DNA of 64,000 bases from Desulforapulum autotrophicum. Its GTDB lineage: Bacteria; Desulfobacterota; Desulfobacteria; Desulfobacterales; Desulfolunaceae. The stretch lies in assembly GCA_020723285.1 (NCBI GenBank), contig DYJE01000026.1:1-64000 (forward strand), written 5' to 3'. The notes under the pieces were generated by a model. That model saw only the letters and a list, made by a program, of their open reading frames with translations, did no database searches and was not told the DNA's origin. A program made the position numbers and the translations under genes. Shown one piece after another: positions 1 through 64,000 of the stretch. Numbering within the stretch: position 1 is the first letter of the stretch; each line of letters starts with the position of its first letter.

Positions 1-35
1 TGTCCTTTGTTGAGCTCCTGACTTTTTACATGGGC

Positions 36-163
36 ATCAACATCCAACATCGAATGAAGGAAAGCTCCATTTTTATAGGCTGAATATGCAGAAGGGTATC
101 TTGCCATGTGGCCATGGGGATCCTGCAACCCATTCACCATTCGATGTTGTATGTTCGATGTTC
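36..163 (+). repeat. Dispersed ~140-bp TCGATGTT repeat, copy A
   Basis: This is copy A of a repeat that recurs at 1764-2038, 2898-3037 and, inverted, 15134-15270. It begins with CAACATCCAACATCGAATG and ends with CATTCGATGTT-type sequence, so the ends are roughly inverted. Similarity to copy C continues past the end (AAAAAACCTGC then TTAGGATAA) and covers the stop codon of abiEii. The bases just before it (20-44, GACTTTTTAC then GGCATCAACATC) resemble the right end of the MITE-like element at 1785-1936, so copy A may once have carried the same insertion. Confidence 0.75.
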
Positions 164-177
164 AAAAAAACCTGCCA

Positions 178-1074
178 TTAGGATAAACCACCTTCATCGT
201 TTATAATTTCCACCTTGATCCGTTCTGAAATGGCATGAAAGAAGTCTTCAGACCAGATATCGGTTTCGGCAGGATTTTTGATAAACGGGAGAATGTCGGC
301 TCTGGCCTGACGATAATCGATCTGGCTGATTTTTTCCCTGAGAAGCTCATGCAGACGTGTTTCTGTAAGCGGCTCTTCATGATGGATATGACCGGTTTGC
401 AGCATTCGACATCTCAGATGATTCAGGTCAAGCGGGATTTCATTTTTGATATACCATATAAAATCAAACAGATCTCTTCCCTTCATGCGTCCGGCGTTCC
501 ATGATCGGCAGAGAAGCGCGTGAATTTTACCGGCAAAAAGAGATGAATCGGAAAACACCCTCACACTGTATGGAACGGGACTCAGGCTGTATTTCACAGC
601 ATACGTTGCTCCTTCAGGGGGTGCCGTATCGACTTCAAGTTTAATTTTCAGAACCTCATTGTTATGGACACCGGAAACCGGAGGCCTGAGCGCATGGATA
701 TTCAATAGCTGAATCAGGGTTTTTCCTTTGATAAATGCCGATTCAATGGCCGTATCGGCTTTTTTTTCTTTTTTGATCACCTCCATGTCAAAGCCGTAAG
801 CGCCCAGCTCATTTTTAATGGCATCACAATACCCGGTGATATCGAAACTTGGGTTTACGGAAAGTAACGAAAAATCCAGATCTTCCGAGAATCGCTCAAG
901 TCCATAAAAAATTCTTAATGCGGTACCGCCGTAAAATGCGGCATGATCAAAAAATCCGGCGCGGGACATCCCTAACAGCGCAATTTCCTGAATGATTTCT
1001 TTTAAGGCGTTTTTTTGATCATCCGGCGTTTTGCACTCATATCTTTCGAGCATGTGGTCAATGGCGTGGGGCAT
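178..1074 (-). CDS. abiEii: AbiEii-type nucleotidyltransferase toxin (type IV TA / abortive infection)
   Basis: The product (298 aa) is an AbiEii/AbiGii-family toxin, a DNA-polymerase-beta-like nucleotidyltransferase that halts growth, classically on phage infection. The sequence shows GGTAL at residues 49-53 followed by the paired-acid motif EDLDFS at 64-69, then a basic KIKLEVD strand and a C-terminal segment with GRDLFDF. These match the order of the conserved AbiEii motifs. The open frame extends to a TTG at 1095, but the ATG at 1074 has AAGGAG eight bases upstream and is preferred. The gene lies just downstream of the antitoxin gene and is presumably co-transcribed. Its stop codon falls inside repeat copy A. 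Family assignment is firm; target and phage specificity are unknown. Confidence 0.9.
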   Translation of the reverse strand: MPHAIDHMLERYECKTPDDQKNALKEIIQEIALLGMSRAGFFDHAAFYGGTALRIFYGLERFSEDLDFSLLSVNPSFDITGYCDAIKNELGAYGFDMEVIKKEKKADTAIESAFIKGKTLIQLLNIHALRPPVSGVHNNEVLKIKLEVDTAPPEGATYAVKYSLSPVPYSVRVFSDSSLFAGKIHALLCRSWNAGRMKGRDLFDFIWYIKNEIPLDLNHLRCRMLQTGHIHHEEPLTETRLHELLREKISQIDYRQARADILPFIKNPAETDIWSEDFFHAISERIKVEIINDEGGLS

Positions 1075-1091
1075 GGGAATCACTCCTTCAT

Positions 1092-1694
1092 TCAATCCTC
1101 CAGACAGTCACAGAGAAGCTGGATGATTTTTTTTCGATAAAGTCCGGATAGAATGTTTAAAAGAGCTTTATCAAGCCGCATCACAGAGTCCTGATCCATT
1201 CTTAAATCATCGTACAGAAGTTCATTTAAGGCGGCCATGGTCTTGATGTCTTTAAATTTTGAAAGCGTATCGCAGACCGCTTTTTCCGGTGAAGCGATCA
1301 AAAAGCCTTCTCCATTCTCATCCACTCGATGGATACCATAAGGATAAACACGTGGATGGATATAACGGTAAAGGAACAATCCAACGGGTGTCTTGAATTG
1401 TTTGTTTTTATTTTTATTGAAACAGGCCGATGTGATGGCCTGAACCCGTTCCGGAATCATACCGTAATACGACAGGGCCGATTCAAAGGAAATATAAGAT
1501 GGCCCATATATGATGTTGGCAAGGGTCTTTGTTGAGTACCCGCTATGATCACCCGATAGATAAAGACCCCGTCTGACTTTGATAAGCTCACCTTTTTTGA
1601 TCATCGTGGTCAGCTTTGATCGGGGGGAGGCATACCCTTTAAGGCTATCCATAATCCCCATGTAATCCTGGTAGGGTTGTTGGGTGGTTATCAT
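1092..1694 (-). CDS. abiEi: AbiEi-family antitoxin / autorepressor
   Basis: The product (200 aa) is the partner antitoxin. The N-terminal part has the winged-helix pattern typical of AbiEi (TMIKKGELIKVRRGLYL). The middle contains the conserved tract YISFESALSYYGMIPE and the EKAVCDTL motif of the AbiEi antitoxin domain. In known systems AbiEi represses its own operon and neutralises AbiEii without a stable complex; that is family knowledge. An upstream ATG at 1727 is in frame but lies inside the palindrome at 1702-1740 and has no ribosome-binding site. The ATG at 1694 has CTGGAG ten bases upstream, so it is used here. It is followed at 18-bp spacing by abiEii. Confidence 0.88.
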   Translation of the reverse strand: MITTQQPYQDYMGIMDSLKGYASPRSKLTTMIKKGELIKVRRGLYLSGDHSGYSTKTLANIIYGPSYISFESALSYYGMIPERVQAITSACFNKNKNKQFKTPVGLFLYRYIHPRVYPYGIHRVDENGEGFLIASPEKAVCDTLSKFKDIKTMAALNELLYDDLRMDQDSVMRLDKALLNILSGLYRKKIIQLLCDCLED

Positions 1695-1701
1695 TGAATT
1701 T

Positions 1702-1740
1702 TTCTCCAGTAAGTACGAAATTTTCATACTTTCTGGAGAA
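1702..1740. promoter_or_regulatory. Inverted-repeat operator upstream of abiEi
   Basis: Two 19-base arms (1702-1720 and 1722-1740) are inverted repeats matching at 17 of 19 positions; the outer arm reads TTCTCCAG and its mirror CTGGAGAA. It lies immediately upstream of the chosen abiEi start. AbiEi proteins are known to autorepress by binding inverted repeats at their promoter, so this is the likely operator. The DNA pattern is directly visible; the binding is inferred. Confidence 0.7.
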
Positions 1741-1763
1741 TGTCAATGGTTATTGATTACGAC

Positions 1764-2038
1764 GAACATCGAACGCCCAACATCGATGGCGTCGTAAAAA
1801 GTCCCATATGCGGCGTTATAGTGTTTGGCCAGACACTCGACATACTATATGTATGCCGTAGCAAGTGGCCAAACACTATGCCTTGCCTCTGGGCCTTTTT
1901 CCATAGCCATCGGGCGACTTTTTACGAGTCCATCAACATCCAACATCGAATGGAGGGAAACTCCATTTATAACTATTGAATTTTATGAAGATGTTCTTCC
2001 CATGCGGCTATGGAGATCCTGCAACCCATCCACCATTA
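1764..2038 (+). repeat. TCGATGTT repeat, copy B, interrupted by a MITE-like element
   Basis: The left part (1764-1784, ending GCCCAACATC) and the right part (from 1937, AACATCCAACATCGAATGG) together match copy C at 2898. They are separated by the element at 1785-1936. The right part runs on through the shared tract GGAGATCCTGCAACCCATCC. Copies A and B lie in the same orientation on either side of the abiE pair. Confidence 0.75.
1785..1936 (+). mobile_element. MITE-like element, 152 bp, copy 1
   Basis: A non-coding element with near-perfect terminal inverted repeats: GATGGCGTCGTAAAAAGTC at the left and the complement of GATGGACTCGTAAAAAGTC at the right. It is flanked by the 6-bp direct repeat AACATC (1779-1784 and 1937-1942). 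The undisturbed sequence in repeat copy C has AACATC once, which is the expected empty site. A second copy sits at 14270-14419 in the opposite orientation. No transposase is encoded, so it would depend on one elsewhere. Confidence 0.85.
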
Positions 2039-2061
2039 TCAAATCCGCGACACTCCCCCGC

Positions 2062-2330
2062 CCCTGTCATTCCGGGCGGTCCCCGCATATTGAGGAAGTC
2101 CGTTTCATCCATAACCTCGAAACAAACCGTGACGCCGGAGTCCTGAAGCCGACCCGGAATCCATCGTCGTATGGGCGATCAGGGTTGAATCTGAAAAAAG
2201 CATTCCATCTTTGCCGTAAATACAGACATGGATTCCGGGTCGGCTTCGTGTTTTAAAGGACACCGTTTCGCAAAGGCCGAGGATTTAACAAGAGATTTTG
2301 TTGGTTCGTCGACCGCCCGGAATGACAGGG
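2062..2330. repeat. Long-palindrome intergenic element (TCATTCCGGGCGG family), copy 1
   Basis: The 20-bp ends are perfect inverted repeats (CCCTGTCATTCCGGGCGGTC and its complement). A second inner inverted pair, AAGCCGACCCGGAATCCAT near 2146 and its complement near 2228, sits inside, so the unit can fold into a two-tier cruciform. Related units lie at 6552-6819 and 47571-47748. No coding capacity is apparent. Confidence 0.8.
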
Positions 2331-2387
2331 CAGAGGGAAATGGTGAGGGATATGGATCAGGATACCAACAATAAGGCAGGAGGACGA

Positions 2388-2636
2388 TCAGGTTTCCGCA
2401 ACGGGAGATCCCTTGAGGCCGGCGGCAATGTTCAGGTTGATGCTGATGATGTGTGAGACCTTTTCGGGATCGGGATAGGCCATCAGGAATAATGAACGTT
2501 TATCGATATAAAGGCTGAGGCTTAAAAGCTGTTCTTTCAGCGGTCTGGGCAATGCATTTTCCGGCCTCGTCAGTTCCGACTGAAAGATGCTCCAGAGTCT
2601 TTGATTGTATTCCAGGGCCTGGTACAGCGCTTCCTG
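2388..2636 (-). pseudogene. flaF: 5'-truncated flaF copy (C-terminal ~82 codons)
   Basis: The reading frame is intact from the truncation point to a TGA at 2388 and encodes almost the same C-terminal residues as the complete flaF at 6877-7263 (for example SLYIDKRSLFLMAYPDP). The first ~45 codons and the ribosome-binding site are missing. It is a by-product of the 589-bp duplication and is unlikely to be expressed as FlaF. Confidence 0.85.
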
Positions 2637-2833
2637 CCCCGGTCAGAAACCGTCTCGCATTGTCTCTTGGCCCCAACCATCCTTCGGTTCAGCGCTTTGC
2701 CGAAAAAGTCTACCGCAGAGCCCAGAAATCCGCCCAGAACATGGCCTTCAAACAGCGTAAAAGCGTTCTCCGCATGGATACCTGGCTGGAAGAAGCCCTG
2801 GCGTTTACGGGGAAAAGTGTTTTGGGCGGGTGA
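2637..2833 (+). pseudogene. Gene remnant with a kinesin-light-chain-like TPR motif
   Basis: The plus-strand frame reads on for about 65 codons to a TGA at 2831-2833. It contains LSLGPNHPSVQRFAEKVYRR, which looks like the LGPxHPxV helix turn of TPR_12/kinesin-light-chain repeats. There is no start codon of its own, because the 5' part is replaced by the duplicated flaF segment. The likely origin is the tail of a larger TPR gene cut by the rearrangement. The identification rests on one short motif. Confidence 0.35.
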
Positions 2834-2897
2834 GTTAAGAATATCGTCGGGGTGTCACCATCCGTTTTGAACGGGGAATGGTTGAACGGGAATGATT

Positions 2898-3037
2898 GAA
2901 CGTCGAACATCGAACGCCCAACATCCAACATCGAATGAAGGAAAACTCCATTTTTATAGGCTGAATATGCAGAAGGGTATCTTGCCATGCGGCCATGGGG
3001 ATCCTGCAACCCATTCACCATTCGATGTTCGATGTTT
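2898..3037 (+). repeat. TCGATGTT repeat, copy C (uninterrupted)
   Basis: A complete copy beginning GAACGTCGAACATCGAACG and ending TTCGATGTTCGATGTTT. It carries GCCCAACATCCAACATCG without the MITE-like insertion and so documents the empty site for copy B. The interior agrees closely with copy A. It lies ~125 bp upstream of the ATPase gene. Confidence 0.75.
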
Positions 3038-3161
3038 AAAAAAAACCTGCAATTAGGATAACCCGCCTTTTTATTTATTAAATTATGTTATGAGTTGACT
3101 TTGATCATTATCCTGAGTAAATATACTCAATACAATGACTAAATTTACACGGAGCCGTGAC

Positions 3162-4355
3162 ATGTTTCGCAGAGAACTGTGCAAAACCCTTGAAAACAGG
3201 CTAAAAGAGCCACGAAGATTCATCCAGGTCCTGGCAGGTCCCCGTCAGGTGGGGAAAACCACGGCGGTGCGTCAGGTTCTGGAGGGGCTGAACATGCCCA
3301 GCCATTATGCGTCGGCGGATGATCCCAGTGTCCAGTCGGCGTCAGGAATCGAGCAGCAGTGGGATATCGGGCGATTGCTGACAAAAACGGAAGGCAGGGT
3401 AACCGACGCCGTCCTGGTCCTTGACGAGATCCAGAAAATCCCCGGATGGGCCGATCTGGTGAAACTTCTCTGGGACAGGGACAGCGCCGCCGGTCTTCCC
3501 CTCAAAGTGGTGATTCTCGGATCATCGCCGCTTCTCGTTCAAAAGGGTCTGGGGGAAAGTCTTGCCGGACGCTTTGAGATCATTCACGCGGTCCACTGGT
3601 CCTATTCCGAAATCAGGGACGCCTTTGGATGGGATGATGAAACCTACATCCATTACGGAGGGTATCCGGGCGCAGCGCCTCTGGTCAACGACCCTGAACG
3701 GTGGATGCGTTACATCAGCGATTCGCTGATCGAAACCACCCTTTCCCGGGACATTCTGCTGATGACCCGGGTGGACAAACCGGCCCTGTTGCGCCGCATG
3801 TTTCATCTCGGTTGCGAGTATTCCGGTCAGATCCTTTCGTATCAGAAGATGATCGGACAGCTTCAGGACGCGGGAAACACCACCACCCTCGCCCATTACC
3901 TGGATCTTCTGGGCGGCGCGGGCATGGTTGCGGGCATTGCCAAGTTTTCAGGCAACACCGTCAGGCAAAGGGGATCGAGTCCCAAACTTCAGGTGCTGAA
4001 CAACGCGCTGGTGGCTGCGCATGTCCGGCGTTCCTTTGAATCCGTTCGAAACGATCCCGAACTCTGGGGCCGGACGGTGGAATCGGCCGTGGGCGCTCAT
4101 ATCCTGAACAGTGTGAAAGGCTCGTCCGTTGAAGTGTTCTACTGGCGCGACAAGAACCGGGAAGTGGATTTCGTTCTTCGAAAAGGCGAATGTGTTACCG
4201 CCATCGAAGTGAAAAGCGGTAGGCGCAAAGACGCCCTGAACGGAATGGACGCCTTTTCCAAGGCCTTCAATCCCGGACGGAAAATTCTGGTGGGCGGCCA
4301 GGGGATTCCTCTTTCTGAGTTTTTATTGACTCCTGTGGAGTTTTATGTGGATTGA
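3162..4355 (+). CDS. ATP-binding protein, AAA_14 / DUF4143 family
   Basis: The product (397 aa) has an N-terminal AAA-type ATPase domain with Walker A GPRQVGKTTA near residue 27 and Walker B LVLDEIQKIPGW near residue 90. The C-terminal DUF4143 half ends in a nuclease-like tract (FYWRDKNREVDFVLRKG, then AIEVKSG), which has the D...ExK spacing of a PD-(D/E)XK fold. Proteins of this family are common in mobile and defence-rich regions and their roles are mostly unknown. An upstream ATG at 3135 is in frame, but only the ATG at 3162 has a good ribosome-binding site (GGAG, seven bases away). The gene stands alone between repeat copy C and an AT-rich spacer, inside the segment bounded by the 589-bp direct repeats. 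Confidence 0.85.
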   Translation: MFRRELCKTLENRLKEPRRFIQVLAGPRQVGKTTAVRQVLEGLNMPSHYASADDPSVQSASGIEQQWDIGRLLTKTEGRVTDAVLVLDEIQKIPGWADLVKLLWDRDSAAGLPLKVVILGSSPLLVQKGLGESLAGRFEIIHAVHWSYSEIRDAFGWDDETYIHYGGYPGAAPLVNDPERWMRYISDSLIETTLSRDILLMTRVDKPALLRRMFHLGCEYSGQILSYQKMIGQLQDAGNTTTLAHYLDLLGGAGMVAGIAKFSGNTVRQRGSSPKLQVLNNALVAAHVRRSFESVRNDPELWGRTVESAVGAHILNSVKGSSVEVFYWRDKNREVDFVLRKGECVTAIEVKSGRRKDALNGMDAFSKAFNPGRKILVGGQGIPLSEFLLTPVEFYVD

Positions 4356-4926
4356 AACCAGCGCTTTATGGAGAATGTTTATCTTTGAGTGACGATTCCG
4401 ATTGATTCTTCACTCTTATCGAGTTCCTGGAAAAAAACAACAAACACAAGGAATATTCTAAAACCGGATCGCATGATCCGGGAAATAATTTTAAATCGAT
4501 TGCCGACAATCCTTGGTGGCAAGGCGCACTGTGTCCAATCATTGTAATAGAGTCGACCAGCATTAATAAATTGAAGATGATAATGTCGGCCTGTATCCAT
4601 TTTGTTTTATCGATCATGTATTGATGAAACATATTTTTTTTTATTCGAAAAGGTGCCTTGTCCATACATTCGTTTCATATATGGTAATCTAAATGTTGAT
4701 ATTTATATTGATTTATTGTTGAATATATGAAAGTAAATATTAACCGCTGTAGCTAACATTTATCGAGGGATGTTTAATAAATATTTTTACGTTATTCAGA
4801 CTCTTTGTTCAACTTACGTATCGAGAGAACCTTCGCGATATAGAGTGCTGATTTTGATCAATTGATTCTTAACTGGACAGTAGTGTTGGGATTAATAATC
4901 TATCTTATCAGGAAGGGATAATATCA
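4356..4926. other. AT-rich intergenic stretch, no convincing gene
   Basis: These 571 bases are clearly richer in A and T than the flanks. Short frames exist on both strands, but none has a ribosome-binding site or a recognisable motif. One plus-strand frame (~4420-4626) stays open for about 70 codons without a start codon, and could be a gene remnant. The promoter of the downstream lipoprotein gene must lie near the right end. Confidence 0.5.
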
Positions 4927-6333
4927 ATGAATAAAAGAAAAATATATCAGATAATACGGGGAGTTGGGGTTGTTTTAATGTTGGCTGGAGTTGTGTTGCC
5001 GTCTTGTGTGTCTGGTGATAACTATCTAAAAATAGAAGAAAAAAAGCTCGAAACTAACACGGATCTGGATCGCAGCTTTCACGTTGTGGCTGATGAGCCG
5101 CAGGGTTTTGGTCTCCGTATGGAAGGTTTTATTATCGGTATAGAAAAGTCAGATCGAAAAACCCTCGGCGTTAAGCCGCTGGCGAACGATGAACACTTCA
5201 ACCGAAGCCCTATCGGTTTTGACATGGAAAACACCCGGAAGTTTGTTGCGTGTCTTGATGACGGAAAACGAACCTTTGTTTCACATCTGGTCCAGGCCGA
5301 GTGTGATAAAGATTTGCACATTCCGTTCATCAAGAACAAGTTTCTGTATGATGCTTACTGCAACTGCCGTGCTGACGGTCGGCGGCCAAGTGATCCTGCT
5401 TGGATAATGGAGAACGACAGTCCATACGAGCGATCATGGGAAGCACTGGAAAAACTTGAGGGTGTTATAGCATCTCAACTTGCCAAGGCTTATGAGAAGG
5501 GAACACCCTATACGCATGTGATTGTGGGGACGATGGGTTGGAATAGTCCTCAAGAAAAAGCAATCAGAAACCTTAACAGCATTTTTGGTAACATCCTAAT
5601 AAATCAGGGTAATGAATTTAAACCTCTTTATATCGCTATAACATGGCCCTCTTCGTGGAATAAGTGTTTTCAGTTTTTTAGCTTATTTAACAAGGCAGAT
5701 GATGCCGATGAGATTGGTTTTGTTTGGGCAAATGCACTAATTAACAAACACCTTTCTAACTTGCGTGCACGTTCATCCGATAAAAAATGGCCGACATTCA
5801 AGATTGTTGCGATCGGGCACAGTTTAGGTGCACGTCTTATGACGCGAGCGGCGTTTAGCGGTGCCGTACTAAAAAAACCGGTAGCTTTGCAAGAAGGGCC
5901 TGATTTAGTTATTGGTTTGCAGGGTGCTTTCAGTATGAATCGATTTTTATCTGATCGTAAAATGGGTCGGGAAGGAGCACCCTATGCCGATTACAAGGAT
6001 CTCCGAGGTAAAGTAGTTCTGACATGGTCGGAAAATGACGATGCTACGCCTTTGGCTAATTGGATCAGTGGTGCAAACTATGCTGGGGCTAAAGCGGGTT
6101 ATGAGCGTGCCTCTGATGAGAAATATAAAAAACATTTCGCCTTCTATAACGCTTCCGAAAAGGGTGAGTTGATACCCGGTGAAGATGCCGAAAGCCAAGA
6201 GAAGAAGGTTATCTATATTGATGCGACAAATTTGGTTAAATATAATGTACTCGGAACCAGTGGTGGGGCACACAGCGACATCTATAATGCATACATGGGC
6301 TGCTTACTTGGGAAGATTATTTCAAAATTCTGA
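4927..6333 (+). CDS. Putative lipoprotein with alpha/beta-hydrolase fold
   Basis: The product (468 aa) starts with a basic N-terminus and hydrophobic segment ending in LPSC, a lipobox, so it is probably a lipoprotein. The central region contains VIVGTMGWNSP and then VAIGHSLGARL near residue 297, the GxSxG nucleophile elbow of serine hydrolases. A late histidine in GGAHSDIYNAYMG could complete a triad. It resembles large DUF900-like or lipase-like serine hydrolases, but substrate and exact family are not recognised. A GGAAGGG ribosome-binding site precedes the ATG. Base composition is AT-richer than neighbouring genes, which fits recent acquisition. The gene stands alone between the two 589-bp repeat copies. 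Confidence 0.7.
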   Translation: MNKRKIYQIIRGVGVVLMLAGVVLPSCVSGDNYLKIEEKKLETNTDLDRSFHVVADEPQGFGLRMEGFIIGIEKSDRKTLGVKPLANDEHFNRSPIGFDMENTRKFVACLDDGKRTFVSHLVQAECDKDLHIPFIKNKFLYDAYCNCRADGRRPSDPAWIMENDSPYERSWEALEKLEGVIASQLAKAYEKGTPYTHVIVGTMGWNSPQEKAIRNLNSIFGNILINQGNEFKPLYIAITWPSSWNKCFQFFSLFNKADDADEIGFVWANALINKHLSNLRARSSDKKWPTFKIVAIGHSLGARLMTRAAFSGAVLKKPVALQEGPDLVIGLQGAFSMNRFLSDRKMGREGAPYADYKDLRGKVVLTWSENDDATPLANWISGANYAGAKAGYERASDEKYKKHFAFYNASEKGELIPGEDAESQEKKVIYIDATNLVKYNVLGTSGGAHSDIYNAYMGCLLGKIISKF

Positions 6334-6537
6334 CCATCATGGTTTGGGCAATACAGAAAAGAGGGGACAGTTTGTTTTTTCAATTTGCTTTCAAGATAAT
6401 CCCCTGCCGGTTTTTTAACCGAAGTAGTCGGGCGTGGGCCTGACTACTGAACCCACTGTCGGGCTATTTAATATCATCTTGATTTTAGTATGGAATTTGA
6501 CTCGTTAGGTCCTTGTTGCAGAACAACATCACATCCA

Positions 6538-7125
6538 CGACACTCCCCCGCCCATGTCATTCCGGGCGGACCCCGCATGTCGAAGAAGTCCGTTTCATCC
6601 ACACCCTTAAAGCAAACCGAGACGCCGGAGTTTCGAAGCCGACCCGGAATCCATCTTCGCAGGGTCGATCAGGGTTGAATCTGAAAAAGCATTCCATCTT
6701 TGCCGTATATACAGACATGGATTCCGGGTCGGCTTCGTGCTTTAAAGGACACCGTTTCGCAAAGGCCGAGGATTTAACAAGCGATTTTGTTGGTTCGTCG
6801 ACCGCCCGGAATGACAGGGCAGAGGGAAATGGTGAGGGATATGGATCAGGATACCAACAATAAGGCAGGAGGACGATCAGGTTTCCGCAACGGGAGATCC
6901 CTTGAGGCCGGCGGCAATGTTCAGGTTGATGCTGATGATGTGTGAGACCTTTTCGGGATCGGGATAGGCCATCAGGAATAATGAACGTTTATCGATATAA
7001 AGGCTGAGGCTTAAAAGCTGTTCTTTCAGCGGTCTGGGCAATGCATTTTCCGGCCTCGTCAGTTCCGACTGGAAGATGCTCCAGAGTCTTTGATTGTATT
7101 TCAGGGCCTGGTAAAGCGCTTCATG
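6538..7125. repeat. 588-bp direct duplication, copy 2
   Basis: This is the partner of 2048-2636, in the same orientation. It contains a long-palindrome element and then the 3' part of the intact flaF gene. Past 7125 the flaF frame continues normally, so this side is the ancestral arrangement. Confidence 0.85.
6552..6819. repeat. Long-palindrome intergenic element, copy 2
   Basis: Same element as 2062-2330, with slightly diverged outer arms at the left (CCATGTCATTCCGGGCGGAC) and intact right arm (GACCGCCCGGAATGACAGGG). The inner inverted pair around GACCCGGAATCCAT is also kept. It sits downstream of flaF and may act as a 3' transcript end structure. Confidence 0.8.
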
Positions 7126-7263
7126 ATCCGGATCATCGTCCCAGTGATCCACACATTTTTTTAACTGAAGTGCCGCCCGGGTCAGGACCGAGGCTTCCAG
7201 TTTCCGGCCTGAAAGTCCCATCTGTTCGGTTTTTTCATAGACTTTGAAAGGGTTTTCGTGCAT
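6877..7263 (-). CDS. flaF: FlaF-family flagellin synthesis regulator
   Basis: The product (128 aa) matches FlaF over its whole length: an NPFKVYEKTEQ start, the LEASVLTRAA helix, LWSIFQSEL and LYIDKRSLF. FlaF is a cytoplasmic protein needed for flagellin synthesis or secretion, best studied in alphaproteobacteria, where it works with FlbT and flagellin. The frame extends upstream to 7335, but the ATG at 7263 has GGGAG eight bases before it and fits the family start. It follows the flagellin gene on the same strand with a hairpin between them, so co-transcription is likely. A 5'-truncated second copy lies at 2388-2636. Confidence 0.9.
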   Translation of the reverse strand: MHENPFKVYEKTEQMGLSGRKLEASVLTRAALQLKKCVDHWDDDPDHEALYQALKYNQRLWSIFQSELTRPENALPRPLKEQLLSLSLYIDKRSLFLMAYPDPEKVSHIISINLNIAAGLKGSPVAET

Positions 7264-7337
7264 GGCCAGAAACTCCCGGTTCTGGTAAGTGCATTGCCGC
7301 TTATAAAAAAATGAACGATGAAAACTCGGAACCATGG

Positions 7338-7386
7338 AGCCGGGCGTTGCCCACCTATAGATGACCTGTCAAAGCAACGCCCGGCT
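7338..7386 (-). terminator. 13-bp stem-loop between flagellin and flaF
   Basis: Perfect arms AGCCGGGCGTTGC (7338-7350) and GCAACGCCCGGCT (7374-7386) enclose a 23-base loop just after the flagellin stop codon. No T-run follows on the minus strand. It is therefore more likely a transcript-stabilising or partial termination structure, which would let flagellin mRNA exceed flaF mRNA. Confidence 0.5.
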
Positions 7387-7394
7387 GAACGTCA

Positions 7395-8207
7395 TTATCT
7401 GAAAAGTGAGAGAAGGGCTTGAGAACTCTGAGAGGCCATGCTGAGCGATTGTACGCCCAGTTGCTGCCGTGTCTGAAGCGCAGTCAGATTCGCACCTTCC
7501 TCGTTTAAATCCGCAAGAGTCAGTTTTGATGCGCCTTGCTCCAATGAACTGATATAATCTTTCGTAAAATCCTCGCGGGTGGTGATTATATTCAAATTTG
7601 ACGAAAGCACTTGAGAGGAGGACCTGAGCGACGACCTGGCAGAATCGATGGTTTTCAGGGATTCTTCAATGGCGTCCTCATCAGTCATGCTCAGTGTGTC
7701 AAGGCCCAGGGCAGATGCCTGAAGATCCGTGCTTTTTATGGTGAGTTTACTCGATCCGCTTTCATTAAAACTGACCGTCATGTCAGATTCTCCGGTCAGG
7801 AGATTCCGGCCATTATACGATGAGTCTTTGGCCAGTTGATCAAACTGGGAGACAACGTCTTTCAGCTGCGCGTCAAGCGAGCTTTTTTCATCCTCGGTAG
7901 CGGTTTTTGATGATGTTACAATCCTTTGCGCCTGATCAAGAAGGGACGAGATCTGGGTAATGCCTTTATCGGCAGTTTTGATGGTCTGGACGGCTTCGCT
8001 GAAAGAGTCTTTGAGGGTATTCAGATCACTGGCACGCTGACTCAGTTGCTTCGCGGCAAAATAATTCGTGGGGCCGTCTATTGCGGTGTTTACCCTTTTT
8101 CCTGTGCTTAAAGACGTCTGTGTCCTGTCTGTCAGTCTGCTTGTTTGCTGCAGCTCAAGAAGATTGGATCGCATGCTGGCAGACAAAGATACATCACTTG
8201 TACTCAT
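7395..8207 (-). CDS. Flagellin
   Basis: The product (270 aa) has the conserved N-terminal D0/D1 helices of flagellin (SLSASMRSNLLELQQTS, then STGKRVNTAIDGPTNYFAA) and the C-terminal D1/D0 partner (ALQTRQQLGVQSLSMASQ ending in LLSLFR). The middle variable domain is very short, so this is a minimal flagellin. It would be exported by the flagellar type III apparatus and polymerise into the filament. An upstream in-frame ATG at 8270 is ignored, because the ATG at 8207 has GGAGGG nine bases before it and gives the usual N-terminus. The gene is followed by flaF and preceded by a structured leader and a sigma-28-like promoter. No second flagellin is in the window. Confidence 0.93.
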   Translation of the reverse strand: MSTSDVSLSASMRSNLLELQQTSRLTDRTQTSLSTGKRVNTAIDGPTNYFAAKQLSQRASDLNTLKDSFSEAVQTIKTADKGITQISSLLDQAQRIVTSSKTATEDEKSSLDAQLKDVVSQFDQLAKDSSYNGRNLLTGESDMTVSFNESGSSKLTIKSTDLQASALGLDTLSMTDEDAIEESLKTIDSARSSLRSSSQVLSSNLNIITTREDFTKDYISSLEQGASKLTLADLNEEGANLTALQTRQQLGVQSLSMASQSSQALLSLFR

Positions 8208-8255
8208 TGTTTTATCCCTCCATTTAAAAAAAATCGGAAGTTCATCTGAGCAATG

Positions 8256-8305
8256 GAAAAAGCCGGGCACCCGCGTCCGTGACCTTATCCGGAAGATGCC
8301 GGCTT
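8256..8305 (-). promoter_or_regulatory. Structured 5' leader of the flagellin gene (hairpin plus U-run)
   Basis: On the minus strand AAGCCGG (complement of 8299-8305) pairs with CCGGCTT (complement of 8260-8266), extended by CATC/GGTG, and five T residues follow directly. That is terminator-like, yet it lies inside the leader, about 50 bases before the flagellin start. An overlapping palindrome GGCTTAAGCC could form instead of the hairpin. Two GGA triplets in the loop region could be CsrA-type sites. It matches no riboswitch consensus I know; attenuation is a guess. Confidence 0.4.
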
Positions 8306-8317
8306 AAGCCTTATATT

Positions 8318-8344
8318 CCATCGACAGTATTTTAATATACTTGA
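8318..8344 (-). promoter_or_regulatory. Putative sigma-28 (FliA-type) promoter of flagellin
   Basis: Read on the minus strand, TCAAGTAT, then 11 bases, then GTCGATGG resembles the FliA consensus TAAAGTTT-N11-GCCGATAA, matching 6 of 8 and 5 of 8 positions with the exact spacer. Flagellin genes are typical sigma-28 targets. Transcription would start about 100 bases before the ATG. Confidence 0.45.
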
Positions 8345-8544
8345 GAAAAAAACATCCCCGAACACCGAAAGGCCCTTCACACAGCAGGTGATGGGGTTGT
8401 TATTGACGGCCAGTCTGCTTGCCGATTGACATGGCGTATGATCTGTGAAAAGTCTAATATCAATATAAAAAAACGCGGCGGATATCCGGATGCGCCTGTC
8501 TTGCCGCCGTAACGGAAAATGATGATAAATCGGGGGGATCGAAT

Positions 8545-11481
8545 ATGAAACGGTGGGTTTTTGCGGTGGTTGTCTGGGCTTTTGCGCTGCTCTCGGTTCC
8601 TTCGCTGTCACGGGCGGCGGATGTCATCGATCTCGGAATCGAAAAGATCGATCTTTATTCGGGAGGTGGCATCACCACCAATTTCACCACGCTGAACGGC
8701 ATCGCCCTGGTGGCGACGGTGAGAAATTACAGCAGCATCGCCATTGACGGGTTCACCCTGGTTCCGAAAATCGACACGTACAAGGACGGTGTTCTGCTCA
8801 ATCCGTCCAACGGGGCGTTCTATTTCCAGCCCAACTACATCAACAGCGCGGCCAGTAAGCCTTTGAGCATCGATAAGAACGGCACCTTCGTCTTTCACGC
8901 CGACATATCCCAGCCCAAGGCGGGACATTACCGCTGTGTGGTGAGTTTCACCGTGGGCGGCAGCATCGGGAACATGGACAGCAACAGCGCGAACAACCAG
9001 AAAACCGTTGAATTCGACGTCCGGCAGGTGGAAGCGCCCAAACCGGATCTGGCCGTTGAAAACCTCCAGATCAGCCCCGTGTCGGACACGTTCCAGGTCT
9101 CCTACACCGTTCGGAATATCGGCACCGATCCGGCTGAGAGCGTTTTTGACATGAAAACGAAGCTTTACGTCATCAAAGACCCCACCACCATCATGACCCG
9201 TGAGGACGTGTTCAAACCCCATAACCAGCCCCTGGCTCCGGGAGCGTCGGTCGCCATGGGGCCGTTTGTGATCCGCGACTCCCGAACGCCGTCGGCGGGT
9301 CTTGCCGGCGGCTCATACCGGATCGGCGTTTACACGACTCAAGGGTGCAGCAATGACACCAATGTACCCAACAACTACTCCGATACGGTGTACAGTTTCA
9401 CCGGAAGCGGACAGACTGCGCCTTCCGTCATCGATCTGGGAATCGAAAAGACCGACCTTTACTCCACGGGAGTGGTCAACAACGATTTCACCACCCTCAA
9501 CCCCATCTCTCTTGTGACGACGGTGAGGAATTACAGCAGCATCGCCCTTGACGGGTTTACTCTGGTTCCGAAAATCGACACATACCGGGACGGTGTCCTG
9601 CTCAATCCGTCCAACGGGGCGTTCTATTTTCAGCCCAATTACATCAACAATGCGGCCAGCACTCCTTTAAGCATCGACAAGAACGGCACCTTCGTGTTCC
9701 GGGCCGACATGACCCAGCCCAAAGCCGGCCATTACCGCTGTATCATCAGTTTCAGCCTGGGCGGAAGCATCGGAAACCAGGACAGCAACAGCGCAAACAA
9801 CCAGAAAACCATCGAATTCGACGTCCGGCAGGTGGAAGCGCCCAAACCGGATCTGGCGGTCGAAAACCTGAAATTCACCAAAACAGCGGACACGTTCCAG
9901 GTGACCTACACCGTGCGCAACATCGGCACGGACCCGGCCCAAAGCGTTTTCGACATGAAAACGAAACTCTACGTCATCAAAAGCCCCACCACCATCATGA
10001 CCCGTGAGGACGTGTTCAAGCCCCACAACCAGCCCCTGGCTCCGGGGGCGTCTGTTTCCATGGGGCCGTTTGTCATCCGCGATTCCCGCAATCCGTCGGC
10101 GGGTCTTGGCGACGGCATTTATAAAACCGGAGTTTACACGACCCAGGGATGCAGCAACGACACGAACGTGCCCAACAACTATCTGGAGGTGTTGTACAAT
10201 TTCTGGCAGGGCGGGGGAGATTACACCATCGACGGTGCGCCATCCACGCAAACGGCAAGTGGCATGATGACGGTTTCGTACCGATGCGCCGTCGCACAGC
10301 CCGATCTCAATATGGGCCTTTTTGGCGCAAATGAAAGCGGCACGAACCCGAAGCTGGGATGGAAGGCGGCAACGGACACATCGGGAACCCTTTCGTTCAA
10401 AGCTCCGGGCCAGGCGGGCCGTTACCTCTTTAAACTGTACCGGCAGAACGGGGCAGTACTTGCGTCAAGCCCAGTGTTTACGGTGATGGGGGCCGCAGCA
10501 TCCATCGCTGGTACGATGTCTGAAAACACCCTGAATCCGGCGGTCGATTCGGCCCGACTGAATTTGGGAAAGAAAGTCCTTCCGGGCAAAGCCGGGTTTC
10601 CCGGTATCGAAAGCGACTCACAGGAAACGGACTGTGCCCGGAATCTGCCCTTGAACAGCATGAACGGGTATTCGGTTTCCCAGTGCACCGCCGATACCGG
10701 TGAAACGATGATTTATGTTGACGAAAACACAGCGTCAGCCCGGAACATCCGCAGCACGGGCGAAAGAAAACGGGCGACTTACGTTTGGGCCGGGGAAGCG
10801 GGGGCATGCCCCGGTGACGCCCAGGTCAAACGGTTTTACATGGCCGCGGCGAAAAAAGCCGGGGCGAAAACCCTGGTGGACCGGCCCAGGTACTCCGCCT
10901 TTGAATTCACAGGACCCAACGGAAAAACATACGCATCCGTTGAAACGCTGAACAACGGCAGGACCGTGATGTTCATCTCCGTCACACCGGGAACGGAGAC
11001 CGAGGTCCTGAAGACGGCACCCATAAAACGGTTGTCCGGATCGGTGATCAAAAAACGGTCCCTCGCGTCGGGCGATGCTGAGGGAACCGGCGAATTATCC
11101 GCCCCGCCGGACACACATTGCCTGAAAAATCTGCCGTTTACCGGAATCGACGGCTACACTGTGGCCGGGTGCGTCACAAGCCAGGACGGAGTTGTGATCC
11201 TTATCGACCAAAATCCCGATTCCGAACGGAATGTGACGCGGGACGGGAAAACGGTGAGCGTCCGCTACACATGGCCCGAAGAAGGCGGACCAGCACCCGG
11301 CGATGTCCGGATCCGGCGTATCTACAAGGATGAGGCTAAGACCCTGGGCGGAAAAGTCCTGGCCGACCGTCCGGGTTATGCGGCGTTCGCGCTCACCCTC
11401 GAGGGACGAAAGACCTGGGTTGCCGTTGAGACGTCCGATCATGGAAAAACAATCACCTGTACGGCCGTTGCGGCTGAATGA
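8545..11481 (+). CDS. Large secreted protein with two tandem-duplicated domain pairs
   Basis: The product (978 aa) begins with a signal peptide (cleavage after SRAA near residue 26) and no lipobox. Residues ~27-285 and ~295-555 are a near-identical duplication: each starts VIDLGIEK, contains NPSNGAFYFQPNYIN, and has a CARDB-like beta-sandwich half (VRNIGTDPAxSVFDMKTKLY). A linker domain (~560-650) follows. The C-terminal ~290 residues are a second, older duplication of ~125-aa units (CARNLPLNSMNGYSV and CLKNLPFTGIDGYTV; both have a Y-x-W core and a DRPxYxAF motif). Binding or structural roles on the cell surface are likely for CARDB-like folds, but the ligand is unknown. It is convergent with the caspase-like lipoprotein gene only 41 bp away. 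Confidence 0.8.
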   Translation: MKRWVFAVVVWAFALLSVPSLSRAADVIDLGIEKIDLYSGGGITTNFTTLNGIALVATVRNYSSIAIDGFTLVPKIDTYKDGVLLNPSNGAFYFQPNYINSAASKPLSIDKNGTFVFHADISQPKAGHYRCVVSFTVGGSIGNMDSNSANNQKTVEFDVRQVEAPKPDLAVENLQISPVSDTFQVSYTVRNIGTDPAESVFDMKTKLYVIKDPTTIMTREDVFKPHNQPLAPGASVAMGPFVIRDSRTPSAGLAGGSYRIGVYTTQGCSNDTNVPNNYSDTVYSFTGSGQTAPSVIDLGIEKTDLYSTGVVNNDFTTLNPISLVTTVRNYSSIALDGFTLVPKIDTYRDGVLLNPSNGAFYFQPNYINNAASTPLSIDKNGTFVFRADMTQPKAGHYRCIISFSLGGSIGNQDSNSANNQKTIEFDVRQVEAPKPDLAVENLKFTKTADTFQVTYTVRNIGTDPAQSVFDMKTKLYVIKSPTTIMTREDVFKPHNQPLAPGASVSMGPFVIRDSRNPSAGLGDGIYKTGVYTTQGCSNDTNVPNNYLEVLYNFWQGGGDYTIDGAPSTQTASGMMTVSYRCAVAQPDLNMGLFGANESGTNPKLGWKAATDTSGTLSFKAPGQAGRYLFKLYRQNGAVLASSPVFTVMGAAASIAGTMSENTLNPAVDSARLNLGKKVLPGKAGFPGIESDSQETDCARNLPLNSMNGYSVSQCTADTGETMIYVDENTASARNIRSTGERKRATYVWAGEAGACPGDAQVKRFYMAAAKKAGAKTLVDRPRYSAFEFTGPNGKTYASVETLNNGRTVMFISVTPGTETEVLKTAPIKRLSGSVIKKRSLASGDAEGTGELSAPPDTHCLKNLPFTGIDGYTVAGCVTSQDGVVILIDQNPDSERNVTRDGKTVSVRYTWPEEGGPAPGDVRIRRIYKDEAKTLGGKVLADRPGYAAFALTLEGRKTWVAVETSDHGKTITCTAVAAE

Positions 11482-11522
11482 GAGCAATAAAATATATCAA
11501 GTGATTGGCGGCGACCCGTTTT

Positions 11523-13025
11523 TTATTTCTGAGAGAAAACAAAGAGGAAATCACCGCCGTCATGACCGGTTTTCCGGATGTCGCCGTATTCCGGCATCTG
11601 GTCAGAATTGACCATAACCGGGCGTTTGATTTTTGAAAAAAGTTCGTTGCCGTCCATCACGCCGTGATTTTCCTTTAAGGTTGAAATCACGGCGGATGCA
11701 AATATCGAATGGTTGCTTTCCCCGCCGCTGTCTTCCACAGGCTCAAGGCCGCCGGATGACAGGACCACACGGGTTGTTTTTTTAGCCATCCGGCTGAGGT
11801 AGTCCGATGATTTTTGGGTGATGTGAAGACCACGGGTCAGGCTTCCCGAATAACAGCTGTCGGCGATGACCATGACGTGTTTGGCTGAAAGGGCCTTGAT
11901 GTTGGACGTGATGGTGGCGTTTGACACCCAGTTCGCTTCATTGTCCTGGGTCGCATCCACGGGCAGCCAGTATCCTTCCTCGGCCTGTTTGTCAAACCAG
12001 CCGTGACCGGCATAATAGATCAGGAGGTTGTCCTTGTTTGTCATGGTCTGACGCAGGTGGGACAGATAGGAAATGATATCCGTGCGGTTGGGGTTGATGA
12101 GGACTTTGGTGCTGAACCCGTAGTTCTTTTCAAGGACTTCTGCCATCGTCCGGGCGTCGTTCACGGCTGTTTTTAATTTGGGCAGGTGCTTGTAATCGTT
12201 GATCCCGATGATCAGGGCGTAATATTTCCCGAAATCAACGTTTCTCGGAACAGGGGTTTCTGTTGCGACTGCCGCAACCATTTCCGGTTCTTCCTTGACC
12301 GGTTCTTCCTTTTTTACAACAACCGGTTTCGGGCGAGGCTCCTTTGCCGGTTTTACAGGCATTTTTTTGGGTGGCGCGGCGGACGCGGTCATTTTCGGGA
12401 CGCGGCTGGCCAGAGCCGCGACTTTCTTGTCGGAAACGATTTTGTCGGCCAGCGAAGCAAAAACGGATTCGTAACACGTGACCAGCTTGGCTTCCGCATC
12501 GCCGGTTCTGAAAAAACCATAGAATTTTGTGGCATAGTCTTCCCGGTGGGACAGTTCGTAACGCGAGACGAGCGAGCCTTTGTTGTCCAAAAGCTCGCAT
12601 TGCAGATCCACGGATACGAACCCTTTTTTACTCTGGAACGGCCAGTATAGCGGCATGGGATACACAGCGGGCCAGGTGATGAGCCAGTCATACGTATGAT
12701 CTTCCTTGGGCCGGACAACAACCTTGATCCGAAGGGATTCGGGGCTCACTTCACTGCTGTTTTCAGAACCCATGACCGTATTGAAATAGTTCTTGTTGTA
12801 CAAGTACCGCATCAGGATGGGTTCGGTCCTTGCTGTCGCATCACCTGGAACCAGGCCCTGGTATGTGATGGAATCCACGAAAAGATCCATGGCGGTCTTG
12901 GGCTGAAGTTTCGATTGGGGCGGCATCATGGGAAGGGACGTCAGGTTTGCCGTCGCGCAGCCGAAAAGTGTCGTCAGAATGAATAGACCCATGATCACAC
13001 GATGCGTTCGATATAAAATCTTCAT
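11523..13025 (-). CDS. Caspase-family (peptidase C14) lipoprotein
   Basis: The product (500 aa) has a signal peptide ending in the lipobox LFGC (Cys ~23), an N-terminal domain of ~170 residues (predicted beta-rich; family not recognised), a Pro/Lys/Glu-rich linker, and a C-terminal caspase domain. The catalytic pair is visible: His in YYAGHGW near residue 340 and Cys in ADSCYSG near residue 388; YYALIIGINDY starts the fold. Such proteins are cysteine endopeptidases of the bacterial metacaspase/orthocaspase group, usually cutting after basic or acidic residues. As a lipoprotein it would act in the envelope rather than the cytoplasm. The ATG at 13025 is chosen for its GGAGG site over an in-frame ATG at 13076. 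Substrate unknown; the neighbouring repeat protein is a candidate only by position. Confidence 0.87.
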   Translation of the reverse strand: MKILYRTHRVIMGLFILTTLFGCATANLTSLPMMPPQSKLQPKTAMDLFVDSITYQGLVPGDATARTEPILMRYLYNKNYFNTVMGSENSSEVSPESLRIKVVVRPKEDHTYDWLITWPAVYPMPLYWPFQSKKGFVSVDLQCELLDNKGSLVSRYELSHREDYATKFYGFFRTGDAEAKLVTCYESVFASLADKIVSDKKVAALASRVPKMTASAAPPKKMPVKPAKEPRPKPVVVKKEEPVKEEPEMVAAVATETPVPRNVDFGKYYALIIGINDYKHLPKLKTAVNDARTMAEVLEKNYGFSTKVLINPNRTDIISYLSHLRQTMTNKDNLLIYYAGHGWFDKQAEEGYWLPVDATQDNEANWVSNATITSNIKALSAKHVMVIADSCYSGSLTRGLHITQKSSDYLSRMAKKTTRVVLSSGGLEPVEDSGGESNHSIFASAVISTLKENHGVMDGNELFSKIKRPVMVNSDQMPEYGDIRKTGHDGGDFLFVFSQK

Positions 13026-13414
13026 AACCGCCTCCCCAATAATGCTCCCCCGGCAAAGGAAATGGGTTGTTAACAAAAAGGTATCGCTTGAAGCGCTAAG
13101 GTACTGTGTTTTTTAAATGGATCTTTCAGGCACGAACCGAATCCTGTTTCAGGAAAATCGTTATCGAATCTTATGATGTGTTCGGGTGATTGTCAAAAAT
13201 AAATTTGCGTCAAATCATCTCCGGGGAGCATGACAGAGGAATCCCCTGATTCATGTCATGTGAGCTTTTACAGCCGACCCTTCATGTCTGTCGAGAACGA
13301 CCCAGGGTCAATCGCTCAATACACTAAATCCTTCCGTCCATTCATCCCCTTGTGTTATCGTCATGCCGGTTTCTTAAAAAATTCCAATCCAATACTCACA
13401 GTGAGGAGATTTTC
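13026..13414. other. Divergent intergenic region, no gene
   Basis: These 389 bases separate the divergent caspase-lipoprotein and DUF169 genes and must hold both promoters. Short frames are present, but none has a ribosome-binding site plus a plausible product. I see no clear operator or structured RNA. Confidence 0.5.
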
Positions 13415-14251
13415 ATGAAAACGGTCTGGCAAGAAGGACTTACGGGATTTATTCACGGGGCGGGTTTATCGGCTATGCCCATGGGAATGTACTTTACGGA
13501 CAGAGCACCCGATTCGCCGTTCGCGCCGGAGATTTCGGACATGCCCACACGGGAGAAGGAAATGGAAAACAGGATCGACTGGCCGAAACTCTTCGGGAAT
13601 TTTTCATGCGCCATCGGTCATATCTGGCGGGCCAGGAAGAAACAGAAAGCGGCTTATTTTTCGGCAGAAAGGTTCGGGTGTCCGGGTTGCGCCTTCTGGA
13701 TGGGGTTCAATAAACCCCAGGTTGAAACGATCATCCATTATGTGTCCACGGGAATTCCCGGACGGATGGAAGGGGAGCTGTACTGCGATTCCCCGGACCG
13801 CCTGAGGCGTATATTCAATGAGATCGACCCTGAACCGGCCGCCGGAACGTACTGTGTGTTCAAACCCCTCGATCTTTTTGAGATCGGAGAAACTCCTCTT
13901 TTCGTCAGCATGTTCGACCGGCCTGAAGCACTTTCAGGTGTTCATCAGCTTGTGACCTTTGTCACCGGCGATCCCCTTGCCGTGGTCTCTCCCTGGAGTG
14001 CCGCCTGTGGTAGCCTGGTGGCCTGGCCCATGCACTTAAAGGCCCGAGGTCAGAACAAGGCAGTCTTAGGGGGCTGGGACCCCTCGGCCCGGAAGTTTTT
14101 CAAAGGCGATGAACTCAGTCTCACGGTTCCCATTTCCATGTTTGAAAACATGGTTGGACGGTGGAAAGAATCGTTCCTGACGACGAAAACCTGGACAACG
14201 GTTGGAAAGAAAATAGCGAAAAGCCGGAAGGTGTGGGGCGAGTTTGAATAA
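13415..14251 (+). CDS. DUF169 family protein
   Basis: The product (278 aa) resembles DUF169 proteins of anaerobes. It has the DUF169-like tracts AYFSAERFGCPGCAFWMGF, CVFKPLDLF and VTGDPLAVVSPWSAACGS, and PISMFENM near the end. The cysteines in CPGC and the conserved Cys-Gly are typical of the family, whose biochemical role is unknown; a metal or cofactor link has been suggested only by context. No signal peptide or membrane segment is seen. The ATG at 13415 has GAGGAG seven bases upstream and is preferred over earlier in-frame codons. It is a single-gene unit, followed by a MITE-like element. Family call is likely but made from memory of motifs. Confidence 0.6.
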   Translation: MKTVWQEGLTGFIHGAGLSAMPMGMYFTDRAPDSPFAPEISDMPTREKEMENRIDWPKLFGNFSCAIGHIWRARKKQKAAYFSAERFGCPGCAFWMGFNKPQVETIIHYVSTGIPGRMEGELYCDSPDRLRRIFNEIDPEPAAGTYCVFKPLDLFEIGETPLFVSMFDRPEALSGVHQLVTFVTGDPLAVVSPWSAACGSLVAWPMHLKARGQNKAVLGGWDPSARKFFKGDELSLTVPISMFENMVGRWKESFLTTKTWTTVGKKIAKSRKVWGEFE

Positions 14252-14269
14252 CTCTCCACGAACAATCTT

Positions 14270-14419
14270 GATGGACTCGTAAAAAGTCGCCCGATGGCTA
14301 TGGAAAAAGGCCCAGAGGCAAGGCATCGTGTTTGGCCAGGCGCGAAGGCATACATGTAGTATGTCGAGTGTCTGGCCAAACACTATAACGCCGCATATGG
14401 GACTTTTTACGACGCCATC
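14270..14419 (-). mobile_element. MITE-like element, 150 bp, copy 2
   Basis: Same element as 1785-1936 but inverted. The ends are GATGGACTCGTAAAAAGTC and the complement of GATGGCGTCGTAAAAAGTC. A 6-bp direct repeat AATCTT flanks it (14264-14269 and 14420-14425). The interior carries its own inverted repeat around GTGTTTGGCCAG. It sits directly after the DUF169 stop codon. Confidence 0.85.
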
Positions 14420-14458
14420 AATCTTGAAAGATATATCTGACAATCATGAAGAGGGTGC

Positions 14459-15091
14459 ATGTCCCGGGAATACCTGAAAACGTTTAAACCGGTTGTGATC
14501 CGGGTTCTGATTTACGCCGTTTTTATCACGGCGGCGGTGGCTTTGATTCCACTGGAGGCGCGGTACAATTACAGCGCGGATCTGTTCAGTGAGGATTCAT
14601 GGATCGAACAGTGCCAGCTTGTTTTTCTGTTTCTTTCCATGGTTTTCATCGTCTGGTCCGGCAAGAGAAGGCCGGAGGCGGGGGCCATGACGACGCTGAT
14701 GGCAGGTATGATCGTTGTGGCCATGTTCCGGGAATGCGACGCGGTTCTTGACCTGGATATGTTTGAAGGGGCGTGGAAAGCGGGGGCGGCGGTGACGATT
14801 CTTGTGACATTGGCCCTGGTTTGGCGGAAAAGAGGGGAACTGATTCCGGCGATATCCAAGATGATGACCCGGCCCAGTTTCGGGTATTTTGTCTGTGCCT
14901 TCCTCACGATTTTTATTTTTTCGCGTCTTTTCGGCATGAATGAACTCTGGTTCGAGACCATGGGCAAGAAACATTTTATCCGGGCCGTGAAAAACGGGGT
15001 GGAAGAGGGGAGCGAACTGTTCGGTTACGCCTTGATGGTCATTGCCAGTGTGGAATTGTTCGTGGAATCGTTTTCAACGCGTGGGGAATGA
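14459..15091 (+). CDS. Six-helix integral membrane protein, unknown function
   Basis: The product (210 aa) is not recognised. It has about six hydrophobic segments (near residues 10-30, 48-63, 72-88, 103-120, 137-157 and 185-203) with short polar links. Acidic residues follow the first and second segments (EARYNYSADLFSEDSWIEQ), a layout seen in small bacterial inner-membrane families. The frame begins at an ATG closely preceded by GAAGAGG. It stands between a MITE-like element and repeat copy D and appears to be monocistronic. No functional motif is visible. Confidence 0.65.
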   Translation: MSREYLKTFKPVVIRVLIYAVFITAAVALIPLEARYNYSADLFSEDSWIEQCQLVFLFLSMVFIVWSGKRRPEAGAMTTLMAGMIVVAMFRECDAVLDLDMFEGAWKAGAAVTILVTLALVWRKRGELIPAISKMMTRPSFGYFVCAFLTIFIFSRLFGMNELWFETMGKKHFIRAVKNGVEEGSELFGYALMVIASVELFVESFSTRGE

Positions 15092-15133
15092 TATCCGGTG
15101 GGGTTTCAGCAAATAGAATGATGGGAGTTTTTT

Positions 15134-15270
15134 AACATCGAACATCGAACACGCAACATCGAATGGTGAATGGGTTGCAGGTTCACCATTGCCGCATGGA
15201 AAGAGCTTACTCTTATATTTAATAATTTAAAATGGAATCAGCCTTCATTCGATGTTGGGCTTTCGATGTT
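15134..15270 (-). repeat. TCGATGTT repeat, copy D (inverted, diverged interior)
   Basis: Read on the minus strand it has the same ends as copies A-C (AACATCGAA, then CCCAACATCGAATGAAGG, and later CAACCCATTCACCATTCG). About 45 interior bases differ and are AT-rich. The 3' end of the minus-strand gene at 15245-15811 lies inside it. Confidence 0.7.
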
Positions 15271-15811
15271 TTTTGGGGTTTTTCGTTTTTTCGGTGTTTT
15301 GCCTGAGGTTGTTGGAGGCCGACAGAATATCGGCCGCCGGGGTTCGGGGAAGATCGTGATTTTCCCTGGGCGAAACGCCGGTGTCCCGGTAGGGATCGCT
15401 GTCCGGTTCCGGCGGTGCTCCGCCGTTGTCCTGGGGTGCTCCGCCTCTTAAAAATCGTCGGACATCGTCCGCGATGTCACGTCCATAATGCTCCCTTTTC
15501 TGCGCATCTGTCATTTTGGGGATGTAAATCACCTGATAATCGAAATTTTTCGGCGGTTCGAACACGATGTGGTCGATCCCGTGTCTGTCTTTGTAAAGGT
15601 AGGCGGCCTCAAGGCCGTTGTCGGGTATGTGATCGGAGGCTGTATCCGGGCTGTTGCCGTTAAAAAGGGACATGATGGGGCCGATCAGATAGCTGTGGAC
15701 AAATCCTCCGGCAAAGTCAGGTCCGGCCAGGACGGCGAAAAAGAGAATTGAACCGGCAAGGGCCATGACAGCGGCGATGATGAGGGCGGTACGTGGCGTC
15801 GGGGGTTTCAT
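15245..15811 (-). CDS. Small membrane-anchored protein with disordered tail, unknown function
   Basis: The product (188 aa) has one strong membrane segment near residues 8-30 (ALIIAAVMALAGSILFFAVL), then a short folded part containing HGIDHIVFEPPKNFDYQVIY, then a polar, proline-rich tail. The last eight or so codons lie within repeat copy D, so the current C-terminus was created or altered by the repeat. The family is not recognised. It follows the multi-helix membrane gene on the same strand by 21 bp, which suggests one transcript. Confidence 0.6.
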   Translation of the reverse strand: MKPPTPRTALIIAAVMALAGSILFFAVLAGPDFAGGFVHSYLIGPIMSLFNGNSPDTASDHIPDNGLEAAYLYKDRHGIDHIVFEPPKNFDYQVIYIPKMTDAQKREHYGRDIADDVRRFLRGGAPQDNGGAPPEPDSDPYRDTGVSPRENHDLPRTPAADILSASNNLRQNTEKTKNPKKHRKPNIE

Positions 15812-15832
15812 GTTTCTCCGTTCTGGATGGTG

Positions 15833-16774
15833 TCAGGATCTCAAGTAAAGCGCAGCCATGAGCAAGGACACCAGGGTTAAGGAAAACGCGGCGGTCAGCT
15901 TCCATTCCCTGGCGCTGAGTTTCCGCATGGTCTCATGACTGAACAGGGCGTGGCCCAGGAAAAACATCACCATGAAGGGAAGGGCGGGTAGGAACAGGCC
16001 CGTGAGCTGGGCCGAGAGAACCGCCGCAGCAAGGCCCAGGCCCGCCACGGGGACATAGAAGGAAAGCCTTTGTTTTTTCTTCAACTCCGCGAGACTCCGG
16101 CCGGTGAGGTTGTCGTTCAGGCCGAACCGGAGCATGGCCGAGCAGAGAAACACCAGAATGATCCAGTCCGACACCCCGAAAAGCGGCAGCGGAGCGGAGA
16201 GGCCCGGCACGGTGATTTTGACGAGGATGTAATCGGAAAGGGGCGGTGGCCCTTCCATGCCTTTTTCGTAGTAAGCTGCGATGTCCTGAGCCAGATGCCG
16301 GGTGGGGCCGGCGAGGACACTGGCCAGATCGGCAAGCGCCACCACGGCGCAGACCGGCACCAGTTCCGAGGGCTTCTTCAGGGCTGACGTCATCCATGTG
16401 GCGCAGAGACAGGAGAACACGAGGAGGTTGGCCGTAGACAGGGCGGCCACCACGTCACCTTTGAAGCCGTATCGGTCCGAAAGAAAGAAAACGGTGAAGG
16501 CTGTAAGGCCTGTCATGAGAAATAACATGAAGCGAAGGCCTGGCATGTCCCAGAGGCTGTCATCCACGTAAACCAGGAAGATTTCCGTGACAAAGGCTGA
16601 AAGGAGCATGAAGAATACAATGGCAGCGATACATATGAACGGAAGCACGGAAGGGCGGATGTCCAAGTTTCCCAGCCCGGCCATCACGGCTGTCGACGAC
16701 ATCCAGATGACAATCATGGCCAGAACGCCGATAAACGCCCTGAAAACGGTCCTGATTTTAGGGTTTGAATTCAT
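15833..16774 (-). CDS. Multi-helix membrane protein, unknown function
   Basis: The product (313 aa) contains about nine hydrophobic segments, evenly spaced from residue 10 to the end, with short loops such as DSLWDMPGLR and YEKGMEGPPPLSDYILVK. No transporter signature or catalytic motif is recognised. The frame is open to 16810; the ATG at 16774 is preferred because it starts a basic stretch (NSNPKIRTVFRAF) leading into the first helix, though its ribosome-binding site is weak (GGAAAG). It is followed by the smaller membrane-anchored gene. Confidence 0.62.
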   Translation of the reverse strand: MNSNPKIRTVFRAFIGVLAMIVIWMSSTAVMAGLGNLDIRPSVLPFICIAAIVFFMLLSAFVTEIFLVYVDDSLWDMPGLRFMLFLMTGLTAFTVFFLSDRYGFKGDVVAALSTANLLVFSCLCATWMTSALKKPSELVPVCAVVALADLASVLAGPTRHLAQDIAAYYEKGMEGPPPLSDYILVKITVPGLSAPLPLFGVSDWIILVFLCSAMLRFGLNDNLTGRSLAELKKKQRLSFYVPVAGLGLAAAVLSAQLTGLFLPALPFMVMFFLGHALFSHETMRKLSAREWKLTAAFSLTLVSLLMAALYLRS

Positions 16775-17010
16775 GCCCGTTATCTTTCCATGACGGTTTT
16801 CAGCCGTCAAGCACTTTCCATCAACCCGCTTTTCACCGCCTTATCCAAACAGTTCACCTGCCTTATTCCGCAATTCACCTGAAAACCATTTCACTTAGAG
16901 GCCCTGGACGGTTAAGGGAGATCCTGACAGCCTGACTTAAATCAAACAATCGATTTGTTTTTATAACGGTTTTTCCGGTGTTGAAAAATCCGGTCTTTCA
17001 AGAGGGTGGC

Positions 17011-17430
17011 ATGGGATTATCCAAACAGAACGACGACGACATCATGGCGGACATCAACATCACGCCCCTGGTGGACATCATGCTGGTGCTTTTGATCATT
17101 TTCATGCTGGTGTCCACGGTGGTGGACATGAACGCCATCCGTGTGGAACTCCCGAAGGCCGCCACCGGCGCTGCGCTGGAGACACGGACCGCCGCTGTGA
17201 TGATCACCCGCGAAGGGGGCTTCTATCTGGACGGGCAGAGTGTCACGGGTGCACAAGAGCTGATGTCCCGGCTTCAAACCCTGAAAAACAAGAACGAGAA
17301 TCTCCAGGTGATCATCGGCGCGGACAAACGCGCGTACCACGAAGACGTGGTCCGGGTCATCGACCTGGTGAGAAGCCTGGGCATCACGCGGTTCGCCATT
17401 CAGGTGGATACCACGGGCGCGGCGGGTTGA
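17011..17430 (+). CDS. exbD: ExbD/TolR biopolymer transport protein
   Basis: The product (139 aa) shows the ExbD pattern: a short cytoplasmic start, INITPLVDIMLVLLIIFM around residues 15-32, which contains the conserved membrane Asp of the proton channel, and a periplasmic C-terminal domain. With ExbB it converts the proton gradient into work on TonB. The ATG at 17011 follows AGAGGGTGG and fits the family better than upstream codons. It is the first gene of a five- or six-gene cassette and ends one base before tonB. The order exbD-tonB-exbB is unusual; exbB-exbD-tonB is more common. Confidence 0.93.
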   Translation: MGLSKQNDDDIMADINITPLVDIMLVLLIIFMLVSTVVDMNAIRVELPKAATGAALETRTAAVMITREGGFYLDGQSVTGAQELMSRLQTLKNKNENLQVIIGADKRAYHEDVVRVIDLVRSLGITRFAIQVDTTGAAG

Positions 17431-17431
17431 C

Positions 17432-18178
17432 ATGGACACGCGAAGAAGGTTTCTGCTCATGGGCCTTGCTCTGTCCCTTGTGCTCCATGTTTTTGCCGTG
17501 GGCGGTTTTCTTTTCATGGGCTCGCGTCAGGAAGCCAAACAGAATCACGGTCCGTCGTACCTCGTTCCCGTGACGGCAGAGCCCCTTCGGGCCGTTAAAG
17601 CCGAGGAACTGAAAAAGCCCGAGGTTCAAAGGGAAAGGGTCAAAAAAATCGTGAAGACTCCGGAAAAACCCGTTCAGCCCGAGCCCGTCGATGTGGAGCC
17701 CAGAACGAATGAAAATCGTTCGGAAACCCGTGACGTAAGGCCGGTTTTCGGTCCGGATGAAAAAAGCATGGCCGAAGGTGCGGACGGGGGCATGGCGGTG
17801 AGGCCGGGGAACACGCTGATGACGGCCCAGGAAGAAAAGCCTGCGGACTCTTTAAGGATCAAGCCCCTTCAAAGGGCCGTCGCGGTGATCCCCGTGTTTG
17901 AGCTGACCACGTTGCCTGCCTTCAGGCGGCGGGTTCAGCCCGAATACCCTGAATCGCTGAAAAAAGAGGAACGGGAGGGGGAAGTGGTGCTTTCGGCCCG
18001 CATCGATGACAACGGAACGGTCATCGACGTCACGGTCATACGGTCCACACACGCCCTGTTCACCCAGGCGGCTGTGGCGGCCCTTAAAAAAAGCAGGTTC
18101 ACTCCGGCCACGCGGAACGGTTCGACGGTGGCCACGGTCCTTGACGATCTGGTGTACAGTTTCGTGCTGGACCGGTAA
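17432..18178 (+). CDS. tonB: TonB energy-transducing protein
   Basis: The product (248 aa) has one N-terminal membrane anchor (about residues 9-28), a long Pro/Glu/Lys-rich periplasmic spacer, and a C-terminal TonB domain from about residue 165 (RRVQPEYPESLKKEEREGEV, then IDDNGTVIDVTVIRS). The conserved YP of the TonB domain is present. It spans the periplasm and pulls on the receptor plug. It starts one base after exbD, so translation is probably coupled. A 49-bp gap and its own ribosome-binding site separate it from exbB. Confidence 0.92.
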   Translation: MDTRRRFLLMGLALSLVLHVFAVGGFLFMGSRQEAKQNHGPSYLVPVTAEPLRAVKAEELKKPEVQRERVKKIVKTPEKPVQPEPVDVEPRTNENRSETRDVRPVFGPDEKSMAEGADGGMAVRPGNTLMTAQEEKPADSLRIKPLQRAVAVIPVFELTTLPAFRRRVQPEYPESLKKEEREGEVVLSARIDDNGTVIDVTVIRSTHALFTQAAVAALKKSRFTPATRNGSTVATVLDDLVYSFVLDR

Positions 18179-18227
18179 CGGTAAAGAAAATGTCTTTGAG
18201 ATTAACATACAGACGGAGGATGACATC

Positions 18228-18851
18228 ATGATCACAAGTCAGATATCCATGTTCGCTTTTTATATGGCACGGGCCATCCTGTGGTTGCTTTTGAGTTTGA
18301 GCGTGCTTTCCATCGCCTTTTTCATCGAACGGATGTTTTATTACAGACGTCGGCTCCTTTCCGGCCACACCCTTCTTCCGGCCCTTGAAAAGGCGGACAC
18401 CCTGGACGAGGTGATCCTCACCCTCCGGCACAACGCCTGTTCCGAAACCTCGGTACTTTTGAAAGGCCTGGAAGAGCCGGAACTTTCCCCCCGCTGTTTC
18501 AACCGCAGGGTGGACGCCTATTTCCTGCCGGAAAAGCAGGAGTGGGAACGTCACACGAACTTTCTGGGTTCGGTGGGCAGCAACGCGCCGTTTATCGGGC
18601 TTCTGGGAACGGTCCTCGGCATCCTCAAATCCTTTGCCGATCTTGGGAACCTGTCCGGCCAGGGCCCCCAGGTGGTGATGGCTGGGATTTCCGAAGCCCT
18701 CATCGCCACGGCGGCAGGGCTTGCCGTGGCCATTCCCGCCGTGATTTTTTTCAATGTCTGCAAAACCAAGGTGAAGGCCGGTGCGGTGCGTATCGAATCC
18801 ATGGCGGGTCTTATCGGTTCCAAACCCTTTTTCCAGGACCGGTGGCCATGA
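18228..18851 (+). CDS. exbB: ExbB/MotA/TolQ-type proton channel protein
   Basis: The product (207 aa) has a first membrane helix at ~15-35, then a cytoplasmic stretch, then the MotA/TolQ/ExbB signature region: FLGSVGSNAPFIGLLGTVLG followed by ISEALIATAAGLAVAIPAV. Together with ExbD it forms the motor. The open frame extends far upstream within tonB, but the ATG at 18228 has GGAGGA nine bases before it and gives the normal length. Its stop overlaps the receptor start by four bases (ATGA). Confidence 0.92.
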   Translation: MITSQISMFAFYMARAILWLLLSLSVLSIAFFIERMFYYRRRLLSGHTLLPALEKADTLDEVILTLRHNACSETSVLLKGLEEPELSPRCFNRRVDAYFLPEKQEWERHTNFLGSVGSNAPFIGLLGTVLGILKSFADLGNLSGQGPQVVMAGISEALIATAAGLAVAIPAVIFFNVCKTKVKAGAVRIESMAGLIGSKPFFQDRWP

Positions 18852-21211
18852 AACGATTGGGAATCAGCATGGTTATCTTCCTGGGCATGGTTGGGTCAGT
18901 GTTTGCCTCAGAACCTGTGAACCCTCTGAAAGATCTGGCCGGAGCCTCCTTTGACATTTCAGGGGGGGAACTGACCGTCACGCCTTACGAACCCCTTTCA
19001 CTCTACACGGTTTCGGGCGTGGTTCTTGAAAAGGGCAGCCGCACACCCCTGGCCAACACGAAAATCCATGTTCGGGACGACAAAAGCCGGAACATCGTCC
19101 AGGCTCCCACAACCGACGGCAAAGGATTTTTTGAAATCGGTCTTGTTCCGGGCGATTACACGCTGATCATTGCGGCGTCGGGTTACGAAAAATGGGAAAA
19201 GACCATCAAGGTTCCCGATCCTCTGGGCAAAGCCCTGGTGATCCGCGTGACGCCCCAGGTGCTGAATCCCTACCACGTCATCGTGCGGAAGAAAAAAGAC
19301 AAGCCCGAGGTGTCGGCCCAGAGCCTTTCGGTCACCGAAGCGGCTTCCGTGCCCGGCAGCGGCCGGGATGTGCTCAAATCCGTCACAAGCCTGCCGGGGG
19401 TGAATTCGGTGTCCGTGTTCAACGGGTATGGCAAGGGCATCACCATCAGGGGCTCGTCCCAGGAGGACAGTCTGTTTCTGCTGGGCGACCACAGCATTCC
19501 GGCGTTTTACCATTTCGGCGGATTTGAAAGCATTGTCGAACCGGAAATGATCGAGTCCATGGATTACAACGCCGGGGGTTTTTCAGCGGAATACGGAAAC
19601 GCCATGGGCGGTGTGGTGGGCATGAACCTGAGGCGGCCCAGGACCGACCGTTTCGGCGGGTACGTGAATCTGGGTCTTTTATCGTCGTCGTTCATGGTGG
19701 AAGGGCCGGTGGGGGAAAAAGATTCCCTGAGTTTCGGTATGAAACGGGGATTCATCGACAGCTACATAAAGATGGCCGAAGAGGTGGACGAACATCGAAA
19801 CGACGACAATGACGGCCGGTTCCTGAAATACCCGGTGTATTACGACGCCAACTTCGCGTACTGCCATCGGATCGCCGAGGGCAACGAGATGCGGGTGACG
19901 GGCATCGGTGCAGACGATACCTTTGAATATTCGGATGCGGAAAACGCCGTGGCCGAACGGTATTCCAACACCACCAGCCATCGCCAGCAATTCGCCACCT
20001 TCATCGGCGAATGGGATTACAAGACGGGTGATGTCAGGTCCGTGCTGTCCCCCATGGTCTCTTCGTCCCGGCTGACCTGGGACCAGGGCGACCGCGCCTA
20101 CTTCAAGCAGAACGTGAACGCCATGGCCCTGAACGAAAAGGCCGAATACCGGCTGAACGACACCCACAGACTCAAAGGCGGCGTCCGCGTGGATTATGTG
20201 AAAGTCAACCTCGACTCCAATTCCATGGTGCCGGAAAAAGAAGGGGAAATTTCTTACGATCACACCGATCTTGAACTGAAAATCAACCGGGATTTCAGTT
20301 TGTTCTATCCCACGGTCTACCTGATGGACCAGGTCAGTCTGGGGCGGTTCACCGTGACTCCGGGCCTTCATTATTTCAGGGACACGGAAAACGGCCATGA
20401 TCTGGTGGACCCCCGGCTGTCTGTCCGCATGCGGCTGACCCAGGACACCACGTTCAAGACAGCCCTGGGACTCTATTCCCAGATGCCCCAGTACGACGAA
20501 TGCCTTGAGCCCTGGGGGACGGAAGGCCTGGAGCCCGAACGGTCGGTCCACGCCGTGGCCGGGATCGAGCACTATTTCACCGATTCCCTTTTTCTGGATG
20601 TCCAGGCCTACAAAAAGACGTTCTCCAATCTGGTGGTGAGGGAATCCGCGGACAACCCTACAGCCTACAGCAATTCAGGCAAAGGCGAGTCTTACGGCGC
20701 TGAAATCATGCTCCGGCAGAACATGACCGACCGGTTTTTCGGCTGGATTTCCTATTCTTACGCCGTGGCCCGGAGAACCGACGGGCCGGGCCGCCCTGAA
20801 CGCTATTTCGACATGGACACGCCCCACAACCTGGTGGGTGTTCTAAACTACAAGCCCAACCGGAACTGGTCGTTCGGCATCCGTTATCAGTACGTGTCCG
20901 GAACGCCCTACACCGATCTTTTGAACGTCAACACCCGCTACGACGTGGACAACGACATCTACGTCCCCCTTTACACGGGCACCGTCAACGAAGACCGTTT
21001 CAAATCCCATCAGCAGGTGGATTTCCGCATCGACCGCTACTGGCTGTTCGACGACTGCGTGCTGAGCGCCTACCTGGATTTCCGCAATGTGTTCCAGAGC
21101 CGTTATGTCACGGACATGGCTTACAACCCCGACTATACCGCGAAAGAAGAGGTGGTTTCCGTGGATTCCGAAATCCCCCTGATCTTTGTGGGCATGAAAA
21201 TCGATTTTTAA
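18848..21211 (+). CDS. TonB-dependent outer-membrane receptor with carboxypeptidase-like regulatory domain
   Basis: The product (787 aa) has a signal peptide (ends FAS, residue ~21), an N-terminal CarboxypepD_reg-like beta domain (SGVVLEKGSRTPLANTKIHV, residues ~58-135), a plug domain (SVPGSGRDVLKSVTSLPGVN, then GITIRGSSQEDSLFLLGDH), and a 22-strand-type barrel ending in the usual aromatic residue (KIDF). It would import a large or scarce ligand across the outer membrane, powered by the adjacent ExbB/D-TonB. The CarboxypepD_reg type is commonest in Bacteroidetes-like SusC proteins and in Proteobacteria of mixed diet. Ligand unknown. The start overlaps exbB by four bases, so the genes are translationally coupled. 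Confidence 0.9.
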   Translation: MKRLGISMVIFLGMVGSVFASEPVNPLKDLAGASFDISGGELTVTPYEPLSLYTVSGVVLEKGSRTPLANTKIHVRDDKSRNIVQAPTTDGKGFFEIGLVPGDYTLIIAASGYEKWEKTIKVPDPLGKALVIRVTPQVLNPYHVIVRKKKDKPEVSAQSLSVTEAASVPGSGRDVLKSVTSLPGVNSVSVFNGYGKGITIRGSSQEDSLFLLGDHSIPAFYHFGGFESIVEPEMIESMDYNAGGFSAEYGNAMGGVVGMNLRRPRTDRFGGYVNLGLLSSSFMVEGPVGEKDSLSFGMKRGFIDSYIKMAEEVDEHRNDDNDGRFLKYPVYYDANFAYCHRIAEGNEMRVTGIGADDTFEYSDAENAVAERYSNTTSHRQQFATFIGEWDYKTGDVRSVLSPMVSSSRLTWDQGDRAYFKQNVNAMALNEKAEYRLNDTHRLKGGVRVDYVKVNLDSNSMVPEKEGEISYDHTDLELKINRDFSLFYPTVYLMDQVSLGRFTVTPGLHYFRDTENGHDLVDPRLSVRMRLTQDTTFKTALGLYSQMPQYDECLEPWGTEGLEPERSVHAVAGIEHYFTDSLFLDVQAYKKTFSNLVVRESADNPTAYSNSGKGESYGAEIMLRQNMTDRFFGWISYSYAVARRTDGPGRPERYFDMDTPHNLVGVLNYKPNRNWSFGIRYQYVSGTPYTDLLNVNTRYDVDNDIYVPLYTGTVNEDRFKSHQQVDFRIDRYWLFDDCVLSAYLDFRNVFQSRYVTDMAYNPDYTAKEEVVSVDSEIPLIFVGMKIDF

Positions 21212-21222
21212 CAGGTGAATCC

Positions 21223-22116
21223 ATGAAACACACGCGCAACATGCAGCAAATACACCCTTTTTTAAACCGGGCTCTTTGGCTTGTTCTGCTGATTTCACTG
21301 TCTGCCTGCGGCGACAGCGATCTCCCCGAGGATTACGTGGCTGTGGCTCCCCGGATTCTGGCGCTTCGGATCACCGAGCCCGAAGTGTCGCCGGGAGACA
21401 CGGTGTCCATGCGGCTTCTTGTGGGAGGTGCCACCGTGGACCAGCATTCGGACATGACCGTGACCTGGGCCGTGGGCTGGCCCGAAAACGGCGTTTACCT
21501 GGAAGGCGAGGCCCCGTACAACACCGATTATCAAGTGACCATTCCCCCCGGCATTCTGGATGCCCTGGGCGAAGACGCGGTGGACGTGAATGTGACCGCA
21601 TCGGTGACGGTTTCAGGAAAAACCCTGTCCGCGCTGAAACGGATGAGGATCTGTGAACACCCCGTGGGCCGGAATCCTGAAATCACGGGGGTCACGGCGA
21701 ACTTCCTGGCTGAGGGCGTCCATGAAACACTGGCCCTTTCAGACGGCGACACCCTGACCGTGGACAGTTCGGGCAAAACCGCAGCGTTCACGGCCCTTAC
21801 GGAAACTCTGGAAGATCAGGCCAACGACACGCTGATATACTCCTGGTACGTGTCCACGTCATCCGTAGGGCCGGGAAACCTTTACGTCTACGACGACAAA
21901 GACGCCATTGAAGCCCTTCTCGGACCGGGAGCCATGGCCGCCGAGTTCAGGCCCAGTGTCCTTTACTCCCTGTTCGGCGAAGACGCGGACGGTGCATGGC
22001 AGAAAGGTCAATACAACGTGTATCTCGTGGTGCGGGACAACGCCGGTGCTTCATCGGGCGCGGCCGAAGACCGGCTGGGGACGGATTTTTTCTGTTTCAC
22101 GCTGGTACTGCCGTGA
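21223..22116 (+). CDS. Surface or periplasmic lipoprotein of the TonB cassette
   Basis: The product (297 aa) has a hydrophobic signal with lipobox LSAC (Cys ~29) followed by GDSD, so the Asp at +3 favours outer-membrane sorting. The mature part looks like beta-sandwich domains (RILALRITEPEVSPGDTVSM; then TLTVDSSGKTAAFTAL). Eleven bases separate it from the receptor gene. The position suggests a ligand-binding accessory of the receptor, like SusD-type or other partner lipoproteins, but no sequence family is recognised. Confidence 0.75.
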   Translation: MKHTRNMQQIHPFLNRALWLVLLISLSACGDSDLPEDYVAVAPRILALRITEPEVSPGDTVSMRLLVGGATVDQHSDMTVTWAVGWPENGVYLEGEAPYNTDYQVTIPPGILDALGEDAVDVNVTASVTVSGKTLSALKRMRICEHPVGRNPEITGVTANFLAEGVHETLALSDGDTLTVDSSGKTAAFTALTETLEDQANDTLIYSWYVSTSSVGPGNLYVYDDKDAIEALLGPGAMAAEFRPSVLYSLFGEDADGAWQKGQYNVYLVVRDNAGASSGAAEDRLGTDFFCFTLVLP

Positions 22117-22190
22117 TCAGGCATCCCATGAAATCCGAAGACCGGAACATGCCGCCAAGGGTGCGGCGCAGCCTTGAAAAGGGGGAACTC

Positions 22191-22409
22191 ATGAAAACAA
22201 AAAATTTGATCCTGATGGTGTCTTTTCTTGTTATGATCGGCGTATCCGGCTGCTCATGCCGCGCCTGGTATGAAGGGATACGGGAAAAGGACCGCCGCGA
22301 CTGTTACAACCTGGACAACCCCATTGAACGCCAGGAATGCCTGGAACGTGTTGATTCGATGCCCTATGATAAGTACGTGAAAGAGCGCGAGGGTGACCTA
22401 CCCCATTGA
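22191..22409 (+). CDS. Small lipoprotein, unknown function
   Basis: The product (72 aa) begins MKTKNLILMVSFLVMIGVSG and continues with a Cys in the lipobox VSGC, then a short polar domain with two further cysteines (RRDCYNLDN and RQECLERV) that could form a disulphide. The ATG at 22191 has GGGGGA eight bases upstream. An earlier in-frame ATG at 22128 would add an unlikely charged leader. It is the last gene of the TonB cassette. Confidence 0.72.
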   Translation: MKTKNLILMVSFLVMIGVSGCSCRAWYEGIREKDRRDCYNLDNPIERQECLERVDSMPYDKYVKEREGDLPH

Positions 22410-22543
22410 TTTTTTTCCATAGCGGTGGATTATCAATTTGAAACCCCGACGCCTGCCGTGTTAATATACTCCCATGATTTAAAACACTTCCGTTTGCCAG
22501 ACCTTAGATCTCGCGCCATTTTCTTTTAGGGACAGGGATTTCC

Positions 22544-25500
22544 ATGCTTATCAATGAATTCCGGGTTCTCGAACAGATCCATGCCAGCAGGGACACCACG
22601 GTTTACCGGGGCATCCGGCCAAGGGACGGTCTTGCCGTCATCCTCAAGGTGTTGAACAGGGAATTCCCCACGGAAAACGACTTGTCCCGTTTCACGCGAG
22701 AATACAAGGTGTTGTCAAAACTCGACGGGCGAGGCAACATCAAATCTTACGGCCTTGAAAAATTCGGGAACAGCCTCCTGATGGTGAACGAGGACATCGG
22801 CGGAGAATCGCTGGCCGCCGTCCTTTCAGGGGCTTTCCTTGATCTTCCTTCGAAACTGTCCCTTTCTGTCCTGATCACGGACGCTCTTGCCATGATTCAC
22901 GGTCAGTCCATCATCCACAAGGATATCAATCCTTCCAACATCATCTGGAATCCCCGGACGAACCGGCTGAAAATCGCCGATTTCGGAATTGCCTGCGAAC
23001 TTGTCCGGGAAACCCAGAGGATGCTTCACCCAAATATCCTCGAAGGAACCCTTTCTTACATCTCTCCTGAACAGACGGGCCGGATGAACCGGGCCATGGA
23101 TTTCAGGACCGACCTTTATTCCCTTGGCGTGACGCTCTACGAACTTTTCACAGGCAGACTCCCTTTTAAAGCGGATGACGCGCTGGGCATGGTCCATAGC
23201 CACATGGCCGTCATTCCCGAAAGACCCGATCATGCCGATCCGGGAATTCCCGCGCCCCTGGCGGACATTGTGATGCGTCTGCTGGCCAAGACACCGGAAG
23301 AGCGTTATCAGGGTTGCATGGGTCTTAAAAAGGATCTGGAAAATATTCTGGACGCGGTGAAACTTGGCAGGAGTCTTGATTCTTTTGAAATCGGCTTGCA
23401 TGACAGGGCCGGTTTTTTTCAGATTCCCCAGAAGCTGTACGGCCGCGAAAAGGACGTGGAAGCTTTGCTCAAAGCCTACACCCGGATTACGGAAGGCGGC
23501 AAGGAAATCATGCTGGTGGCGGGATATTCAGGGATCGGAAAAACCGCGCTGGTCCAGGAACTCCACAAACCTGTCGTGAAAAAGCACGGTTTTTTCATTT
23601 CAGGGAAATTCGACCAGTACAAACGAAACATTCCGTATTCCGCCCTGATTCAGGCGTTCCGGAACCTGGTCAAAAATCTTCTGGCCGATGATGACGCCCG
23701 TCTTGCCGAATGGAAGAAAAAAATCACCGGGGCCTTGGGTGCCAGCGGCCGAGTCGTCGCCGACGTGATTCCGGAAATCGAACTGATCATCGGAGATCAG
23801 CCGCCTATCCAGGAACTGGACCCCGACCAGTCCAAAAACAGGTTCCATATCGTGTTCCGGAAGTTCTTAAGGGTCTTTGCGGATAAAGAGCACCCCCTCA
23901 CCCTGTTTCTGGACGATCTTCAATGGGCGGATCTTCCCTCCCTCCAGATGATCGAACAGTTCATGGCGGACATGGACACAGCCCATCTCCTGATCATCGG
24001 AGCGTACAGGGACAACGAGGAAGAGGCCGCACAATTCCTTCTTGAGTTCCTTGCTCACATGGAAGAAAGCGGAACGGTCATCAGCACCATCGTTCTTGCC
24101 CCGCTTGAACCGGGCCATGTGGACCTGATCGCGGCGGACGTGATGGCCTGTCCTCCGGAACAGGCCGAAGGCCTTTCAAGGATCTGTTACGAAAAAACCA
24201 TGGGCAACCCTTTTTTTATCGGACAGCTGCTCACCACGTTTGACGAAGAAAAGATCATTTACTTCAGCAGCTCCGAAAACGTTTGGTGTTTCGACGAACA
24301 CGCCGCGAAAAAATCGGCCATCACGGAAAACGTGGTGGATCTTATGACCGGGAAAATCCTGAGGCTTGACCGGGATGTTCAGGACATTCTCAGGGTGGCG
24401 TCCTGCATCGGAAGTTCTTTCGACCTTTCTACCCTTGCCCAGGTCTGTGGAAAACCGGAAAATCTGACAGCGGATCTCCTGTTCATGGCCTTAAGGGAAA
24501 GCCTGGTGGTTCCCATGGATGAAAACTACCGCTTCGTGTCGGAATCCCACAGGAATCCGGAAGTGAAATACCGCTTTCTCCACGACAGGATCCAGCAGGC
24601 CGCCTATTCCCTGATTCCGGAAGAAGACAGGCAGCGTATCCATCTCCGGATCGGCCGTATCCTACTTGACAGTGTTACGGATGACGACCCTGGAGAGAAA
24701 CTGTTCGACACGGTGAATCATCTGGATCTGGGGGCCGCGTTCATTACCGATCCGGCTGAAAAAAAACGGGTTTCGGTGCTGAACCTTCAGGCCGGGCAGA
24801 AAGCCAGGCAGTCGGCGGCGTTCAAGCCGGCCTGGGAATATGCCAGAAAAGGGATCGACCTTTGCGGTGAATCGGGCTGGAAAAGGTCTTACAGGCATAT
24901 GCTCGCGCTTCACAACGAAGCCATGGAGGCCCTTTACCTCAACGGCAATTTCATGGAAACGGAAAAACTGTTTCAGGTCATCGAAAATCGGACAAAGACC
25001 ATCATGGACAAGGTCAAGGCTTATGAAATCAGGATTCTTGCCCTGATTTCCGAAAGCCGGTTCAAGGAGGCTCTGGATACCGGCATGGTGATCCTGGGGC
25101 TTCTGGGTTACCGGTTCCCCGAGCAGCCGAAAAAATGGCATCTCCTTGCAGGGCTCGTCAAAATAAAGATCGCCCTCGGCAAAACAAACGACGAGGCCAT
25201 CCTCAGCGCCAAGGCCATGGCCGACCCCAAAGTTCTGGCTGCGGCCGGCATTCTTCACAAAATCACGTCCACCGCCTTGTTTTCCAAACCGAATCTCTAC
25301 CCGCTGATCATTTTCAAGCGCGTGGAACTGTCTTTGAAATACGGGGAAGATCCGCTTTTCTCCTTCAGCGCCTACACCTCCCTCGGCATCATATTCTGTA
25401 GTCTTGGACGGCTGGACGAGGGTTTCCGAACGGGAAAACTGGCGGAAACCCTGTTGGCCCGGTCGAAAATCAAGAAGGAGAAAACACGGATAGCCGTTGT

Positions 25501-27832
25501 GATGAACATGTTTATCCGCCACTGGAAAGAGCATCTGGAAAACACGGTGAAACCCCTTGTCCAGGCCATCGAAAGCAGACTGGAGACAGGTGACATCGAA
25601 TACGCATCCCATGCGGTTTCCGCATACTGTCTTCATATTTTCCACTGCGGAAAACCCTTGCGGTTCGTGGAGTCGGAACAGCGGCAATACCTGAAATCCA
25701 TCAGGCTGCTGGAACAGAAATTCGATGTGGACAATGTCTGTAATTTCCACCAGGCCACCTTGAACCTCATGGACGGCACAAAACCCCTGACAGATTACTC
25801 AGGATCGAGTTTCGACGAAAAAACACTTCTGCCCGTCCTTTATGAGGAAAGAAACATCACGGCCCTTTTTTCCTACAATCTCAACAAGCTCTATCTGTAC
25901 TACCACGCGGGGGAATACGGGAAAGCCATGGAGCATTTCCCCCACGTTGAAAGCTATCTGACCTCGGTGAGAGCCCTTATCGTTGTGGTGGTTTACAATT
26001 TCTACAGCTCCCTGACCCGGCTCGCCCTTCTTCAGAAAGGTGATGGAAACCGGCGTCGTGAAATCAGACACGTTGAAAAAAATCAGAAACTTATGAAGAA
26101 ATGGGCTTTAAATGCCCCCATGAACCATCTTCACAAATGGCATCTGGTGGAAGCGGAAAAAGCCTGGGTTCTGGGACTTTGGGATAAAGGGAAACACCAT
26201 TACAAAGAGGCTGTTCTGCATGCGGGAAAGAACGGGTACATTCAGGACGAAGCCCTTTCCAACGAACGTTACGCCCAGTTTCTCCTAGCCCAGGGTGACG
26301 ATGATTTCGCGGACCTTGTCATGAAAAAAGCGCAATACCTCTATGGAATCTGGGGCGCGGCGGCCAAAGTGTCTTATCTTCAGGCAACGTGGCCGAACCT
26401 TACAGGACTGCAGGGGCCGTCAACTGAAACCCTGAATGGCCCAAAGACGGATTCCGGGTATGCTTCAAAAAAAATCACCAGTTCGGACGCTCTGGACATG
26501 GCCACCATCCTCAAGGCCTCCCGCATGATTTCGCGGGAAATCGTGCTGGCGAAACTCATCGAGAAAATCCTTGGCCTCTGTATGGAAAACGCCGGAGCGG
26601 AAAAATGTTTCGTCATCCTCGAACAGAAGGGCCGTCTTTGCATCGAAGGGGAGGCGGTGGCCGGGGCGGAATCGTTTCAAGTCCTCAGCTCCATTCCTGT
26701 CGAACGGCACCAAGGGCTGTCCGCCCCCATTGTGAACTACGTGGCGCGAACGAAGAGGGTTCTGATTCTGGACGACGCGGCGTCCGAAGGGGATTTCACC
26801 GGAGATCCTTACGTGGTGCGGAACAGGCCCCGTTCGATCATGTGCTCGCCCATATTGAACCAGGGCCAGATCTCCGCGATTCTTTATATGGAAAACAACC
26901 TTTCAAGGGCCGCGTTCCGCCTGGAACGCATGGAGCTGCTGAACGCCCTGGCGTCCCAGGGGGCCATCTCCATCAACAACGCCCGGCTGTATGAAAACCT
27001 GGAGGAAAAAGTCGAGGAAAGGACCCGTGCGCTCAACGAGTCCCTGGAAAAAGTGGAGGAAGCCAACGAACACATCATGAAAAGTATCAGGTATTCCAGC
27101 ATGATCCAGAAATCCCTTTTGCCTGCACCGGGGGCGGTTTCGGAATTTCTTCCCATGAGTTTTTTCATCTGGAAACCCAGGGACATCGTCGGCGGCGACA
27201 TCTACGTCTGCGAAAAGATCGACCGGGGAATCGCCGTGGCCCTCATCGACTGTACCGGCCATGGAATTCCCGGCGCTTTCATGACCATGCTGGCCAGTTC
27301 AGGCCTTCGAAGGATACTCAGAGAGGAAAAGCTTTTCATGCCTGACAAGATCCTCAAACGTCTGAACCACATCATCAAGACATCCCTTCAGCAGGATACG
27401 GAACACGCCAGGTCCGACGACGGACTGGACGCCGCAGTCTGCTGTTTTGACGAAGAATCGGGCCGTCTTTATTTTTCCGGGGCCCGCATGCCTCTTTACA
27501 TCATGGACAAGGGGGAACTCACAACTGTCAAAGGTGACCGCATGAGCATCGGCTATGTGTCTTCGGACCTGTCTTACGCGTATACCGTTCATGAAATCGA
27601 TAACAGCCGGGGCGGCAAGCAGTTTTACATGTCCACGGACGGCTACACCGACCAACTCGGAGGGGAAGACGGCATTCGCTTTGGAAGTGGGGCGTTTAAG
27701 CAGCTGATTCTCGAAAACCACGACAAGCCGTTCAGGGAACAGGCTGAAATCCTTAAATCAGCCCTGGAACGTCATCGGGGCCGCCGTGAGAGAACAGACG
27801 ATGTGACCGTTGCGGGATTCATGTTCGGCTGA
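22544..27832 (+). CDS. Ser/Thr kinase - AAA ATPase - TPR-like - GAF - SpoIIE phosphatase fusion
   Basis: The product (1762 aa) begins with a protein kinase domain (1-265): Lys in VILKVL at ~31, catalytic loop HKDINPSNIIW at ~124 and ADFG at ~145. A large ATPase module follows with P-loop AGYSGIGKTALVQE near 326 and a Walker B-like LTLFLDDLQWAD; this is the PknB-AAA architecture seen in signalling ATPases. Residues ~640-1290 are helical TPR-like repeats. A GAF domain spans ~1350-1490, a coiled coil (EEKVEERTRALNESLEKVEE) ~1485-1525, and a SpoIIE-type PP2C phosphatase ~1560-1762 with DIVGGD and DCTGHGIPGAFM. Relatives usually end in a histidine kinase; here the output is a phosphatase, so kinase and phosphatase lie on one chain. 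The partner anti-sigma or anti-anti-sigma protein is not in the window. Confidence 0.88.
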   Translation: MLINEFRVLEQIHASRDTTVYRGIRPRDGLAVILKVLNREFPTENDLSRFTREYKVLSKLDGRGNIKSYGLEKFGNSLLMVNEDIGGESLAAVLSGAFLDLPSKLSLSVLITDALAMIHGQSIIHKDINPSNIIWNPRTNRLKIADFGIACELVRETQRMLHPNILEGTLSYISPEQTGRMNRAMDFRTDLYSLGVTLYELFTGRLPFKADDALGMVHSHMAVIPERPDHADPGIPAPLADIVMRLLAKTPEERYQGCMGLKKDLENILDAVKLGRSLDSFEIGLHDRAGFFQIPQKLYGREKDVEALLKAYTRITEGGKEIMLVAGYSGIGKTALVQELHKPVVKKHGFFISGKFDQYKRNIPYSALIQAFRNLVKNLLADDDARLAEWKKKITGALGASGRVVADVIPEIELIIGDQPPIQELDPDQSKNRFHIVFRKFLRVFADKEHPLTLFLDDLQWADLPSLQMIEQFMADMDTAHLLIIGAYRDNEEEAAQFLLEFLAHMEESGTVISTIVLAPLEPGHVDLIAADVMACPPEQAEGLSRICYEKTMGNPFFIGQLLTTFDEEKIIYFSSSENVWCFDEHAAKKSAITENVVDLMTGKILRLDRDVQDILRVASCIGSSFDLSTLAQVCGKPENLTADLLFMALRESLVVPMDENYRFVSESHRNPEVKYRFLHDRIQQAAYSLIPEEDRQRIHLRIGRILLDSVTDDDPGEKLFDTVNHLDLGAAFITDPAEKKRVSVLNLQAGQKARQSAAFKPAWEYARKGIDLCGESGWKRSYRHMLALHNEAMEALYLNGNFMETEKLFQVIENRTKTIMDKVKAYEIRILALISESRFKEALDTGMVILGLLGYRFPEQPKKWHLLAGLVKIKIALGKTNDEAILSAKAMADPKVLAAAGILHKITSTALFSKPNLYPLIIFKRVELSLKYGEDPLFSFSAYTSLGIIFCSLGRLDEGFRTGKLAETLLARSKIKKEKTRIAVVMNMFIRHWKEHLENTVKPLVQAIESRLETGDIEYASHAVSAYCLHIFHCGKPLRFVESEQRQYLKSIRLLEQKFDVDNVCNFHQATLNLMDGTKPLTDYSGSSFDEKTLLPVLYEERNITALFSYNLNKLYLYYHAGEYGKAMEHFPHVESYLTSVRALIVVVVYNFYSSLTRLALLQKGDGNRRREIRHVEKNQKLMKKWALNAPMNHLHKWHLVEAEKAWVLGLWDKGKHHYKEAVLHAGKNGYIQDEALSNERYAQFLLAQGDDDFADLVMKKAQYLYGIWGAAAKVSYLQATWPNLTGLQGPSTETLNGPKTDSGYASKKITSSDALDMATILKASRMISREIVLAKLIEKILGLCMENAGAEKCFVILEQKGRLCIEGEAVAGAESFQVLSSIPVERHQGLSAPIVNYVARTKRVLILDDAASEGDFTGDPYVVRNRPRSIMCSPILNQGQISAILYMENNLSRAAFRLERMELLNALASQGAISINNARLYENLEEKVEERTRALNESLEKVEEANEHIMKSIRYSSMIQKSLLPAPGAVSEFLPMSFFIWKPRDIVGGDIYVCEKIDRGIAVALIDCTGHGIPGAFMTMLASSGLRRILREEKLFMPDKILKRLNHIIKTSLQQDTEHARSDDGLDAAVCCFDEESGRLYFSGARMPLYIMDKGELTTVKGDRMSIGYVSSDLSYAYTVHEIDNSRGGKQFYMSTDGYTDQLGGEDGIRFGSGAFKQLILENHDKPFREQAEILKSALERHRGRRERTDDVTVAGFMFG

Positions 27833-27863
27833 TTCGGATAACCCGTGGCCCAAGGGCCTGATT

Positions 27864-29153
27864 TCAAGCCCCAAGCCCGATGTGAAACGTTCTGATTTTT
27901 TCAGTTACATCAGGTCCGACTCCGGCCGTTGCCGCGAAATCCGGCCATTGGGCCAATGCTTCGGCCACATCTGCGATGATTCTGGCGGCCTTGCCCACGG
28001 CGAACCGGTCGGCGAGGCCCAGAATATCATTTCGGGTGATGTTTTTGAAAGCACCGTTGACCGACATCAGATGCTGGTGGGTCCACTGGCCCTGGGGGTT
28101 GTGGGCAAAGGTGACATCATATGCCGGGGCAAGCTCCCAGGCCCCGTTTTTTTTCAGAAGGAACGACACGTTTTTCGTGTGGTCGTCGCAGTTGGCGGCC
28201 ATGACGTTGAACACCATGCGCCGGAACGCCTGATCCAGGGCGTCGTGGCCCAGGTTCAGCTTATGTATCACATGGAAAAGCTGGCTGTAATCGTGGGTGG
28301 CCTTTTTGTTGAAGTCCAGATGGGCCATGGCGCAGAGGGTCTGCAAATGGTGTTTTTCATTTTTATCCCGGTCGAAACGGCGGGTCATGAAGTGGGCTCT
28401 GCCGTTCTCCGTGAGAAGACGGCAGGGGGTCATCTCGATGCCCGAAGCAAGGGCCATGAGGTGGTAAGCGTATTCGATCCGACCGTAATCCTGGGAAGAG
28501 CCCAGTTCCGAGTCTCTGCCGATGCCGTCGAATTTGAGAAGCCAGTGTTCGAAGCCCTCCGGCACGTCAAACTGACCGGCGAGAATTTCCCGGGTTCCCG
28601 GATTCCAGGCGATGGCCGCCTTGGCCCGGGCACCGCCTGCCGAAGTCCCCACCTGGATAATCTGGGAAAGGGCGGCAAGGGCGTGCGGATCGGAGTCAAA
28701 CCCTCCGCGGACAGCCAGACGGGCGCTTTCCACCAGTTTTGACAGTTCGATGGCTGTGGTTCCTGAACGGTGGAATCCCCGCGCAGGTTTGAATTCCAGT
28801 GCGCCCATGCCCCTTCGGCCCATGTAGGCCAGTCTGTCGAGAGCGGTGATCCGGTCCTTGCCCACGCCTTTTCCGGCCATCCATGCGTCGATAAGGGCGT
28901 TTCCGAAATCATCGGGCAACGCGTCGGCCAGCATGGCGGGGAGTCTTTTGTAGGTCATTTCGGGAAGACCGGTGAAGGCAAAGGGGGTGTTTGCCCTGGA
29001 AAGGGGCATGGTGAGAGGGGCGGGCTCTATGCCTTTTTTCACGAAAGACGGATGGTATTCGAACACGTAGCAGCCCAGGCGGGGGTCCAGAGCCACGGCA
29101 CCCATGTCCATGCCCCAGAGCCTGACCGTGATGACGGAGACCGGTTTATACAT
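27864..29153 (-). CDS. hipA: HipA-family kinase toxin
   Basis: The product (429 aa) is a HipA-like serine/threonine kinase. Seen motifs are the N-terminal couple domain (LADALPDDFGNALIDAW), the glycine-rich GTSAGGARAKAAIAWN near residue 170, RRFDRD, and the catalytic and metal sites ANCDDHTKN and APAYDVTF. Known HipA proteins phosphorylate aminoacyl-tRNA synthetases and cause dormancy; substrates vary in the family. The start overlaps the end of hipB by eight bases, so it depends on upstream translation. It converges with the kinase-phosphatase gene, 31 bp away. Confidence 0.9.
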   Translation of the reverse strand: MYKPVSVITVRLWGMDMGAVALDPRLGCYVFEYHPSFVKKGIEPAPLTMPLSRANTPFAFTGLPEMTYKRLPAMLADALPDDFGNALIDAWMAGKGVGKDRITALDRLAYMGRRGMGALEFKPARGFHRSGTTAIELSKLVESARLAVRGGFDSDPHALAALSQIIQVGTSAGGARAKAAIAWNPGTREILAGQFDVPEGFEHWLLKFDGIGRDSELGSSQDYGRIEYAYHLMALASGIEMTPCRLLTENGRAHFMTRRFDRDKNEKHHLQTLCAMAHLDFNKKATHDYSQLFHVIHKLNLGHDALDQAFRRMVFNVMAANCDDHTKNVSFLLKKNGAWELAPAYDVTFAHNPQGQWTHQHLMSVNGAFKNITRNDILGLADRFAVGKAARIIADVAEALAQWPDFAATAGVGPDVTEKIRTFHIGLGA

Positions 29154-29457
29154 CGTTCACCTTCTTTCGGGTTGCGTAGACTTTTTTCCGGGGTTCCTTT
29201 GTTCTGGCCATCTGCATGGGGCTTATGGTGGTGACGGGTGACAGGGATTCAAGCCAAACCGTCCGGTCGAGAATGCGAAGCACCCGGATCAAGGTTTTCA
29301 GACTGACCCCTTTCCCCCCTTCCAGGTTTTTTACAGCCGACCACGACACACCGGATCGTTCAGCGAGCACCCGCTGATCCAGGTTCATCCGGATTCTCAG
29401 ATTTCGCACCTGATCGCCGATGCGTTTTTCCCATTCTTCAGTGGTGAACGATGCCAT
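29146..29457 (-). CDS. hipB: HipB-type antitoxin, Cro/CI-like HTH
   Basis: The product (103 aa) has a helix-turn-helix in the N-terminal half (QVRNLRIRMNLDQRVLAERS, then GVSWSAVKNLE). A basic tail (KEPRKKVYATRKKVNDV) follows. As the antitoxin it should bind HipA and repress the operon. Ribosome-binding sequence is weak but a fitting ATG is used. The stop overlaps the hipA start. AT-rich repeats directly upstream are the probable operator. Confidence 0.87.
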   Translation of the reverse strand: MASFTTEEWEKRIGDQVRNLRIRMNLDQRVLAERSGVSWSAVKNLEGGKGVSLKTLIRVLRILDRTVWLESLSPVTTISPMQMARTKEPRKKVYATRKKVNDV

Positions 29458-29460
29458 TGA

Positions 29461-29535
29461 ATTATCTTTCTTTAAATAGATGTATAATAAGCTATATAAT
29501 GATAAATTATAGAATAAAGCTTTAAATAAATCTAT
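29461..29535. promoter_or_regulatory. Probable HipB operator / promoter region
   Basis: An AT-rich stretch just upstream of hipB holds two direct copies of CTTTAAATARAT, at 29470-29481 and 29520-29531, exactly 50 bases apart, near five helical turns. Both face the same side of the DNA, as expected for cooperating dimers. Binding by HipB is inferred. Confidence 0.4.
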
Positions 29536-29796
29536 ATTATTTTTTAGATATGGTCATCGCATGCCTGACGTTCCGCTGAGGCCGGATTGATATATGAAGA
29601 ATTATATCAAGTTATCCGGGAATTTCGCCGATAGAAAAACACATCACGGTCAACGTGTCTGTCTTGAATTCTAAATCATATTTATCGTTTCGAAACGTTT
29701 TGGCAAGGCCCTGTCCGGGCTTGAGCCTTTTCCGAAAGAGTGACCGGGTCAGCCCGGCGTCAACTGTTCAACCTGTGTCTTGGTGTAGGATTAACC

Positions 29797-32025
29797 ATGA
29801 ATCGTTTCAACAATCTGAATGTGGGAACAAAGCTTGTCATCAGTTTTTCAGCATTGATTCTTTTGATGGGCATCATCGGGGCCTATGGTTTTTACAGCAC
29901 GGGCAGGATCATGTCACGGCTTGACAATGTGTTTTCAGTCCGGCTTCCGGCCATGGATTATCTAATCGAGGCGGACCGGGATCTTCAGCAGCTTCTTGTG
30001 GCTGAGAGATCCATGATGTTCACCGACGTTCAAAGCCCCCAGTTCAAGGACCTGACCGGCGATTACAATGAAAATCTGGGGCAGGTGAAAACACGCTGGG
30101 AAAAATTCAAGGCTCTGGCGGCCACGCCCGACGAACTGGCTCTGATTCCGGTGTTTGAAAAGGAGATGGCGGAATGGTCCGTTATTTCATCCAAAGTGGT
30201 GGAGGAACGGACGGCGGATACACGGGAAGGGCGAAGCGCCGCCATCGGCCTGACCCGGGGTGAGGCCAGTGAAAAGTTTGAAAAAATGAGGGACCAGATC
30301 GACAAACTCACCGAGATCAACCTGAATCTGGCCGGCGATGCCCACAAAAAGGCCCAGGACCTCTACGACAGAACGCGTTTGTTCCTTGCGGGCATTATCG
30401 TTCTGGCCATGCTTACCGGAGTTTATTTCATCTGGATCATCAGCCGGGGGATTTCAAAACCCATCAACGGGGTTGTGGCATTTGCCGAGGAACTGTGCAC
30501 CGGCAATCTCAACGCCAGTCTGGGCACCCAGTCCGGCTCCAAGGGAACCAGCACGCTTTCCGGCCGCACCGATGAAATCGGGCGGCTGCTTATGGCCATG
30601 AACAAGGTCCGAGAAAGCCTGGGCGCCAAGGCGGATGTGGCGGAGAAAATCGCCGCCGGTGATCTTAAAACCCCTGTGGAAGTTCTCTCGGAGCAGGATG
30701 TCCTCGGAAAATCCCTGTCCGTGATGGTGAACAATCTGAAAACCATGGCCGGGGAGATCAACCGGATCGCCCTGGGTGTCCGGGAAGGTGATCTGACAAT
30801 TCGTGGGACTGCGGATCAGTTCGAAAACGGCTGGAAAGAGCTGGTTCTGAACATCAACGGACTGATCGAGGAGTTTGTCCGGCCCATTGCCATGACATCC
30901 GGCGCTATCCGGCGAATGTCCATGGGGGATATTCCGGAGAAAATCACCGACGTATACCTGGGCGATTTCAATGACATCAAGAACAGCCTGAACGATCTGA
31001 TCGCCTCCACTGACGAAGTGGCCGCCCTTGCCCACAGCATTTCCAAAGGGGACCTGGAAGTGGAGGTGAAGAAACGTTCCGAGAACGACCGGCTCATGGA
31101 GTCTCTGGAATCCATGGTCCGGAACATCACCAATATCGTGTTCAACGTGCAGACCGCCGCCAAACAGGTGGAGATCGGAAGCCAGGAAATCAGCTCAAGC
31201 AGCATGAAGATGTCCCAGGGCACATCGGAGCAGGCCGCCAGCGTGGAACAGGTTTCAAGCTCCATGGAGGAGATGAACGCCACGGTTCAGCAGAATGCGG
31301 ACAACGCCAGGGCTACGGCATCCATCGCCGTCCAGGCGTCGTCCGATGCCGAGGAGGGCGGACGGGCCGTGGTGGAAACCGTGTCGGCCATGAAAACCAT
31401 ATCGGCGAAGATCAGCATCGTCGAGGAAATCGCACGCCAGACCAACATGCTGGCTCTGAATGCGGCCATCGAGGCGGCCAGGGCCGGAGACCATGGCAAG
31501 GGTTTCGCCGTGGTGGCGGCGGAAGTCCGCAAGCTGGCGGAACGCAGCCAGAAAGCGGCCCAGGAGATCAGCGCCTACTCCACATCCAGCATGGACATCT
31601 CCGAAAAAGCCGGACTGCTGCTGGACAACATCGTTCCCAATATCAAGAAGACGTCCGAACTGGTTCAGGAAATCAGCTCGGCGAGCCTTGAACAGGCCGA
31701 AGGCATTCAGCAGGTGACATCCTCCGTGGACCAGTTGAACCAGATTGTGCAGGAGTACGCGTCAGTGAGTGAGGAGATGGCGGCCACAAGCGAAGAACTT
31801 TCAGCCCAGGCCAGTCAGCTGAGCGATGTGATAGCCTTCTTCAAAGTGGGGAAAGGGCATTACGCGACGGGAAACAGCCGTGAGGAATTGAAACCAAAGC
31901 AAAAGAAAGCCATCTCCGGTTATTCCGCCAAAGCCCTGCCGCAGCCCTGGGTCGAACCTGAACGGAAACGGGGAATCGACCTTGCTCTGGACGATCCCAC
32001 CGATGCGGAGTTTGAAGAGTACTGA
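29797..32025 (+). CDS. Methyl-accepting chemotaxis protein
   Basis: The product (742 aa) has membrane helix 1 (about 13-33), a periplasmic four-helix-bundle type sensor, membrane helix 2 (about 190-212), several HAMP-like repeats to about 455, and a long signalling coiled coil whose tip reads [19 protein letters not shown] near residue 545. The C-terminus ends in EFEEY, matching the x-aromatic-x-x-aromatic pentapeptide that tethers the CheR methyltransferase in other chemoreceptors. The ATG at 29797 replaces an in-frame 29740 start, because only the former begins the usual short basic N-terminus. Ligand unknown. It is divergent from hipBA. Confidence 0.92.
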
Positions 32026-32036
32026 TGATGGCCGGT

Positions 32037-32092
32037 TGACATCGGGCGAGTGATATTCTGATTTAACACTGAGGATCTAACGCCCGATGTCA
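32037..32092. repeat. 12-bp inverted repeat after the chemoreceptor gene
   Basis: Perfect arms TGACATCGGGCG (32037-32048) and CGCCCGATGTCA (32081-32092) enclose 32 bases. There is no T-run, so this is either a non-canonical terminator or a decayed repeat element. Confidence 0.4.
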
Positions 32093-32468
32093 CGCATTGA
32101 ACGATTGCAGAATTATTGTTCAAATGCATATGAACGTTTTTGAAATGCTACAAATAGACCATGGGTTCATATAAATTATATCTCTCGCTCCTCCATTAAA
32201 CCACGAAACATCCAATGACATAAAGCTTAACATCTGTTGACAAGTGATTACCCGTGTAATATTGGTTTTTCTTCTAGCAAAGGAATACCGGGGGGTGTTT
32301 CTTTTGTATTTCGACCGAGAAGATAAAAAAAGCGTGGTGCTGTATCGTGCGTCATCCAGCAAAATGGATGTTCGCAATTGTTGACATATTAGCAAAGAGA
32401 CCCGTCAGCAGATGGACTACTGGCAGGGTTTGATCTTTGTAAACGTCTAAAACAAAAGAAAAAACGCC
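32093..32468. other. AT-rich spacer upstream of the CRISPR-Cas operon, possible promoter
   Basis: The 376 bases before cas6 hold no credible gene. TTGACA at 32237-32242, followed after 17 bases by TATTGG at 32260-32265, is the best sigma-70-like candidate for the cas operon; a second TTGACA occurs near 32380 without a clear -10 box. Confidence 0.35.
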
Positions 32469-33431
32469 ATGACATTGCTTTTCGGAAAATACACTATTCA
32501 CTGTATCTGGACCAGTCCGGCCGAACTCCCCGAATTTAAAGGATCCACCATCCGGGGTGTTTTCGGGGTTGCGCTCAAACATGTGGTCTGTGCTCTTAAA
32601 CAAAATGCTTGTGAAACATGCCTGCTGAACACCCGCTGCCTCTACGCACAGGTGTTCGAGCCTCCCAAGCCTGAACAGGTCAAGGACAGAACAAAGGACG
32701 GGGCAGTTTCGCATCCCTTTGTCATTGAGCCCCCATCAACACGCCAAACCCGCTTTGAACCCGGTGAAAGCTTTGAATTCAACCTTCTTCTTTTTGGTGA
32801 ATCGAACCAATCCCTGCCCTATTTCATATACGCCTTCGACCGTATGGGACAGTACGGGATGGGCAAACGACTTGCGGGTTCTGCCGGAACCTTCAAGATC
32901 GAAAGCGTCTCATGGAACGGCGATATCCTGTACACGGACAAAGAAAAGAAACTCATTCTCCCCGAATTGATGGAGCATCTGAGTGTATCACCGGTCGGCA
33001 TCCAATCCGATGATACCCTGGAACTGACTCTTGTTCTCAAAACACCTTTACGTCTGAAATACAAAAACCAGCTCAAAGCCGATCTGCCGTTCAAGGTTCT
33101 TGTGTCCGCCATGCTCCGCCGGTTGTCGTCCCTTATGGAACAGTTCGGTTGCGGTGAACCGGCATTGGATTACAAAGGCCTTGTTTTCAGGGCCAACAAC
33201 GTCCGTACCGTGTCATCGGACATCACATGGATTGACTGGCGCAGATATTCTAACCGTCAGGAACAAAGCATGCTCATGGGCGGAATGATCGGCGCAGTCA
33301 CATTCGAAGGACAGATCGCAGAATACCTGCCACTCCTTCGTTTTTGTGAAAAAGTTCATGTGGGAAAGCAGACGTCATTTGGTCTGGGCCAACTTGAAAT
33401 AACGGCCATGGGCCGTCCTGCTGACAAATAA
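32469..33431 (+). CDS. cas6: CRISPR pre-crRNA endoribonuclease Cas6
   Basis: The product (320 aa) matches the Cas6/RAMP group. The N-terminal part has PEFKGSTIRGVFGVALKH, and the C-terminal RAMP half ends in the glycine-rich loop GKQTSFGLGQLEI. A CETCLLNTRC cysteine cluster near residue 42 is seen in this Cas6 subgroup. It would cut the array transcript inside each repeat, leaving the 8-nt tag ATTGCGAC on crRNAs. The gene heads the operon that continues with the CARF gene and csm1-5, on the same strand. Confidence 0.88.
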   Translation: MTLLFGKYTIHCIWTSPAELPEFKGSTIRGVFGVALKHVVCALKQNACETCLLNTRCLYAQVFEPPKPEQVKDRTKDGAVSHPFVIEPPSTRQTRFEPGESFEFNLLLFGESNQSLPYFIYAFDRMGQYGMGKRLAGSAGTFKIESVSWNGDILYTDKEKKLILPELMEHLSVSPVGIQSDDTLELTLVLKTPLRLKYKNQLKADLPFKVLVSAMLRRLSSLMEQFGCGEPALDYKGLVFRANNVRTVSSDITWIDWRRYSNRQEQSMLMGGMIGAVTFEGQIAEYLPLLRFCEKVHVGKQTSFGLGQLEITAMGRPADK

Positions 33432-33496
33432 CAAACAGTTGGTCTATTCAGATTGTAAACGGTCCATTCGATTCGTTACACCCACACAGGAGCGTC

Positions 33497-34639
33497 ATGA
33501 AAAACATACTCCTCGCTGTCACAGGACTCAGCCCACAGGTCATCACCGAGACCCTCTTCGCCATCCATGAAACTGGTCGCCCCATACACGAAATCCATGT
33601 GATCACCACCCGTGATGGAAAAGACAGGATTTTTTCCGAACTGTTTGGAGGGAAAACCGGGAAATATATTTCTTACATGGAAGAATATGGCCATGACCCG
33701 GAAACCCTATTGTTCGACCCGTCAACCATCCATACCGTCACCGACAGTTACGGCAACGGAATTCCGGACATTTTAACCGAAGAAGACAACAAACGGCTTC
33801 TTCATACATGTCTTTTACTTTCATTCAAATTCACCCGAGACCCTGAAACAGCCGTATTTTTTTCCATAGCAGGCGGACGAAAAACCATGAGCGCCTGCCT
33901 GACCCTTGCTGCTCAGCTCTATGGACGGCCCCAGGACAGGCTTTACCATGTTCTTGTATCCCCAGGCTTTGAGAACAACCGTGATTTCTATTATCCGCCG
34001 AAGAAAAACAGAGCCATTGAATACAAGGACAGCCAGGGGGAACCCAGCTACAAAGACAGCCGTTACGCAAAAGTCATACTGGTGAACATTCCTTTTGTAT
34101 CTGTCCGTTCGCTTCTTTCACCTGAAAATCTGGAAGGCCCCAAAGATCCCGGAACTCTGATGCTATCTTTGATTCGTGACGCATCACCCCACCTCATCGT
34201 CGATCTGAAACAACGAAAAATTATTTTCAGAACCGTTGAGCTTGATATGTCGCCCGCCCATCTTGCCCTTTATGTTTTTTTTGCCCTGCAAAAGAAAGCG
34301 TGTGCCAAACCGGAAAATTTCTGCGGGTCATGCACCGATTGTTATCTGGAATTCAATGACATCGAGCTGCAACAGGACCGGATCACCGATCTCTATGGTG
34401 AAATCAGTCAAAACCTGCCAAGCCAGACATTAAGCGACACCGGCATAACAAGGCTTAGCGCAGAAAATTTCAGATCCATCAAATCCAAAATCAAAACGGC
34501 CCTTGTGGCAAAATTCGGACCGGCGGCCCATGCCGAGCTTAAAATCAAAACTTTGGGCAAAAAGAGTGACACACGTTACGGCATCCCGCTTTCCAAGGAT
34601 AAAATAACCGTCACCTGGACAGACACAGAATCCCAGTGA
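33497..34639 (+). CDS. CARF-domain CRISPR accessory protein (NE0113 / Csm6-like ring-nuclease family) with winged helix
   Basis: The product (380 aa) has an N-terminal CARF fold: ILLAVTGLSPQVITETL at 4-20 and FFSIAGGRKTMSACL near residue 121, the cyclic-oligoadenylate-binding signature. It matches the family TIGR02584/PF09623, named Csm6-like or ring nuclease in databases. The C-terminal half has a winged-helix pattern (HLIVDLKQRKIIFRTVELDM, then SPAHLALYVFFAL), then a CxxC pair (CGSCTDC). No clear HEPN RNase motif is found. It may therefore sense or degrade cyclic oligoadenylate, or regulate transcription, rather than act as an RNase. It lies between cas6 and csm1 with a short gap and a GGAG site. 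Confidence 0.8.
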   Translation: MKNILLAVTGLSPQVITETLFAIHETGRPIHEIHVITTRDGKDRIFSELFGGKTGKYISYMEEYGHDPETLLFDPSTIHTVTDSYGNGIPDILTEEDNKRLLHTCLLLSFKFTRDPETAVFFSIAGGRKTMSACLTLAAQLYGRPQDRLYHVLVSPGFENNRDFYYPPKKNRAIEYKDSQGEPSYKDSRYAKVILVNIPFVSVRSLLSPENLEGPKDPGTLMLSLIRDASPHLIVDLKQRKIIFRTVELDMSPAHLALYVFFALQKKACAKPENFCGSCTDCYLEFNDIELQQDRITDLYGEISQNLPSQTLSDTGITRLSAENFRSIKSKIKTALVAKFGPAAHAELKIKTLGKKSDTRYGIPLSKDKITVTWTDTESQ

Positions 34640-34788
34640 TTCTTTAATGCAGGAATAAGACACGGAAACGTTTCTGCCATTGAACGGAAATGAAGAACAA
34701 CGATAATCAGATATGTAAACCACCGGGCGGAGCTATGCCCGCACCCAAAGGAAACGGCTATGAGACATAAACTCACACAGGAGGTTTT

Positions 34789-37329
34789 ATGACATATACG
34801 CTACATGAAGTTGTGATCGCAGCATTGCTGCATGATATCGGCAAACCGATCCAGCGGGCTTTCGGTTCTATGAAGAACCTCGATTGGGAAACTTTTGATA
34901 TGGAGTCAACCTTATGCCCAAAGGATAAAAATCAGAGATACACCCACAAACACGTCCTTTTTACAAATGCCTTTTTTGATCTGGTCAATCAACTCAAGAT
35001 CCCTTTTCCAAAAACACTTGATTTGAATCGGATCACAAACGCCGCGAGTTTTCACCACTCACCTGAACGCGCTCCGGATTCCACCATGGCCTGGATTATC
35101 GCCCATGCGGACTGGTATTCATCCGGTATGGACAGAAAAAGTAAGGAAGCCCAGGACCATGAGGAATCTTCAAGAGAATCATACAGACGAATGCCTTTGC
35201 AGAGTATTTTCGATGAAATCGTTATCGACGCCCAAAGAACACCTCCGGGTAGAAATGCCTATAAACTTGATAAACTCGACCCATATTCACCAGAAACTTT
35301 AATACCCAAACCCTGGACAGGTGAAGATTCCGGTATGCCGGAAAAATATAAACACGTGACGGAGGAATGGATTGCCGAGTTTAATAAATTAAAGGATATG
35401 CCGGAATTGACGCCCCGGCTTTTCGAAGAAATTGTTCTTGGACTTCTCGAAAAATACACGTGGGCCATACCCTCCAGCACCATGGACATTCCTGACATCT
35501 CTCTGTACGACCATTCCCGGACCACAGCGGCCATTGCAGCCTGCATTTTCTGCTATCATGAAATACGGAACGAGCTTGACAACAAAGACGCCATAAAAAA
35601 TGAAAGCACCCACAAATTCCAGTTCATAGCCGGTGATCTTTCAGGGCTTCAAAGCACTCTTTTTACCCTTGAAAACCAGGGTGTAAAAGGCGTCAGTAAA
35701 ATATTAAGGGCGCGGTCTTTTATGCTCAGTGCCATTACGGAAGCGGCGGCATTGAGAATCCTGGACGCTTTTGACCTCCCCTTATCCTGTATCATTCAAC
35801 AGGCAGGTGGCCGGTTTTTGATCCTCGCCCCTCAGAGGGATGATATCGAGAAACAGCTTCATGACCTGACCGTTTCCTTTGACGCCTGGCTCCTTGACCA
35901 ATACTCGGGAAGTCTATCCCTCAATCTGTCTTTGAGCCGGTCCTTTCCGGGGCAATCGTTTAAATCCGGATCTTTTCATGACATACTGGCCGAACTGTCT
36001 TGCGCTGTGGAGAACGCCAAACACCAGCCGTTAAGCACATGCGAGCATGGTGTAATGAAACGTGAATTCCCCTATGAAAAAGCGTGCTCAGCTTGTGGTG
36101 TAAGGCCGGCACAGATCATTTCGGATGATGAATACCGGTGTACCACATGCCAGAATGAATTCACTCTTGGCCGAAAACTAATAACAGCAGACTGCATGGT
36201 CTGGAATAAAGAAAACCATGATGAAAAAGATACCCTGCCCATCATGGGCCTCGGGCTTCATCTGATGAAACATGACGACATTCGGATCACACCGGGAAAA
36301 ACCATTTCCATTCGAAACCTGAAACCTGAAAACAGTCCAAAACCATGGGCCTGCCGAATTCTTGCTAATTATATACCGGTATTCCATAGCGAATGGGATT
36401 TCAAGGATACGAGATATTACGGAGTTCAGGACGAAGACGGCTCATTTTTCAAAGGGATGCCGAAAACATTCGCCCACATTGGCGCAGAAGCGAAAGAATT
36501 CAATGATGAGGACGGAGACTATCTTGGCAAGCCATTCCTATGCCTTCTCAAAGCGGATGTGGATTATCTCGGATATATTTTCAGTTATGGATTGATGCGT
36601 GAAGACAAGACAAAAGACCGTTATACCCTGTCCCGTGTGGCTCAGCTTTCCCGCATGATGGATCTTTATTTCACCGGTTATCTTCAAGGAATCATCCGGC
36701 GGGAATACCCGGACACCTACACCATTTACGCAGGAGGAGACGACCTGCTGCTGATCGGCCCCTGGCGTCAGATGGTTGGGCTGGCCCAGCGGATGCGGGA
36801 ATCGTTCAGTGACTATACCGGGCATAACCCCAACATTACGATTTCAGCGGGTTTAAGCCTTCTTCACGCAAACCATCCTTTAAACAGGGCCGTTCAGGAA
36901 TCAGAAGTTCGTCTTGATTCCGCCAAAAGGTCTGACCCTGAAGCAAAGGATAAAATTTGCGCTTTAACTGATTCTCCGATGACATGGGCGCAATACGCCA
37001 AAGCCCTTGACGATGCCGAATGGATTCATCAAGAGATGCAGGGGAAACACGGGGTGAGTACCGGTTTTGTATATCACACCCTTTCACTGGCAAAAGACGC
37101 GGAAGCTGTTGCCAGTGGTGATTTGACAAAAGCCGGATGGAGGGCGAAACTCGCATACCATCTGGCCAGAAATATCCATGGTCGAAACAAGGAAGAGAAA
37201 AACAAGAAAATATCAAACTGGCTCGAACGTCTGGGCCTTGACAACCTGTTTCGTCTGACAAGAACAGGCTCGGACATCGGCAAATGGCGTTTGCCCATCA
37301 CCATCGCATTGTACAGAAACAGAAAATAA
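34789..37329 (+). CDS. csm1: Type III-A Cas10 subunit Csm1
   Basis: The product (846 aa) has an N-terminal HD nuclease domain (AALLHDIGKPIQRAF, with His-Asp at 15-16), a Cys-rich zinc region (CSACGVRP, then CTTCQNEF, near residue 430), and a palm polymerase domain with the intact GGDD motif in YAGGDDLLLIGPW near residue 648. HD gives target-activated DNase activity and GGDD gives cyclic oligoadenylate synthesis, so both functions should be present. Cyclic oligoadenylate production explains the CARF genes on both sides. An AGGAGG site precedes the ATG. It is followed by csm2 after 20 bp. Confidence 0.95.
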   Translation: MTYTLHEVVIAALLHDIGKPIQRAFGSMKNLDWETFDMESTLCPKDKNQRYTHKHVLFTNAFFDLVNQLKIPFPKTLDLNRITNAASFHHSPERAPDSTMAWIIAHADWYSSGMDRKSKEAQDHEESSRESYRRMPLQSIFDEIVIDAQRTPPGRNAYKLDKLDPYSPETLIPKPWTGEDSGMPEKYKHVTEEWIAEFNKLKDMPELTPRLFEEIVLGLLEKYTWAIPSSTMDIPDISLYDHSRTTAAIAACIFCYHEIRNELDNKDAIKNESTHKFQFIAGDLSGLQSTLFTLENQGVKGVSKILRARSFMLSAITEAAALRILDAFDLPLSCIIQQAGGRFLILAPQRDDIEKQLHDLTVSFDAWLLDQYSGSLSLNLSLSRSFPGQSFKSGSFHDILAELSCAVENAKHQPLSTCEHGVMKREFPYEKACSACGVRPAQIISDDEYRCTTCQNEFTLGRKLITADCMVWNKENHDEKDTLPIMGLGLHLMKHDDIRITPGKTISIRNLKPENSPKPWACRILANYIPVFHSEWDFKDTRYYGVQDEDGSFFKGMPKTFAHIGAEAKEFNDEDGDYLGKPFLCLLKADVDYLGYIFSYGLMREDKTKDRYTLSRVAQLSRMMDLYFTGYLQGIIRREYPDTYTIYAGGDDLLLIGPWRQMVGLAQRMRESFSDYTGHNPNITISAGLSLLHANHPLNRAVQESEVRLDSAKRSDPEAKDKICALTDSPMTWAQYAKALDDAEWIHQEMQGKHGVSTGFVYHTLSLAKDAEAVASGDLTKAGWRAKLAYHLARNIHGRNKEEKNKKISNWLERLGLDNLFRLTRTGSDIGKWRLPITIALYRNRK

Positions 37330-37349
37330 TGATTGATAAAGGAGGAACC

Positions 37350-37835
37350 ATGGCACAATTCAACCAAGGGTACAAGCAGGGAGCAGATCGAAAACCGTCT
37401 GGGAACCAAAGTTATTCCAATTATTCAAATCAATTACCCATCCCCAAGCCCCTCAAGTATTATATCGACAATGAAAAGAAAACATTAAACCCAGATTTAT
37501 TGGATGAAGAAGCACGAAAAAACGCAGAGAATTTCGTGCTTCTTAAAACAACCCAAATGCGTAAATTTTATGACGATCTGAAAGCCATCGAACGGAAAAT
37601 CATGGTTGGGAAAGATGACAATGAGCAAAAAACCAATTTCGAAAGAGACCGAGCATTGATTGTCATGTTCAAGGCCAAGGCGGCTTATGCTGAAAAGAGA
37701 CGCGTCGCACCGAGAGAATTCACCCAGTTCATTTTTGACCACGTAGCATCAATCAATGACCTGAAAGATTTCAAAGGTTTCTTAAAAGTTATTGAAGCCG
37801 TAGTCGCATTTCACAAATTTTACTCAAAAGAATAA
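37350..37835 (+). CDS. csm2: Type III-A small subunit Csm2
   Basis: The product (161 aa) is an alpha-helical Csm2. A ~55-residue low-complexity, Asn/Gln/Ser-rich start (MAQFNQGYKQGADRKPS) precedes the helical core (EEARKNAENFVLLKTTQMRK and FTQFIFDHVASINDLKDFKG). Csm2 lines the belly of the effector complex along the crRNA. The ATG at 37350 has AGGAGGA seven bases upstream and is preferred over upstream codons. Position between csm1 and csm3 confirms the call. Confidence 0.9.
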   Translation: MAQFNQGYKQGADRKPSGNQSYSNYSNQLPIPKPLKYYIDNEKKTLNPDLLDEEARKNAENFVLLKTTQMRKFYDDLKAIERKIMVGKDDNEQKTNFERDRALIVMFKAKAAYAEKRRVAPREFTQFIFDHVASINDLKDFKGFLKVIEAVVAFHKFYSKE

Positions 37836-37856
37836 TCTATATAGGAGAATTTGAAA

Positions 37857-38588
37857 ATGAAACTTATGGAAAGCCATATCATCACAGGTCAGATCGAAAT
37901 ATTAACAGGGCTTCACATCGGGGCAGGTAAAGAGGCTGTAGAAATTGGCGGTGTTGACAATCCCGTTGTTAAAAACCCTTACACCAATGAACCTTATATT
38001 CCTGGATCTTCCCTCAAGGGTAAAATGCGTTGCATGATGGAATGGGTCACTGGCAGTGTGGACAGCAATGGCAAAACTTGGGACGGAGGAGATGATCCTT
38101 CAAAACTGGCCGTGGACAGGATTCTCAGAATCTTCGGAACCACGAATAAAAAATGGGAAACAGGCCCGACCCGTCTGACCGTCAGAGACGCCTATCTCAA
38201 CAAGGAATGGAAAGACGGGATTGTTGACAGGGGGCTCCCTTTAACGGAAGAAAAATTTGAAAACAGCATCGACAGAATAAAAGGGAAGGCCCGCGATGGC
38301 GGCATCCGAAAAACCGAGAGAGTCCCCGCAGGAAGCATTTTCGATATACAGATGGTTTACAGGGTATTCGATATGGGCGATGGCGATGCAGGAAAAACGG
38401 ACATCGAAAATATGGAATGCCTTTTTTTAATTCTTCGTCTTCTCGAACAGGATGCGCTGGGTGGATCGGGTTCTAGGGGTTATGGACGAATCATGTTTAA
38501 GAATCTTAAAAAGAATGGCGTGGATATCATGGACGACTTTGAAAAAGCAGATCCCGCAAAACTCATAAACCAGCAGAGGGTTGCATGA
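37857..38588 (+). CDS. csm3: Type III-A backbone RAMP subunit Csm3
   Basis: The product (243 aa) starts with the RAMP strand ITGQIEILTGLHIGAG and has the conserved Asp in IGGVDNPVVKNP at residue 34, equivalent to the RNase catalytic Asp of Csm3, then YIPGSSLKGKMR, the RNA-binding loop. A glycine-rich loop (ALGGSGSRGYGRIMF) is near the C-terminus. It forms the filament that cuts target RNA at 6-nt intervals. A TTG six bases upstream is possible, but the ATG at 37857 is at normal distance from TAGGAG. Confidence 0.94.
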   Translation: MKLMESHIITGQIEILTGLHIGAGKEAVEIGGVDNPVVKNPYTNEPYIPGSSLKGKMRCMMEWVTGSVDSNGKTWDGGDDPSKLAVDRILRIFGTTNKKWETGPTRLTVRDAYLNKEWKDGIVDRGLPLTEEKFENSIDRIKGKARDGGIRKTERVPAGSIFDIQMVYRVFDMGDGDAGKTDIENMECLFLILRLLEQDALGGSGSRGYGRIMFKNLKKNGVDIMDDFEKADPAKLINQQRVA

Positions 38589-38589
38589 T

Positions 38590-39522
38590 ATGGTTTACTA
38601 CCGCATAACGATAAAACCATTAGGCCCATTTTCAACAGCCTGGGTATCCGGGACGGTTTGGGGTCATATGGCCTGGGCCATTCGGTATGTCGAGGGGGAA
38701 CCAGCACTTGAGGCGTGGATGAAAGAGCAGGAGGTAAACCCCTGGCTTTTTTCCAGCCAGATGCCGGAAGGCATGCTGCCAAGACCTCTTCTTCCACCGC
38801 TTACTCGGGATTCGAAAAAGCCATCCCTCAAGGCATTTGATCAGGTCAAAAAGGCGAAAAAAGCGGCTTATATCCCTGAAGCACTCTTCCTTGTCCTTAA
38901 GAACCATTTGAATGAAAAGACACTGCTTGAAGGGCTCAACCAATGTTTAACTGAAAACAGAACCTGGAATAAAACGATTCAGTTGTTTCATAATCAGATT
39001 GACCGGCAGAACGGTCGTACACGGGAAACGGGCGGCCTGTTTGTTGAAAACACCACATGGGCCGAAACCGGACATGGTTTTCAAATTTTCGCCGCCACCC
39101 CCAACGAGTGCCGAGACCGGCTTGAGTGTCTGCTTACATTTATCGCCCAGGCAGGTTTCGGGGCTAATGCCAGCACGGGCAGAGGAAATTTCGACTTTTT
39201 GATTAATGAAGATCATTCGTTGTTTGAGAGTTCTGGTAACAGGGTTATGAGTCTTTCCCATGGCGTCATCACACCGGAGATGGGGAGCCCCAGATACAAA
39301 CAACATACCCATTATGGAAAACTGGGTGGGCATTTTGCCGCTGGTTTGTACAGCCCTTTCAAGTACCCTGTTCTTATGGCCTTGCCAGGGGCGACTTTCG
39401 CGCCGGTGGGACAACCACCTTTCGGAAAGCTTCTGTCTGGTGTCCATCATGATACGGCCCTGGACGCCATCAGGCATCATGCCTTGCACCTGCCCATACC
39501 ATTTACGGAGGTGGCACCATGA
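38590..39522 (+). CDS. csm4: Type III-A RAMP subunit Csm4
   Basis: The product (310 aa) is a two-domain RAMP: N-terminal YYRITIKPLGPFSTAWVSGT, then WGHMAWAIRY (the usual GHxxWAI), and a C-terminal FGANASTGRGNFDF loop. Csm4 binds the 5' tag of the crRNA and contacts Csm1. It starts almost directly after csm3 (a TTG start nine bases earlier would overlap it) and overlaps csm5 by four bases. Confidence 0.9.
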   Translation: MVYYRITIKPLGPFSTAWVSGTVWGHMAWAIRYVEGEPALEAWMKEQEVNPWLFSSQMPEGMLPRPLLPPLTRDSKKPSLKAFDQVKKAKKAAYIPEALFLVLKNHLNEKTLLEGLNQCLTENRTWNKTIQLFHNQIDRQNGRTRETGGLFVENTTWAETGHGFQIFAATPNECRDRLECLLTFIAQAGFGANASTGRGNFDFLINEDHSLFESSGNRVMSLSHGVITPEMGSPRYKQHTHYGKLGGHFAAGLYSPFKYPVLMALPGATFAPVGQPPFGKLLSGVHHDTALDAIRHHALHLPIPFTEVAP

Positions 39523-40700
39523 CCACATATCATTTTAAAGCCCAGGCTCTTACCCCTATCCATGTGGGTTCAGGATGTGAAATAGACCCTACCGAATTTC
39601 TCATTAAAGGTGAAAAGCTCGTCCAGTTCAATGTTTCGCGGATTATCGAGGATCTTTCACCAGAGGAGAAATACCGGTTTGTTTCGTTTATTGACAGGGC
39701 GGATCTCAAAGAAATCCAGAATTTTCTTCGCCATCACATGGATGTGAATCGCCACGGTCTGTCATCCGTCGATGCGGCGTATGATTTCAGAACCGAGTAC
39801 GAGACCAAGGCATCCAATCCAAACAATCAGTTCAAAGTGGACATGATGCCAAGAAACCCGCACACCGGCCAGGTGTTTATCCCCGGATCAAGTATTAAAG
39901 GTGCCATACGAACAGCCATAGTAAATTGGTTTGCAAATGAAAAACCCGAAACAAGGCCGAATGTTTATGATGGAGTGGCCCGTGAGCACAATGCCGGTAA
40001 AAAGGGTACGGTTCTTGAAGAAAGAGCCTTGAATTGTTCCAAACGAGATACCCATAAAGACATTTTCCGGCTGCTTCATGTAAGGGACGCTGTTCTACCG
40101 GCTCAGTCAACACGAATAGACCGGGCTGTCAATTCGGGAGCAAAAGGCATTCAGATGTGGGTTGAGCGGCTCAAATCTATGGCCGATTTTGTGACAACCC
40201 CGGAATTTACTGTTTCCATCAGGCTGGACAGGGCGGCAATGAAACTCCCGGAGGTGAAGAACACTATGGGCAGAGTTCTTTCCATCAACACGATTCTCGA
40301 AGCATGCAACCGTTTCTACTGGGGTCGGATGATAGCTGAAGGTGACCGATTTGACGATAGAAAGACACAAGGGCTAAGCTGGCAAACCATAGAAAAAACT
40401 TTCCCCCAGGGCCGACTTGAAAACGGTGATGTGGTTACGATCAACCCATCGGTTTCTTTCTGGAACGATCCGGAACTTGTCAGCCGCCGCATGCTTCTTC
40501 GTATCGGTCATTTTTCCCATTTCGAATCCTTGTCTGTTAATGAGTTGAGAGAAGGGTATAATGTCAAAAAGAAAACGCCGATAATCGACATGGGTTCAAC
40601 ACGGACGCGGTGTAAAATGGAAAAGGGGAAATTCCCCATGCCTTTTGGGTGGTTGATGCTGACCCTTGATGAAGAGCGTGATGTGGACGAAAATTATTAA
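39519..40700 (+). CDS. csm5: Type III-A RAMP subunit Csm5
   Basis: The product (393 aa) begins with the RAMP strand YHFKAQALTPIHVGSG and has VFIPGSSIKGAIRTAIVNWF around residues 121-140, the Csm5 hallmark. Csm5 caps the 3' end of the crRNA and helps recruit trimming nucleases. It overlaps csm4 (ATGA at 39519-39522), so translation is coupled. It is the last gene before the leader and array. Confidence 0.92.
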   Translation: MTTYHFKAQALTPIHVGSGCEIDPTEFLIKGEKLVQFNVSRIIEDLSPEEKYRFVSFIDRADLKEIQNFLRHHMDVNRHGLSSVDAAYDFRTEYETKASNPNNQFKVDMMPRNPHTGQVFIPGSSIKGAIRTAIVNWFANEKPETRPNVYDGVAREHNAGKKGTVLEERALNCSKRDTHKDIFRLLHVRDAVLPAQSTRIDRAVNSGAKGIQMWVERLKSMADFVTTPEFTVSIRLDRAAMKLPEVKNTMGRVLSINTILEACNRFYWGRMIAEGDRFDDRKTQGLSWQTIEKTFPQGRLENGDVVTINPSVSFWNDPELVSRRMLLRIGHFSHFESLSVNELREGYNVKKKTPIIDMGSTRTRCKMEKGKFPMPFGWLMLTLDEERDVDENY

Positions 40701-41119
40701 ATCGACGACCATACCAAGACGCGAGGTTGTAACATGCCTTTCATCCTATTTCATTTATAAACGTCGGGTATTGCATTTCGGAATCTTGAACACCCATGAA
40801 AAGAAACTCCCATGGAACGCTTACCGTCCATGGGCAGATTTCTATAACGGTCGACCCATAGGGCGCATGTGCATATTTCATTTTACGCGAACCTCAGGCT
40901 AAAAATGGCCTAAAATCATAACATTATGATAATATTGTGAATAATGTATTGATCAATATAAAGGTTCGCAGAGTCATAACATTCGTTGTCATTATAGGTG
41001 GTTGTATGGTAATCAATTTTTTAGAACATCAAGATAATGGTTTGTTTTTCATGGCGCTGAATCGGTCTGCGGAAATCCATGGCTTTCCCAATGGATTTCA
41101 GTGAGATACAATGACTACG
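40701..41119 (+). promoter_or_regulatory. CRISPR leader
   Basis: 419 bases between csm5 and the first repeat, no credible gene. The part from ~40,910 on is AT-rich with runs such as AACATTATGATAATATTGTG, typical of leaders. It lies at the left end, while the degenerate repeat is at the right end, so transcription and new spacer addition both start here. Promoter boxes cannot be pinned down. Confidence 0.65.
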
Positions 41120-43929
41120 GTTCCGAATGACCCGACTTCTGAGGGGATTGCGACTCGTAAAAGTACTCACATTCATCTGAATAGCGCGCGGTTCCGAATG
41201 ACCCGACTTCTGAGGGGATTGCGACACACAATAGGCTTTTTTATAATTAAAATCGGTCATTTACTGTTCCGAATGACCCGACTTCTGAGGGGATTGCGAC
41301 CGCCGATATGACGATCCTATCAGGCAAACTCTTTTTCCGTTCCGAATGACCCGACTTCTGAGGGGATTGCGACATGCGTCTCAAGTTCTGCATGTAAATT
41401 CACGGCTCACGTTCCGAATGACCCGACTTCTGAGGGGATTGCGACTTTTCCCGAAAACATTTTTAACCTCGGCTTCGATCCCCCAAGTTCCGAATGACCC
41501 GACTTCTGAGGGGATTGCGACTTCTCTACCACACACACGGTTAAATTGTTTTTACCACGTCGTTCCGAATGACCCGACTTCTGAGGGGATTGCGACTACG
41601 AAAAAGAAAAAGAGGCCATAAGGCAGAATAGGTTCCGAATGACCCGACTTCTGAGGGGATTGCGACTGGACGGCATACGACACCGTCCACTAAAATATCT
41701 TCAAGTTCCGAATGACCCGACTTCTGAGGGGATTGCGACGATGGAAGAGACAGGTCGATTACAATCTTCATGTTTTTGTTCCGAATGACCCGACTTCTGA
41801 GGGGATTGCGACCCATGCGTCACGGGCAGCAGCTCCGCCAAGGCCTTTTTCATAGTTCCGAATGACCCGACTTCTGAGGGGATTGCGACTGATAAGCTGT
41901 AGTTTCGTTCCTACAGCCACCCTGCTTGTTCCGAATGACCCGACTTCTGAGGGGATTGCGACTCTGCGGGTTTCATTGAACCATACTTTGATCCCGTCGT
42001 TCCGAATGACCCGACTTCTGAGGGGATTGCGACCTTCAATCCTTTCACGCATATCATCAAGCCCTGCGGCAGTTCCGAATGACCCGACTTCTGAGGGGAT
42101 TGCGACGTGGCGGCTCGAAACAATCTCCCCATCAGATATGAGTTCCGAATGACCCGACTTCTGAGGGGATTGCGACATTTCTTATAATTTTCATAACCAT
42201 AAGAACCATTCGTTGTTCCGAATGACCCGACTTCTGAGGGGATTGCGACTTCTCGTTCACTTCGATCATTTCCATTGCCTGATTCCTTGTTCCGAATGAC
42301 CCGACTTCTGAGGGGATTGCGACAACTTTTGAAAAAGTTTCAACTAAATTATTACTCTCATCGTTCCGAATGACCCGACTTCTGAGGGGATTGCGACCAG
42401 TTTCCCATGTTCGTCCTTCAGTATCATAACCGACTGGTTCCGAATGACCCGACTTCTGAGGGGATTGCGACTAATTTGGCATCACTGTTCATCGAACAAA
42501 CGAATAATTGTTCCGAATGACCCGACTTCTGAGGGGATTGCGACGCATTTTTTCAAGTATTTCATGTTTATCCATGCTAACTCCGTTCCGAATGACCCGA
42601 CTTCTGAGGGGATTGCGACGCTGAGAATGTCAGAGTATTTGATGATTCCGTGCGGTTCCGAATGACCCGACTTCTGAGGGGATTGCGACAAGAAGTTGAA
42701 CCATGGATGTTTCAGCCAACGCTTACAGTTCCGAATGACCCGACTTCTGAGGGGATTGCGACCAAAAACGAGGTTGTATCCATGTTGAGTTTTAGGTTCC
42801 GAATGACCCGACTTCTGAGGGGATTGCGACTTGTTTTTTGACATCCATGAGATGTGCGAAAAGTTCCGAATGACCCGACTTCTGAGGGGATTGCGACAAG
42901 TCCGGCTCATACGGTTTTTCGAATGGTACCCAGCCGTTCCGAATGACCCGACTTCTGAGGGGATTGCGACGATGAACTTGTCACCGGTGATGTCCACTCT
43001 TGGATATATGGGTTCCGAATGACCCGACTTCTGAGGGGATTGCGACGCCGGTATACAATATACCTTGAATATTCTTTGTGTGTGTTCCGAATGACCCGAC
43101 TTCTGAGGGGATTGCGACATTTCCTCTGGCCTGTAATAATTGCTTAAATTATCCCTGTTCCGAATGACCCGACTTCTGAGGGGATTGCGACTCGAGATTC
43201 AAGTTCGCCGATGGGACAAGGTATTCTCCGGTTCCGAATGACCCGACTTCTGAGGGGATTGCGACAATGAACATGCCAAAGAAAAAGGCGGGTTGATGGG
43301 GTTCCGAATGACCCGACTTCTGAGGGGATTGCGACGCGCAATGTGAAGAATGGCCTTGTCGTTCAAGTTCTTCGTTCCGAATGACCCGACTTCTGAGGGG
43401 ATTGCGACCCGTTAAGCCATCGGCTAATTTGTGAACTTGATACAGGTTCCGAATGACCCGACTTCTGAGGGGATTGCGACTATGTAAGAACTGTGTTGTT
43501 GGAGTATATGTCACATACCTGTTCCGAATGACCCGACTTCTGAGGGGATTGCGACGCATTTGAGCACTCGGCTTTGCGGGTGTCATTGAACCGTTCCGAA
43601 TGACCCGACTTCTGAGGGGATTGCGACGAGTTCGCGGATCTTCCGATCCACGTCTGCCGTCCACCAAGTTCCGAATGACCCGACTTCTGAGGGGATTGCG
43701 ACGAGTTCGCGGATCTTCCGATCCACGTCTGCCGTCCACCAAGTTCCGAATGACCCGACTTCTGAGGGGATTGCGACTGCGGCCTCTTCTTTCGAAATCA
43801 GCTCCTTGTATTTTTCAGTTCCGAATGACCCGACTTCTGAGGGGATTGCGACTTGGACAACTTGGCATTCCTCATTTTGACTTTGGCGTCAGCCGTTCCG
43901 AATGACCTGCCTTATAGTGGTTTTCCCGG
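41120..43929 (+). CRISPR. Type III-A CRISPR array: 38 repeats plus one degenerate terminal repeat, 38 spacers
   Basis: The 35-nt repeat starts GTTCCGAATGACCCGAC and ends GGGGATTGCGAC. Thirty-eight copies without visible differences begin at 41120 and the last intact one ends at 43852. A copy at 43895-43929 keeps only its first ~15 bases and has decayed (GACCTGCCTTATAGTGG), marking the distal end. Spacers run 32-42 nt, mostly 36-41, as usual for type III. Spacers 35 and 36 (43628-43667 and 43703-43742) are identical. Spacers 12 (41963-41998) and 34 (43556-43592) overlap in sequence. Cas6 cleavage would leave the 5' tag ATTGCGAC. The long frames through the array are repeat artefacts. Confidence 0.98.
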
Positions 43930-44017
43930 TGGGGTTAGTTCTATAGAGATTGTATTGTTCACGATGAAAAGCGGCTTGATATATTTATAATCCAATAACT
44001 ATTCGGAGATTCAAACG

Positions 44018-45190
44018 ATGAAAACATGTCTTATATCCCTGGTCAGTGACCAGACCATTCCCAATATCCTTGTAGCCTGTGACGTTGAAGCGGATTTCCT
44101 CCTGCTTGTCAGCACCGATGCCATGGAAAAAAGAAACAAGTCTGTTGATATTGTAAAGACGCTCTCATTGATCGGGCCAACGTATGGCCCGGAAACCTTC
44201 GATGTAATCAACATTTCTGAAGATTCGGTCCTGGATTTTCACGAAAAAGTCACAGACTGGCTAAGACGTTTCAGGGGTGAGTTCACTTTTGTCGTCAATA
44301 TCACCGGTGGAACCAAGCTGATGTCCATAGCAGCCTATGAATTGTTTAAAACATACGACGCCCGTATCGTGTATATGCCCATTTCCCAGAACGCTTATTT
44401 TCCGGTTCACAGACCCGAGGCCCTGACATTCATTGGCCTTCGCCTGACCGTGACCCAGTATTTTTCAGCGTACGGGGTTACCGTCAAAAACTGGGACGAA
44501 CTCGAATCATCAAGGAGTGAGGCCTGGCAAAGAAAAGACCTGACTTTTTTCATTTATGATCATTATTTGGAACTGACCTCACTTCTTAAAACCTTCGGAG
44601 CTGTTATCCGCCCCATCAAAGAAAGCGCCTTTAGAAAGGGATACAGCCTCACTTTTGAACATACCATTCGGAACGATTCGGAAAGGGTTCTTTTGGGAAG
44701 AATGGGTTTTTCAGTCGAAAACCACATGGTGTCCAAATCCATAACGAAAAACGAAAGGGACTACATGCGGGGCGGCTGGCTGGAAGAAAGGGTTTTCCTT
44801 GCCTTTGAAACGGTCCTCTCTGAGCGGGGAGGGGATGTAATGTTGAACGTTAAAAGTGAATCTAGGGGTAACAGCAACGAATTCGATGTTGTTTTCACTA
44901 TGGATAACGTGCTTTACGTCGTTGAGTGCAAATCCCTTGACTCCCCCAAAGGCAGCGAGCACCACATGGGCGGAACCATCAACGATTTCATCTATAAACT
45001 CGGCGCATTGAGACAGGATTTCGGCATCACACCCAAGGCTATCCTCGCAACCACATCAGCAGACATTCTGAAAAACGGCGAGGTGAATGAAGCAGCCATC
45101 AAACGTGGTAAACAGTTCAATGTTGTCCTTTCCGCTCTTTTGAAATACCCGGACATGGAAAGCCATTTCAGGTCAATCCTTGGAATATGA
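44018..45190 (+). CDS. card1: Card1/Can2-type cyclic-oligoadenylate-activated nuclease (CARF + PD-(D/E)XK)
   Basis: The product (390 aa) has an N-terminal CARF domain with VVNITGGTKLMSIAAYEL near residues 91-108, the ligand-binding loop. The C-terminal restriction-like nuclease domain shows NEFDVVFTMDNVLYVVECKS near residues 287-306, the D...ExK catalytic set. This is the DUF1887/Card1 (Can2) architecture. Family members are switched on by cyclic tetra-adenylate and then cut single-stranded DNA and/or RNA without specificity, causing dormancy. It lies just past the array, facing the same way, and overlaps the leader part of csx20 with a gap of 16 bp to its chosen start. Confidence 0.9.
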   Translation: MKTCLISLVSDQTIPNILVACDVEADFLLLVSTDAMEKRNKSVDIVKTLSLIGPTYGPETFDVINISEDSVLDFHEKVTDWLRRFRGEFTFVVNITGGTKLMSIAAYELFKTYDARIVYMPISQNAYFPVHRPEALTFIGLRLTVTQYFSAYGVTVKNWDELESSRSEAWQRKDLTFFIYDHYLELTSLLKTFGAVIRPIKESAFRKGYSLTFEHTIRNDSERVLLGRMGFSVENHMVSKSITKNERDYMRGGWLEERVFLAFETVLSERGGDVMLNVKSESRGNSNEFDVVFTMDNVLYVVECKSLDSPKGSEHHMGGTINDFIYKLGALRQDFGITPKAILATTSADILKNGEVNEAAIKRGKQFNVVLSALLKYPDMESHFRSILGI

Positions 45191-45206
45191 AAAGGAACGC
45201 GCATCC

Positions 45207-45608
45207 ATGACAAACAACCCGCATACAATGTTTCTTTTGTTCAACCACTCGCTAACGACAGAACAGGAAAAGGACGCACAAACGAACCTGGGCATCCACC
45301 GGTTTGTGGAACTGGAGAATGGGTTGAAAGACATCTGGGTAAACATCCCTCCGGAACTTCCTGATATCCGAAATCATCTTGAACCCATAAAAAAATGGCT
45401 TGCATCTGAAGCGGCAAAGGGAGACCTGGTTCTGATCCAGGGGGACTTCGGCGCATGCCGGATCATGGTGGGCCACGCCTTTGACCTTGGGCTCGTTCCA
45501 ATCTACTCAACAACAGAACGGAAAGCCGAGGAAACCCGGCGTAGCGATGGGTCCGTGATCCTGACACACTGTTTCTACCATCGAATATTTCGCTATTACA
45601 CCCGGTAA
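45207..45608 (+). CDS. csx20: Csx20, CRISPR accessory protein, probable ring nuclease
   Basis: The product (133 aa) matches the Csx20 family: MFLLFNHSLTTEQEKDA, then DIWVNIPPEL, then the conserved GDLVLIQGDFGA and LVPIYSTTERKAEE. Csx20 proteins are single-domain and have been reported as ring nucleases, which would switch off signalling by cutting cyclic oligoadenylate. The pairing with Card1, 16 bp upstream, fits a signal-off partner. A TTG start at 45180 is in frame but overlaps card1; the ATG at 45207 is chosen. The activity is family-level knowledge, not visible in the sequence. Confidence 0.85.
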   Translation: MTNNPHTMFLLFNHSLTTEQEKDAQTNLGIHRFVELENGLKDIWVNIPPELPDIRNHLEPIKKWLASEAAKGDLVLIQGDFGACRIMVGHAFDLGLVPIYSTTERKAEETRRSDGSVILTHCFYHRIFRYYTR

Positions 45609-45759
45609 TTAGATGAGATCCCCCTGGGTGAAACTTATCCATTCCGATGGAAACGTTTCCACTCTTTTCATCCCTTCTTCCCTTTTTTATGATTATTCCG
45701 TTTTCGATATCTGAAGTGGTGAGGAAAGTATGGACATTTCGTTTAGGGAGGCCCCATCT

Positions 45760-46911
45760 ATGATCGTATATGTTAAAACCCAGGGCGCAAAAATTGTCAA
45801 AGAAGGCAAACACCTTCTGGTGAAGAAGGGCGATGGTGTTTACAACACGCTGTTCACTTACAAGCTGGAACAGATGGTGTTGTTCGGAAACATTGAAATC
45901 ACCCACGGTGCTTTGTGCCAGTTGATGAGAAACGGTGTGGATACGGTCTTTTTGTCCCAGCACGGAAGGTATCTGGGCCGTCTCACACCGCTTGAATCAA
46001 AAAATGTATTTCTACGAAAGCGGCAATATCTGATGCTGGCTGACCCCGCGTTCGGTCTTCGCTTTGCCCGCTGTGTGGTGGCGGGCAAACTGGCCAATAT
46101 GGCCACGGTGCTTATGAGGATCAAACGGAGCAGGAACGCGCCTGAAACATACGCCAGGGCAAAAAAGATCAAAGACATCATGGATATGCTGGACCATGCC
46201 GAATCCATCGACTCGTTGAGGGGTTACGAAGGAAAGGGCAGCGCCTTGTACTTCGAGGTTTTCAGATACGGGTTTGTGGAAGATTTCGGATTTAGTAAAA
46301 GGGTCAGAAGGCCCCCCACAGATCCGGTGAATTCCGTTCTTTCCCTCTTGTATACTCTGTTGATGAACAGGGTGTATGCCGCCGTAAGAATTGCCGGGCT
46401 TGATCCCTATCCCGGGTTTCTTCACACTCTGGATTACGGAAGGTATTCCCTTGTCCTTGATTTGATGGAAGAGTTCAGAACCATTGTGGCAGATACCCTT
46501 GTTTTTTCCTTGTTCAACTTGAAAATTCTCAAAGCGGACGATTTTTATTCCGCTGTACCTGTTTCGTCGCTGGAAAATTGTGAAAGCCCGACACCGGATG
46601 TGAGCAAGGACCCCATCGGCTTGATTGCCATGGATGAAACAATGGCCTGCAATTTCGATCTTCCGGAACAACGCATGGACGAAGAGCCCGCGTCATCGGA
46701 TCAGATTACGGGAAAATACCCGGTGATGCTCAAGGCCGAGGCCTTCAAACGGGTTATCGACGCCTTTGAGAAAAAACTGACCACGGAATTTTTTTATGCC
46801 CCGGCTGAACGGCAGATCACATATGGCGAAGCTCTCATTCATCAGGCAGGTCATTACCGAAAGGTTCTTGAAGGAGAGGTCGATATGTATCAGCCTGTTC
46901 TGCTGAAATGA
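45760..46911 (+). CDS. cas1: CRISPR integrase Cas1
   Basis: The product (383 aa) is Cas1: N-terminal beta domain starting MIVYVKTQGAKIVKEG, and a helical catalytic domain with LRGYEGKGSALYFEVF (metal Glu, near 157), GFLHTLDYGRYSLVLDLMEE (His near 222 and an acidic residue near 236). It integrates new spacers at the leader end together with Cas2. The ATG at 45760 with AGGGAG nine bases upstream is the family start; an ATG at 45730 also has a ribosome-binding site and could add ten residues. The C-terminal ~110 residues are longer than minimal Cas1. It overlaps cas2 by four bases. Confidence 0.95.
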   Translation: MIVYVKTQGAKIVKEGKHLLVKKGDGVYNTLFTYKLEQMVLFGNIEITHGALCQLMRNGVDTVFLSQHGRYLGRLTPLESKNVFLRKRQYLMLADPAFGLRFARCVVAGKLANMATVLMRIKRSRNAPETYARAKKIKDIMDMLDHAESIDSLRGYEGKGSALYFEVFRYGFVEDFGFSKRVRRPPTDPVNSVLSLLYTLLMNRVYAAVRIAGLDPYPGFLHTLDYGRYSLVLDLMEEFRTIVADTLVFSLFNLKILKADDFYSAVPVSSLENCESPTPDVSKDPIGLIAMDETMACNFDLPEQRMDEEPASSDQITGKYPVMLKAEAFKRVIDAFEKKLTTEFFYAPAERQITYGEALIHQAGHYRKVLEGEVDMYQPVLLK

Positions 46912-47183
46912 TCGTTCTTCTCACCTATGATATCACGGATCCCAAACGGTTGAGGCGGATGCACGGTTTCATGAAGGAATTCGGCATTAATACCCAGAAA
47001 TCTGTTTTTGAATGTGACATTGATGCCATGGCACTCAAACGAATCAGGACGTATTGCACGAGCGAATTGGATATTGGTCAGGATTCTGTAAGAATTTACA
47101 AGATCTGTTCGGGCTGTATGAAGAAGGTCGAGTTGTCCGGACAGGGGCTTAAAATCACACTTCTTGATTATGCTGTGATCTGA
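46908..47183 (+). CDS. cas2: Cas2 (first of two)
   Basis: The product (91 aa) has the Cas2 ferredoxin-like fold: IVLLTYDITDPKRLRRMHGF with the conserved Asp at ~8, then INTQKSVFECDID. A CSGC pair follows (KICSGCMKKVEL). Cas2 bridges two Cas1 dimers in spacer integration. It overlaps cas1 by four bases and is followed after one base by a second cas2. Confidence 0.93.
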   Translation: MIVLLTYDITDPKRLRRMHGFMKEFGINTQKSVFECDIDAMALKRIRTYCTSELDIGQDSVRIYKICSGCMKKVELSGQGLKITLLDYAVI

Positions 47184-47184
47184 A

Positions 47185-47463
47185 ATGAACATGATTGTTA
47201 CCTATGACATTGCTGATGAGCGCCGCCTGGCCAAAGTGGCCAGGGTGATGAAAGATTACGGGGTTCGTGTGCAGAAATCCATATTTGAAGTTACAATCAG
47301 TCGGGTTGTGTTTAAAGAAATGAAATCACGGCTTGAACAGGAAATGGATCCGGCAGTGGACGGTGTAAAATACTTTCCCGTCTGTGAAAAATGCTCTGGC
47401 ACCGTTGAAATCATCGGCCAGGGTTTGTTTATTGACCCGGATAAGGAATATGACGTTTTGTAA
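47185..47463 (+). CDS. cas2: Cas2 (second, tandem paralogue)
   Basis: The product (92 aa) is also a full-length Cas2: MIVTYDIADERRLAKVARVM, then VRVQKSIFEVTISRVVFKEM, and a CEKC pair (FPVCEKCSGTVEI). It keeps the N-terminal Asp and the same Cys pair position as the first copy, yet the two proteins differ at more than half of their positions, so this is not a recent duplication. One base separates the two genes. Possible roles are a Cas2 heterodimer or division of labour; neither is shown. Confidence 0.9.
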   Translation: MNMIVTYDIADERRLAKVARVMKDYGVRVQKSIFEVTISRVVFKEMKSRLEQEMDPAVDGVKYFPVCEKCSGTVEIIGQGLFIDPDKEYDVL

Positions 47464-47508
47464 TTCCGTTTGCCGGTAACGGATTCATTGACACGGCAAT
47501 ACACCAAA

Positions 47509-47897
47509 GAGGTCGGGCTATCGCCCTGCTTATACCCATTAAGTTTTGGCAGGGCTTAATAGTCTCGTTTTTGTCATTCCGGGCGGCTGATGTTGGAGAG
47601 ACGATGTTTGCGCCGTGAATAAACGCTGCCGGGCCTTTCAGGTCGAAAAGCAAGCCGACCCGGAATCCATGGTGTTATGAAGACAGAGGTTGCACAAAAA
47701 ACAGGCATGGATTCCGGGTCGGGAAAAAGCCCCCGCCCGGAATGACAAGAACGGAGAGCAAGGCATGGAAAAGGCGTTGAGGTGGCGCGTAAACGCACCC
47801 TGTTCTGGCGCATGGAATGCACGACTACCGCTGACAAATACGATTTGTTTTGTCCGGTAGACTTATTGGGTATTAGCAGGGCGATAGCCCGACCTAC
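47509..47897. repeat. Outer inverted repeat enclosing a long-palindrome element
   Basis: AGGTCGGGCTATCGCCCTGC at 47509 onward is mirrored near 47869-47897 (29 bases with one mismatch). The interior holds the element at 47571-47748 plus ~120 bases of other non-coding sequence. It looks like one dispersed repeat that has received another, between cas2 and the phospholipase-like gene. Confidence 0.6.
47571..47748. repeat. Long-palindrome intergenic element, copy 3
   Basis: The ends TTGTCATTCCGGGCGG and CCGCCCGGAATGACAA are a perfect 16-bp inverted repeat. An inner pair around GACCCGGAATCCATG and its complement is kept. The unit is 178 bp, shorter than copies 1 and 2 (269 and 268 bp). Confidence 0.75.
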
Positions 47898-47913
47898 AGC
47901 TAAATCAGCTATT

Positions 47914-48879
47914 CTATCGCCCGGAAACAAGCCGGTCGATGGGAAGGGAAAGGTCGGTGAAGTGAAAGTGACGGCCGAATGAGCTGTCAAGGCCTGTTTC
48001 CAGGGAGGCCGGTGCCAGGCCTTCAAACACCGTAGAAAGGCGTCTTTCGGACAAGGCGTGGTCAAACCGTTCGAACACCGAGCATACCCTCTGAACGGCG
48101 GTTTCGATGAGACGGTCGATATTTGCCGTCAAGGTCTCGCCGGTCACGGGCTGTTTGTAGGAAAAATCATGGTCAAAAAACGGGGTGGGGAAGACCATGC
48201 CCGCGGGGTAGAACAGCTGGGCCTTGTTTTTGAATTCCTGTGAATGAAACAGGGCGATGAGGCGGAACAGGGCATAGCCCGGTCTCGACCGAAACAGCTT
48301 CAAGGTGAAATCGTGAAGTTTCAGGGCTTTGAGCAGTTCGGGACTGAACGACGGCGGAAGGCCCAGAAAAATCGTCAGATGACGGACCAGAGAAGCCAAA
48401 TCCTTTTTCAGGTTTTTATAAAGGGACAGGGTTGACAAGGGTTCGATCCACTGTTGCTGGCGGTCCCACAGGTGGGTGTCCAGCAGGGCTTCCAGTCTAA
48501 AGTGCCGGGCAAGGTCGTTGCCTGAAAAATAATACACGAACGGGTGGAACAGGGTGTCGGCCACCATGTGGGTGAGGGCTCCGGCTGTCATGGCCGTCGT
48601 TTCGGGAGAACCGGTCCTGTCGAAGTCACAGGCCAGGGATGTGAGGGGGCGAAAGGTGTCATGGTCCGGGTTGCCGTGGATGGCCAGCCCCTTTTTTTTG
48701 ACGATGTCGCCGTCCTTGGATGCGGAGGCGAAAAAGGCGATGTCGTGCATCACCGAACCCCAGAGAAAGTGATCCCGGTACTGCTCAAGGAGGTTTCCGA
48801 ACGCCGAGCCGGTGTGTTTTCCGGCAAAGGTCTTTCTCGAAGCCTCGGCAATGATGAGATGGGTCAGTTCCTTGGGCAT
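47914..48879 (-). CDS. Zinc-dependent phospholipase-C-like family protein
   Basis: The product (321 aa) resembles the zinc-dependent phospholipase C/S1-P1-like family of bacteria. Histidines and aspartates in the right order are visible: PKELTHLIIAE at the start, GSVMHDIAFFA near 50, LAIHGNPDHDTF near 75, and ALTHMVADTLFHP near 110, which is the usual H...D-x-x-x-H metal set. No signal peptide is seen, so a cytoplasmic role is likely. Substrate unknown. The ATG at 48879 with GGGAGG upstream is preferred to 48897. It follows the phosphofructokinase gene by 23 bp on the same strand. Confidence 0.8.
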   Translation of the reverse strand: MPKELTHLIIAEASRKTFAGKHTGSAFGNLLEQYRDHFLWGSVMHDIAFFASASKDGDIVKKKGLAIHGNPDHDTFRPLTSLACDFDRTGSPETTAMTAGALTHMVADTLFHPFVYYFSGNDLARHFRLEALLDTHLWDRQQQWIEPLSTLSLYKNLKKDLASLVRHLTIFLGLPPSFSPELLKALKLHDFTLKLFRSRPGYALFRLIALFHSQEFKNKAQLFYPAGMVFPTPFFDHDFSYKQPVTGETLTANIDRLIETAVQRVCSVFERFDHALSERRLSTVFEGLAPASLETGLDSSFGRHFHFTDLSLPIDRLVSGR

Positions 48880-48902
48880 GGTGACGCCTCCCTTCACGTC
48901 AT

Positions 48903-50231
48903 TTATGGATTTTTGAGCGACGACTGTCCCGTGGCTTCAAGGACCGTGAGCCACAGTTTTCCGCTGGGCGAGACCTGTTTCCGCTTTCCGGCGGAAGCTT
49001 TCATGGGTACATGGACAAAATGGTTGTTCCAGTGACCCACCAGCATGTTCGTTTTCCCGGCCATGCCCGCGTGAACCGCGTCACGTCCCAGGAAACTGCA
49101 GAACACATGATCGTTGGAATTGGCGGGCAGGCTCCGGATGATGTAGCTGGGATCGATGTACTTCAGGGCGATGGGGATGTTTTTTGCCTTGAAGTATTCC
49201 GCGATGCGGTCTTTCAGGAACAGGCCGATATCCTGGAGTTTCACGTTGCCCGACGCGTCTTTTTCATCACCGGCCCGTTCGAAGTATTTCTGTCCCGCCC
49301 CTTCCGCCACCACGATCACCGCATGTTTCCGCCGGTGAAGGCGCTGCTCCAGCTGGTCGAGAAGACCGTTCTCTCCGTCCAGATCGAAATCCACTTCGGG
49401 AATCAGCACGAAATTGGCGTCCTGCTGGGCCAGGGCCGTGGTTGCGGCGAGAAATCCGGAATGGCGGCCCATGAGCTTGATCAGCCCGACGCCGTAAGGG
49501 TAGCCTTCAGCTTCGTTGTGCGCGCCACGGATGGCCTGGGTGGCGATCTCCACGGCGGTGTCGAAACCAAAGGACCGGGCCACCAGGTACACGTCATTGT
49601 CGATGGTTTTGGGAATGCCGATGACGCTGATCTTGAGGTTCCGGGCGGCGATGGCTTCGCTGATTTTCGTGGCGGCCATCAAGGTTCCGTCTCCTCCGAT
49701 CATGAACAGGATGCCGATGTTCATCCGCTCCAGGGAATCCACGATGGATTCCACGTCCTGGGGGCCTCTGGACGATCCCAGGATGGAGCCGCCCCGGTCC
49801 AGGATGTGGGTGACGTTTTCAGGATCGAGTTCCATCACATCGTGACCGTATTCCGGAATGAACCCCTGAAGGCCGTAGCGCATGCCGTAAATCCGTTTCA
49901 CACCGTAGCGGTGATACAGTTCAAGGACCACGGAACGGATGATGTCGTTCAGTCCAGGGCAGAGACCGCCGCAGGTGGCCAGGGCGCATCGTGTCTTGCT
50001 GGGGTCGAAGAAGATCTTTTTCCGGGGGCCGGCCACTTCGAACGCCGGGGGCTTCTTGCCCTGGTCCATGATTCTGAGGATGTGTTTTTCGTTCACATGG
50101 ATCAGAACCCGGCTGTCTTCCTCGACAAAAACATCACTGTCCGGAGAATATCCGTTTTTAAGCAGGGGGCTGTCGATTTTCGCGTCTCCCAGAATGTCGA
50201 TCCGGGTGTCCACGCTGTCAAATTCAATCAT
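48903..50231 (-). CDS. pfkA: Phosphofructokinase, long ATP-type with mixed active-site residues
   Basis: The product (442 aa) catalyses fructose-6-phosphate phosphorylation. Visible are GGLCPGLNDIIR at 88-99, GSSRGPQD at 152-159, GGDGT at 179-183, PKTIDND at 207-213 and the substrate loop MGRHSGFLA. GGDGT has the Gly typical of ATP users, whereas PKTIDND has the Lys usual in PPi users. That mix is known in long ATP-dependent enzymes of plants, protozoa and some bacteria. An N-terminal extension of ~75 residues precedes the core. ATP use is thus likely but not certain. RBS AGGA precedes the ATG. Confidence 0.9.
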   Translation of the reverse strand: MIEFDSVDTRIDILGDAKIDSPLLKNGYSPDSDVFVEEDSRVLIHVNEKHILRIMDQGKKPPAFEVAGPRKKIFFDPSKTRCALATCGGLCPGLNDIIRSVVLELYHRYGVKRIYGMRYGLQGFIPEYGHDVMELDPENVTHILDRGGSILGSSRGPQDVESIVDSLERMNIGILFMIGGDGTLMAATKISEAIAARNLKISVIGIPKTIDNDVYLVARSFGFDTAVEIATQAIRGAHNEAEGYPYGVGLIKLMGRHSGFLAATTALAQQDANFVLIPEVDFDLDGENGLLDQLEQRLHRRKHAVIVVAEGAGQKYFERAGDEKDASGNVKLQDIGLFLKDRIAEYFKAKNIPIALKYIDPSYIIRSLPANSNDHVFCSFLGRDAVHAGMAGKTNMLVGHWNNHFVHVPMKASAGKRKQVSPSGKLWLTVLEATGQSSLKNP

Positions 50232-50246
50232 GTTCCTGTCCGTTTC

Positions 50247-50486
50247 TCATCGTGATTTTACCGGGACTTTTTCCCAGTGGTAATGGCTGTTTTCATCGCT
50301 TGAAAAAACGTAGCTTTCCCCTGTTTCGCTGTTGAAAAGAACCGCGTTTTTCTGAACGTATTCCCGGTTGTCCGTCTGATTGACGAAGGTGGTTTCCACC
50401 TGACGGACATCCCATGTTTTTGCCGTACATCCAACAAAGATCAGGGCTGGAATTGCCCCGAACAGAATGTGCCGGAATCGTTTCAT
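50247..50486 (-). CDS. Small lipoprotein, unknown function
   Basis: The product (79 aa) has a short basic start, a hydrophobic stretch and the lipobox FVGC, then a ~50-residue polar domain (WDVRQVETTFVNQTDN and VFSSDENSHYHWEKVPV). The ATG at 50486 has AAGGA upstream; an earlier in-frame ATG would add 24 charged residues. It precedes the phosphofructokinase gene by 15 bp on the same strand, so the two may share a transcript. Family not recognised. Confidence 0.72.
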   Translation of the reverse strand: MKRFRHILFGAIPALIFVGCTAKTWDVRQVETTFVNQTDNREYVQKNAVLFNSETGESYVFSSDENSHYHWEKVPVKSR

Positions 50487-50643
50487 AACTTTTCCTTTTC
50501 TATCGTCCGCATTTTTTCTATAGTGAAGGTTCTTAAAAAACCGGTCACAGGCTTTCATTCTCCATGCCGTGTAAAGGATGGGAAATGATACGAAAAAAAA
50601 GAACGGGCGTCAACCGGGGCTTTCCGTGTCTTAAGGGAAATGT

Positions 50644-51483
50644 ATGGCTGAAAAACACATGTTCGTTTCGGACCTTGACGGAACCCTGTTCCGGTCGGAC
50701 CGGACTTTTTCGGATAAGGATCTGGAACGGCTGAGGCTTCTGGGGGACATGGGTGTCACCCGGGTCCTTGCCACCGGACGGTCCGTTTTTTCCCTGATGC
50801 GCAGTGTCCCTTCCCCTTTGCCTTTTGATTACCTGATTTTTTCAACGGGGTTGGGGATCTCGCATTACCCCGCAAATTCTGAGGGCCTCATGAAATCCCA
50901 CGGGCTCAGTGCAGACCAGACAAAGCATGTGGCCCGGGTTTTCAGGGAGCTGGCCCTGGATTTCATGATCCACGACCCGCTGCCGGACAACCACGGCTTT
51001 GTCTATGACCACCCCTCGGGCTGCAACACGGATTTCATGACCCGCGTGGGTTATTACGAAAACCACTGCCGGGTGCTGGATCTTAACGGCAACGCCTGCG
51101 GTCCCTCGTCCCAGTTCATCGCCATGGTCCGGAACGGACGCGGGCTCCAGGTTTTTTCGGATCTGAAACAGCGCCTTCCCGGTTTCAATGTGATCAAGAC
51201 CACGTCCCCGTTTGACGGGAAAACCCTGTGGATCGAAGTGTTTCCCGAAAATGTGTCCAAGGGCTCGGCGGTTCTGTGGCTGGCCTCTGAACTGGGAATA
51301 GACCGGAAGAACATCGCTGCGGTGGGCAACGATTACAACGATGAGGCCCTTCTCGATGTGGCGGCAAAAGCCTATGTGGTGGAAAACGCCCCGGATGATC
51401 TGAAGCAGCGCTATGTTGTCGTGGCCGCAAACGACAGAAACGGGGTGAGCCATGCGGTGCGGGAGGCCTTCGGTGTTGACTGA
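50644..51483 (+). CDS. HAD-superfamily phosphatase, Cof/IIB type
   Basis: The product (279 aa) has the nucleophile motif SDLDGTLFRSD (Asp 10 and 12), ATGR near 40 (motif II), a Lys in VSKGSAVLWLA near 210, and GNDYNDEALLDVA near 230 (motif IV). The C2B cap lies between. Such enzymes hydrolyse sugar phosphates, nucleotides or cofactors. AAGGGA precedes the ATG. It ends 13 bp before the miaA start, and the two are probably co-transcribed. Confidence 0.88.
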   Translation: MAEKHMFVSDLDGTLFRSDRTFSDKDLERLRLLGDMGVTRVLATGRSVFSLMRSVPSPLPFDYLIFSTGLGISHYPANSEGLMKSHGLSADQTKHVARVFRELALDFMIHDPLPDNHGFVYDHPSGCNTDFMTRVGYYENHCRVLDLNGNACGPSSQFIAMVRNGRGLQVFSDLKQRLPGFNVIKTTSPFDGKTLWIEVFPENVSKGSAVLWLASELGIDRKNIAAVGNDYNDEALLDVAAKAYVVENAPDDLKQRYVVVAANDRNGVSHAVREAFGVD

Positions 51484-51496
51484 AGAACGTGCGTCC

Positions 51497-52432
51497 ATGA
51501 ACGCCTCCGATGAAAAAAAAACCGACATTATCGTGATCTGCGGCCCCACGGGTATTGGCAAGACCGCATCGGCCATCGCCCTTTCGAAAGCGGTGAACGG
51601 CAAAATTATCAGTGCGGATTCCATGCAGGTGTACCGATATATGGATATCGGAACAGCCAAACCCACGCAGGAGGAAAGGCGGCAAGCCCACCATGATCTC
51701 ATCGACGTGGCGGATCCCGACGAGGATTTCGACGCGGCGAGGTTTTCAGACATGGCGGCGGACTGCATCCGGGCTTACTCCGGAGACGGCGTCGTTCCCG
51801 TGGTGGCCGGAGGCACGGGGCTTTACATCAAGTCCCTGGTGAGCGGGCTCTTCAGGGCGAGGCCCGTGAACAAAGAGGTGATGGAGAATCTGGAAGCCGA
51901 GGCGGATCGCCATGGAACCCCCGTCATGCACCACCGGCTGGAAGAGATTGACAAAATGGCCGCGGCGCGGATTCATCCCAACGACCGTTTCCGCATTCTG
52001 AGGGCTCTTGAAATTTTTGAAACCACCGGAAAACCCATTTCCGAGTATCACGCGGAACATGGCTTTTCCGACCAGCCCTACCGGGTTCTTAAAATAGGCC
52101 TTGCAATGGACCGCGAGAGGCTTTATCAGCGGATCAACCGCCGGGTGGACATGATGATCGACGGAGGGCTTCTTCCAGAGGTGGAAAACCTTATCGACCG
52201 GGGTTACGGTCCGGGCCTGAAATCCATGGGCTCTCTGGGCTACCGCCATATGGCCGGTTTTCTCTGTGCGGAGTTCTCTTTTGATGAGGCCGTGGAGCTC
52301 CTGAAAAGGGACACCCGGCGCTATGCCAAGCGGCAGATGACCTGGTTCAGGGCCGATAAAGAGATCCAGTGGGTGGAACCGGGGAATACATCGGACATCA
52401 TTAATAAAGCCAGGAATTTTCTTGGCCGATGA
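51497..52432 (+). CDS. miaA: tRNA dimethylallyltransferase MiaA
   Basis: The product (311 aa) transfers the dimethylallyl group to A37 of tRNAs that read codons starting with U. Visible are the P-loop GPTGIGKTASAI (15-26), SADSMQVYRYMDIGTAKP, AGGTGLYIKSLVSG, and LKSMGSLGYRHM near the end. An in-frame start farther upstream would overlap the HAD gene; the ATG at 51497 gives the normal N-terminus. The window's tRNA-Ser(GGA) reads UCC, a U-starting codon and therefore a possible substrate. Confidence 0.93.
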   Translation: MNASDEKKTDIIVICGPTGIGKTASAIALSKAVNGKIISADSMQVYRYMDIGTAKPTQEERRQAHHDLIDVADPDEDFDAARFSDMAADCIRAYSGDGVVPVVAGGTGLYIKSLVSGLFRARPVNKEVMENLEAEADRHGTPVMHHRLEEIDKMAAARIHPNDRFRILRALEIFETTGKPISEYHAEHGFSDQPYRVLKIGLAMDRERLYQRINRRVDMMIDGGLLPEVENLIDRGYGPGLKSMGSLGYRHMAGFLCAEFSFDEAVELLKRDTRRYAKRQMTWFRADKEIQWVEPGNTSDIINKARNFLGR

Positions 52433-52467
52433 AAAACCGGGCGGACAGCGCCTGACGATACGAGGAA

Positions 52468-53733
52468 ATGAAATCGATGAAACAGGTTCATGTGAAACGG
52501 ACATCTGCGGCATGGGGAATTCTGATTGTTTTTTGTCTTTTTGCGGCGGTGGCCCATGTCTGGGCGGTGGAGCCGGTCAAAGTGAAACCCGCCGAGAACG
52601 GGGCGGTCAAACCCAAAGCCCCGGTACCGACCATGAAAAAGGTTTCATTCAACGGAACACGTCTGGGATGTCTGATGCCCATGACCGGATCCTATGCGGC
52701 TTACGGTGCCAGCGCAAGGAAAGGCGTGGACCTTGCGTTTCTTTCGTTTGTCGCCAGCGGCAATCCGGCCGGGTTCAAGGTGGAATACCGGGATACGGGA
52801 TCTGACCCGGCACGGACAAGACAGGCGGTGCGTGAACTGGCGGACCTGGGCGTCACCGCCATCATCGGCCCGGTGGGCCCTGCTGAAGACGCGGCCAAAG
52901 AAGCCCAGGCCCTTGGGATTCCCATCATCACCCTCACGGGCAAAGACGGCATCACGGCCCTGGGTGATCAGGTGTTCAGGCATTTCCTCACCCAGAGCCT
53001 CCAGGTGCGGTCTGTGGCGGATCATGCCTTCAATATTCTGGAACTCCGGCGTTTCGCCGTGCTTTACCCCGACGAACCTTACGGACGCGACATGACAAAG
53101 CTGTTCGAGGCCGAGGTTAAAAGGCGGGGCGGCATGGTGGTGGCTGCCGAAGCGTATGCTCCGAAAACCACGGATTTCGGAAAACAGATCAAAAAAATTC
53201 TGGGGACAAGCGGGAAAAACACACTGACGAAAACCAGAGAGGCGGACAATCCCGAGGCCATGATCGGCATTGACGGTATTTTTATCCCTGATTCCGCTGA
53301 AACCGTGGGCCTTATTCTTCCTCAGCTCAGGTTTTACGATGTGAACGACGCCGTCCTTCTGGGAACCAACCTCTGGCACTCGGACAAGCTCATCAGTCTG
53401 GCCGGAAAATACCTGGCCCAGGCCGTGATTCCCGAAGGGTTTTTCGCCGAAAGCGACGAACCCCAGGTGACGGCGTTTGTGGAGCGATTCAGGGAAGCCT
53501 ATGACACGGCACCCGGTTTTGTGGAAGCTGTGGCCTATGACACCGCATTGACAGCCCTTGAGGTGATGTCTATGAAACCCGCGTCACGCAAGGATTTCAG
53601 GCGTCTTTTGGTGGGTATGGACAGCGTCCGCGGCGTGACCGGGGTGACGGATTTCACCGAATCCGGCGAAGCGGAAAAGATGATCTACCTGTTGCGGGGT
53701 AACGCGGACGGGTTTATGGAGATTGTCAGATAA
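52468..53733 (+). CDS. Periplasmic ligand-binding protein, Leu/Ile/Val-binding (Peripla_BP_6) family
   Basis: The product (421 aa) has a signal peptide ending near AHVWA (residue ~33), then a linker and a type I periplasmic-binding fold: LGCLMPMTGSYAAYGASARK near 70, then GPVGPAEDAAKEAQ and IPIITLTGKDGI near 145-155, and GVTGVTDFTESGE near the end. Such proteins bind amino acids or peptidoglycan fragments for ABC transport or signalling. No transporter genes are adjacent, so it may serve another role, such as a PBP-activator (LpoA-like) function. It starts 35 bp after miaA. Confidence 0.82.
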   Translation: MKSMKQVHVKRTSAAWGILIVFCLFAAVAHVWAVEPVKVKPAENGAVKPKAPVPTMKKVSFNGTRLGCLMPMTGSYAAYGASARKGVDLAFLSFVASGNPAGFKVEYRDTGSDPARTRQAVRELADLGVTAIIGPVGPAEDAAKEAQALGIPIITLTGKDGITALGDQVFRHFLTQSLQVRSVADHAFNILELRRFAVLYPDEPYGRDMTKLFEAEVKRRGGMVVAAEAYAPKTTDFGKQIKKILGTSGKNTLTKTREADNPEAMIGIDGIFIPDSAETVGLILPQLRFYDVNDAVLLGTNLWHSDKLISLAGKYLAQAVIPEGFFAESDEPQVTAFVERFREAYDTAPGFVEAVAYDTALTALEVMSMKPASRKDFRRLLVGMDSVRGVTGVTDFTESGEAEKMIYLLRGNADGFMEIVR

Positions 53734-53735
53734 TC

Positions 53736-53999
53736 TTAATGGTTTAATTCTTGGTCGATTCGCTCAGCCAGGAAAATTTTCATGAGAGACTGATAGGGGA
53801 TGTCTCTTTTATTGGCAATGAGTTTGAGTTCTTCGATCATGACTTCGGGCAGACGGATCGATATGGTTTTCGTTGTCGGCTTGAGCTTTGAAAAAATCAC
53901 CTCGTCGGCCCCGGCCCAGTCAATGTATTCCTTAGAGTCGTTTTTCTCCCAGAAGTCACGTTCCTCTTCCTCATTGTGAAATTCAGGTATTTTTTTCAT
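53736..53999 (-). CDS. brnA: BrnA-type antitoxin
   Basis: The product (87 aa) starts with the usual BrnA-like acidic stretch (IPEFHNEEEERDFWEKND) and ends in a ribbon-helix-helix-like domain (KTISIRLPEVMIEELKLIAN). It should neutralise BrnT and repress the operon. Its start overlaps the toxin stop by four bases, so translation is coupled. It converges with the preceding plus-strand gene, ending 2 bp away. Confidence 0.85.
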   Translation of the reverse strand: MKKIPEFHNEEEERDFWEKNDSKEYIDWAGADEVIFSKLKPTTKTISIRLPEVMIEELKLIANKRDIPYQSLMKIFLAERIDQELNH

Positions 54000-54298
54000 G
54001 GCTGGTACCTTTCAATCTCATGCTCGGTCATGTCCCGGGCAGAAATGACTCTGATTTTTTCATTTCTGATCGTAAAGACAAGAAACAGAAATCTGTCCAT
54101 GTCTGTTCTGCCAAGAGCGTAATAACGGTTTTCTGAAAGCGAATGCTCTTTGTCACGCTTGACCACAAGCGGTTTGTTAAAAAAAATCTGCTCGCATTCC
54201 ACTATCGATACATCATGCTTATGCAGATTTTTTCTGTTGTTACCACCGTCCCATTCGAAGCCCGTGCAGCTTCCCATTATTTTAGTCAGCTTGACCAT
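53996..54298 (-). CDS. brnT: BrnT-type toxin
   Basis: The product (100 aa) matches BrnT: FEWDGGNNRKNLHKHDVSIV near the start, then RYYALGRTDMDRFLFLVFTI and IRVISARDMTEHEIERY at the end. BrnT is a RelE-like ribonuclease toxin that is neutralised by BrnA. The gene comes before brnA, the normal order. Confidence 0.88.
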   Translation of the reverse strand: MVKLTKIMGSCTGFEWDGGNNRKNLHKHDVSIVECEQIFFNKPLVVKRDKEHSLSENRYYALGRTDMDRFLFLVFTIRNEKIRVISARDMTEHEIERYQP

Positions 54299-54336
54299 AA
54301 AAAATGTATATCATGATTCTATACAATGATGCAAAA

Positions 54337-54765
54337 TCAATCTTCGCCCCGTGATTTTTTCAGGCACGCAAGTTCCTGCCGGACGCAGGCCGTGATCTGT
54401 TCGGATGTGAATCCGGTGCGGATGCCGGGGCAGGCCTGGGCCATGAGATTCCAGTTGCCCGGTGCTTTGAGGATATTTTCGATGAACGGCCAGGCCCGGC
54501 ACATTTTTGGTTTCACGGGGTGGATGGTGCATTGCTTTTCGGGGTCGAAAAACACGCATTTCCCGTCAGGACCGCTGGCGATGAGGGGTTTGCCGCCGGA
54601 CATCCGGCAGTACTGTGAGACAAAGGCGTTTTTGTCGGTGCGGATGAAAGTGGCGATGTTTTCGATGTCCTTTTCCGTGACATAGGTTCCGCCATAGCCT
54701 GTGCAGCATTCACCGCAGGTCTGGCACTGGAAAAGGTCATCGGGTGTTACGGTGTCATGTGTCAC
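54337..54765 (-). CDS. YkgJ-type cysteine cluster protein
   Basis: The product (142 aa) has the metal-binding signature CQTCGECCTG at about residues 14-23, plus further cysteines in KCVFFDPEKQCTIHPVKPKM and the later CRAWPF, which is the YkgJ/Fe-S-cluster-like domain (Zn or Fe binding). Function is not established in the family. It overlaps the recR stop by about eleven bases on the same strand, so it is the last gene of the dnaX-ybaB-recR transcript. Confidence 0.85.
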   Translation of the reverse strand: MTHDTVTPDDLFQCQTCGECCTGYGGTYVTEKDIENIATFIRTDKNAFVSQYCRMSGGKPLIASGPDGKCVFFDPEKQCTIHPVKPKMCRAWPFIENILKAPGNWNLMAQACPGIRTGFTSEQITACVRQELACLKKSRGED

Positions 54766-55354
54766 GTCTCGCCTCCATGGCGCGTTTCAGTGTTACGGGG
54801 TCCACGTATTTCAGGTCGCCGCCCACGGGAATGCCCGAGGCGATGCGGGTGATTTTGACGGGAAAGGTGTGGAGTCTGCTGATGAGATAGCCTGCCGTGG
54901 CTTCGCCTTCCACGCTGGTGCCCACGGCGATGATCACTTCCGACGCCTGGCCGTCCCTAACCCTGGCCAGAAGTTCCTTGATCCTCAGGTCGTCCGGACC
55001 CACGTTGTCCATGGGAGACAGAACCCCCTGGAGCACATGATACAGGCCCTTGTAGGCCCCTGAGCGTTCCACGGCGGCCATGTCCGAGGGCTTTTCAACC
55101 ACGCAGATCAGGTGCTTCAGCCTTGCGGGGTTCGCGCAGATTCCGCACAGGTCGTCCTCGCTCAGCGTGTAGCAGCGGGAACAGAGGCGCATGTTGTTTT
55201 TCAGGTCCATGAGGTTGCGCGCCAGCTGTTCGGCTTCGCTCCTTGGGGCCCGAAGGACGTGGAGAGCCAGCCGTTCCGCCGTTTTCTTCCCGATGCCCGG
55301 AAGCCGGGAAAAACTGTCGATGAGGTTCAGGACCGACCGGGGGTAGTGATTCAT
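54755..55354 (-). CDS. recR: Recombination mediator RecR
   Basis: The product (199 aa) has an N-terminal helix-hairpin-helix (RLPGIGKKTAERLALHVL, 18-35), a zinc finger CSRCYTLSEDDLCGIC with Cys at 58, 61, 70 and 73, and a Toprim domain (ICVVEKPSDMAAVERSGAY; then VIIAVGTSVEGEATA). RecR with RecF and RecO loads RecA on gapped DNA. It follows ybaB by 13 bp. Confidence 0.95.
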   Translation of the reverse strand: MNHYPRSVLNLIDSFSRLPGIGKKTAERLALHVLRAPRSEAEQLARNLMDLKNNMRLCSRCYTLSEDDLCGICANPARLKHLICVVEKPSDMAAVERSGAYKGLYHVLQGVLSPMDNVGPDDLRIKELLARVRDGQASEVIIAVGTSVEGEATAGYLISRLHTFPVKITRIASGIPVGGDLKYVDPVTLKRAMEARRDT

Positions 55355-55367
55355 GCTCTGGACGGTC

Positions 55368-55697
55368 CTACATCAGACCGGGAATGTTCATGCCGCCGGT
55401 GATCTTGCTCATCTGGCTGGACACCATTTCCTGGGCTTTGGAAAGGGCGTCGTTCACCGCTGCGGTGACGAGATCCTGGAGCATTTCCACATCGTCGGGG
55501 TCCACCACTTCTTTTTCGATGGTGATGGAGAGGATCTGCTGCTTGCCGTTGGCCACCACCTTCACCATGCCGCCGCCGGCCGTGGCTTCCACGGTCTTGT
55601 CCGCAAGTTCCGCCTGCATCTGCATCATTTTGGCCTGAAGTTTCTGGGCCTGTTTCATCATGTTTCCGATGTTGCCCATACCACCCATGTTTTTCAT
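55368..55697 (-). CDS. ybaB: YbaB/EbfC nucleoid-associated protein
   Basis: The product (109 aa) has the usual Gly/Met-rich start ([20 protein letters not shown]), a middle beta hairpin ([18 protein letters not shown]), and a helical end ([20 protein letters not shown]). YbaB/EbfC binds DNA as a dimer. It sits between dnaX and recR, its conserved place in many bacteria. Confidence 0.95.
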
Positions 55698-55709
55698 GCT
55701 GTTTTCTCC

Positions 55710-57506
55710 TTATAGAATCGTGATGTCCACGCTGCCGTCAAAGACCTTGATGGCTTCGGCCACAACGGGGTTGTTTAACGTGTCCTGTTTGACGTTGTCG
55801 TTGCGTTCTTTTCTTATCCGGTTGGCGTCAATGGGTGCCGGGCCGGACTGGGGAACGAGGTTCAGGGTTCCATGTGTTCTGAAAAAATTCCGCATCGCCT
55901 CTTCGAGAACGGATTTCGATTTTTCCTGGTTGAGCCGCTGGAGGTTGAAGGAACTGCCGCCCACTTCCACCACGAAGGTTTTTTCCGACATTTCTTTGAG
56001 GACGCTTTGTCCAAGGCACGGTGCAAGCTGGGGATTGGCGGGTGAAAACCAGGAAATAAAACGCTGCCATGCCGTCTCCGGTGAATCCGTCGGATGAACC
56101 CCCTGCGCAGTCTGAGCCATGGGCCGGGATGCTTCAGGGAGGTGGCAGTTGGGCTGTGTCGTCGTGTCCCCAGGGTTTGCCGGGCCGGGCATGGAACCGA
56201 AGGACTGTGCCGGGGCCGACGTGTAAGGCGATGTTCTTTCGTGAACGGCCGGATGTGAGGGACTGTGCTGCTGAGGCCGTGGCACGGAAGATTCCGGTGC
56301 GGCCTGCCTTGCAGGCGCTGGTGCTGACCCGCCAAGGCCTGTATAGTCCGGCTCCACCCCGGCCTGAAGCCGGTCCAGTTTTTCAATGAGGGTGTCGATG
56401 GACAGGGCCGGGGCGATCTCAAGAATTTTGATCAGCGTCATCTCAAGGGCGAACCTGGGCTGGGTCGCGTACCTCATGCGGGCCTCTTCGGCGAAAAGCT
56501 GGTCGAGGATCTGGGTCAGGTAAAGCCGGGATACGTTGTTCACCTGGTCGGCCATCTGCTGTCGCTCATGGGTCGTGGCATCCACCAGGCGGTTGCTGTC
56601 TTTGGCGATCTTCACCACGAGCAGGTGACGGAAGTGCTCGGTGATCCGGGTGTAGAGTTTTTTCAGGTCATGGCCCCTGTCGTAGATGTCGTCGATGAGA
56701 TTCAGTACGGCGGGAACGTCACGCCGGAGCATGGCATCTGAAAGATCGAACATGTTCTGCCGGTCCACGGTTCCGAGAATGCCGAGAACCTGGTCGTGGG
56801 TCACGGAACCTGCGCTGGCACCGATGACCTGGTCTAAGAGACTCAGGGAATCACGCACGGAACCGCCGGATTCCTGGGCGATAAGGGCGAGGCTCCGGTC
56901 CTCAAGCGTCACGTTTTCCCTGGCGCAGAGGGCGGCAAGGTGGGCCGTGAGAACATCCATGTCCACCCGCCGCATGTCGTGACGCTGGCAGCGTGACAGG
57001 ATGGTGACGGGTATTTTGTGGGCCTCGGTGGTGGCGAACATGAATTTGACGTGTGCCGGGGGCTCTTCCAGGGTTTTCAGAAGGGCGTTGAACGCGGCGA
57101 GGCTCAGCATGTGAACTTCGTCGATGATGTAGATTTTGTAAGGGCTGTGGGCCGGCATGTACCGGACGTTGTCCCTCAGGTCCCTGATCTGGTCCACGCT
57201 GTTGTTGGACGCCCCGTCGATTTCAAACACATCCACCGCGCTTCCGGCGGTGATTTCCGTGCAGGACCGGCACAGGTTGCAGGGTACGGCTCCGGGATTA
57301 TTCCTGTTCTGTTCGCAGTTCACCGTTTTGGCGAGGATTCGGGCCACGGTGGTCTTTCCCGTTCCCCTTGGTCCGGAAAAAAGAATGGCGTGAGCCAGAC
57401 GGCCCGACGTGATGGCGTTGGCAAGGGTCGTGGTCACATGGGACTGGCCCACCACCTCTTCAAAGGTCTGGGGCCTGTATTTTCGAGCGAGAACGAGATA
57501 GGACAT
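55710..57506 (-). CDS. dnaX: DNA polymerase III subunits gamma/tau
   Basis: The product (598 aa) is the clamp-loader ATPase. The P-loop SGPRGTGKTTVARI is at 44-57, the zinc cysteines are at 64, 76, 79 and 82 (NCEQ and CNLCRSC), and Walker B IYIIDEVHMLS near 125 with the sensor ATTEAHKIPVTILSR near 160. Residues ~370-480 are a Pro/Ser/Gln-rich linker and the end (~480-598) is the tau-specific part. I did not find a slippery A-run that would give a short gamma form. It heads the operon with ybaB, recR and the cysteine-cluster gene. Confidence 0.95.
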   Translation of the reverse strand: MSYLVLARKYRPQTFEEVVGQSHVTTTLANAITSGRLAHAILFSGPRGTGKTTVARILAKTVNCEQNRNNPGAVPCNLCRSCTEITAGSAVDVFEIDGASNNSVDQIRDLRDNVRYMPAHSPYKIYIIDEVHMLSLAAFNALLKTLEEPPAHVKFMFATTEAHKIPVTILSRCQRHDMRRVDMDVLTAHLAALCARENVTLEDRSLALIAQESGGSVRDSLSLLDQVIGASAGSVTHDQVLGILGTVDRQNMFDLSDAMLRRDVPAVLNLIDDIYDRGHDLKKLYTRITEHFRHLLVVKIAKDSNRLVDATTHERQQMADQVNNVSRLYLTQILDQLFAEEARMRYATQPRFALEMTLIKILEIAPALSIDTLIEKLDRLQAGVEPDYTGLGGSAPAPARQAAPESSVPRPQQHSPSHPAVHERTSPYTSAPAQSFGSMPGPANPGDTTTQPNCHLPEASRPMAQTAQGVHPTDSPETAWQRFISWFSPANPQLAPCLGQSVLKEMSEKTFVVEVGGSSFNLQRLNQEKSKSVLEEAMRNFFRTHGTLNLVPQSGPAPIDANRIRKERNDNVKQDTLNNPVVAEAIKVFDGSVDITIL

Positions 57507-57578
57507 AGGCGTTGTTGACGATCCTTATAAGCGTTCCGGACCCTTGCTGCGCCATCCGGACAAGGTGTCGATCCAAAT

Positions 57579-57611
57579 AAAAAAACCCGAATTTCAAAGG
57601 AAATCCGGGTT
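57579..57611 (-). terminator. Rho-independent terminator of tRNA-Ser
   Basis: On the minus strand AACCCGGATTT pairs with AAATTCGGGTT (one mismatched pair) across a six-base loop and is followed by a run of seven Ts. It lies ~60 bases after the tRNA 3' end. Confidence 0.8.
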
Positions 57612-57670
57612 AGGCTCAAACTTTTCCACACGTGAAAACAACATGTAACGAACCGGATGTTTTTTGGATG

Positions 57671-57759
57671 TGGCGGAGAGAGAGAGATTCGAACTCTCGG
57701 TACCTTTTGAGTACACACGCTTTCCAAGCGTGCTCCTTCAGCCTCTCGGACATCTCTCC
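57671..57759 (-). tRNA. tRNA-Ser (anticodon GGA)
   Basis: The minus strand begins GGAGAGATGTCCGAGAGG, and the acceptor stem GGAGAGA pairs with TCTCTCC near the 3' end. The anticodon stem CACGC/GCGTG encloses loop TTGGAAA, giving anticodon GGA (reads UCC and UCU). A long variable arm (GTACTCAAAAGGTACC), typical of tRNA-Ser, is present. TTCGAAT forms the T loop, and the CCA end is encoded. Confidence 0.96.
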
Positions 57760-57761
57760 GC

Positions 57762-58100
57762 AAAGCAAAAAACATATACCAGTTTCATGTTTCTTTGGCA
57801 ACATCTTTGACCCGCTGTGATTCATGATTTCACGGATCTTTTAAGGCCCGGTCATGCGCCGTCTGATGAAACCGGTCGAACGGGCAAAGACAATATCTTC
57901 AAGACCCTTGTTTTGTCAAGGATTGTTTTTATTAATTTTTTCTTGAACATAGAGAGGCTTTTTAGTATCAGTTGCTGACCGTTTGATTTCGGGGTCAGCG
58001 TTTCAGCAGACAGGCACTTGAGGGTGAGCCGTGGGGTGACAGGCGGCCAGCCCGATCATTGACGACAATAAAACAGATTGAAAAATCCGGGAAAGGCGTT
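57762..58100. other. Intergenic region, no gene
   Basis: These 339 bases separate the tRNA gene, transcribed left, from the DUF1015 gene. They include an AT-rich tract at ~57915-57950 that could be promoter DNA for both. No other structure is clear. Confidence 0.4.
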
Positions 58101-59426
58101 ATGGCTCAGATCGTTCCTTTTAGAGGGATAGTTTACAATAAAGACATGATCACGGAGACCGCCCAGGTGGTGTCTCCTCCTTATGACGTGATATCCGAAG
58201 AAAAACGGGAGATTCTCTATGCGCGCCACGACAGGAACGTGGTGCGTCTCGATTTCGGGAAACCCGAGGCCGGGGACAATGACGTGAACAACAGCCATAC
58301 ACGGGCGGCGGCTTACTTCGACGGATGGCTGAAAGACGGATCGCTGGTCCAGGATGAAACCCCGGCCCTTTACCTCACGTCCGTCACGTTTGCGGCGGAC
58401 GGTCACAGCGTGACACGGTACGGCCTGATCTGTCAGGTGACCCTGGAGCCCTTTGAAAAAGGCATTGTCCTGCCCCATGAACAGACCTTTTCCAAAGTGA
58501 AATCCGAGAGGCTGGGACTTTTGAAAACATGCCGGGCGAATTTCAGCCAGATTTTTTCCATATATTCCGATCAGTGCGGTATTCTTGACACCCTCAAGGC
58601 CTCAGTGTCAGGAAAAACCCCGGATATCGACCTGATGGACGATGTGAACGAGCATCACCTTTTATGGAAAATCACCGATCCCCAGGTGATCGGCTTTGTG
58701 GTCGAAAAGATGGCGGACAAGCGCCTTTATATCGCCGACGGGCATCATCGCTATGAAACGGCTCTGAATTACCGGGCATACCTCAAGGAAACGGACAGCG
58801 GTTTTTCAAGCGATCATCCCGCCAACAACATCATGATGTACCTCACAAGCATGGAAGATCCGGGACTTGTGATTCTCCCCACCCACCGGGTTTTAAACCA
58901 TGTGGATTCGTCAGCCATAGGAGCGCTGCTGGAAAACGCCGCCCTCTATTTCCGGATCGAAACACTGCCCTTTGGTGATGATGAAAAGGGCGCTTTCGAG
59001 CTGTTCAAGGCCGGGCTTAAAAACGCGGGAGAGGGGATAGCCCTTGGCGTGGTGCTGAAAAACGTTCCGGCGTACCTTGTTTTTACGTTGAAGCCGGGTG
59101 TCATGGAGGAGAAATTCGGCGAAGCCATTCCGGCGTCCCTGATGAAGCTCGATGTCACAGTACTGACCCGGCTGATTTTTATCGAACTTCTGGGTTTTTC
59201 CTCCGATGCCATGGACCAGGAGAAACTCATCACCTATTCGGAAAATGAACGTCACGCGGCGGAAGCGGTGCTTGAGGGGGAAAGCGACGCGGCGTTTATC
59301 CTGAATCCCACACGGATCGAGCAGGTCAGGGAAATCGCCGAAAGCGGACAGACCATGCCCAGGAAGACCACGTATTTTTACCCCAAGGCCCTGACCGGGC
59401 TGGTGATCAACGCGCTTAAACCCTGA
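58101..59426 (+). CDS. DUF1015 family protein
   Basis: The product (441 aa) shows the full DUF1015 pattern: AQIVPFRGIVYNKD at the start, then VVSPPYDVISEEKREILYAR, NVVRLDFGKP, RYGLICQVTLEPFEKGIVLP, HEQTFSKVKSERLGLLK, and LYIADGHHRYETALNYR. Function is unknown. The His-Glu and Asp-Gly-His-His motifs could be catalytic. The family is widespread in anaerobes and methanogens. The ATG at 58101 gives the family start. A strong terminator follows, so it is probably monocistronic. Confidence 0.9.
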   Translation: MAQIVPFRGIVYNKDMITETAQVVSPPYDVISEEKREILYARHDRNVVRLDFGKPEAGDNDVNNSHTRAAAYFDGWLKDGSLVQDETPALYLTSVTFAADGHSVTRYGLICQVTLEPFEKGIVLPHEQTFSKVKSERLGLLKTCRANFSQIFSIYSDQCGILDTLKASVSGKTPDIDLMDDVNEHHLLWKITDPQVIGFVVEKMADKRLYIADGHHRYETALNYRAYLKETDSGFSSDHPANNIMMYLTSMEDPGLVILPTHRVLNHVDSSAIGALLENAALYFRIETLPFGDDEKGAFELFKAGLKNAGEGIALGVVLKNVPAYLVFTLKPGVMEEKFGEAIPASLMKLDVTVLTRLIFIELLGFSSDAMDQEKLITYSENERHAAEAVLEGESDAAFILNPTRIEQVREIAESGQTMPRKTTYFYPKALTGLVINALKP

Positions 59427-59453
59427 TCGCACCATGACATTGTTTCTGATTTC

Positions 59454-59484
59454 AAAGGCCCATCCGTTCAGGATGGGCCTTTTT
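59454..59484 (+). terminator. Rho-independent terminator of the DUF1015 gene
   Basis: AAAGGCCCATCC and GGATGGGCCTTTTT form a 12-bp stem with a five-base loop and a T-run, 28 bases after the stop codon. Confidence 0.9.
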
Positions 59485-59790
59485 CATTTGCACGGTTATT
59501 GCAGGCGTTTTTGAGCATATTCGAGGGCTATGATACGGCGTATTGTCCATGGTGGATCAGGACCTCATGGAAAGGTTTAAACATTTCTGCTAACTCCGTG
59601 ATGATCCTTAAGGAATGATGCTGATGGCTCTTGATCTTTGACCGCTGATGCTATATGGAACAGAGTGTCAGATGATTCATGCCGGAAAAAACGGTGATAA
59701 CAGCTTGCGCTAACCTGCCGCTCCCCTTGCACCTGTTGGAGGATTCATGTGGACGGAGCGGTGAATATCATGAAGTGGAGAACGAAAACC
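59485..59790. other. Region upstream of the type II secretion genes, no gene
   Basis: About 300 bases between the terminator and gspG. No credible gene is seen. GTG and ATG codons at 59749 and 59770 are in frame with gspG and could lengthen it. The promoter of the gsp operon, or of its pseudopilin part, must lie here, because gspF and gspE do not precede gspG. Confidence 0.4.
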
Positions 59791-60249
59791 ATGAAAAACG
59801 TGTTAAAAAAGACGGCCCGGCTCGGCACCGAGGGTTTTACTCTGATCGAACTGATGGTGGTGATCGTTGTTCTGGGAATCCTGGCGGCCATGATCGCTCC
59901 GAGGATTCTCGGGAATGTGGACGACGCCAATATCGGGGCGGCCAAATCCAATATCTCGTCGTTTGAACTGGCTTTAAGGATGTACAAGCTGGACAACGGC
60001 GTATATCCGGAAACGGAACAGGGACTTCAGGCCCTTATCGAGGCCCCCACCACAGGTACCGCTCCCAAAAAATGGAGAAAAGGCGGTTACCTTGAAAAGA
60101 AAGGGATTCCCAAAGATCCCTGGGGCCGGGACTATGTCTATATCTGTCCGGGGGTTCACGGGGATTACGACATCTCGTCCTATGGTAAAGACGGAATGGC
60201 CGGTGGGGAGAACGAAGACAAGGACATCAACAGCTGGGATGTTGAATAG
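59791..60249 (+). CDS. gspG: Type II secretion major pseudopilin GspG
   Basis: The product (152 aa) has a prepilin peptide ending in Gly followed by FTLIELMVVIVVLGILAAMI, with the conserved Glu at mature position +5. The C-terminal calcium-binding beta part of GspG is present (GVYPETEQGLQALIEAP; then DPWGRDYVYICPG). It is processed by GspO prepilin peptidase and forms the pseudopilus shaft. The ATG at 59791 gives a 15-residue leader, but starts at 59749 (GTG) or 59770 remain possible. It heads the cluster gspG-H-I-J-K-L. Confidence 0.93.
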   Translation: MKNVLKKTARLGTEGFTLIELMVVIVVLGILAAMIAPRILGNVDDANIGAAKSNISSFELALRMYKLDNGVYPETEQGLQALIEAPTTGTAPKKWRKGGYLEKKGIPKDPWGRDYVYICPGVHGDYDISSYGKDGMAGGENEDKDINSWDVE

Positions 60250-60337
60250 AGATCCGAGGCTGTTAAGCCCTTTCATGATTCATGGGGTCTGAAGGATGAC
60301 CTTTTGCCCCTTGCCGTCCTTAAGACACTGGATAAAT

Positions 60338-60850
60338 ATGCGCCACCTGAAACCAGACCAGAACGGTTTTACCCTGATCGAACTGATCGTCGTGATCGTT
60401 CTCATCGGCATGATGTTTTCCTTTGCGCTTCCGAAGATGGACGGTTTTCTTTATCTGGACAACAGGGACAGGGTGTCCCGCTGGGTGATTCTTAACGTGG
60501 AGCGGCTCAAACATCTTGCGGTTCAGAAACAGGTTCCCCAGATCCTTCATGTGGATATCAAGGAAAACATGTTCTGGGTATCGGAGCAGGGCATGGACGA
60601 GGCGGCTCTGGAAAAGGCCAGGGATGGTGGGTATAAATTGCCCGAAGATATCCGGCTTGTGGATATTATCTATCCTGCACCGACCGTGAAAGACGGGGAA
60701 CGCTCGGACATTGTGTTTTACACCCGGGGCTATTCGGATCACGCCATCATCCACATGCAGAACGATGACGATGATAAAATGTCGTTCATGGTCGAACCTT
60801 TTCTTCCGCCCGTGGGGCTGAAAGAAGGGTTTGTGCTTTTCGAGGAATGA
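60338..60850 (+). CDS. gspH: Type II secretion minor pseudopilin GspH
   Basis: The product (170 aa) has the leader MRHLKPDQNG followed by FTLIELIVVIVLIGMMFSFA, then a beta-rich domain (KQVPQILHVDIKENMFWVSE). The position between gspG and gspI supports GspH rather than a type IV pilin. It should sit near the pseudopilus tip. The ATG at 60338 gives a 10-residue leader. Confidence 0.85.
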   Translation: MRHLKPDQNGFTLIELIVVIVLIGMMFSFALPKMDGFLYLDNRDRVSRWVILNVERLKHLAVQKQVPQILHVDIKENMFWVSEQGMDEAALEKARDGGYKLPEDIRLVDIIYPAPTVKDGERSDIVFYTRGYSDHAIIHMQNDDDDKMSFMVEPFLPPVGLKEGFVLFEE

Positions 60851-60863
60851 GGCGGCGGGTGAC

Positions 60864-61262
60864 ATGGTGAAACAGGTTATGAATCGAAAGGGTTTCACGC
60901 TTCTTGAAGTGATGATCGCTGTGGCCATCATCGCCACGGGGTTCTTCGCTGTGTACTCCCTGCATGTTCAGACCCTGGCCGCCGCCGAGGATGTGCGTTT
61001 CTATATCAAGGCTCCCCTCCTGGCCCAGGCAAGACTCGCCGAGGCTGAGGGTGATCTTCGGAGCATCAAGGACGGCGCGGGTGATTTCGGGGATGACTTC
61101 GAGGGTTATACCTGGAAGATGACGGTGAGTGACGTGACCAACGAAACACTTGGGGTCACGGCGGAAAAGATGAAGAAGATCGAGCTTGAGATTCTGTTGA
61201 ACGAAGGTGAAAACTCTTACAGCGTTACGGCTTACAGGTATGTTGAACCCTCAGACAAATAA
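60864..61262 (+). CDS. gspI: Type II secretion minor pseudopilin GspI
   Basis: The product (132 aa) has a short leader, MVKQVMNRKG, then FTLLEVMIAVAIIATGFFAV with the Glu at +5. A small mixed alpha-beta domain follows. GspI is the pseudopilus tip component that binds GspJ and GspK. A second ATG five codons later is also possible. It overlaps the gspJ start by 23 bases in a different frame if the longer gspJ is used. Confidence 0.85.
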   Translation: MVKQVMNRKGFTLLEVMIAVAIIATGFFAVYSLHVQTLAAAEDVRFYIKAPLLAQARLAEAEGDLRSIKDGAGDFGDDFEGYTWKMTVSDVTNETLGVTAEKMKKIELEILLNEGENSYSVTAYRYVEPSDK

Positions 61263-61941
61263 CCGGATGGTGTCCGTGAACCGCGAGGGTTTCACTCTGA
61301 TTGAAATCCTCATCGCCCTGTTTATTTTTTCCATGGTTGTTTCGGTGGTGTTCATCAGTTTCAGGGAAATCGCCTTCAGCGCCGGTGTGGTGAATAAAAG
61401 CAACGACGATTATGAAATGGCCTACGGCTGTTTTGAACTGATGCGCAGGGACCTGGCCTCGATCCACGTCACCCAGAAACCCTTTTACCGGTCACCGGAC
61501 CACAGCGACAAGGACCCCTACCGTTTCCAAGGAAAAACGGAGATTGAGGGCGGGGAGGCTTTTCCGGTCCTTCGGTTCACCACCCTCTGCCATCTCCCGG
61601 TGAACAGAGACAACCGGAAAGGGATTGCCGAGGTTGTGTACTATACCGATGAAATCGAAGAATACGGCACGGTTTTAAGGCGGGCCGACCGGGTGATATT
61701 TGACGAGGAACTTGTCAGGCGGAAAACCCATCCGGTGATATTAAGGAAAATCAAGTCCATGGCTGTGACGTATTATGATGAAGAAGGTCGTGAACATGAC
61801 GAATGGGATTCCGAAGACCGAGACGCAGGGTACGCAACGCCTTCAGCGCTGAAAATCCGGGTGGAGATCGTGGACGATGAAAAGGTGCTGCCATTTGAGA
61901 CCCGAATCGTCTTAAGGCCGTTCAGGGAAAAAACAAGCTGA
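61240..61941 (+). CDS. gspJ: Type II secretion minor pseudopilin GspJ
   Basis: The product (up to 233 aa) has the leader ending VNREG followed by FTLIEILIALFIFSMVVSVV. The rest is a longer, mostly beta domain (YEMAYGCFELMRRDLASIHV; IAEVVYYTDE; VILRKIKSMAVTYYDEEG). An alternative start at ATG 61267 would shorten the leader by nine residues and place the gene just past gspI; neither start has a strong ribosome-binding site. GspJ joins GspI and GspK at the tip. Confidence 0.85.
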   Translation: MLNPQTNNRMVSVNREGFTLIEILIALFIFSMVVSVVFISFREIAFSAGVVNKSNDDYEMAYGCFELMRRDLASIHVTQKPFYRSPDHSDKDPYRFQGKTEIEGGEAFPVLRFTTLCHLPVNRDNRKGIAEVVYYTDEIEEYGTVLRRADRVIFDEELVRRKTHPVILRKIKSMAVTYYDEEGREHDEWDSEDRDAGYATPSALKIRVEIVDDEKVLPFETRIVLRPFREKTS

Positions 61942-62038
61942 GGTCCATTTCGGGTTTTTCATTCAGGCTCACACAAACCAAACATTAAAGCAATAAACCG
62001 CTGAATTCATGATTGAGATTTAACAACCGGCGAGACTT

Positions 62039-63139
62039 ATGAGTAAAACCCGGAACACCGGACAGGACGGCGTGGCACTTCTTATCACCATCACGGTGCT
62101 TTTTGTGATTGTGGCCCTTGTGTCTGAAGTGAACCGCAACGTCACGGCCTCCATCGACAGGGCCCATATGGGCATGGAACGTGCCAGGTTATGCGAGATG
62201 GCCACCTCCGGGGTTCATATCGGCATTGCCCTTCTCATGGAAGACAAGCGCAGCACCGAAGAGGATTCCGTTCATGAAATCTGGGCGGACCCGGAAAAAA
62301 TCAAGGAGGTTCTGGCGGCTCTCAACCTGGGAGAGGGAGACATCAGCCTCGCCATCACTGACGAGTTGGGAAAAATCCAGGTGAACGCCCTGGTTTCTTA
62401 CCCTGAAGGTAAGGAATTCAATGCGGAACAAAAAAACCTCTGGGATTCGTTCCTGAAGCTTCTGAATCCTCCGGACGAGTCCGTGGACAGTCTGGGCGAG
62501 AATGATGACATCATCAACTGCCTGAAAGACTATCTGGATTTCGGGGATGATGATGCCGTCACAGGGATCAACGGCGCTGAGAACGAGTATTACGAAAGCC
62601 TGGAGCCGCCGTACAAAGCGGCGAACGGTCCCTTGCGCAGCCTCGATGAACTGACCCTTGTCAAAGGAATTACCGAGGACATGGTAAACCGGGAGGAGAT
62701 GGGGTACAAGGCCAGGAATCTTCTCACGGTGTTCGGCATGACCCAGCCGGAACAGAAAACCGAGGAAGGAGAAAAAAAATCCCTGTTTACTTATCCGGGG
62801 AAAATAAATATAAATACGGCAGACCTGCCTGTTATCATGGCGTTAATGTCTGATAACAAATCGGATCTTGAGAACTCCATCGCCGCCCAGGCCATTTTCG
62901 ACTACCGCGCGGAGCGAACGGAAGATGGCTTTGTCAATGACTTGAACGGGACATGGTACCTGAAATGTCAGGGCTGTGAGGACAGCGGCATAAGAACCGA
63001 ATACATTACAAAGACAAGTGATTTTTTTTCCATTGCGTGTAAAGTCTCGACAAAGGAGGCGGCGTTCACTGTGAGCGCCGTGATCCGGCGGGACGACAAG
63101 AACGGCAAGTACACGGTTCTGGAATGGAATACGGATTGA
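62039..63139 (+). CDS. gspK: Type II secretion minor pseudopilin GspK
   Basis: The product (366 aa) starts MSKTRNTGQDGVALLITITV, which lacks the usual FTLIE and has no Glu at +5, as is typical for GspK. The large globular domain follows (SLAITDELGKIQVNALVS; RSLDELTLVKGITEDMVN; YPGKININTADLPVIMALMS). The absence of Glu at +5 places it at the tip. It is 97 bp after gspJ and 91 bp before gspL. Confidence 0.9.
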   Translation: MSKTRNTGQDGVALLITITVLFVIVALVSEVNRNVTASIDRAHMGMERARLCEMATSGVHIGIALLMEDKRSTEEDSVHEIWADPEKIKEVLAALNLGEGDISLAITDELGKIQVNALVSYPEGKEFNAEQKNLWDSFLKLLNPPDESVDSLGENDDIINCLKDYLDFGDDDAVTGINGAENEYYESLEPPYKAANGPLRSLDELTLVKGITEDMVNREEMGYKARNLLTVFGMTQPEQKTEEGEKKSLFTYPGKININTADLPVIMALMSDNKSDLENSIAAQAIFDYRAERTEDGFVNDLNGTWYLKCQGCEDSGIRTEYITKTSDFFSIACKVSTKEAAFTVSAVIRRDDKNGKYTVLEWNTD

Positions 63140-63230
63140 GCGGCATCACATTTTGTGGCGATGCTGCCGGTACGGATGCGGCGGCGGGAATGCCCCCGTA
63201 TCCATCGGGTTTTCAACCTGTGGACGGACT

Positions 63231-64000
63231 ATGAGCAGAAAAATTCTGGGGCTTGACATAAGGCGCGATTCGCTGGCCGCTGTGATGATCAACGGCACTC
63301 TGCAGAGCCAGGTCATCGAAAACCTCCATTACGTGGATCTCAGTGATATTCAGACACCTGCCGGTGCAGGTAAACATGAGGCCGAAGAAACAACGGACGG
63401 TGACCCAGGGCAGAACCCGGAGGCGGACCGCAATGCCCCGGAAGGTGATGCAAGGGGTGAACGCCTTCTTCGTATGCTGGAACGTCTGGCCCAGACCATG
63501 GATCTGACAGGTGTGAGCTGCTATGTGTCCTTCCCCTCCGGTGACGTCTCCTACCGCAATCTGGTTGTTCCGTTTAAAAACAAGAAAAAAATCAAACAGA
63601 TTCTGCCCTTCGAACTGGAACCCCTGATCCCCGGATCCGTGGACGAACTGGCCCTGGATTTCATGACCCTTGAAGCCGTTCAGGAAGAGGAGGAAACACG
63701 GCTGGTTTCCGCGGCGGTGAACCGTTCTCTGCTCACATCCTTCGAATCGTGCCTGAAACGAGGGGGTGTTTCGCCGGAAGCCGTGGTGCCCGGTGGTTCG
63801 GTTTTGGCCGGTTATCTGTGCAAGATGATCGACGAGTGCTCGAACTACCTGTTTCTCGACATGGACATGGACAGCAGCACCCTTTTTATCATTCACGGAA
63901 AACAGATCGCCAGTGTCCGCTCGTTCAAGACCGGCCCGGACAAAGGCCGTCACGCGGCGCTTAACCTGATGCGGACAGTGCTTTCATATTCCGAACAGCA
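63231..64000 (+). CDS. gspL: Type II secretion inner-membrane protein GspL (partial, cut by window end)
   Basis: The frame opens at the ATG at 63231 and runs off the window. The first 256 residues fit the cytoplasmic actin-like domain of GspL: MSRKILGLDIRRDSLAAVM, then SFPSGDVSYRNLVVPFKNKK and LPFELEPLIPGSVDELALDF, ending in the FLDMDMDSSTLFI strand. GspL binds the GspE ATPase and links it to the inner-membrane platform. There is no stop codon within the window. The region also resembles PilM-like proteins, but position after gspK favours GspL. Confidence 0.87.
   Translation, partial: MSRKILGLDIRRDSLAAVMINGTLQSQVIENLHYVDLSDIQTPAGAGKHEAEETTDGDPGQNPEADRNAPEGDARGERLLRMLERLAQTMDLTGVSCYVSFPSGDVSYRNLVVPFKNKKKIKQILPFELEPLIPGSVDELALDFMTLEAVQEEEETRLVSAAVNRSLLTSFESCLKRGGVSPEAVVPGGSVLAGYLCKMIDECSNYLFLDMDMDSSTLFIIHGKQIASVRSFKTGPDKGRHAALNLMRTVLSYSEQ

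Follow-up and report, generated by a model that had tools for sequence, protein, structure and literature searches.

A 150-bp MITE of Desulforapulum autotrophicum and its candidate IS1182-like partner

Element, ends and empty site in the analysed window

The window analysed here is a 64,000 nt stretch of the Desulforapulum autotrophicum contig DYJE01000026.1. It contains two copies of a 150 bp miniature element, several copies of a dispersed repeat and one end of a larger insertion sequence (IS), arranged as follows.

1-38: right end of the larger IS, which is presumed to be autonomous and is cut by the start of the contig
39-44: AACATC adjoining the IS right end; its position in repeat copy A corresponds to the MITE target in copy B
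~39-175, plus strand: dispersed repeat copy A, 92 % identical to copy C, carrying the larger IS end
178-1095 and 1092-1727, minus strand: a pair of overlapping ORFs, similar on visual inspection to toxin-antitoxin genes of the AbiEii/AbiEi type; MITE copy 1 is ~60 bp upstream
1752-2037, plus strand: dispersed repeat copy B, split by MITE copy 1
1779-1784: left target-site duplication of MITE copy 1, AACATC
1785-1934, plus strand: MITE copy 1, 150 bp, an imperfect palindrome without a gene of its own
1785-1803, plus strand: left terminal inverted repeat of MITE copy 1, GATGGCGTCGTAAAAAGTC
1916-1934, minus strand: right terminal inverted repeat of MITE copy 1, GATGGACTCGTAAAAAGTC
1935-1940: right target-site duplication of MITE copy 1, AACATC
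2891-3050, plus strand: dispersed repeat copy C, which is the empty site and has the target AACATC at 2920-2925
14264-14269: left target-site duplication of MITE copy 2, AATCTT
14270-14419, minus strand: MITE copy 2, 95 % identical to copy 1
14420-14425: right target-site duplication of MITE copy 2, AATCTT
15128-15270, minus strand: further dispersed repeat copy

We applied the term MITE to elements shorter than ~600 bp that lack a transposase gene, and the 150 bp element qualifies. The original prediction had placed copy 1, with 19 bp inverted ends, at 1785-1936 between AACATC repeats and copy 2 at 14270-14419 between AATCTT repeats. Copy 2 and the start and flanks of copy 1 stand as described, as do the 19 bp ends, which are imperfect and differ at two positions; copy 1 finishes at 1934, however, two bases of the right duplication having been counted as part of the element. 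Folded as single-stranded DNA, the element scored far better than shuffled sequences (z = -7.4). Its interior is a palindrome of ~127 bp with imperfect inner hairpins, and on one side only there is an extra 23 bp unit in which the end motif recurs, an arrangement that relatives in the same order have also kept. The end motif GATGNNNNNGTAAAAAGTC was found five times in the window, compared with 0.03 matches expected from shuffles. Four of these matches are the ends of the two MITE copies, whilst the fifth (20-38, minus strand), previously overlooked, is the end of the second, larger element.

The dispersed repeat is ~140 bp long and rich in AACATC/GATGTT, its copies being 72-92 % alike. When the flanks of MITE copy 1 were joined with a single AACATC, the resulting sequence GAACGCCCAACATCCAACATCGAATG was identical to repeat copy C (around 2908-2937), in agreement with the earlier view of copy C as the state before insertion. 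That view had assumed one AACATC at the empty site; the repeat in fact holds the motif twice in tandem with a 7 bp period, so that empty copy C has two and filled copy B three. Despite this tandem arrangement the duplication at copy 1 is 6 bp, and the 7 bp alternative first considered for it does not apply. The same AACATC position is thus occupied by the IS in copy A, by the MITE in copy B and by neither in copy C.

Copies across the source genome and ends of the larger element

A search of the genome yielded at least 30 copies of the MITE. Twenty-five were complete, with 89-100 % identity to copy 1, one was internally deleted to 110 bp with both ends kept, and a few more were truncated or deleted; around 17 additional copy ends were located at contig ends. 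Each of the 26 assembled copies with both ends preserved (the 25 complete copies and the deleted one) was flanked by an exact target duplication, of 6 bp in 24 copies and 7 bp in 2, compared with agreement in 28 of 650 control pairings of left and right flanks from different copies. Targets were rich in A and T, most of them fitting AnnnnT, and many lay within the AACATC/GATGTT-rich dispersed repeat, a frequent landing site in this genome for both the MITE and the larger IS. Three copies were identical to one another at different sites, which points to recent movement as originally proposed. Copies without duplications or with larger common flanks, which would have spoken against a mobile element, were not encountered among the assembled copies.

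The larger element was represented by at least nine left and at least six right ends in the genome, all of them broken at contig ends. The nine left-end contig ends start like the MITE, with GATGGACTCGTAAAAAGT, and then run on into AGAATTTCATAACAACATG, which is not MITE sequence; their first 18 bp are identical to the MITE right end. The right ends of the IS in the source genome read GATGCCCATGTAAAAAGTC. Six contig ends carry the right-end sequence GATGCCCATGTAAAAAGTCAGGAGCTCAACAAAGGACATA, these being positions 1-38 of the window and five other contig ends of the genome. Two pairs of left and right ends share uncommon targets (GAAGTT in one and TATGTT/AACATA in the other), as would be seen at the two sides of single IS insertions. 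The sequence common to MITE and IS is limited to ~18 bp at each end, so simple internal deletion of the IS ends found here does not account for the MITE.

No match to the partner transposase protein described below was obtained in the source-genome assembly, in which IS copies stop at contig ends and many short contigs read N. The original statement that the window contains no transposase accordingly holds as far as tested, although the first 38 bp of the window are the right end of the IS presumed to be autonomous. We infer that the IS of the source genome is intact and active.

Complete insertion sequences in related genomes and the candidate transposase

Among the loci listed by a pattern scan for the end motif, two loci of one genome had a left end followed by promoter-like sequence and an ATG. 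Searching with the corresponding end of G001 uncovered two complete ISs in genome G110, each of 1,879 bp with one ORF of 536 aa, with termini of GATGG[TC]CTCGTAAAAAG on both sides and exact 6 bp duplications of AAAATT and AACTTT. A third, of 1,887 bp with the duplication AATTTT, was identified in G008, and its transposase was 52 % identical to that of G110. Both genomes belong to the same order and the termini of their complete ISs match those of the MITE. The original prediction had anticipated a transposase between ends starting GATGG with 6 bp duplications, and matching IS ends as support for a MITE; the complete ISs of G110 and G008 answer to the former, and the 18 bp match of the source-genome IS ends to the latter. 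The partner transposase had no match in several relatives with many MITEs of this kind, among them G076 (one contig).

The partner transposase is of the DDE type, ~530 aa long and encoded by a single ORF per IS. It matched DUF772, DDE_Tnp_1_6 and DDE_Tnp_1 above the Pfam cut-offs, and aligned to the IS1182 model NF033551 over residues 41-520 of 536, with scores of 167.4 bits (G110) and 152.7 bits (G008) that do not reach the curated cut-off of 270. Residues D152, D356 and E480 were invariant in three transposase sequences and, judged by position and motif, probably constitute the DDE triad. No solved structure matched the transposase by sequence. On a plasmid of Microvirga (Alphaproteobacteria), a 37 % identical transposase was present between ends GACGGGGCGGTAAAAAGT, in which the end core GTAAAAAGT is kept, indicating that the end motif has stayed associated with this line of transposases. 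This relative has no duplication, and its flanks form an inverted repeat, placing it within a palindrome. We describe the partner as a putative divergent, IS1182-like IS, a deliberately loose label given that its transposase scores below the curated cut-off and that the usual target behaviour was not observed.

Several other candidates were discarded. The flanks of fetched loci encoding ISNCY_2 (NF033594) or DDE_Tnp_1 (PF01609) transposases in relatives held no such end pairs. An apparent IS left-end match in G020:C53 was due to chance. In G055 and G041, the unpaired ends first considered as ISs belonged to other MITEs or stood singly. Among viral contigs there was one match, attributable to chance, and no transposase. 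Separately, at locus L139 (G000:C83) an AAA ATPase comes after an IS481-like integrase, a combination reminiscent of Tn5053/Tn552-type transposition pairs.

The ends, duplications, empty site and copy number of the MITE, the IS ends of the source genome and the complete ISs with their transposase in relatives make up the sequence-level basis for interpretation. The 150 bp element is very probably a MITE whose termini are recognized by the DDE transposase of a 1.9 kb IS with the same ends, giving duplications of 6-7 bp. The common ends and duplications, together with the complete IS relatives, suggest that it was mobilized in trans by an IS1182-like transposase. Under this model, the DDE transposase encoded by the 1.9 kb IS would bind the MITE termini (consensus GATGRNNTCGTAAAAAGT) and move the MITE in trans, through either cut-and-paste or a copy step. 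Insertion would proceed through a staggered cut of 6 bp, sometimes 7 bp, in an AT-rich target, which host repair would convert into the flanking duplication.

Other origins for the element were weighed against the same evidence. As a short, palindromic, multi-copy dispersed repeat with imperfect inner hairpins, it resembles the REP/REPIN-type palindromes spread by RAYT (Y1 HUH) transposases. REPINs insert without target duplication, however, whereas here a duplication flanked 26 of 26 copies and ISs with a DDE-type transposase have the same ends, making a REPIN origin extremely improbable. The element could alternatively be a MITE of another, unrelated IS, with the ends of the IS1182-like element matching by chance or having been recruited. 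In keeping with this, only ~18 bp are common per end and the transposase lacks a match in the source assembly. Nevertheless, complete ISs of two genomes combine the same ends with a 6 bp duplication and an AT-rich target, the GTAAAAAGT core persists in the distant Microvirga relative, and the PF01609 and ISNCY_2 loci examined in relatives had no end pairs of this kind, such that we consider an unrelated source unlikely.

Related elements across the order, and the deletions or mutations seen in some copies, might instead suggest immobile relics of an ancient, vertically inherited family. This is opposed by copies that are identical although they occupy different sites, by duplications that are intact in every assembled copy and by an empty-site match that is unmutated at the junction, and we regard relic status as improbable. 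A MITE served in trans by the same-ended IS accordingly remains our preferred reading.

An order-wide family and comparison with known systems

The genome-wide pattern scan for the end motif returned at least 119 loci, and the matches listed were mostly labelled Desulfobacteraceae, Desulfobacterales or Deltaproteobacteria. Among these, ~70 had a partner end and a 6-7 bp duplication, exact in most. Nearly all partner ends were 65-202 bp away, with end-to-end distances clustering near 65, 100, 151, 177 and 190 bp; one or two of the pairings over longer distances are questionable. On visual inspection, the unpaired matches among the loci listed adjoined ordinary host genes. Elements with such ends are widespread in Desulfobacterales genomes. 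Many of the payloads between the ends were completely different, and some included familiar types of dispersed hairpin. For example, a 116 bp element at L070:672-787 (G000:C32) has the same ends around another payload (hairpin GTAGGTTGGGCTAACGCC...), and a 64 bp near-perfect hairpin at L184:3954-4017 (G055), with AAAATT on each side, consists almost only of the two ends and is close to a minimal element. At L116, L117, L188, L205 and L306, the end motif adjoins or encloses TCATTCCSGCGAAAGCSGGAATCC-type dispersed repeats, as if these had been captured by the transposon.

A tentative and somewhat doubtful extension is that the partner represents a separate IS lineage near IS1182, one that would have given up duplication-free insertion at hairpins and now duplicates 6-7 bp of AT-rich target. 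Such an IS would need only ~18 bp of end sequence, and might for that reason have wrapped many unrelated hairpins and other dispersed repeats; the outcome would be MITEs across the order that differ in payload but have a single end motif. The wider family is suited to studying the capture and dispersal of short hairpins by an IS with a short end motif. With its ends, duplication size, empty site and candidate transposase, a previously unassigned repeat becomes a defined MITE/IS pair, which accounts for many contig breaks in these assemblies and could help to annotate many Desulfobacterales genomes.

The pair is a well-supported addition to an already known kind of system. Like members of the IS1182 family (NF033551), the partner combines DUF772 and DDE_Tnp_1_6 in one ORF within ~1.9 kb; it differs in scoring 167 and 153 bits against the curated 270, and in making exact 6 bp duplications (three IS copies) rather than having the hairpin targets, or the variable or missing duplications, described for some members. 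ISNCY-group elements of the ISDol1 type are ~1.6-1.9 kb long, and the partner transposase is weakly and partially similar to model NF033593, at 67 bits far below the cut-off of 325. IS1272, of the IS1182 family, makes no duplication and replaces hairpin targets (PMC5678879), behaviour that the Microvirga plasmid relative recalls in lacking a duplication and having flanks that form an inverted repeat. ISPse1 makes a 4 bp duplication (PMC3281130). The element shares with bacterial MITEs such as MITEAba12 (PMC6382973) a short geneless structure, inverted ends, duplications, multiple copies and ends that match an IS; it differs from MITEAba12 in its ends and its partner IS. Compared with bacterial MITEs generally, the family described here displays very many payloads under one end motif across the order, and an extra 23 bp end unit on one side.
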